This document shows positions 1-33,876 of a DNA stretch of 33,876 bases, one piece after another; position 1 is the first letter of the stretch, and each line of letters begins with the position of its first letter. Origin of the DNA: Candidatus Parcubacteria bacterium (GTDB lineage Bacteria > Patescibacteriota > Minisyncoccia > Phycocordibacterales > CALRHW01); assembly GCA_009691505.1 (NCBI GenBank), contig SICJ01000003.1:1-33876 (forward strand), given 5' to 3'. A program made the translations under genes and the position numbers. The notes under the pieces are model-generated. The model saw only the letters and a list, made by a program, of their open reading frames with translations. It ran no database searches and was not told the origin of the DNA.

Positions 1-39
1 GCGCATACTAAAACGGGTGGCTTTAAAATATCCTTATTA

Positions 40-1452
40 TTACTTCAAAATCGAAATCCCCAACTCCTTCATGTGCTTCGCGTCAATCTCTGATGGAGCT
101 TTCATCATTAGGTCGCGACCTTCGCCGGTTTTTGGGAATGCGATAACTTCGCGAATATTTGGCTCGTTCTGCAAAATCATAACGATACGATCAATGCCAG
201 GAGCAAAGCCACCGTGCGGAGGAGTACCAAAACGAAACGCCTCAAGCATGTGCGCAAACTTTTTCTGTTGCTCTTCTTCGCTCACACCAAGCAATTCGAA
301 AACTTTCTTTTGCATATCTGCTTTGTGAATACGAATACTACCGGAGCTGAGCTCAAAGCCGTTGAGCACAAGGTCGTATGAGTTGGCGCGGATAGAATAA
401 ATGTCGTCGCTGTGCTTTCCGCCGCTTTCTGCTGCCATAAATTTATCCACGTCTTCGTCTTTTATAGAACAAAATGGATGATGCGCCGCTGTGATATTTC
501 CCTCTTTATCTTTTTCAAACATTGGAAAATCTAGAATCCAAGCAAAAGCCAATTCGTTTTCGTCGGCCTTGTCTTTTCGCAAGTCGGGCTTGTCGGTACC
601 GTATTTTTCTAACGACTCAGCGTATGTAATGCGAGGAAAAGGTGTTTGTGATATTTTTTTGTGCGGATAAAGCTCGGCAATTAGCTGCACGAACATTTTT
701 TCTGTGTACTGCAAAATATCTTCTTGTGTTACGAAAGACATTTCAAAGTCTAGCTGTGTAAACTCTGGCTGTCGGTCGCCACGAGTGTCTTCGTCGCGGA
801 AACATCGAGCAATCTGAAAATATCTTTCAAAACCTGCGACCATAGAAAGCTGTTTAAATTGTTGCGGAGATTGTGGAAGCACATAAAATTTTCCATTTTC
901 AAGACGAGACGGCACAACGTATTCGCGTGAACCTTCTGGTGTGCCTTTCATCATTATTGGCGTTTCAATTTCCACGAAATCATTGTCGTGCATATATTTG
1001 CGGAAAAAAGTGATGATTTTGTCGCGCATTCGGATGTTTTTCTGGAGGCGTGGACGGCGTAGGTCTAGATAACGGTATGTAAGGCGCGTTTCCTCGTTTA
1101 TGTCTCTACCGTCGTTTCCTACGTCAAATGGAGGTGTTTGAGCCTCGTTTAAGACCTTTATTGCCGTGATTTCTATCTCCAAAGTGCCGTTTGGTTCATC
1201 GGCCTTAATCATTTTTTCTGGGCGAGGGTTTACTTTACCCGTGACTTCAATCACCCATTCTGGACGAACGGTATTGGCAAGCGCGTGGGCGTCTGCGTGA
1301 GATGGAAGCGCAACCATTTGCACCTTGCCAGACATGTCGCGAAGGTCTATGAAAATGAGCTTGCCGTGATCACGCCGAATGTCCACCCATCCTTTTATGA
1401 GGACTTCTTTACCGATATTGTCTGCGAGGTTTTTTATGAGAGTTCGTTCCAT
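40..1452 (-). CDS. aspS: Aspartyl-tRNA synthetase, compact form without GAD insertion domain
   Basis: 470 aa; N-terminal OB fold GWVDIRRDHGKLIFIDLRD, class II motifs FRDEDTRGDRQPEFTQLDFEMSF and GFAPGIDRIVMIL; jumps from YGTDKPDLR directly to WILDFPMFE. Confidence 0.96.
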   Translation of the reverse strand: MERTLIKNLADNIGKEVLIKGWVDIRRDHGKLIFIDLRDMSGKVQMVALPSHADAHALANTVRPEWVIEVTGKVNPRPEKMIKADEPNGTLEIEITAIKVLNEAQTPPFDVGNDGRDINEETRLTYRYLDLRRPRLQKNIRMRDKIITFFRKYMHDNDFVEIETPIMMKGTPEGSREYVVPSRLENGKFYVLPQSPQQFKQLSMVAGFERYFQIARCFRDEDTRGDRQPEFTQLDFEMSFVTQEDILQYTEKMFVQLIAELYPHKKISQTPFPRITYAESLEKYGTDKPDLRKDKADENELAFAWILDFPMFEKDKEGNITAAHHPFCSIKDEDVDKFMAAESGGKHSDDIYSIRANSYDLVLNGFELSSGSIRIHKADMQKKVFELLGVSEEEQQKKFAHMLEAFRFGTPPHGGFAPGIDRIVMILQNEPNIREVIAFPKTGEGRDLMMKAPSEIDAKHMKELGISILK

Positions 1453-1480
1453 GTTGTTAATTTTAAATTTTGGGCGCGAT

Positions 1481-2500
1481 TTATTGATTAAATGTTAAAC
1501 CGACTTTTTTGCGCACTTCTTCCATCTTTTTCTCTGCTTTCATGTGAGCCTTTTTTCCGCCAGCTGTGAGTAAGTCAATTACATATTCTGGGTCGCTTGC
1601 GATTTTCTCGCGCTCTGCTCGAAGTGGCGCGATGAATGCAGAAATTTTGTGAGCGAGGATTTCTTTTGATTCTTTGTAACCAATGCCACCTTTTTCATAA
1701 CGCGCTTTTAAATCTAGGAAATCTGCATCTGTGCCATTATTTGAAAATAATTTATGAAGCGCAAACACCTTACACTCGTCGGAATTTTTTGGTTCGTCTA
1801 CACCTTTTGAATCTGTTGGGATTTTCATGACGGCTTTGAGCACTTCTTCGTCGCTCGCAAAAAGCCCGATAGTGTTGTTGTAACTTTTACTCATTTTTTG
1901 TCCGTCTGTGCCAGGCACGACAGCAACATCTTTTCTAATTAATGGCTCAGGCATTGTAAAAGTCTCACCGAAAATGCGGTTGAATTTTTCTGCTGTGTCA
2001 CGCGCGATTTCAATGTGCTGTTTTTGATCCATTCCGACAGGCACAATGTCTGCGCCGGGAAGCAAAATATCCGCCGACATCAAAATAGGATAATCAAACA
2101 CGCCGACGTTCGTCTCTTTTTCTTTTACTTGTGAATCTTTGAAAGCGTGCGCTCGTGACAAATACGGCATCGTGGTGATGCAATTAAAAATCCATGCAAG
2201 CTCTGCAACTTGTGGAGTGTCAGACTGTTTGTATAAAGTGACTTTTTTTGGATCTAGGCCGATAGCGAGATAGTCTATTGCGAGGTCTAGAGTTGCTTGC
2301 GAAAGCTCAGTTCCGCTCCAATTTTCTGCCGGGTTACCTGAAGCTACGGAAGTGAGTGCGTGTAAATCTGCAATAAAAATAGAGCAGTCATACTCGTCCT
2401 GCATGTCCACCATTTGCTTCATAGCGCCAAAATAGTTGCCAATATGTGGTCGGCCTGTCGGTTTTACACCCGATACCAGTATTTTTTTTCCTGTTCTCAT
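1481..2500 (-). CDS. trpS: Tryptophanyl-tRNA synthetase
   Basis: 339 aa; VSGVKPTGRPHIGNYFGA (HIGH-type) and GQKMSKSYNN motifs. Confidence 0.96.
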   Translation of the reverse strand: MRTGKKILVSGVKPTGRPHIGNYFGAMKQMVDMQDEYDCSIFIADLHALTSVASGNPAENWSGTELSQATLDLAIDYLAIGLDPKKVTLYKQSDTPQVAELAWIFNCITTMPYLSRAHAFKDSQVKEKETNVGVFDYPILMSADILLPGADIVPVGMDQKQHIEIARDTAEKFNRIFGETFTMPEPLIRKDVAVVPGTDGQKMSKSYNNTIGLFASDEEVLKAVMKIPTDSKGVDEPKNSDECKVFALHKLFSNNGTDADFLDLKARYEKGGIGYKESKEILAHKISAFIAPLRAEREKIASDPEYVIDLLTAGGKKAHMKAEKKMEEVRKKVGLTFNQ

Positions 2501-2549
2501 GTTTGAAATAATAGCAGAATAAAAGGCTTTTTCAAAATCTAGGATTGCA

Positions 2550-3635
2550 CTAGATCCCCTCTTTTTTCAATTGCTCAATTATCTTTTTCGCCTCTTTAGA
2601 AATTTTGCGAGGGAGTTCAATATTTATTTTTATGAGCAAGTCTCCACGAGTTTTTTTATCTACAGGCACGCCCTTTCCTTTTACGCGTAAAATCTCACCA
2701 AAAGAAACATTTTCTGGAATACTTACTTTTATTTCGCCATCAAGCGTAGAAATATTTTGCACTCCACCCAAAAGCGCGTCGGAAAGTTTTATATTTAAAT
2801 CCATTATAAGATTTTGTCCGTCTTTACGAAATGTTGTGTGACGCTTTACATGAATTTTTACATATAAGTCGCCAGAAACTCCGCCGGAGACAGCTTCGCC
2901 TGCGCCAGTCATGCGAATCATTTCGCCATTATCAATACCTGTCGGAATTTTTAGTGAGATTTCTTCTTCTTTTTTGAGCACGCCGAGTCCGCGACATTCA
3001 CGGCACTTTTCTTTTGGAGTTGTGCCACGTCCATTACATAATTCACAAATGCGTTCGGTTGCGATAGAACCAAGTATGGTGCGTTTTACTTCGCGAATTT
3101 TTCCTTTTCCGTTGCAAGTTTTGCAAGTAACATATTCTGTGCTCGGCTCGCCACCTTCGCCTTTACAATGTGAGCACTTTGAAGTTTTTGTGAGTAAAAT
3201 TTTTCTTTCAACTCCAAAAATTGATTCTGAAAACGATAGTTCTATGTCAATGGAAATGTCGCGACCGCGTTTTGCTTGTTGTCTTTGTCCGCCACCAAAA
3301 ATGTCGCCAAAAATGTCCCCAAAATCAAAACCTTGACCGCCCTGTGTAAATTGAGAAAAATCAAAACCGCCAAAGCCTTGACCTCCAAACGGACCGCCTT
3401 GACCGCCAGTACTAGGACCACCAGAACCGAAAGTCTGTCCGTAAGTATCATATTCTTGACGTTTTTTGTCATCAGATAGGACTCCATACGCTTCGCTCGC
3501 TTCTTTAAATTTTGTCTCATTACCACCTTCTTTGTCTGGATGATATTGATGCGCGAGCTTTCTAAACGCTTTTTTGATATCGTTGCTTGATGCGTTTTTT
3601 TTGACACCTAGTGTTTCGTAAAAGTCTTTCGCCAT
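2550..3635 (-). CDS. dnaJ: Chaperone DnaJ (start moved to [11 protein letters not shown])
   Basis: J domain with HPD, G/F-rich region, four CxxCxGxG-type zinc motifs; the ORF-track start at 3734 lies inside the dnaK 3' end. Confidence 0.96.
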
Positions 3636-3660
3636 TTTTTGTTTTCTTTTTATTCTCGTC

Positions 3661-5613
3661 TTATTTTTGTTCGTCTGTCTTTGCGTCTGTTTTTGTGTCT
3701 GCCTTTGTTTCGGTATCTTCCTTCTTTTCTTCATAATTTACATCTCGCACTTTTTCTTCACCTGTCGCACCCGCATCTGCTCCTGCATCTCCCGCCGGCG
3801 CGCCTGCAGGAGCATTTTTACTCATATATTCGCCGATTTTTTGCATTTCAGTAGAAAGTTCTGTCGTTGCTTTCATTATTGCCTCACGCTCTGTGCCGTC
3901 TTTTATTTTTTTTACTGCTTCAATTTTCTCATTTACCCCAGCTTTTATTTCTGGAGTAACTTTGTCGCCATTATCACGGATAGATTTTTCTGCAGTATAC
4001 ACCATTTGCTCGGCAATATTTTTTGTCTCCACCATATCTTTTTTCTTTGCGTCTTCTGCGCTGTGCATTTCTGCGTCTTTTTGCATTTTAGCTATATCTT
4101 CTTTTGAAAGACCGGAGCTCGCTTCAATACGGATAGACTGCTCTTTTCCGCTAGTTTTATCTTTTGCTTTTACGCTCAAAATACCGTTTGCATCTATATC
4201 AAAAGTCACTTCCACTTGCGGTACTCCACGAGGGGCTGTAGGGATTCCGTCCAAAATAAATTTTCCGAGACTTTTGTTGTCGCTCGCCATTGGTCGCTCG
4301 CCTTGCACAATGTGAATTTCTACAGAAGTCTGATTGTCAGCTGCAGTGGAATATGTTTGAGATTTTGAAACTGGAATAGTTGTGTTTTTTGGAATAAGAA
4401 TATTAGCCACACTTCCCATAGTTTCTATACCGAGCGAAAGCGGAATAACGTCAAGGAGTAAAATATCTTTTACATCACCAGAAATAATTCCGCCTTGAAT
4501 AGCTGCGCCGAGCGCCACCACTTCGTCAGGATTAATAGATTGATTTGGCTCTTTTCCAAAAAGTGCCTTCACAGCTTCTTTAATTTTTGGCATTCTGGTC
4601 TGTCCACCCACTAGGATCACTTCATTGATGTCTGAGATTTTAAAAGGTGAAGCCTCCATCGCGCGCTTTGTAATCATAATTGCACGGTCAATAAACTCGC
4701 TAGCGAGCTCTTCTAGTTTTGCGCGAGTCATTTTCATTACAAAATGTTTTGGTCCTGACGCATCAGAAGTAATGAACGGAATATTTATTTCTGTTTCGGT
4801 CGCAGTAGAAAGCTCGTGTTTTGCTTTTTCTGCAGCTTCGTCTAGTCGTTGTAGAGCAAACGCGTCTTTTATTAGATCAATTCCGCTTTCTTTTTTAAAT
4901 TCACCTGCTAAATAATGGATTATTTTTTGATCAATATCTTTTCCACCGAGATGGCTGTCGCCGTCTGTAGATTTTACTTCTACAACATCTACAAAAACTT
5001 CAAGCACAGAAATATCAAAAGTTCCTCCTCCAAAATCAAAAACAACTATTTTTTCTTCTTTCTTTTTATTAAATCCATAAGCGAGAGCGGCGGCCGTAGG
5101 CTCGTTGATTATTCGTTTTACGTCCAAACCTGCGATTTTCCCTGCGTCTTTTGTGGCTTTTCTTTGTGCGTCATTGAAATATGCGGGCACGGTGATTATC
5201 GCTTCAGTTATTTTCTCGCCTAGCTTTACTTCAGCGTCGGCTTTGAGTTTTTGGAGAATCATCGCAGAAATTTCTTCTGGACGATAATCCTTGTCGCCCA
5301 TTTTTACCATTACTCCGCCGTCTGAAGACGAGCTAATGTCATAAGGCACTGTTGCTTTGTCTTTTTGCACTGCAGGATCTTCGTAAGTGTGCCCGATAAA
5401 TCGCTTGATACCAAAAATAGTATTTTTTGGATTGGTAACAGCTTGGCGTTTTGCGAGAAGTCCCACTGTGCGTTCATTATTTTTAGACAAAGCAATAATA
5501 GAAGGCGTGGTCCGTGCCCCTTCTATATTTTCGAGAATCTTTGGTCCGTCGGCTTCCATTATTGCGACCGCACTGTTTGTTGTTCCCAAATCAATTCCTA
5601 TTACTTTTGCCAT
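3661..5613 (-). CDS. dnaK: Chaperone DnaK (Hsp70)
   Basis: [20 protein letters not shown] start, [14 protein letters not shown], 650 aa. Confidence 0.98.
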
Positions 5614-5694
5614 AATTTTTTGTTTGTTAAATTTTTGATAAAGTCTTCCTAAATTTTTTGTCGCGGAAAGCGATTTTTCATTTTTCTGTAATTT

Positions 5695-6291
5695 TTACGA
5701 AACACTTTTACTTATTTTCACTTTTGCTGACCGTATTGGTTTATCATTAAGACTATACCCTTTTTGTAAAACTTGAAACACTTTACCATCTTCATCTACA
5801 TTTTTCGTCTCCACCGTGTCTAATGCTTCATGAAACTGGGGGTCAAAATCCTGCCCCAGAGGGTCAAATTGTTTCAGTCCGTTTTTTTGAAGAATGTCTA
5901 GAAGTTGTGAATAAATGTATTCCACCCCGATCCGCCATTCTTTTGGCGATTTCTCCCAAGCTTCTTTATTTTGCATTGCCATATCAAAACTATCTAACAC
6001 TGGAATGATTTCTGTGATCAGGTTTTTATTTGCAAATTTTACAAGGTTTGAATACATTTCCTCATCACGTTTTCTTGTGTTGATAAAATCTGCTTTCGCT
6101 CTCTGCCAGCCGTCCAGATATTCTGCTTTATCTTTTAGTGCAACAGCAATTTTTTCTTTTAATTTTTGAATCGCGATTTTTGGATCTTTTTCGGTATAAT
6201 CCGCGTCAATATCTACGTCTTTTTCAAAAACGATTTCCTCGTCTACGATTTCGTCGTTTTCAGTTTTTGTGTCTTGATTTTTATCCTTCAT
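5695..6291 (-). CDS. grpE: Nucleotide exchange factor GrpE
   Basis: 198 aa; coiled coil then IIPVLDSFDMAM...FDPQFHEALDTVET; directly upstream of dnaK. Confidence 0.92.
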   Translation of the reverse strand: MKDKNQDTKTENDEIVDEEIVFEKDVDIDADYTEKDPKIAIQKLKEKIAVALKDKAEYLDGWQRAKADFINTRKRDEEMYSNLVKFANKNLITEIIPVLDSFDMAMQNKEAWEKSPKEWRIGVEYIYSQLLDILQKNGLKQFDPLGQDFDPQFHEALDTVETKNVDEDGKVFQVLQKGYSLNDKPIRSAKVKISKSVS

Positions 6292-6347
6292 GATTTAAAT
6301 AGATTATCAGATTCAAAAGACTTGAGGAAATAAGTTTTTAAAAACTT

Positions 6348-6755
6348 TTAGCGCTTTGACCACTGAGGAGCTTTACGCGCTTTCTTGAGTCCAAACTTAC
6401 GTCGTTCTTTTGCTCGCGCATCTCGTTTTAGTAAACCTGAAGATTTTAGTTTTTTACGAAGTTCTAAATCGTGCTCTACAAGACCTCTAGAAATACCGTG
6501 TCGCAGAGCTTGTACTTGAGAGCTGATGCCTCCACCTCGTATTACTGCTGTTACTTTAAATTTTATCGGAGTGGCTGAAATTGAAAATGCTTCAAGTCCA
6601 ACAATCTGTAATGCTTTTGTAGGAAAATATTCTTCGTATTCTCTATCATTTACCACGATAGAAGTTTTGGATGCTTCTGTCATACGCACGCGAGCTACAG
6701 ATGTTTTTCGTCTGCCGATAGTTTCTATGTATTTTTTGTTTTCTCCTGTATTCAT
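6348..6755 (-). CDS. rpsI: 30S ribosomal protein uS9
   Basis: GRRKTSVARVRM, GGGISSQVQALRHGISRGLV, C-terminal KKARKAPQWSKR; internal start MNTGENKK preferred over 6770. Confidence 0.95.
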   Translation of the reverse strand: MNTGENKKYIETIGRRKTSVARVRMTEASKTSIVVNDREYEEYFPTKALQIVGLEAFSISATPIKFKVTAVIRGGGISSQVQALRHGISRGLVEHDLELRKKLKSSGLLKRDARAKERRKFGLKKARKAPQWSKR

Positions 6756-6756
6756 A

Positions 6757-7101
6757 TTATTCGGTAACAATTAAATTTTTGATTATCTTTGCGCGAAGCT
6801 TGTTTATCGGCAACATTCCATATACAGCATCTATGAAAAGATAACTATAACCTTTTTTTGCTAAAAATTGCTCGGCTGTTTTTGTCTTGAGTCCTCCGGG
6901 ATAACCAGAATACGTAATGTATTCTTTTTCACGGAGTTTTTTTGCGTCAAATATTACCTTTGAAGCATTCACAATGTGAACCTTTACGTTTTCTACAACG
7001 TTTGGTGCGTAGTGAGTTGTTTGTTTTCCCATGAGAATTTTCGCAGCTTCACTAGCTACTCTTCCCAACTTTTTATCTTGTGCGTCTATTGTGTGTTTCA
7101 T
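6757..7101 (-). CDS. rplM: 50S ribosomal protein uL13
   Basis: 114 aa; DAQDKKLGRVASEAAKILMGK, HIVNASKV, YSGYPGGLK, GMLPINKL. Confidence 0.95.
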   Translation of the reverse strand: MKHTIDAQDKKLGRVASEAAKILMGKQTTHYAPNVVENVKVHIVNASKVIFDAKKLREKEYITYSGYPGGLKTKTAEQFLAKKGYSYLFIDAVYGMLPINKLRAKIIKNLIVTE

Positions 7102-7107
7102 AAATTT

Positions 7108-7455
7108 TTATACAAATTCTATTACGGCCATAGGCGCGCGGTCGCTTACTCTGTTTCCAAGCTTTATAATGCGTGTGTATCCACCTTTTCTTTCTTTATA
7201 TTTTGGTCCAAGCACATCTACAAGCTTTTTTGTAGCGATGTCACCTATTCTACTTGAAAGTAAACGGCGAGACGCTACTGAATTTGTCTTGCCTTGTGTA
7301 ACCATTTTTTCTACAACAGGACGAATAGCTTTTGCTTTTGTTTCTGTTGTTTTAATTTTCTCGTTTATTATAAGGGAAAGTACTAGAGATGCAACAAGAG
7401 CATTTCTTTGATTTTTTTCTCGGCCGAATTTCTTTTTTGAGCTGTGGTGTCGCAT
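7108..7455 (-). CDS. rplQ: 50S ribosomal protein bL17
   Basis: MRHHSSKKKFGREKNQRNALVASL; RRLLSSRI; position after rpoA. Confidence 0.95.
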   Translation of the reverse strand: MRHHSSKKKFGREKNQRNALVASLVLSLIINEKIKTTETKAKAIRPVVEKMVTQGKTNSVASRRLLSSRIGDIATKKLVDVLGPKYKERKGGYTRIIKLGNRVSDRAPMAVIEFV

Positions 7456-7470
7456 ATTATTACTTTAGAT

Positions 7471-8427
7471 TTACTTTAGAGTAACGCCAATATCCTTTAA
7501 CATTTTTTTAATCTCTGTAACACCTTTTGTGCCAAGACCCTCTATTTCTGTAACGTCTTTTTCTTTCTTTCGCACAAGTCCGCCGACAGTTCGAATATTT
7601 GCAGAAGTCAAAGCGTTCATTGTGCGAGCTGAAAGGTTTAGAGATTCTATTCTAGTTTTCAAAAATTCTGGATCAAGGTCTTTTTTATCATCACCTTCAC
7701 CTTCGCTCTCTTTTTGTATTTCAGGCATTTCCTCTTCTTTAAAACCGATAATCGCCTTTAGCTGATTGATAGTTATTTCAATAGCTTTTGAAAGAGCATC
7801 GTGAGGAAGCATCGTGCCGTCTGTTTCTATAGAAATACGAAGACGATTGAAATCTGTTCTGTCACCGACGCGCATATTTTCAACTTCGTAACTCACTCTT
7901 TTGATAGGAGAAAAAACTGCATCAAGAGCAATACTACCGATGTCTACACGATTTTTTTGGATAACTTCTTTTGAAACATAGCCAAGACCTTTTTCTACCA
8001 GAAGCTCAATGTTGAGCTCAGCATTTTTGTCTGTAATAGTAGCAATAACAAAGTCAGGGTTGAGTACTGAAATCTGTCCAGTCGCTTTAATATCTTTTGC
8101 TGTGACTTCTTGCACGCCTTTTACTTTTAGAGTCAAAGTCTGTGGCTCGTCAGAGTGCATAGCGATGCGCACCTTTTTTAGATTGAGCAAAATTGTGATG
8201 ACGTCTTCTTTTATTCCATCAAGAACAGAAAACTCGTGACTTACGTCATTTATTTTTACAGAAGTAATGGCCGCACCAGGAAGAGATGACAAAATTATTC
8301 TACGTAGAGAGTTGCCGAGAGTGTGGCCGTATCCAGGATAAAGTCCGTCTATTTCATAAATCGCCGAAAAATTATCTTCGGATACAATCTTTGGCTTTGA
8401 AGGCAATACAATGCTGTGATGAACCAT
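7471..8427 (-). CDS. rpoA: RNA polymerase alpha subunit
   Basis: 318 aa; EIDGLYPGYGHTLGNSLRRIILSSLPGAAIT; C-terminal helix-hairpin domain LNLSARTMNALTSANIRTVGGL. Confidence 0.97.
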   Translation of the reverse strand: MVHHSIVLPSKPKIVSEDNFSAIYEIDGLYPGYGHTLGNSLRRIILSSLPGAAITSVKINDVSHEFSVLDGIKEDVITILLNLKKVRIAMHSDEPQTLTLKVKGVQEVTAKDIKATGQISVLNPDFVIATITDKNAELNIELLVEKGLGYVSKEVIQKNRVDIGSIALDAVFSPIKRVSYEVENMRVGDRTDFNRLRISIETDGTMLPHDALSKAIEITINQLKAIIGFKEEEMPEIQKESEGEGDDKKDLDPEFLKTRIESLNLSARTMNALTSANIRTVGGLVRKKEKDVTEIEGLGTKGVTEIKKMLKDIGVTLK

Positions 8428-8451
8428 AATGATTTTATTATTTATTAAAAA

Positions 8452-9069
8452 TTATCTACTATAAAATTCTATAACTGAATTTAAATCAAACAAAAGTTCC
8501 CCTTGATCCATTTTTGGCATACCTTGAACTTCTATTTGCTTCTTGCTTGCGTCTACTTTGAGCCATGAAGGCGCTGTTTTTGCCTGTAGACGCTCTTCTA
8601 GACCCACAAACAAGGTTTTCTTCATACTGCCGTCTCTGAGCGTAATAACGTCTCCCACAGACACACTAAAAGACGGAATATTTACGATACGTCCGTTTAC
8701 TTTTATATGATTGTGCGAAACTATCTGACGAGCGAGTGGTCGAGTATGTCCAAAACCTCCACGAAGCACGGCGTTGTCTAAACGTCGCTCTAGAAGCTCG
8801 TAGAGTCCGCCGACTTTATTTGTGCCCTGTGCTGCGAGAGATTTTTTAACGTAATTTGAAAATTGTTTTTCTGTAAGTAAATACGTGAAGCGCGCTTTTT
8901 GCTTCTCATTCATTTGAACACCGAAATCTGTCTTTTGCTTTGGCCCACGTCCTTTTCCGACAGTTTTTGTTTTGCGTGTTTGAGACAGAGCGTATTTCTG
9001 AGTTTGAGTTTTCTCAAACACGGGTGCGCCGAGTCGTCTTGCTATTTTGTATCTTGGTCCGATAATCAT
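8452..9069 (-). CDS. rpsD: 30S ribosomal protein uS4
   Basis: GPRYKIARRLG start, S4 domain RRLDNAVLRGGF...ARQIVSHNHIKVNGRIVNIPSF. Confidence 0.96.
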   Translation of the reverse strand: MIIGPRYKIARRLGAPVFEKTQTQKYALSQTRKTKTVGKGRGPKQKTDFGVQMNEKQKARFTYLLTEKQFSNYVKKSLAAQGTNKVGGLYELLERRLDNAVLRGGFGHTRPLARQIVSHNHIKVNGRIVNIPSFSVSVGDVITLRDGSMKKTLFVGLEERLQAKTAPSWLKVDASKKQIEVQGMPKMDQGELLFDLNSVIEFYSR

Positions 9070-9098
9070 ACCTTTTGTTATTACTGTAATTTATAATA

Positions 9099-9533
9099 TT
9101 AAACTCTACGTGGCTTCGGCGGTTTTGGTCCGTTGTGCGGAACAGGCGTCACGTCTTTTATTGATGAAATTGTAATTCCCTTTGCAATAAAACCTCGTAT
9201 CGCAGATTCTCGACCAGAACCTACTCCTTTTACTACAACAGCGACTTCTTTTATGCCGATAATCTGCGCTTTTGCATTTAAAGTTTCGCCGATTTTTGCC
9301 GCCGCAAAGGGTGTCCCCTTTTTTGCGCCACGGAAACCAAGCGAACCACTTGAAGACCAGCACAAAGTGTTGCCTTTTACGTCTGTGAGAACAACCTTTG
9401 TATTATTGTATGTTGATTGCACATACAAAATACCGGTTTCTATTTTCTTTTTTGAAGACGCTACTACCGCTGATTTTTCTTCAGTATTAGCTACTTCTGT
9501 TTCTCCTTTTTTTACGATTCGTTTCTTTCCCAT
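9099..9533 (-). CDS. rpsK: 30S ribosomal protein uS11
   Basis: YVQSTYNNTKVVLTDVKGN, GFRGAKKGTPFAA, C-terminal HNGPKPPKPRRV. Confidence 0.96.
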   Translation of the reverse strand: MGKKRIVKKGETEVANTEEKSAVVASSKKKIETGILYVQSTYNNTKVVLTDVKGNTLCWSSSGSLGFRGAKKGTPFAAAKIGETLNAKAQIIGIKEVAVVVKGVGSGRESAIRGFIAKGITISSIKDVTPVPHNGPKPPKPRRV

Positions 9534-9538
9534 TTTAA

Positions 9539-9919
9539 TTATTTTTTATCTACCGCACGTTTTCCACTTCCCATCGTCTTGCGAACGTTTCCGCGACGTG
9601 TGCGGGAATTGGTTTTTGTGCGCTGACCTTTTGAAGGAAGTCCGCGAGCGTGTCGTGTGCCTCTGTATGTTTTTATATCTTTTAGACGCTTTATGTTGCC
9701 GGCGACTTCTCGTTTTAGATCACCTTCAATTTTAAAGCGTTCTATAATACCTCGGATTTTGTTTTCATCTTCTACTGAGAGGTCTTTTGGTTTTTTACCA
9801 AATTCTATCTTTGCTTCTGTTAAAATCTTGTGTGCGAGAGGTCGTCCAATACCATAGAGCGTTGTAAGCCCAATTTCTAATCTTTTTCCTTCTGGAATTG
9901 TAATACCTAAAATTCTCAT
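9539..9919 (-). CDS. rpsM: 30S ribosomal protein uS13
   Basis: MRILGITIPEGKRLEIGLTTLYGIG; YRGTRHARGLPSKGQRTKTNSRTRRG. Confidence 0.96.
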   Translation of the reverse strand: MRILGITIPEGKRLEIGLTTLYGIGRPLAHKILTEAKIEFGKKPKDLSVEDENKIRGIIERFKIEGDLKREVAGNIKRLKDIKTYRGTRHARGLPSKGQRTKTNSRTRRGNVRKTMGSGKRAVDKK

Positions 9920-9933
9920 AAATTATTTATATA

Positions 9934-10050
9934 TTATCCTTGTCGCTGTTTATGGCGTGGGTTACTTTTACATATCACATAGACGTATCCTTTTCTTCGG
10001 ACTACACCACATTTAGAACAGATTTTTTTTACTGATGATCTTACTTTCAT
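9934..10050 (-). CDS. rpmJ: 50S ribosomal protein bL36 (not in ORF track, 38 aa)
   Basis: Hand translation of minus strand: [38 protein letters not shown]; lies between rpsM and infA as expected. Confidence 0.95.
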
Positions 10051-10066
10051 TATTCAAATTTAACCC

Positions 10067-10285
10067 TTATAAACGTTTCACTATTCTGCCCTTACCGCCA
10101 TATTGATCTAGCTCCACAATAACTTTATCTCCGATAAGTACGCGAATTCTGTGAAGTCGCATCTTACCCGCAAGGTATGTAAGCAACTCATCTTCTTGGC
10201 CTTCCAATTTAACCTTAAAAAAGGTATTTGGCAAGGCTTCCGTGACAATTCCGTTCAGTTGACTCTTTTCTTTGTTATTATCCAT
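10067..10285 (-). CDS. infA: Translation initiation factor IF-1 (start moved to MDNNKEKSQLNG)
   Basis: LNGIVTEALPNTFFKVKL...GKMRLHRIRVLIGDKVIVELDQYGGKGRIVKRL; the upstream ATG at 10309 overlaps the predicted -10 box. Confidence 0.93.
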   Translation of the reverse strand: MDNNKEKSQLNGIVTEALPNTFFKVKLEGQEDELLTYLAGKMRLHRIRVLIGDKVIVELDQYGGKGRIVKRL

Positions 10286-10307
10286 TACAATATAAGCAAT
10301 GCGGAAC

Positions 10308-10335
10308 ATTCTAGCAAAATACGGAATTTAGTCAA
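10308..10335 (-). promoter_or_regulatory. Sigma70-like promoter for the infA/ribosomal operon
   Basis: Minus strand TTGACT-N16-TAGAAT, about 20 nt upstream of infA ATG. Confidence 0.55.
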
Positions 10336-10343
10336 CCCCCGTA

Positions 10344-11681
10344 TCATTGCGTTGTTACTTTAAAACTAATTTTACTCGTTTTGCTCGGAAAAGACATGTT
10401 CCAAAAAGGCGTAATGTTTGCTTTGGCACTTGCGATGGCAGGATACGAAGAAATGACTGAGCCGAGCTCTTTTTTTGATTTTCCCACCAAATTTTTCTTT
10501 ATTTGTTCTTGATCAAAAATCCATACAAAGTGTGCTTGTCCTTTTAAAATAAAAGGTATGTCTTTGTCGCCAGAAATAGGCAAGGCTACATTTGGTGGTA
10601 AGACAAATTCTAAGTCTGAAAGATTTGAAACATACACCTCACCTTCTTTTGAAGACAGTTTTGTGTTTGAAGCGAGCTCTCTATTTAAAACATTTTCATC
10701 TAAAATAATTCCGCTTATTGTTCCTTTTTGATTTACCGTAACAGAAGTGTCTTTAGTGTCTGTCTGAGGTGCTGATTCAAATGTAAAAAAAGTTGCGTTT
10801 GGATAAAGAATAAAGTTGTCTGGGATTTGCGATTTTACTTCTATTATAAGCTGGTCTTTTAATTGTGCTTTTAATTCGTCCTCTGTTTTTGAAAGTGTAC
10901 TTGATGTTATTTTTTTAACTTTCCCAGAAAAACCTCCTTGCATCGGCGTGTCGGAACGAGCAAAAATATTGGTAAATTTTGGATCACCTTTAAATCCCGG
11001 TATGGTGAAGTCAGAAAGTGGAATGTTATAATCTGTGCCCGCTTTTTCCGCGGTAACTGTTGCGGTGATGCTTCCTGCTACTATTTCGCCAGCTTTTGTG
11101 CTGTAACCGGGGACAATCACTGCACTGTCTATTTTATATATGAGTCCAGACGAAGTCTGAAAACGCGTTCCAGTGATAAGTCTTTGAGTTGTTTTACTAT
11201 TTTTATTAAAAATAACTATTCTTCCGCTCGCTTTTTTATCTATTTGCTCTTCATCTTTTGCTTCTACCGTTTTTCCTAGAACTTTTGAAAGTGTAACTGT
11301 TTGAAAACCAAGATCGAGCGACTCTGGAGATTTTTTTGCCACAAGTGGCGCTTTTATATCTACTGTTTGCGTTTTTGTTGTGATTTCAACCTCTGCACTT
11401 ACAAAAAGAAAGGAGAAAACAAAACCGACAACAAGTAGACACAGCACACCCGTAATCCAAACACTTTTGTGTGGAAACTTACCTTGGGTTTTTTGAGACG
11501 GAGAAAAATAATTGTCATGCGCTGGTTCTATATTTTTTTTCAGCGGTTTTCTACTATCAAGTACAATAATGTCTTCTGTAGAAGTGTGCGTACCCCCACC
11601 GCGTCTTTTCCTAGATAGTGGAATATTTCTTATTGATTTATTTTCTGGAGGTAAAACATCTTGTAAAATTTTCTTTGCCAT
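10344..11681 (-). CDS. Single-pass membrane protein with baseplate-J-like beta domain
   Basis: Cytoplasmic basic N-terminus, TM VWITGVLCLLVVGFVFSFLFV, then TGTRFQTSSGLIYKIDSAVIVPGYSTKAGEIVAGSITATVTAEKAGTDYNIP. Confidence 0.55.
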   Translation of the reverse strand: MAKKILQDVLPPENKSIRNIPLSRKRRGGGTHTSTEDIIVLDSRKPLKKNIEPAHDNYFSPSQKTQGKFPHKSVWITGVLCLLVVGFVFSFLFVSAEVEITTKTQTVDIKAPLVAKKSPESLDLGFQTVTLSKVLGKTVEAKDEEQIDKKASGRIVIFNKNSKTTQRLITGTRFQTSSGLIYKIDSAVIVPGYSTKAGEIVAGSITATVTAEKAGTDYNIPLSDFTIPGFKGDPKFTNIFARSDTPMQGGFSGKVKKITSSTLSKTEDELKAQLKDQLIIEVKSQIPDNFILYPNATFFTFESAPQTDTKDTSVTVNQKGTISGIILDENVLNRELASNTKLSSKEGEVYVSNLSDLEFVLPPNVALPISGDKDIPFILKGQAHFVWIFDQEQIKKNLVGKSKKELGSVISSYPAIASAKANITPFWNMSFPSKTSKISFKVTTQ

Positions 11682-11721
11682 ATTAAATATTAGTATACAC
11701 TAAAAAATATTATTTGAAATA

Positions 11722-12936
11722 TTATTCATTGAACAACTTGTTGAAAAAGATACTTTCAAGCGCGAGAAACGGATCTCTGTCAGACTGCGCGTCAAACTCT
11801 ACAAACTGCGAAAGTTTTTCTTCATCTAAAAGAACCACTGGTATCGCTTGAAAATCTGCACTATTTTTTTGAGCGAGAGAAAGATTTTTTTTTATGGTGG
11901 AAATAAAAAGTGGCGCGACGTCGCTATCTACTGTGACAAATATTTTAGACGGTGTAGAACCTTTTGCAACATCTGAAAACGCTTTGAAAAAAAGGTCGCT
12001 CCATTCTCTAGAAACTCTTGCGCTCGCACTAGCCACAGATTTTGCACTTGCTTCTTCTATATGTCCGCGCGAATTCATTTTTATATAAGACAAAGCAATC
12101 TCTGGTAATACTTTGAGTTCTTCCGCTACTTGTTTTATAAGATGATTACGACCAAAAGGAAAAGATGTCGTTTCCATCAGTACGTGTTTTTCTACAGATG
12201 AAATGTCGGTGACTTCAGAGGAAATATCCATAAATACGTAGTCAGATTCATTTGAAAAAATATCACCAATAACGCTGTATTCTACTAAAGAAAAAGAAAA
12301 AAGTGCCAGATTTTTTGAATAAAAATATTTTCCAACGATATGCTCTATAGAAGTAGCGATTTCTTTTGAAATAAAACTAAGGAAAATCGCCAGCTCTATT
12401 TGGCGAGCGTTCTTTTGATATGGGTCTGTGGTATTGTAACCGTTTAATTTTGTCTGGATAATCCTTTTTTCCAAAATTTCAATATCTTTTTTTGACAGAG
12501 CACCTATTTTTCTCTCAGTAACTTCTTTTGTAAAAAGATCCACTTCGTGTTTAAGGAGAGAATCTATAAAATTTCTATTTATGAAAATAGGCTCATTATT
12601 TTCTATTTTAAGTATTTTTGTTTTTGAGATATACCAAGGTGAAGACAATACACAAAAAGTCTGTCTAACTTTTTCCTTTTCCAAGCCAAGCTTACGCATG
12701 TGTTCAAGTCCTTCTTTGGCAACACAAGCGAGTGTTTCTTCTAAAATTTTTAAAGCTAATGCAGATAATTTATTTTTAAATACTTTTTCTGAGATTGCGA
12801 GCGGAAGCCTTTTTGAGTAAATAAGTCTAGGAGCATTATTTGTTTTAAAAAGCACAAGAGCGGCAGCGACGCTTCCGTTGCCAAAATCAATAACCAAATT
12901 TACTTCTTGTTCTAATTTTTCTTTAAAAAAAGACAT
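11722..12936 (-). CDS. Divergent PilM/FtsA-like actin-fold protein
   Basis: VNLVIDFGNGSVAAALV N-terminus and VFMDISSEVTDISSVEKHVLMETTSFPFGRNHLIKQVAEEL resembling actin-fold phosphate motifs. Confidence 0.5.
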   Translation of the reverse strand: MSFFKEKLEQEVNLVIDFGNGSVAAALVLFKTNNAPRLIYSKRLPLAISEKVFKNKLSALALKILEETLACVAKEGLEHMRKLGLEKEKVRQTFCVLSSPWYISKTKILKIENNEPIFINRNFIDSLLKHEVDLFTKEVTERKIGALSKKDIEILEKRIIQTKLNGYNTTDPYQKNARQIELAIFLSFISKEIATSIEHIVGKYFYSKNLALFSFSLVEYSVIGDIFSNESDYVFMDISSEVTDISSVEKHVLMETTSFPFGRNHLIKQVAEELKVLPEIALSYIKMNSRGHIEEASAKSVASASARVSREWSDLFFKAFSDVAKGSTPSKIFVTVDSDVAPLFISTIKKNLSLAQKNSADFQAIPVVLLDEEKLSQFVEFDAQSDRDPFLALESIFFNKLFNE

Positions 12937-12952
12937 TGCTCTTTTATTATAC

Positions 12953-14746
12953 CTAAATGATTGCTTTTATTCTACGTACTCCTGCGGAAACTGCTTCTTC
13001 TTTTATTATTTTAAAGTGCCCAAGCTCTGAGGTATTTTGCACGTGCGGTCCGCCACAAAATTCTTTTGAATAAGCATTCTCTAACTCGTCGCCGATGAAA
13101 TAAATACTTACTTCGTCGCCGTATTTTTCGCCAAAAAGATGTCGCGCGCCGGTTTTTTCTGCTTGTGCTTTTGGTAGCACGACTTTATTTACTGGGATTT
13201 TTGCGCTTATTTTTTCATTTACAATATCTTCCACTTTCGTTTTTTCTTCGTCTGTCATTTTTTGCGTATGAGAAAAATCAAAACGTAAACGCTCTGGCGT
13301 TATATTTGAACCTTTTTGCTCTACATGCTCGCCGAGTACATCATGAAGTGCTTGATGAAGAAGATGAGTCGCTGTATGAAGTCGCACCGACATTTCGTCT
13401 GTACTAGCAAGTCCACCCTTAAATTTTTGCTCAGCTCCTGCGCGAGAAAGATTTTGATGATTTTTTTGTTCTTCTAAAAATTCGCCAATATTTACTGACA
13501 TATTATTTTCACGAGCAAAATCTATAGTCATTTCAATCGGAAAACCCATTACAGAAGAAAGGTGGAAAGCGTCTTTTCCAGAAATCTCTTTTTTAAAAGT
13601 AGCGAGAATTTTTAATCCTTGAGGAAATATTTTTTTAAACTTTTCTACTTCTTCATTTATCGTCTTTTCTATCGTTTCAACTTTATTTTGAATTTCGGGA
13701 TACGTTTGAATATATGTTTCCGCTACAGACGCAACAAAATCATGCACGACCTCAGGAGAAATATCTTTTTTGTCAGTATGGAAAATCGCTCGACGAAGAA
13801 GTCGCCTGAGCACGTATCCTCTGTCTGTGTTGGACGGGACAACTCCATCACCTATAATAAAAATAGAAGTGCGGACATGGTCGGTGATTATTTTTTGCGA
13901 TTTATTTTCGCTTGCAATTTTGCCCGCAAGTTTCATCAAGTCCGCAAATAAATCTATCTCAAAAAAGTCGCGGGTATTTTGCATTACCATTGAAAGTCGC
14001 TCCAAGCCCGCGCCAGTGTCCACGTTTCTCTGCGAAAGTTTACCGACCACTTTTCCATCGCGCTTTTCATATTCCATAAAAACGTCATTCCATATTTCCA
14101 CAATCTGTTGTGATTTATTTTCAACTAAAAAATCTGTTTTGGACATTCCGTCGGTCAAAGTGCCTGTTAAATCATAAAACATTTCTGTATCTGGACCACA
14201 AGGGCCATTGTCACCAGCGCTCCACCAATTGTCCTCAGCGGACATAAAATAAATTCTCTCGCCTGCGACGCCAGCCTGCGCAAAAATATTTTTCCAAATC
14301 TCAAAAGACTCATCATCACGCGGGGCATTATCATCACCCTCAAAAACAGTAACGTAAAGTCGGCGTGGATCTAAACCAAGCCCGCTTTCTTTTGATGTTA
14401 AAAATTCAAAACTCCATTCTATCGCCTCTTTTTTGAAATAATCTCCGAAAGACCAATTGCCGAGCATTTCAAAAAAAGTAGCGTGTGTGTTGTCACCCAC
14501 GTCATCTATATCTACAGTCCGCAAACATTTTTGAACACTTGCGACACGAGTGCCAGATGGATGTTTTTTGCCTAAAAGATAAGGAATGAGCGGTTGCATT
14601 CCAGCGGAATTAAAAAGAGTTGCATCTGTGACACCTTTTTCGTCAGACGTGACAATAGAAACAGAGGGCAAAATAGCGTGCTTTTTACTCTCAAAAAACT
14701 CTTTAAATTTACGACGGATTTCCTGTGCTGTCATTTGTGATTGCAT
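12953..14746 (-). CDS. alaS: Alanyl-tRNA synthetase, short form without C-Ala domain
   Basis: 597 aa; FFESKKHAILPSVS, FNSAGMQPLIPYLLG, editing-site HTATHLLHQAL and FCGGPHVQNTSELG; ends directly after the editing domain. Confidence 0.95.
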   Translation of the reverse strand: MQSQMTAQEIRRKFKEFFESKKHAILPSVSIVTSDEKGVTDATLFNSAGMQPLIPYLLGKKHPSGTRVASVQKCLRTVDIDDVGDNTHATFFEMLGNWSFGDYFKKEAIEWSFEFLTSKESGLGLDPRRLYVTVFEGDDNAPRDDESFEIWKNIFAQAGVAGERIYFMSAEDNWWSAGDNGPCGPDTEMFYDLTGTLTDGMSKTDFLVENKSQQIVEIWNDVFMEYEKRDGKVVGKLSQRNVDTGAGLERLSMVMQNTRDFFEIDLFADLMKLAGKIASENKSQKIITDHVRTSIFIIGDGVVPSNTDRGYVLRRLLRRAIFHTDKKDISPEVVHDFVASVAETYIQTYPEIQNKVETIEKTINEEVEKFKKIFPQGLKILATFKKEISGKDAFHLSSVMGFPIEMTIDFARENNMSVNIGEFLEEQKNHQNLSRAGAEQKFKGGLASTDEMSVRLHTATHLLHQALHDVLGEHVEQKGSNITPERLRFDFSHTQKMTDEEKTKVEDIVNEKISAKIPVNKVVLPKAQAEKTGARHLFGEKYGDEVSIYFIGDELENAYSKEFCGGPHVQNTSELGHFKIIKEEAVSAGVRRIKAII

Positions 14747-14786
14747 AAAGTTTACTATATCGTTTTTTGCGTCTATTTACAAAAAA

Positions 14787-15638
14787 TTACAAAAGACTTA
14801 TTTCTGTTATGACCTCATCTTTTTCTGTTTGACTCAAACCCATGTCGTCCAGAAGCTCTTTTTTTTCAAGTAAGGTTTTACAAAGCACTACGTTTTGAGA
14901 AATAAGTGTTTTTATGTGTGATTGGCTGAGCGTTTTTAAGCAAGTGATAGGATGAAGCTCCGAATCTTCTATCATGTTTTGCAAATTGCCTTTGAATGGA
15001 TAATTCCAGCCCACCATGTGAATACCGTTGCACATTCCATATTGAATAGCAGTGTTTGTAAATTTTGTATTTGTAATGAGCCAGCCTTCGTCTAATTTTC
15101 GCGGCGTGCCGTACTGCGTAAATTCTTTTCCTGAAAGATCTTCAAATCGCGCTTTTACATAAAGTGCTACTTTTAAATCACTCCGCGAGCCGGGCTCGTT
15201 GTGAAATTTTGCTTCACACATTATGAGTTTATTTTCATTGTATGCAACGACATCTACTTCATGCTCTACACAATTACCCATAATATGCTGATTAGTAAGT
15301 ACGCTATATCCCTTACTTTTAAAAATTTCGGCGATGAAATCTTCAAACGGAAACCCTGTCGGGCCAAGATCCATTATTGCTCGCTTTAGTGAATAGCGTA
15401 TCGCAGTTGGTCTTTCAAATTTTTTAAGTAAAGTAAAAGCGTGAGAATATATTTGCGTGGTACTCATTCCTTCGGCAACCTCGCCCTCTATGTGTTTTGT
15501 TATGAGTTCTCCTGTGTGAGCTGACGCGCCAGATTTTATAAGCGATTGTAAAAGTTTTTCTCTATTGAAATCTTCTTTTTTGCCGTCAGATTTTATTATT
15601 TTAATTTTAGGTATTTTGTCTTCCATTTTGTTTTCCAT
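14787..15638 (-). CDS. ATP-cone domain fused to Mrr-like PD-(D/E)xK endonuclease domain
   Basis: 283 aa; ATP-cone-like KIIKSDGKKEDFNREKLLQSLIKSG...; nuclease-like EHEVDVVAYNENKLIMCEAKFHN. Confidence 0.7.
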   Translation of the reverse strand: MENKMEDKIPKIKIIKSDGKKEDFNREKLLQSLIKSGASAHTGELITKHIEGEVAEGMSTTQIYSHAFTLLKKFERPTAIRYSLKRAIMDLGPTGFPFEDFIAEIFKSKGYSVLTNQHIMGNCVEHEVDVVAYNENKLIMCEAKFHNEPGSRSDLKVALYVKARFEDLSGKEFTQYGTPRKLDEGWLITNTKFTNTAIQYGMCNGIHMVGWNYPFKGNLQNMIEDSELHPITCLKTLSQSHIKTLISQNVVLCKTLLEKKELLDDMGLSQTEKDEVITEISLL

Positions 15639-15642
15639 TTTT

Positions 15643-16629
15643 TTAATTTAAATATAATGCCCGATTTTTTTTGTGTTCGTCAAACGTGGTCGCATAATAT
15701 ATTATACCGTCTTTACCAGAAAGAAAATAAAAATAAGGTGTATCTTTTGGACTAAGTGCAGCTAAAAGCGAGTCAAAACCCGGATTTGAAATCGGTGTCG
15801 GCGGAAAACCTTTATATTTGTAGGTATTATATGGAGAGTCTATCTCAAGGTCGGACAGAGTGAGCTCTTCGGTTGTTTTGCCGTTTATATATTGAAAGGT
15901 TACATCCACCTGAAGTGGCATACCGATCTTTATTCTTTTCCACAAAATTCCAGATATGATTTCACGCGTTTCCGTGGTACGCGCCTCTTCTTCAAGAATA
16001 GAAGCCATGGTGACTATCTCATCAAGCGGTTTGCCAAAAGTTTTTATCTTTTCATTTAGCTTTGCGATTTTTTTATCAAAATTTTTTTCCATTAAACTTA
16101 ACACGTCACTTTCGGTTGCATTTTGAAGAAAAAAGTATGTATCAGGAAAAAGATAGCCCTCTTTTGCTAGTGCTAAAAAGTTTTCTGAATTAAATTTGAT
16201 GAGCTCTTTTTCAAAAAGCGACGCCATCTCAAAAATATTTAACCCCTCAAAAATAGTGATTTTTATTGGCAGTAAGCCGTACTCTGCTTTGGTCAAGCGA
16301 CTTGCCACTCCATAAGCACTTATTGGTTTTTCAAAAGAATAATCCCCTGCTTTGATGCCATTTTCGCGTCCAAGCATTATTACTAGATTTTTAAATAAAA
16401 AAGGTGAACTAATAATATGTGCATCTGTAAGTGAGTTTGCTACAGATGAGACAGATTGACCTTTTTCTACTGAAAAAATAATCTCCGACGGAAAAGTGCT
16501 AGGTGCTCGCCATAAAAAAAGATGCACATAAGGTACAGTAAAAATTAAAATAAATATAAAACACCTAGAAAAAACAGGATGGGTCTCTAAAAATATAAAG
16601 AAACGTGATTTGGGTAATTTGGGTTCCAT
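15643..16629 (-). CDS. mltG: Endolytic transglycosylase MltG (YceG-like)
   Basis: N-terminal TM; VEKGQSVSSVANSL; ASILEEEARTTETREIISGILWKRIKIGMPLQVDVTFQY; SPYNTYKYKGFPPTPISNPG. Confidence 0.9.
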   Translation of the reverse strand: MEPKLPKSRFFIFLETHPVFSRCFIFILIFTVPYVHLFLWRAPSTFPSEIIFSVEKGQSVSSVANSLTDAHIISSPFLFKNLVIMLGRENGIKAGDYSFEKPISAYGVASRLTKAEYGLLPIKITIFEGLNIFEMASLFEKELIKFNSENFLALAKEGYLFPDTYFFLQNATESDVLSLMEKNFDKKIAKLNEKIKTFGKPLDEIVTMASILEEEARTTETREIISGILWKRIKIGMPLQVDVTFQYINGKTTEELTLSDLEIDSPYNTYKYKGFPPTPISNPGFDSLLAALSPKDTPYFYFLSGKDGIIYYATTFDEHKKNRALYLN

Positions 16630-16638
16630 GTCTGTATT

Positions 16639-17910
16639 TTAAACAGGAAGATTTGGTGGTGCTTCGCCTTTCTTTGACATAGATTTTTGAAGAGTCGGAG
16701 TGGAAGCGACACTTCCAGGAAAATGAAATATGGTCGCAAGCTCTTCTGTATTCATAATTATAGTTTTTTGTAAATAATTTTTATATGGAGTATGAAAAAA
16801 TGAACGACGTTTATAGGCATCAAGCATTTTTACCTCGCGGTCAGTTCTCTTTATTCTTCTTCCAATACCACCGAGACCAATCCAGTCCTGCCAAGGATAA
16901 TCAAAATCAGTAAATTTCCCCAGTTTAAAACCATTTAAAGTTTCAGAACCATATTGTTTAAAACTCCCAATAAGCCCAGTGATACCGATACCGTCAAAAG
17001 CTTCTGGTTTTGCAATATAAAATCCTCGTATCCCCACCTCAAACGGAAGTTTGGACATACAACGTTCCAGAGCATTTATCACCTCATCTTCTTGTTTTGT
17101 GGGTCTACGAAATTTTGCGCCTGTCTCGTCGTCTCCACCTTCAGCTTTTAGTTTATTAATAAGTTTTTTTACTTCAGCTTCTCCAGCGTCTTTCCAAAAT
17201 GGTTTTTTATATAAGCGACCGTCCTCAAGCCCTTCCTTTTTATGACCTTGAATAAGAATCTGAATCCATACTTGCTCACCCTTTTTAAGTGATCCTAAAA
17301 ATTCAAGTACAGACGTCATAGGATCAATCTTAAACTCTTCGTCTGGATTTTTATCTAAACCATAATCAACATAAGTTTTAATAGGATAGACATCTGGTTT
17401 TGTAAATTTAAAATATGTCGCCCAAAAAGGTGGTGGGTCTGAAGATTTCAACTTTCCAGGATGAAACACCGTTTTTGTGTAGTCTTCTGATTCGTGAATT
17501 TCTACTCCGGGATATTGAGCGTAGACTTGTGATTCTAGTAAACGTCTGTATTTTGGTCTTGTCCAAATATAAAACTTTACTTGCCCCTCTATAGACACGA
17601 GCTCTAGAGAAAACCATGGCTTCGTTTTCCCTCTCATATAAGTATCAAGATATGAATTTGAACCCTTTTGCCACAACGCCGTCAAAACAAGCTCCATAGC
17701 AAGTGGTGATTTTGTAATTTCTTTTGGGAGCTTCATTTCAAGGAGCACTCCTCCTTCTTTGTTAATATTTTTAGTAACAATATAATCCAACCAAATATTA
17801 AGAAAAGCGATAAATAAAAGTATTGGAAACCATAAAGGTAAATATGTATACAGAATATGTAATACTGTTCCGAGTATGTCAGAATTTAAATCAGAAAAAA
17901 AACTGTTCAT
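16639..17910 (-). CDS. Conserved membrane-anchored protein of unknown function (CPR-type)
   Basis: 423 aa with one N-terminal hydrophobic segment; long ORF in co-directional cluster; family not identified with certainty. Confidence 0.6.
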   Translation of the reverse strand: MNSFFSDLNSDILGTVLHILYTYLPLWFPILLFIAFLNIWLDYIVTKNINKEGGVLLEMKLPKEITKSPLAMELVLTALWQKGSNSYLDTYMRGKTKPWFSLELVSIEGQVKFYIWTRPKYRRLLESQVYAQYPGVEIHESEDYTKTVFHPGKLKSSDPPPFWATYFKFTKPDVYPIKTYVDYGLDKNPDEEFKIDPMTSVLEFLGSLKKGEQVWIQILIQGHKKEGLEDGRLYKKPFWKDAGEAEVKKLINKLKAEGGDDETGAKFRRPTKQEDEVINALERCMSKLPFEVGIRGFYIAKPEAFDGIGITGLIGSFKQYGSETLNGFKLGKFTDFDYPWQDWIGLGGIGRRIKRTDREVKMLDAYKRRSFFHTPYKNYLQKTIIMNTEELATIFHFPGSVASTPTLQKSMSKKGEAPPNLPV

Positions 17911-17953
17911 TGCCTATTATTTTAGCACAATTTAAAAAAGAAGTGGATAACCA

Positions 17954-18070
17954 CGTAACAAATAAAAATAACCTTTAGAAAGACTCGCACAGGCGCGTCG
18001 GCGCCGAGCGGAGCAGAAATCTGAGCAGGGATTTACGCGTGCTTTCCAAAGGTTGTTTTTATTTGTTACG
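17954..18070. repeat. 29-bp inverted repeat (27/29) flanking a 59-nt GC-rich core
   Basis: Arm 17954-17982 cgtaacaaataaaaataacctttagaaag versus reverse complement of 18042-18070 cgtaacaaataaaaacaacctttggaaag. Confidence 0.9.
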
Positions 18071-19106
18071 CAATACCATACTTATTTTGCTTGTCTTTTT
18101 TGAAATGTTTTGGATTTTGTAGGTTTACGAGAATCGTGTTTTCTTTTACATATCTTTCTTTTAAAACTCTATCTATCACCTGCTCTTTTGTAAGCGGACC
18201 TTCTTTTTCTAAAATTTTTCGTATGACATCTTTTACTACACCACTCATATATCCCCATTCTGCAAGAGCATAAAGACCTCTTCCTACAAGCACAAATCGT
18301 GGGTCTTTTATGAGCTCGTTGTGAGTCGTCGCTACGTGAGCTTTCTTTTCGAAAATCTTTTCAATTGAGCTGGCAACTTCGCGGAAATGTATTGGTGAAC
18401 CATGTTTACGAATAACAAGAAAAGCATAATCACGCATACCTTTCGCGTTGATGTTTGAAGATTTTGATTTTCCCCATTCACCTAGAGAATTTTTACCAAT
18501 CTTTTTTGAAAGTGAAAGCCAACGTCGCACAACTTCGTCATTTTTATAATCTTCTGATACTTCTTTTAGATGGTCAAGAAACGCAGAAATCATATCGCCT
18601 TCTGGCACGATATCGTCATCTTTTAGATTTGAGTAAAGTTTTCGTAGAGATTCATGCACGCGGTCGGCGAGTTTTCCATCAATATACCATCGATGTTTAA
18701 ACTCATCATCTTCTTTTTCTTTTTTAAATTCTTCACCGACAACGAGCAGGAAAAGTGCGTTATTTTGTGTAGTTTTATCTTTTGAAATGTGATTTAAAAT
18801 ATCCTGTTCTCCGATAACACTTCCCAATTTTGAAATATAAGCTTTTAAATCATCAAAGGCTTTTTTTTCTTTTGCATACTCTTTTGATTTTCTAATATTT
18901 GCGAGCGAATAGTTTTCAATCTGACGCACTCGCTCACGAGTAATACCGTATTTTTTTCCGATAGATTCAAGAGTCATTTTGTTTTGATTTGTACCCAAAC
19001 CATAACGACTCACGATGACATCTTTTGCACGGTTTGCTAAAACAGAAAGCAATCTTTTTGTTACTTGCTTTGGGTTAACCAAAATTCCTTTAGTGTTTTC
19101 TGTCAT
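18066..19106 (-). CDS. Sigma-70 region 4-like plus HARE-HTH regulator
   Basis: MTLESIGKKYGITRERVRQIENYSLANIRKS (region 4) followed by HARE-like GMRDYAFLVIRKHGSPIHFREVASSIEKIF; no sigma region 2. Confidence 0.7.
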   Translation of the reverse strand: MTENTKGILVNPKQVTKRLLSVLANRAKDVIVSRYGLGTNQNKMTLESIGKKYGITRERVRQIENYSLANIRKSKEYAKEKKAFDDLKAYISKLGSVIGEQDILNHISKDKTTQNNALFLLVVGEEFKKEKEDDEFKHRWYIDGKLADRVHESLRKLYSNLKDDDIVPEGDMISAFLDHLKEVSEDYKNDEVVRRWLSLSKKIGKNSLGEWGKSKSSNINAKGMRDYAFLVIRKHGSPIHFREVASSIEKIFEKKAHVATTHNELIKDPRFVLVGRGLYALAEWGYMSGVVKDVIRKILEKEGPLTKEQVIDRVLKERYVKENTILVNLQNPKHFKKDKQNKYGIA

Positions 19107-19157
19107 ATTTTTATTGTGATTTCTAAATATTATTTATACTACTCATTTGTATCACTA

Positions 19158-19186
19158 TTATTAATTCAAGTCAACAAACTTGTCAA
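19158..19186 (-). promoter_or_regulatory. Sigma70-like promoter upstream of sigma4-HARE gene
   Basis: Minus strand TTGACA-N17-TAATAA. Confidence 0.5.
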
Positions 19187-19200
19187 GCCCACAGAAAAAC

Positions 19201-21087
19201 CTACAGCACAATATTGATAAGTCTGTGTTTTACATATATGGTTTTTTGCACTTTTTTACCATCGGTCCATTTTTTTACCTCAATTAAAGTCAGCGCCCTA
19301 GCTGTTATTTCGCTCTCTGAAGTAGTTTTTGTAATTTTAAAAGTGGCTCTAGTCTTGCCGTTTATCTGCACGACAATAGTCGCTGTATCATTTTCAAGTA
19401 AAGTCGTATCTGGTTTTGGCCATGGTTCTGTATGTATTGATTTTTTGTGTTTTAGCAACGACCAAAGCTCGTCTGTAATGTGTGGCGCAAAAGGAGCGAG
19501 GAGTTGAAGCAATATTTCAAAAGATTTTTGTGAGATTTTTGTTTGCTTTTCAAACTCATTTGAAAGAATCATCAGCGCAGATACAGCTGTGTTGAATTCC
19601 ATTTTTTCAATATGTGCTGACACTTTTGTAATAGTTTGGTGAATGTTTTTATTAAAACTATTTTCTGCTTTTTCTTGAGCAAAATTTACATCTACTTTTT
19701 GAAAAAGTTTCCATACTCGCTCAAGAAATCGTCGAGAACCGATAATAGAATCAGAACTCCAAGCTATTGCCTGGTCAAAAGGCCCCATAAACATTTCGTA
19801 CACACGCAAAGTATCTGCACCAAAAGTAGCAACGATAGCATCTGGATTTATCACATTTCCGCGAGACTTTGACATCTTTTCTCCACCTTCAGCGAGAATA
19901 AGCCCTTGTGTGGTGCGTTTTTTATATGGTTCACTTGTTGGTACTAAACCGATATCAAAAAGAAATTCATTCCAAAAACGTGAATAAAGTAAGTGAAGCG
20001 TTGCGTGTTCCATTCCTCCGTTATACCAGTCCACCTGCATCCAATATTTCAATTTTTCTGTGGACGCAAAAACTTTTTTGTTTTTAGGGTCAACGTAACG
20101 CAAAAAATACCAGCTTGAACCAGCCCAGTTTGGCATAGTGTCCGTTTCACGCTTTGCTTTTCCAGCACATTGCGGACATCTTACATTTACCCATTTTGAA
20201 ATATTTGCAAGTGGTGATTCGCCAGTATCGGTCGGCACATAATTTTTTACATTTGGAAGTTTTACTGGTAAATCTTTTTCAGGCACAGCTACTGTGCCAC
20301 ATTTTTCACAGTGAATAAGTGGAATCGGCTCTCCCCAATATCGCTGCCGAGAAAAAATCCAATCATGAATCTTGAAAGTCGTTACCTTTTTCCCGTCTAC
20401 AATTTCCTCTTTTTTCCCAATCCAGTGTTTTTGCGCAAGTTTTATTTGCTCAACAAAATCTACATTCGCGAGGTCACGGTCTAGCTTGTCAGCGTATTTT
20501 GTAATGGCGAGCATCCACTGTTCTTTTTCTTTTTGTTCAACGCGAGTACCACAACGTTCACAACAGCCGTCTATCACTTCTTCATTTGCCAAACCTATTT
20601 TATCTTTTGGACACCAATTGATAGCCATCTTTTTTTTGTAAGCAAGTCCGTGTTTAAAAAATTGCAAAAAAAGCCACTGTGTCCAGCGATAATACTCTGG
20701 GTCTGTGGTATTTATTTCTCGCGACCAATCAAAAGAAAAACCAAATGATTTTAACTGCTTGCGAAATGTGTCAGTGTTTTTTTTAGTTACAATTTTTGGT
20801 GCAATACCTGTTTTAATCGCATAATTTTCAGTCGGTAGACCAAAAGCGTCCCAACCGATAGGATAAAGCACGTTGTAGCCCTCTGCCCGTCGTTTTCGCG
20901 AGATTATATCCATAGCAATGATACTTCTTGCGTGACCCACATGTAGACCGTCACCAGATGGATATGGAAACTCTATAAGAGAGTAAAATTTTGGTTTCGC
21001 AGAAAAATCTTCCGCATGATTTAGACCTTTTTTCTCCCAAAAATTTTGCCACTTCTTTTCTATTTTCTTGTGGTCGTAAGGCTTCAT
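19201..21087 (-). CDS. leuS: Leucyl-tRNA synthetase lacking the CP1 editing domain
   Basis: 628 aa; FPYPSGDGLHVGHARS, DWIFSRQRYWGEPIP, GGEKMSKSRGNVINP; AQKHWIGK joins DWIFSRQRYWGEP by only about 15 residues. Confidence 0.95.
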   Translation of the reverse strand: MKPYDHKKIEKKWQNFWEKKGLNHAEDFSAKPKFYSLIEFPYPSGDGLHVGHARSIIAMDIISRKRRAEGYNVLYPIGWDAFGLPTENYAIKTGIAPKIVTKKNTDTFRKQLKSFGFSFDWSREINTTDPEYYRWTQWLFLQFFKHGLAYKKKMAINWCPKDKIGLANEEVIDGCCERCGTRVEQKEKEQWMLAITKYADKLDRDLANVDFVEQIKLAQKHWIGKKEEIVDGKKVTTFKIHDWIFSRQRYWGEPIPLIHCEKCGTVAVPEKDLPVKLPNVKNYVPTDTGESPLANISKWVNVRCPQCAGKAKRETDTMPNWAGSSWYFLRYVDPKNKKVFASTEKLKYWMQVDWYNGGMEHATLHLLYSRFWNEFLFDIGLVPTSEPYKKRTTQGLILAEGGEKMSKSRGNVINPDAIVATFGADTLRVYEMFMGPFDQAIAWSSDSIIGSRRFLERVWKLFQKVDVNFAQEKAENSFNKNIHQTITKVSAHIEKMEFNTAVSALMILSNEFEKQTKISQKSFEILLQLLAPFAPHITDELWSLLKHKKSIHTEPWPKPDTTLLENDTATIVVQINGKTRATFKITKTTSESEITARALTLIEVKKWTDGKKVQKTIYVKHRLINIVL

Positions 21088-21095
21088 TTTTAATA

Positions 21096-22025
21096 TTAGT
21101 TTCTTTTTGGAGTTGGTGGATAAAGCTCTGCATCTATTGTCCTTTTAAAACAAGTTTGCCCGACAGCATGTGACCAGTTTTCATTTTCACTTCCCACGCC
21201 GATTGGTTTTGCATAATTCATTCCAGATGAATTGTTAGAATTACTATTTACATTAAAATCTGCACACAATTCAAAACCCATTTCACTAATTTTTTTGTAT
21301 TCGTAAGAAAGGCCATTTTGAGAATCAACAGGAATAACGAAACCAGAAATTGGGTCTCGCAGGTCGGTTAGAGTTTCTGGCAAAGCTCCTTTTTGTTGGA
21401 AATAATTTACCAATTGCCACTGGATAGTCTGCAAATCCGCGAGCTTTTGTGCATCAAAACGCATTAGACGCTGAGTCACAGGTGAACCCATAATCATAAA
21501 TCCGCTCACGATAGAAGCGAGCACCATGAGTCCAGTGATAGACGCAAGCAAGGTGCGCCGACTTTTTTGAATCACGGCGACACTTTTTAAATCATGAATA
21601 TAATAAATAAATATTAAACCGACGACGACGAGCACCGCCACCACTTTGAAAATAAAACGACTCGCTATCTCTCCGCCTAAAACGGTGTTGATGAGTACAA
21701 TAAGATCAATAATGATTGTAACTCCCGCCAAAAAAAGTGTGAAATATGTGAGCCATTTTCTAATTCCTAAATTTCTTTTTTCTGGACTCAAAACATAATC
21801 TCTATTGGTAGTTCTGGAAAGAAAAATGTAGAGAGGAAAAATAATAATAAGACACGCAATAGCCCATCTAATAACCGCTGAATATGGGTCAACGTAAAAA
21901 TTTAAGTTGTCAGGAAACGCGTTGTTTATAATATTAAAAACCAAAGTAAGTAAACTGACGGTACTTATATAAAGACTAATAATAACGCCCAAGTGCAAAA
22001 AGAAATCTTTTGGTGATGTTTTCAT
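21096..22025 (-). CDS. Multi-pass membrane protein, DUF5671-like
   Basis: 309 aa; four or more hydrophobic segments; SRTTNRDYVLSPEKRNLGIRKWLTYFTLFLAGVTIIIDLIVLIN. Confidence 0.6.
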   Translation of the reverse strand: MKTSPKDFFLHLGVIISLYISTVSLLTLVFNIINNAFPDNLNFYVDPYSAVIRWAIACLIIIFPLYIFLSRTTNRDYVLSPEKRNLGIRKWLTYFTLFLAGVTIIIDLIVLINTVLGGEIASRFIFKVVAVLVVVGLIFIYYIHDLKSVAVIQKSRRTLLASITGLMVLASIVSGFMIMGSPVTQRLMRFDAQKLADLQTIQWQLVNYFQQKGALPETLTDLRDPISGFVIPVDSQNGLSYEYKKISEMGFELCADFNVNSNSNNSSGMNYAKPIGVGSENENWSHAVGQTCFKRTIDAELYPPTPKRN

Positions 22026-22072
22026 AATACTGTCTATAATATCACAGATTTTTGCTCAAAAATACAAAAGAA

Positions 22073-22103
22073 AAAGCCCCGAGCGTGTAACGCTCGGGGC
22101 TTT
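22073..22103 (-). terminator. Intrinsic terminator (perfect 13-bp stem, T-rich tail)
   Basis: aaagccccgagcg-tgtaa-cgctcggggcttt, 25 nt downstream of the 22128 stop. Confidence 0.9.
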
Positions 22104-22127
22104 ATTTCAACTCATCATTCAAAAAAT

Positions 22128-22712
22128 CTACAGTGAATTCGGTGGCAAGAAAATGTCATACCCCATCTTTTCCACCACTGAAGCCTCCAGATCAGAGATA
22201 ATGTTGAAAATGGGGTCACCCTTCTTAAACTTTCTCTTTTCGGAAACTTTCAGGTAGAAAATTTTAACAACACCATCTACCACCCCTCCGCGCGCCTTGA
22301 TGCAGATAACAACAGACCTGATGTTCAAATGAGCACTTAGTACGTGCTCGTTAGGACTTTTTTCTTTCTTCACCACAGGCCCGCCAGTTTGGTCACTGTA
22401 AAAAATACGAGTGAACGGAAATTCTGCATCCACATGCCAGTAAACACGATATTCCACTGTTTCGTCCAATGACGACTCAAGTGGACCGTCTTCCTTACGG
22501 AACTCTAAAGATTCGGAAGCTGCTTCCAAATCAAGAGTCTCCCAAGGTTTAAAAGCGATGTGGTGAATGTTTCCAAGTGCCGAAGGACACAAAAAGTGCC
22601 CAATAACATTCGGCCACTGCTTGGCCGTATGGAGCGAACCCCACAAATCACGCAAAATCCTTGGCAACCAATGGTGTTGCTCAACAAGAGCCCAAAACTT
22701 TTCTGGCTTCAT
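22128..22712 (-). CDS. Hypothetical protein (start moved to MKPEKFW)
   Basis: Long ORF with SD-like AGAAAGG before 22712 and a dedicated terminator; no family recognised. Confidence 0.65.
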   Translation of the reverse strand: MKPEKFWALVEQHHWLPRILRDLWGSLHTAKQWPNVIGHFLCPSALGNIHHIAFKPWETLDLEAASESLEFRKEDGPLESSLDETVEYRVYWHVDAEFPFTRIFYSDQTGGPVVKKEKSPNEHVLSAHLNIRSVVICIKARGGVVDGVVKIFYLKVSEKRKFKKGDPIFNIISDLEASVVEKMGYDIFLPPNSL

Positions 22713-22849
22713 ATAGAAACCTTTCTGCCTTATAGGCAATTCAAAGGACAAGACTTGAGTCAGCACAATACTGACTTCTAAAAACATAATACATTAAAGT
22801 GAAATAATGTCAAGACACACAGGTAATGTGCACACGCGAGGGCAAATTT

Positions 22850-23992
22850 CTAAATCCTAAACTCCACCACGTCTCCATCTTTCACAATGTATTCTTTTCC
22901 TTCGGTGCGGAGGAGGCCTTTTTCGCGGGCGAGCGCAAGCGAGCCCGCTCCTAAAAGCGCGTCGCAAGCTATCACTTCCGCACGAATAAATTTATCTTTA
23001 AAATCTGTGTGGATCGCAGTTCCGGCAATCGGCGCAGTTGAGTTGCGTAAAATCGTCCACGCACGCGACTCGTCTTCGCCAGTTGTAAAATATGTAATGA
23101 GGTCCAAAAGTTCATAACCTTTTGTAATCAAATTATTTATTCCGTCGTCTTCCCCGCCGAGTTCTTTTCGGAAAGTTTCTTTTTCGGTTGCAGTTAAATC
23201 TTTCAGCTCTTGCTCAATTCCCGCATCCACAATTACATAAAGTGACTTCGTATCACTAAAAAATTTCAGTAATTTCGTAAATCGCTCGTCCTGCTTGCCG
23301 TTTACGTCTGGCTTTCCGTCCGCGCCGATTTTTTCATCCAAATTCCTCGCTCCACCTTTTTTATTTAAAACATAAAGAATCGGCTTCATTGTAAGGAGCT
23401 GAAGTCCTTTTATATACGGCAACTCAAGCTCGTTTAAAGTAGCCTCTTGTGCGAGTCGCCCAGCGAGAAGCAACGTGTGCACTTTTTCCAAAGCTCCGTG
23501 CTCAATCACCGCTTCTTTCGTCCCCTTTTTCATTTCTCTATCTACGTTGCCAAGACGTTTTTTTACAGTATCAGTGTCCGCCAAAATAAGTTCTAGATTT
23601 ATAATCTCCACATCATGAAGCGGATCTATTTTTCCGTCCACATGTATCACATTGTCATCTTCAAAAATCCTCACCACTTCCGCGATAGCGTGCACCTCGC
23701 GAATATTACTCAAAAATTTATTTCCCAAACCTTCACCTTCCGATGCGCCTTTTACGATACCAGCAATGTCTACAAATTCTATCGCGGCGGGAATTGTTTT
23801 TGCGGATTTACTAAATTCTGAAAGTTTCCAAAGCCTGTCATCTGGCACAGCCACAACACCCACAGACGGATCAATGGTGCAGAAAGGATAATTCTCCGCT
23901 GGAACGGATTTTTTAGTGAGAGCGTTAAATAATGTGGATTTGCCAACATTTGGGAGACCGACGATGCCGATTGATAGTTTTGTACTTGACAT
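22850..23992 (-). CDS. ychF: Redox-regulated ATPase YchF (Obg-like)
   Basis: GIVGLPNVGKSTLFNALTKKSVPAENYPFCTIDPSVGVVAVPDDRL; C-terminal TGS-like segment. Confidence 0.95.
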   Translation of the reverse strand: MSSTKLSIGIVGLPNVGKSTLFNALTKKSVPAENYPFCTIDPSVGVVAVPDDRLWKLSEFSKSAKTIPAAIEFVDIAGIVKGASEGEGLGNKFLSNIREVHAIAEVVRIFEDDNVIHVDGKIDPLHDVEIINLELILADTDTVKKRLGNVDREMKKGTKEAVIEHGALEKVHTLLLAGRLAQEATLNELELPYIKGLQLLTMKPILYVLNKKGGARNLDEKIGADGKPDVNGKQDERFTKLLKFFSDTKSLYVIVDAGIEQELKDLTATEKETFRKELGGEDDGINNLITKGYELLDLITYFTTGEDESRAWTILRNSTAPIAGTAIHTDFKDKFIRAEVIACDALLGAGSLALAREKGLLRTEGKEYIVKDGDVVEFRI

Positions 23993-24416
23993 GATAATTT
24001 GATGCTACTGGAATATAACCATAGATTTGTAATTGCTCTTTATTAGCTACAATCTTGTCTAGAACATTCATCATAATGCCTTTTTTTACCACAAAACTCA
24101 AGTTATTAATCTCATTCTTCACCTCCTCAGTAAACTTATCAATTTCATTTTGATTAGGGAGATTTGTTTCTGTCCGTAATATTTCCTGTTTAGCGTCAGA
24201 AATTTGGAATTCTAATGCCGACATCTTTTCCTTAATCGGATCTACATACTCTTTGAGCTGGTTAATTGTAAAAACTCCTGAACCGTAAGCTTTATTGTAT
24301 CTATCTTCTTGTGTCTTAAGATTACTTATTTCCTTTTGGAGAAATGGAGTGTCACTCGCGGAAACTGTGTTTTTTAAATTCTTGCTATTAATCCAGCGAT
24401 CTAATTGTTTTCTCAT
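23925..24416 (-). pseudogene. Possible C-terminal remnant of a large serine recombinase; overlaps ychF start
   Basis: 163 aa coiled-coil; C-terminal KIVANKEQLQIYGYIPVASNYHVKY resembles recombinase C-termini; no catalytic N-terminal domain; last 68 nt overlap ychF in another frame. Confidence 0.45.
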
Positions 24417-24477
24417 TTATACTCATAACATTATTATAACACACTTTTATGTAATTTCAGTTTATATTTTAGTAATC

Positions 24478-24978
24478 TTAATCCTTATTTACAATCATTT
24501 CCTTCACTTTTTTCTTATAATCCTCAAAGCTTTCCATGTTCATTTCTTTTCTACGTTTTTCAATGTTTGACTCATCTTCAAGATCAAAAAAGGTAACATT
24601 TTTATGTTCAATTCTATATTGTGTCCCATATAATTGCAGTTGTTTATTTAAAATTCTTACTCTATCAATCAAATATGCTAAATCACTTTTTATAATTTCT
24701 TTATCAGTTTTATTATTAAATAAATCTATTGTCTCCTGAAGATACGCTGTCTCACCTGAGTGTTGAATTACTAAAAAGGCCGCTCTGTAAGCTTTCTCAG
24801 AGGAAACATTTATAAAAGGAAAACCATTTTCTTTGATGAATTGTTTAATGAATATAAAATTATCTTTTTGGATCTGTACCAGATTATCTTCAGATATCTT
24901 ATCTTCTCTAAATAATTTTATATTTGTTTGGTCCTTGTCCAGCAGCGATTCAAGCTGTGAAATTAAAATTTGATTCAT
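24478..24978 (-). CDS. DUF6624-like protein
   Basis: 166 aa; AFLVIQHSGETAYLQETIDL...DLAYLIDRVRILNKQLQLYGTQY pattern. Confidence 0.65.
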   Translation of the reverse strand: MNQILISQLESLLDKDQTNIKLFREDKISEDNLVQIQKDNFIFIKQFIKENGFPFINVSSEKAYRAAFLVIQHSGETAYLQETIDLFNNKTDKEIIKSDLAYLIDRVRILNKQLQLYGTQYRIEHKNVTFFDLEDESNIEKRRKEMNMESFEDYKKKVKEMIVNKD

Positions 24979-25011
24979 ACTACTACTATATTATAAAAAT
25001 TAAAAAAAGTA

Positions 25012-25039
25012 GACCCCCCGAGAAAATCTCAAGGGGGTC
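25012..25039 (-). terminator. Intrinsic terminator ending the ATP-grasp/peptide unit
   Basis: Minus strand GACCCCC-TT-GAGA-TTT-TCTC-G-GGGGGTC followed by TACTTTTTTT. Confidence 0.85.
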
Positions 25040-25103
25040 ATGAAGGGTTGAAGCGCGGCGTGCTCAGATAGTATCCGAGTCGCTCGAGCCTTGATCCAGG
25101 GTG

Positions 25104-25256
25104 TCAGTTTCCGCGACGATGTCGGGGGTACGGTTGATCGATCACTTGGACGCCGTGAACTCTCTCAGCGTGCAAAAAGGTGATCGGCTCACCGGAGGCA
25201 CTTTTCTGGGTTATCTGGCCCTTTTTTTTGGGTGGGTCTAGGACTGCAGCATTCAT
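25104..25256 (-). CDS. Putative graspetide precursor peptide (50 aa in frame; 63 aa to 25064 with a +1 shift)
   Basis: MNAAVLDPPKKKGQITQKSASGEPITFLHAERVHGVQVIDQPYPRHRRGN*; SD AAAGGAGG 9 nt before ATG; downstream of ATP-grasp and before a terminator; +1 frame after CCCCC gives ...QPYPDIVAETDTLDQGSSDSDTI*. Confidence 0.6.
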   Translation of the reverse strand: MNAAVLDPPKKKGQITQKSASGEPITFLHAERVHGVQVIDQPYPRHRRGN

Positions 25257-25265
25257 GGGGACATG

Positions 25266-25273
25266 CCTCCTTT
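25266..25273 (-). promoter_or_regulatory. Shine-Dalgarno AAAGGAGG for the small peptide
   Basis: Plus strand cctccttt, spacing 9 nt to ATG at 25256. Confidence 0.75.
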
Positions 25274-25312
25274 CAATTGTGTTAGTTGTTGTACTTACCC
25301 GTAATTAATGTA

Positions 25313-26293
25313 TCAACTTGCTAAGAATTTTGCAAGAGCTGTCGATATGGGTAATCCAGCCACCAATTCAGATGGCCCCCACTGTCCTTGGGGGTTTACT
25401 TCAAAGAAACAGTATTCTCCTGCTTCCGTGATGCAGAGATCTGCCACACCGAACCTCAATCCAAGACCTTGAACCACTTTTATCAGTTTTCTTTGAACGT
25501 CAACTGGTAGCTCGTATGGCTTGTAAATCCTTTCGAGCTTGTGGTTTCTCCAATCAAGGTTGTCGTCACCTGCTCCCAAATCCCTTTCGTGAGTAATTGA
25601 GACAGTAAAGACTTCATCGCCCACAATCGTTGATCTGAGATCGACTTTGTTGAGGATTGCTTCTTGGAAAATCACAGGGCAGACTTTCACTTGTTCAACC
25701 ACCTTAAGGATGGTTTCCTCATCAATGACCCGAGTATAGATTGTTCGGTTTCCTCCCTCTTTTTCGTTTGCACGATAGAGACAAGTTCCGACCGGCTTCA
25801 TAATCATACTCATGCCATGATTATTCCGAATGAATATTGACACACTAAGCGGATCATTCGAGATTACGGTCTTTGGAATCCTCAAACCACAATCCTGCGC
25901 GACCTTAAGCTGTAGGGGTTTGCTGTTTGCAATTCTGGTGCTGTCTGGGTCTGAGACCCACTTAACATCAGACGGCAAAAGGTAGAAAAGAGACCGCACA
26001 AACATGTCGGATTCCATCCGAATGTATTGACTGAGTGAGTCCTGTGCTTCTTTCTTGAATTTTCCCATAGGTCTGCGCCACCAAACTGATTTGACATTGT
26101 CTTGATTGAAAGCTCCCGTTCTTTGCTCAAAAAGAAACGAAAGTTCTGATGAGTAGCCAATGGTCCCGTAGCATTCCTTCGGAAACAGACTTAGATCGAG
26201 AAGAGAATATGTTTCCCCAATCTCATCAAGTCTTTTCATCAAAAGTTTGGACGTGCCATCCTCAGAATGAGATATAACTAGTATTTGTTTCAT
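25313..26293 (-). CDS. ATP-grasp peptide ligase, MvdC/MvdD-like (graspetide synthetase family)
   Basis: 326 aa; VWWRRP motif, SDPDSTRIANSKPLQLKVAQDCGLRIPKTVISNDP, FQEAILNKVDLRSTIVGDEVF, LRFGVADLCITEAGEYCFFEVNPQGQWG; SD AAGGAG 7 nt before ATG. Confidence 0.85.
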   Translation of the reverse strand: MKQILVISHSEDGTSKLLMKRLDEIGETYSLLDLSLFPKECYGTIGYSSELSFLFEQRTGAFNQDNVKSVWWRRPMGKFKKEAQDSLSQYIRMESDMFVRSLFYLLPSDVKWVSDPDSTRIANSKPLQLKVAQDCGLRIPKTVISNDPLSVSIFIRNNHGMSMIMKPVGTCLYRANEKEGGNRTIYTRVIDEETILKVVEQVKVCPVIFQEAILNKVDLRSTIVGDEVFTVSITHERDLGAGDDNLDWRNHKLERIYKPYELPVDVQRKLIKVVQGLGLRFGVADLCITEAGEYCFFEVNPQGQWGPSELVAGLPISTALAKFLAS

Positions 26294-26332
26294 TTAAATT
26301 CTCCTTGTTGTTGATGTTCTTCTGACCTTGAC

Positions 26333-26359
26333 ACTATATAATTATTGTTCTGATGTCAA
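26333..26359 (-). promoter_or_regulatory. Possible promoter of ATP-grasp unit
   Basis: Minus strand TTGACA-N15-TATAGT, about 40 nt upstream of the ATG; spacer short. Confidence 0.35.
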
Positions 26360-26586
26360 ATGAGTTCAAATTAAATCTGTGCGGAAACTTTATATCGGTA
26401 TTATTAAAAGATTATTCAAATCAGGTATCTCCCCCCTTTTTTTTATGGATTTCCAAATAGCTTTTGAGGTGGTGGAAGTTTTATGACAAAACTAAATGGA
26501 ACAAGTTTGGCAAAATGTCGGTTTGTGAACCAACTATGCCGATGGATAGTGACATAATTTTAATTTAAATTCAGTGTTCCTTACTA

Positions 26587-27426
26587 TTACATAATGTACA
26601 TATCCTGTCCAAAATTGCCCGTGCCTACGTACTCCGCTTCGCCACGCAAAATTTTCTCAAACGGCTGGCAGGCAAAACATCCCTGCGCGCCTTGCGGACA
26701 CTCGAAAACTTTTTCTTCGCGGGCTTTTTTTATTTGTTTTGCGATGGCAAGGACTTTTTCGCGAGCGACCTCAATATCAGGCAAGGGCTTTACAACAGGC
26801 TCGTCATCTCTATCCAAATACCAATACAAAGCGCCAGTCACTTTACGATTTTGCAAAGCATCTAAAAGTAACAAATAAATCGGAAGTTGAAGCGAGTCTT
26901 GTGTTTCCTCGTGTTTGCCTGTTTTAAAATCAAAAATTTTTACGCTGTCGTCTGCCTCAATATATTCTAGCCAGTCTATGTATCCGCACAAAATAATATT
27001 TTCTTCTTCGGAAAGAAAAAAGTTTGGAGGCATTCCGTTGTGGCCTTCTTTTAGACGAACCGTCTTTTTGAAAATTGGGCCGGGATTTTTTATTACGTGT
27101 TTTATCATTGTAAGTCCACGTTCTTTTGCCGTAGCTTCTTCTTCGCTCGTTTTAAATCCACCAATTTTGCCAGATATTTTTTTCCACGCAATTTCAAAAT
27201 CTGCGACCAAGTCGTGCTTTAAGCGCTCCTCCAACGGAATATTTTTTAGCGGTTCAATAGTATTGTGCACCGCACTGCCGAGCGACATTGCCGAAGATAC
27301 CATGCCGATTTTTTTGCCAGATTTTGGATCTTTATAAACATTCCGCAAAAAATACGAACGCGGACATTTCAAAAAATCCCCGATGGACGAGTGCGAAACC
27401 CACACTGATTTGTATTTATCGGGCAT
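26587..27426 (-). CDS. PD-(D/E)xK nuclease family protein, RecB/Cas4-like, probable Fe-S cysteines
   Basis: SHSSIGDFLKCPRSYFLRNVYK; LCGYIDWLEYIEADDSVKIFDFKTGK; C-terminal ECPQGAQGCFACQPF. Confidence 0.8.
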   Translation of the reverse strand: MPDKYKSVWVSHSSIGDFLKCPRSYFLRNVYKDPKSGKKIGMVSSAMSLGSAVHNTIEPLKNIPLEERLKHDLVADFEIAWKKISGKIGGFKTSEEEATAKERGLTMIKHVIKNPGPIFKKTVRLKEGHNGMPPNFFLSEEENIILCGYIDWLEYIEADDSVKIFDFKTGKHEETQDSLQLPIYLLLLDALQNRKVTGALYWYLDRDDEPVVKPLPDIEVAREKVLAIAKQIKKAREEKVFECPQGAQGCFACQPFEKILRGEAEYVGTGNFGQDMYIM

Positions 27427-27440
27427 GTTTTTTAGTTAAA

Positions 27441-29111
27441 TTATCGTTCTGCGGTTTTTCCGTCTTGCACGCTTTGTGCGACTAAGTTTGTAAAAAATTT
27501 CCATATTATATACATTGCTTCAGTATCAAGTTTACAATATTCAAGCATTTCTTGCTTCTTTTTTTCCACCGCCGAGCCGACGATTTCGCCTTTCAAAATC
27601 TTCCGATAGGCCTCTATCGCGTCCGTGCCAGATTTTACGGCGAGCACATTATAATCCAAAACATTTTTTGGAAGTGCGAGCAAATCTTTTATCACAGGCA
27701 AAACTTTTTTTATAGACGAGCTTCCTTTAAATCCGTGATGCACATAATGCTGATTGTCTACAATGTCCATCAAATCATAAGTGCGATTGATAACACTATG
27801 TAAAAATTCAAAACGCAGAGGCACAAGCTCGGCGAGCTCGCGGTTACGCGAATTCTCAAATTTTTTATACCAAGAAATAACACTCCCTGTCTCTCCGATA
27901 TTCGTGCACAGACTTTCTACAAGTCGCTCCGCCGGATCTCCATCAAGAATCAAACTTTCAAAATGCTTCGGCGGAAGTCCTGCCTTAAAATCTTCGGCGT
28001 TTAAAACGTGAAGGGAATATTGAAAAACGATGTGTTGATAAGGGTGGTATCCGTCAAAAAAAGGAATAGCATGCGGATAAGTTTCATAGTCCAAAAAATA
28101 AAGCGGAAATTGAAGAGAGCTCAGCTCAGCTTTGATTGCATAGATATCCCTAATCGGTTTTTTAGATTTGTGGACAGCAACCTGATTTTGCTTTCTAGGT
28201 TTGCTCGGTTTTTGTCCCTCTTTCGCTTCTTTTATTTTTGGCAACTGATCTTCACGCACTTTTTCAATATGTAAAATTCCTTCGTCCAACAACTCTTTCA
28301 ACAATTTTTTACTATTCCCAATTCTGTTGATGTCGTGAACGCTGTATTCTGGCACATCTTTGTTGATGTACGAAAAAGCTGTGCAATGTGAGCTTCTTCC
28401 TCGGTAGTAGCAAGGACACGGGCGAGTTGGCATTTCTGCAGGCGACAAAAGATGGTGGGCTTCCTCCATTTCAATTAAAACTCTGGGCATCAAATCATCT
28501 ATCGCTACTGTCTTGTCTTCGGTTATAAAAAGTTGATTTTCTGAAAAATCTAAATCGCCCGCTTTTTTATATTTTTTATTTAAACGAATTAAATATTTTT
28601 TATTTATCTTCACACCACAGTTTTCAAAAACATTTGCTTGAAAAGCTAGGTCGTATTCAAATTGTAATTCTCTGCCAGATGATTTTTTTGGCGCAGGCTT
28701 TTCGTTTTTTCCTTCTTCATCATCAGCCACTTCACTTTCCTCGTCCGCAGTCGTAGAAGACATTTTTATTTCGCACATATCATAAGCGTCTGCACTAGCA
28801 TTCCATACCAAAATATCTGTCGCCGCCAAATATTTTTCTGTCGCAAAAACCGCTTGAAAAATAACTGACGCTTTTTGTTCCACAAGGGTTTTTGTAAGTT
28901 CTTGCGCACCGTCACTTCTTTTTTCTACAAGATAACCGTCTGGGAACATTCCGCGAGCTATTTCTTCCACTTCATTTCCCATTACGGTAAGCGATTTTTC
29001 AAAATCAGAAACTTCAAATTTTGAATACTGCGACGGCTCGTGTATTTTTACCCATACATTTTGTGGGCAGTTACGATACAATATAAAATCAGTTTTTGTG
29101 AGAGGTTTCAT
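27441..29111 (-). CDS. DUF2779-like protein: Cas4/RecB-like N-terminus plus RNase H-like exonuclease C-terminus
   Basis: LTKTDFILYRNCPQNVWVKIHEP; YDMCEIKMSS; FPLYFLDYETYPHAIPFFDGYHPYQHIVFQYSLHV. Confidence 0.75.
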   Translation of the reverse strand: MKPLTKTDFILYRNCPQNVWVKIHEPSQYSKFEVSDFEKSLTVMGNEVEEIARGMFPDGYLVEKRSDGAQELTKTLVEQKASVIFQAVFATEKYLAATDILVWNASADAYDMCEIKMSSTTADEESEVADDEEGKNEKPAPKKSSGRELQFEYDLAFQANVFENCGVKINKKYLIRLNKKYKKAGDLDFSENQLFITEDKTVAIDDLMPRVLIEMEEAHHLLSPAEMPTRPCPCYYRGRSSHCTAFSYINKDVPEYSVHDINRIGNSKKLLKELLDEGILHIEKVREDQLPKIKEAKEGQKPSKPRKQNQVAVHKSKKPIRDIYAIKAELSSLQFPLYFLDYETYPHAIPFFDGYHPYQHIVFQYSLHVLNAEDFKAGLPPKHFESLILDGDPAERLVESLCTNIGETGSVISWYKKFENSRNRELAELVPLRFEFLHSVINRTYDLMDIVDNQHYVHHGFKGSSSIKKVLPVIKDLLALPKNVLDYNVLAVKSGTDAIEAYRKILKGEIVGSAVEKKKQEMLEYCKLDTEAMYIIWKFFTNLVAQSVQDGKTAER

Positions 29112-29146
29112 ATCCTCTTATTTTGTTTTAATATTTAGAGAAAGTA

Positions 29147-29178
29147 AAGCACCGGATTGTTTGAAACAACCGATGCTT
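29147..29178 (-). terminator. Stem-loop terminator downstream of the 84-aa ORF
   Basis: aagcaccggattgtt-tga-aacaaccgatgctt, near-perfect stem. Confidence 0.6.
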
Positions 29179-29234
29179 CATACTTGGCGAGAAACATACG
29201 CCCATTTATAGAATCTTTTCATGTAGGGCACCCT

Positions 29235-29489
29235 TTATTGTCTCTCGAGCTTGAAATTTGCAAGCGCTTCGTCAGAAAGCTTGCGATTAATTTCATCACT
29301 AATTGCATAAGCAATGCGATGAACTTCAATCTTGGCTTTTATAACTGTGCGCTTTTCCAACAACTCCGGAGTCCAATCTTTTAGACCTCCGTAATTCTCA
29401 ATTGACCGCCTTGCTTCTTCACAAAGATTTACCAGCTCTAGATTCAGCTGGTACAATCTAGCAAGATGATCTTCACTAGATTTACTCAT
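29235..29489 (-). CDS. Small hypothetical helical protein (84 aa)
   Basis: ORF with strong SD AAAGGAGGTG before the ATG and a downstream hairpin. Confidence 0.6.
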   Translation of the reverse strand: MSKSSEDHLARLYQLNLELVNLCEEARRSIENYGGLKDWTPELLEKRTVIKAKIEVHRIAYAISDEINRKLSDEALANFKLERQ

Positions 29490-29586
29490 TTTTCACCTCC
29501 TTTCTGTGGTAAAAATGGTGCGATTTAAAACATGAACACCATGTCTTTTCTGCCCCTTATAATAACATCTTTAAAATGAAGGGCAA

Positions 29587-29811
29587 CTAGAAAGCTCTTT
29601 TGATTTCGTCTTGATATTTTCGCATTACTTCCATACTAGCTGACGTTTGACTCTTGCCATGTTTCATTAGTTGTTGCACTTCTGCGCCGATTTTTTGAAA
29701 TAAGTCTGGATTTTTTTCAATAATCTCAATCATTCTGTCTTGTTGAGCTTCAGGTACATCTTTCATTTTTGCCCGAAGCATCTTTTTCATGAAATAACTT
29801 TTTATAGACAT
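29587..29811 (-). CDS. Small hypothetical protein (74 aa)
   Basis: MSIKSYFMKKMLRAKMKDVPEAQQDRMIEIIEKNPDLFQKIGAEVQQLMKHG; co-directional, no overlap with a larger gene. Confidence 0.55.
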   Translation of the reverse strand: MSIKSYFMKKMLRAKMKDVPEAQQDRMIEIIEKNPDLFQKIGAEVQQLMKHGKSQTSASMEVMRKYQDEIKRAF

Positions 29812-29820
29812 GGTAATATT

Positions 29821-30642
29821 TTACTCTTTACTTTTTATAAATTCAAGTGCACCCCACACACCGCCAAGTGCTCCGAGCTCTGCTTTTTTAATAATCGGCA
29901 CTTTTGGAAAAATTTTCAAAATGTTTTTCAGATGAAACTCTACTCTGTCCACGGGTATCGCTGGATTTCCTACTATCATTGAACCCCCAAGCACAAGAAC
30001 GTCTGGCGACCAAAGTACTATTGTGTTGTGTAAACCATAAGCGAGTTTGAGCGAGAGTTCTTCCCACACTTTTGGATCGGTAATTTCTTTTGCTTTTTTA
30101 CCAAAACGTTTTTCAAGTGCAGTTCCAGAAACTGTTTGTTCTAAAGTAACATTTTCTCCACTTTCAAAAGAGAAAATTTCTTGTCCTGGTTCAAAACCCA
30201 CAGACTTTTCATCTAGCGCACCATCTACCACCCTCGCACCGCCTACGCCGGTGCTCACCGTAATATATTCCATAATAGAAAAACCTTTTCCTGCCCCGTA
30301 GTGCGCCTCACCGAGCGCCACAAGCGCAGCGTCATTTTCAAGAAAAACGGGGACGCCAAGCATTTTTTCTAAACGATCTTGAATTGGCTTGTGACACCAG
30401 TGTATTAAGTTTGGCGAAGATATTACCCGAGTTTGCTTTTCATCAAAAACCCCAGGCACGCCTCCGCCAGCACATTTTATATTTCCGACTGCGCCTAGAC
30501 GAGTCGCCACGGCAAAAATCGCATTTATCCCTTCCTCAAAATGTTGCGGTGTTGCAAAAACCACAGGCTCACTGATATTTTTTCCATCTTTACAAAAAGC
30601 GACTCGCGTATTTGTTCCTCCAATATCAAACAGTAAGTACAT
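29821..30642 (-). CDS. ROK family sugar kinase
   Basis: MYLLFDIGGTNTRVAFCKDG; VFLENDAALVALGEAHYGAG; VSTGVGGARVVDG. Confidence 0.85.
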   Translation of the reverse strand: MYLLFDIGGTNTRVAFCKDGKNISEPVVFATPQHFEEGINAIFAVATRLGAVGNIKCAGGGVPGVFDEKQTRVISSPNLIHWCHKPIQDRLEKMLGVPVFLENDAALVALGEAHYGAGKGFSIMEYITVSTGVGGARVVDGALDEKSVGFEPGQEIFSFESGENVTLEQTVSGTALEKRFGKKAKEITDPKVWEELSLKLAYGLHNTIVLWSPDVLVLGGSMIVGNPAIPVDRVEFHLKNILKIFPKVPIIKKAELGALGGVWGALEFIKSKE

Positions 30643-30660
30643 TTTATGAAATTATTTTTA

Positions 30661-31623
30661 TTAAATGAGTTTTTTAAACTCTTCTATCATCGGCACTTTT
30701 TCTGCTTCTGTACCATACATTTGAGAAACATAAAATGCTGTCCAATCAGCCAAAAGCAAGTTGTTGAAAACATTTTCCCAAAAAGACACGCCTTTTATTT
30801 CTATTACAGTAACAGGAAATCCTCGCACCGAAAGCATTTCTTTTGTAATTTCCATCCGTTTTGTGATTTTTGGGTTGCTGGTTTCGTCTTTTAGGAAAAT
30901 AAAATGAAAATTGTTGCTTAGATTTTTTGTAGTTGGTATCACATCAAAACCAGTCATTTCGTTGTGATTTAGCTCTGGAAAAATATTATAAAAAGCAGGA
31001 ATCTTTCCTGTCTCATTAAATTTTATTTTCCAATTATATGCGAGCGTGACATTTGAACGTGAAGAATAAATGATAGGTGTCTTATCACGCAATTTTTCTG
31101 CTAAAGATTTTCCCGCTTCTTCTGTTTTAGAAGGATTAATATTAAAACCAAGCGCGTGCAAATCTGTGAGGAGTTTTTCATTATTTGTAATTTTTGCAAG
31201 CGCGACGAGAGAAAAACCCAAAGCGCTTCTCGGTTGTATTCCTACTTCTGGTAATTGTACGTAAGGGAGATTATTTTCTATGGCAAAATCTATAAGTGAA
31301 CCACCGAGTGCGATAACCGCAACTGCATATTTTTGTTCCAGTGCTTTTTGCGCAAAATCAATAACTTCTTCTGTGTTACCAGAATATGAACTTGCGATAA
31401 AAAGGCTTTTAGAAAACTTTTTATGAGAAAGAGCAGGTAAGCCATAATCACGATGAATGTATAGGTCTAAATCTGGATTATACATTTTAAGGAGCTCGGC
31501 TGCTAGATGCGATCCACCCATTCCACCAAAAACAAAACCTTCTCCAGATTTTAAATACTCAGAGTTTTTTATTTCTGGATTAAAATTAAACTGTGTGGCA
31601 AATGTTCTTATCGCTTCTTCCAT
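30661..31623 (-). CDS. Bifunctional phosphoglucose/phosphomannose isomerase-like SIS protein
   Basis: GGMGGSHLAAELL, FIASSYSGNTEEVIDFAQKAL, LNHNEMTGF; start MEEAIRTF preferred. Confidence 0.8.
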   Translation of the reverse strand: MEEAIRTFATQFNFNPEIKNSEYLKSGEGFVFGGMGGSHLAAELLKMYNPDLDLYIHRDYGLPALSHKKFSKSLFIASSYSGNTEEVIDFAQKALEQKYAVAVIALGGSLIDFAIENNLPYVQLPEVGIQPRSALGFSLVALAKITNNEKLLTDLHALGFNINPSKTEEAGKSLAEKLRDKTPIIYSSRSNVTLAYNWKIKFNETGKIPAFYNIFPELNHNEMTGFDVIPTTKNLSNNFHFIFLKDETSNPKITKRMEITKEMLSVRGFPVTVIEIKGVSFWENVFNNLLLADWTAFYVSQMYGTEAEKVPMIEEFKKLI

Positions 31624-31642
31624 GGTTTTATTATAACAAATT

Positions 31643-32881
31643 TTAATGTTTGATTTTGTCGGCTTCTTCAATACGCTCGGACGCCAAAATATATGCTGCG
31701 TTTCGTAGCGTAGTTTTATATTTTTCTTTTATAACTACAATGTTATTCCATGCTGATACCATTAGATCGTCCAATTTTTTTAATACATCTTCTCTTTGCC
31801 ATTTTTCTGAGTTCATATTTTGATACCATTCAAAATAACTAGTCGCGACTCCGCCACTATTTGCAAGGATATCTGGAATAACGATGACTCCATTTTTTGC
31901 AAAAATTTCATCGGACTCAGGAGTCGTCGGACCGTTTGCCATTTCTACGATAATTTTTGCAGATATTTGTTCCGCATTTTCTGATGTCAGTACATTTTCA
32001 AGTGCGGACGGCACCAAAATATCCACCGAGAGTAAAAGCAACTCCGCATTTGTGATATTTTTTGTACCAGCCAAACCAGACAGAGTCCCGGTATTTTTTT
32101 TGTGAGCGAGCGCAAGAGCTAGGTCAATTCCATTTTCATTATAAACTCCACCTTTGCTATCAGAAAGAGCTACGACTTTTAAACCTTGCTTTATCACACT
32201 CTCTGCAAAATATGTAGCGACATTTCCGAAACCTTGAATAGCGACTGTCGCACCGACAGATATCAATCCTGTGTTTATTATTTCTCTCACCACCACTCCT
32301 CCGCCAAAACCCGTAGCTTCCATTCTACCTTCACTTCCGCCATTTGCAATGGCTTTTCCTGTAAATGTTGCAGGCGCCTTTTTGCCTGTGATTTTTTCAT
32401 ACTCATCTAGCATATAGCCCATTATTTTTTCGCCAGTGTTTACGTCTGGTGCAGGCACATCCATTTCAGGTCCAAGCACAGGATACATTTTTTTTATATA
32501 CCCGCGTGAAATATTTTCAATTTCTTTTTCAGACAAAATTTTAGGGTCCACAATCACGCCTCCTTTTCCTCCTCCGAAAGGCACGTTTACTACCGCACAT
32601 TTGAAAGTCATCCAAAAACTAAGTGCGCGCACTTCATCTAAATTTACGTCGTGATGAAAACGTATTCCTCCTTTATATGGTCCGCATGAATTATTGTGTT
32701 GACTTCTAAAACCTTGAAAAATATGTTGACTTCCGTTATCCATCGTTACAGGAATACTCACTTCTATGTATCTATCGGGAGTTTTCATTCTATCTAAAAA
32801 ATTTTGATCAAGCTCCGCTATCTTTCCTGCTTTTTCCAATTGGTCTATCGCATTTTTAAATGGGTTTGTTTGATTTTTCAT
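31643..32881 (-). CDS. gdhA: Glu/Leu/Phe/Val dehydrogenase (glutamate dehydrogenase)
   Basis: 412 aa; GPYKGGIRFHHDVNLDEVRALSFWMTFKCAVVNVPFGGGKGGV; VAIQGFGNVATYFAE. Confidence 0.92.
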   Translation of the reverse strand: MKNQTNPFKNAIDQLEKAGKIAELDQNFLDRMKTPDRYIEVSIPVTMDNGSQHIFQGFRSQHNNSCGPYKGGIRFHHDVNLDEVRALSFWMTFKCAVVNVPFGGGKGGVIVDPKILSEKEIENISRGYIKKMYPVLGPEMDVPAPDVNTGEKIMGYMLDEYEKITGKKAPATFTGKAIANGGSEGRMEATGFGGGVVVREIINTGLISVGATVAIQGFGNVATYFAESVIKQGLKVVALSDSKGGVYNENGIDLALALAHKKNTGTLSGLAGTKNITNAELLLLSVDILVPSALENVLTSENAEQISAKIIVEMANGPTTPESDEIFAKNGVIVIPDILANSGGVATSYFEWYQNMNSEKWQREDVLKKLDDLMVSAWNNIVVIKEKYKTTLRNAAYILASERIEEADKIKH

Positions 32882-32898
32882 TTGATAATTATATGTTA

Positions 32899-32928
32899 AA
32901 GGCGGGGGTCTTGGAAGACCCCCGCCTT
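32899..32928 (-). terminator. Perfect 14-bp hairpin, intrinsic terminator/attenuator 18 nt upstream of gdhA
   Basis: aaggcgggggtctt-gg-aagacccccgcctt. Confidence 0.75.
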
Positions 32929-32960
32929 AATTCTTGTGTCCGAGTTAAACTCGGAAACTG

Positions 32961-33089
32961 CTAAAAATTCTCCTCATTTTGCCAATTTTGCCAATTTTGC
33001 CAATTTTTGTTGCGTTGGTTGAGAGCCTTTCGTTGCCCCCATCCCCAGTGAGAATTGCGTTTGTACCCTGGTTTTTTTACTCTTACCAT
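32961..33089 (-). CDS. Unannotated 42-aa Trp/Gln/Asn-rich small ORF
   Basis: MVRVKKPGYKRNSHWGWGQRKALNQRNKNWQNWQNWQNEENF*; GGAGG 10 nt upstream; promoter-like TATAAT and downstream terminator. Confidence 0.55.
   Translation of the reverse strand: MVRVKKPGYKRNSHWGWGQRKALNQRNKNWQNWQNWQNEENF
32974..33007. repeat. 9-nt tandem repeat (ttttgccaa) inside the small ORF
   Basis: cattttgccaattttgccaattttgccaattttt; encodes NWQ repeats. Confidence 0.85.
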
Positions 33090-33180
33090 TTTGGAATATC
33101 CTCCAACAATTGTGCGAGGAACGCCTAGAATAGGTACACCCTATTCAGAAAACAGCTCCATTCATAATCCTACACCTAAC

Positions 33181-33210
33181 ATTATAAAAATCAACACGTT
33201 ATCAACGCAA
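33181..33210 (-). promoter_or_regulatory. Promoter-like element upstream of the small ORF
   Basis: Minus strand TTGCGT-N18-TATAAT. Confidence 0.4.
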
Positions 33211-33238
33211 CTGTGGATTACTTGAAGCGCATCATTTG

Positions 33239-33876
33239 TTATCTTTTTTCAAGTTTTATGTCCGCGGGAGCTTGTCTTTTTGGAGTTATTTTTTGATTTG
33301 TGATTGGCGTTGTGGTAGAAATTATTTTTTCAGCTTCAACTGCAGTAGATAATCCATTTTTGTAAAACATAAATGCTGTTCCATATTCTTCTATTATAAA
33401 CTGCGTATCTCCAGAATCAACAAATTTTGTCGCTTTATCAATAGTGTCTGAAGCGATAGCAATAGAAGTCGCGGAAACTTCTACATTTTTATCAATGCTC
33501 TGTTTTACTTTGTCAATTTTTGTAGTCGCATCTTTTCTTTTATCCTGTGCTGTTGCTTTTTTTATTTCATCATCGTCAAGTGTAGGAATTTTTGCTTCTA
33601 CTTCTTCACGAGCTTGCGTTGTCGTGGTTATGCTTGCTTCAACAGAATCGAGGAGATTACTCAGCTCTGTTTGACTGTCCGCCATCTTTTCGTTTGCTAT
33701 TTTTTCATCTGTAGCTGAAATTGTTTCTTCTGCCGTCACGGTTTCGCTCGTAGTGACATCTATTTTTGTGAGATCGTCTGATACAGAAATAACCGCCACA
33801 CCTTTTTCCTCTATATCACTTTCAATAGATGTAACTGTGGGTGCAACTGTGGGTGCAACTGTGGGTGCAACTGTGG
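33239..33876 (-). CDS. Partial CDS, low-complexity Thr/Ala-rich protein, open to window edge
   Basis: ORF-track start at 33799 is a GTG; frame stays open upstream as ...VAPTVAPTVAPTVTSIESDIEEKGVAVISVSDD... Confidence 0.6.
   Translation of the reverse strand, partial: TVAPTVAPTVAPTVTSIESDIEEKGVAVISVSDDLTKIDVTTSETVTAEETISATDEKIANEKMADSQTELSNLLDSVEASITTTTQAREEVEAKIPTLDDDEIKKATAQDKRKDATTKIDKVKQSIDKNVEVSATSIAIASDTIDKATKFVDSGDTQFIIEEYGTAFMFYKNGLSTAVEAEKIISTTTPITNQKITPKRQAPADIKLEKR
33833..33876. repeat. 12-nt tandem repeat aactgtgggtgc, about 3.7 copies, runs off the window end
   Basis: Direct reading; encodes (VAPT)n on the minus strand. Confidence 0.9.

Follow-up and report, generated by a model that had tools for sequence, protein, structure and literature searches.

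A 42-aa open reading frame (ORF) on the minus strand of a Parcubacteria contig (33089-32961) was found in a short segment that is replaced in the sister species by unrelated DNA, itself carrying a different small ORF on the same strand. Conservation of the surrounding shell, replacement of the segment between its two sides, and the filling of both slots by an open frame were all observed. To explain them, we tentatively favour, with slightly less than even confidence, a small unit of transcription whose coding cassette can be exchanged. The slot would be lineage-specific and transcribed, and the ORF, at best a gene restricted to one species, may or may not be translated. The interest of this orphan ORF comes mainly from the occurrence of unrelated ORFs in one slot of two close species.

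Genomic context and properties of the 42-aa ORF

The window, i.e. the whole stretch of 33,876 nucleotides analysed, is contig G000:C14 of a 466-kb, 24-contig Parcubacteria assembly, and its minus strand carries every gene. The ORF is placed between the 3' end of a gene truncated at the contig end (33239-33876), which encodes the C-terminal part of a DUF5667-type protein (full-length orthologue in L006), and the downstream glutamate dehydrogenase gene, gdhA (31643-32881), 91% identical to that of Parcubacteria group bacterium TrH-25oct19-271. In the sister genome, the DUF5667-type gene adjoins an ECF-type sigma factor gene. DnaA-like boxes near 33199-33230 were suggestive of an oriC there, a candidate for which neither gene content nor skew of the sister contig gave support.

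The earlier note had described an ORF with five Trp residues and a C-terminal (NWQ)3 built from 9-nt repeats, and both features are present. The ORF reads MVRVKKPGYKRNSHWGWGQRKALNQRNKNWQNWQNWQNEENF, followed by a stop, with a computed pI of 11.1, a GRAVY of -2.0 and a charge near +6.7. There is no hydrophobic stretch in the sequence, and the peptide is probably disordered, highly basic and rich in Trp, Asn and Gln. Repeat detection placed a minisatellite at 32976-33007 (minus strand), consisting of 3.6 copies of the 9-nt unit ATTTTGCCA at 100% identity and encoding (NWQ)3 in frame. At the contig end, some 830 bp from the first, there is a second minisatellite, a perfect 12-nt repeat encoding (TVAP)n inside the DUF5667-type gene (33833-33876); it is absent from the sister, and the contig may have been broken there. 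With two such minisatellites in one neighbourhood, local slippage accounts for (NWQ)3 without selection.

As the earlier note had also stated, no family could be recognised: Pfam, NCBIfam, PHROGs and PDB gave no match. No credible relative was found among 60 related genomes, nor among 397 genomes of the order, where the best non-self match (E 0.007) contained three stops, and nothing related was present in INPHARED phages or IMG/VR viral contigs. The weak matches obtained were stop-containing or low-complexity alignments of 26-30 residues.

Replacement of the segment in the sister genome

Apart from the genome of the window, the search of 60 relatives yielded a single member of the genus, and of the family: the sister, TrH-25oct19-271 (G001). 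The within-genus comparison thus covers two genomes. BLASTN matched window positions 26504-32925 to G001:C1 1280-7704 with 90.6% identity, and 33112-33840 to G001:C1 7941-8693 with 81.4% identity; in a full alignment, the collinear block (26504-33840) had a mean identity of 0.88. Between the two matches, the 186-bp segment that holds the 42-aa ORF (32926-33111, minus strand) is swapped for an unrelated 236 bp (G001:C1:7705-7940). The three 60-nt bins over this segment had identities of 0.29-0.37, versus 0.5-0.78 for the other low bins of the block. The two segments showed no similarity beyond chance, either as DNA (local score of 15, shuffle mean of 16.9) or as encoded peptides (local score of 20, shuffle mean of 21.0). 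The sister segment contains a different basic ORF of 65-70 aa at the same position and on the same strand (MEIKRMSGTRQNSRERNGDQDDTRRDWRPQHYSNKHRTIIDGAIMIEPRVLTSRPRHSSFMEFLRRRRII), which is Arg-rich, with a pI above 11 and a charge near +6.7, and for which the 60 relatives gave no convincing match.

By the earlier note's own test, its claim would fall if sister genomes did not keep the frame. The segment proved to be replaced by unrelated DNA, not merely diverged, so that the 42-aa gene, if it is a gene, is species-specific. The other large differences between the window and the sister consist of one repeat element and one gene replacement, which indicates that cassette turnover occurs here. 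A 219-aa ORF without a Pfam or NCBIfam match (22128-22787, minus strand) lies within a 0.8-kb segment swapped for about 1.9 kb in the sister.

A conserved shell with a promoter-like box and two hairpins

The stretch from 33190 to 33112 is common to both genomes and includes a -10-like box and a 5' hairpin. The promoter-like element of the earlier note stood in part: a perfect TATAAT is present on the ORF strand at 33186-33181 (TATTAT, shifted by 2, in the sister), but with a poor -35, and a promoter scan missed the site. The 5' leader hairpin (33118-33159, minus strand; GGAGC.GTTT...GAATAGG/CCTATTC.AGGCGTTCC) carries one compensatory change, a G-C pair in the window corresponding to A-T in the sister (GAATAGG/CCTATTC versus GAATAAG/CTTATTC). 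Downstream, a strong, terminator-like 13-bp hairpin (32899-32928, minus strand), present in one copy per genome, reads GGCGGGGGTCTT/AAGACCCCCGCC in the window and AGCGGG(A)GGTCT/AGACCCCCGCT in the sister, with pairing kept through a compensatory change of the basal pair. This hairpin had been taken for the terminator of the ORF; a terminator scan accepts it on the plus strand only, the ORF strand offering just TTT and no U-tract. Folding also predicted a small hairpin 3' of the ORF within the replaced segment (TCCGAG TTTAA CTCGGA; 32939-32955, minus strand) and a stem immediately upstream of the ATG.

The 89% identity of the leader was rejected as a special feature, since identity is near 88-90% throughout the collinear block and only the replaced segment stands out. 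The compensatory changes are a better argument, yet there are just two of them. A leader model (R1) searched against the 397 order genomes matched only the two of this genus, and the leader DNA pattern had no match in genome or viral contigs. Rfam, searched at strict and lax settings, returned no credible family for the locus; its L20_leader match (E 0.0034) was rejected, as it lies on the other strand and covers the hairpin alone. The claim of a separate small transcription unit is supported by the -10 box and the 5' and 3' hairpins, all kept in a sister whose segment is nearly filled by one same-strand small ORF, but not by its Shine-Dalgarno (SD) argument, as the lineage has no anti-SD.

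Amino-acid attenuation leader peptides have a similar anatomy: a short ORF containing a run of biased codons, plus a hairpin, upstream of an amino-acid gene. With its many N and Q codons, its position directly 5' of glutamate dehydrogenase and the strong hairpin that follows it, the 42-aa ORF could accordingly be read as a leader peptide attenuating gdhA on the supply of Asn, Gln or Trp-tRNA, with the 13-bp hairpin as attenuator. However, the regulatory codon run is not kept in the sister, whose peptide is Arg-rich and not N/Q-rich; no alternative antiterminator pairing was seen; and gdhA is leaderless-looking, with a separate TATAAT 12 nt upstream of its ATG, which argues against a read-through transcript. 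Moreover, among the nearest gdhA relatives from other genera, the upstream regions that were inspected contained no comparable unit. We regard attenuation as highly improbable.

Loss of the anti-Shine-Dalgarno sequence

The SD that had been assigned to the ORF is an overreading. A GGAGG is indeed present (33100-33104, minus strand), but this genome's 16S rRNA terminates in ...CTCGTGGAGTATTTCAAATG, without CCTCC. In this genome, the sister and the single-contig genome G003 (loci L141, G000:C15:16826-18335; L140; and L142, respectively), the 16S rRNA 3' end reads ...GTGGA(GT/AC)ATTTCAAAT, replacing TGGATCACCTCC. CCTCC was missing from 129 of the 131 listed 16S tails of the order, a count that speaks for the 128 of 397 order genomes matched by the tail pattern. 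The two exceptions (G128:C6 and G295:C26) both have a different helix 45 and probably represent contamination or foreign copies. Outside the class, almost every genome in a phylum-wide draw retains CCTCC or something close to it. Single Campbellbacteria and Wolfebacteria genomes are known to combine a lost anti-SD core with few SDs (PMC10783764), and anti-SD loss has also been reported for scattered other groups (PMC6107228); its loss in this order is an extension of these facts, apparently worth a study and more interesting than the 42-aa ORF.

Among the 217 ORFs of 150 aa or more, 6 were preceded by an SD-like 4-mer and 81 by a -10 box (TANNWT at -18 to -5), so that many genes look leaderless. 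Since the anti-SD is missing from the 16S rRNA, SD motifs cannot be used as an argument for genes in this order, and the GGAGG can neither serve as a ribosome-binding site of the classical kind nor count as evidence for translation. In the alignment, both species have TGGAG at an equal offset from the last conserved block, which suggests that TGGAG may belong to the leader.

The rarity of SD-like motifs (the same 6 of 217 large ORFs) has a bearing on a second alternative, according to which the slot is an integration hot spot between two operons and the ORF a functionless remnant of an acquired, SD-using gene. One such motif precedes a graspetide-type ligase in a stretch non-collinear with the sister, and the atypical codon usage of the ORF would fit an acquired fragment. 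On the other hand, searches of phages, viral contigs and genomes of the order yielded no donor, the shell hairpins are intact, and TGGAG at an equal offset in both species suggests an inherited leader rather than imported SDs. This turnover scar is an unlikely explanation; both it and gdhA attenuation are less likely than the other readings.

The ligase in question is an MvdC/MvdD-like ATP-grasp ribosomal-peptide maturase (25313-26293, minus strand; TIGR04187, E 2e-58; TIGR04185; TIGR04184; all below curated cut-offs), with a clear AAGGAG upstream, and was probably acquired. No obvious precursor peptide adjoins it. The 42-aa ORF shares with graspetide (MvdD-type) precursors its short length and the presence of this ligase on the contig; however, the ligase is 6.7 kb away, and the 42-mer has no core motif, no Thr at all and one Ser. 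An 84-aa ORF (29235-29489, minus strand), with AAAGGAGGTGAAAA upstream, likewise has an SD-like leader, a great rarity in a genome devoid of SDs.

Coding potential and interpretation of the slot

An ORF of 42 aa or more arose in the window slot in 5.5% of dinucleotide shuffles (P 0.055), and was found in 3.5% of same-length antisense windows; ORF length alone is thus weak evidence. For the 65-70-aa ORF of the sister slot, the chance P from shuffles was 0.003-0.007, and chance filling of both slots by open frames is unlikely. Codon log-odds were -0.061 for the 42-mer and -0.231 for the sister ORF, both below the 5th percentile of genes (cutoff of -0.014), whereas the synonymous-only codon score of the 42-mer (0.075) was within the 5-95% range of genes (-0.05 to 0.23). 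GC upstream of the ORF was 0.35, which is high for this genome (median of 0.20). It is fair to call the ORF small, unannotated and unrecognised, but not to speak of an established or conserved small protein.

A small non-coding RNA of about 290 nt, or an untranslated region, with functional 5' and 3' hairpins, a middle free to vary and the 42-aa ORF as a chance frame, ranks closely behind the exchangeable cassette, and we consider it a serious possibility, at roughly one chance in three. Preservation of both hairpins through compensatory changes, codon usage unlike that of genes, the 5.5% chance of an ORF in the window slot and the lack of a usable SD would all be expected of it, as would a long structured leader, unlike the many leaderless-looking genes here. 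It accounts less well for the same-strand ORF in the sister slot as well (P 0.003-0.007), for the lack of an Rfam family match, and for a leader that, among the 397 order genomes, is confined to the two of this genus.

In the cassette reading, a small unit transcribed independently would separate glutamate dehydrogenase from the DUF5667-type gene. It would consist of a -10 box, a leader with structure at the 5' end, a short coding cassette of variable content and a strong hairpin at the 3' end, the last of which would set the unit apart from the leaderless-looking gdhA. The shell would be inherited and the cassette species-specific: in the window, the 42-aa peptide, its C-terminus grown by slippage of the 9-nt unit; in the sister, an unrelated and equally basic peptide of 65-70 aa. 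Cassettes would be replaced through recombination in the conserved flanks, and the unit would be transcribed and then translated without SD pairing into a cationic peptide, possibly with a nucleic-acid- or membrane-binding role. This reading is supported by flanks about 88% identical with non-homology only across 33111-32926, by a same-strand ORF over most of the slot in both species (chance of 0.055 and 0.007), by the basic character of both peptides (pI above 11, charge near +6.7), by leader and 3' hairpins that each keep their pairing via compensatory change, and by the gene-like synonymous codon choice of the 42-mer. The overall codon log-odds of both ORFs argue against it, as do the failure to find a homologue, the missing anti-SD, the stem just upstream of the ATG and the high upstream GC.

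If translated, the ORF would add to the orphan small proteins of a lineage whose short ORFs most gene finders skip. More speculatively, and with little confidence, the slot may be hypervariable in this CPR genus, with unrelated genes for small basic proteins swapped between close species inside a conserved promoter-leader-hairpin shell, pointing to diversifying selection (e.g. host cell or phage interaction) and to leader-based translation start without an anti-SD. The swap at one fixed slot would offer a way to learn what diversifies fastest in CPR bacteria.

Among known systems, taxonomically restricted orphan small ORFs are likewise short, without homologues, atypical in codon usage and confined to single species; here, however, the flanking expression shell is conserved and an unrelated ORF fills the slot of the sister. 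A hypervariable gene of Gracilibacteria (BD1-5) contains 9-mer repeats coding for PTD, kept by synonymous change, and is flanked by strong stem-loops, its product having a predicted N-terminal TM helix and extracellular location (PMC6851277). Both cases involve a CPR bacterium, 9-nt repeats coding for a tripeptide and flanking stem-loops, but the present ORF has 42 aa, no hydrophobic segment and 3 repeat copies, and is missing from the sister; the likeness is one of anatomy only.

Other elements of the window

A dispersed structured element (window 17954-18070), which we rate as more interesting than the 42-aa ORF, has a near-invariant core (GACTCGCRCAGGCGCGNCGGCGCCGAGCGGAGCAG), a covarying inner hairpin and ACGCGTGC. 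It had no Rfam match and occurs in 8 copies in 295 kb of G000 and about 10 in G001 (further loci: L119:15194, L127-L134, L147, L150, L151, L153, L155 and L164). The element sits on stems of 20-40 bp, whose sequence differs at most loci while complementarity is kept. At the corresponding intergenic site of the sister (G001:C5, about 7500-7616; window 17943-18066), a different long hairpin is present, the loop of which resembles a diverged, reversed form of the element. Finally, an ATP-cone and Mrr_cat restriction-endonuclease-like protein is encoded at 14787-15638 (minus strand), between alaS and mltG-like genes, these neighbours being named from sequence only.
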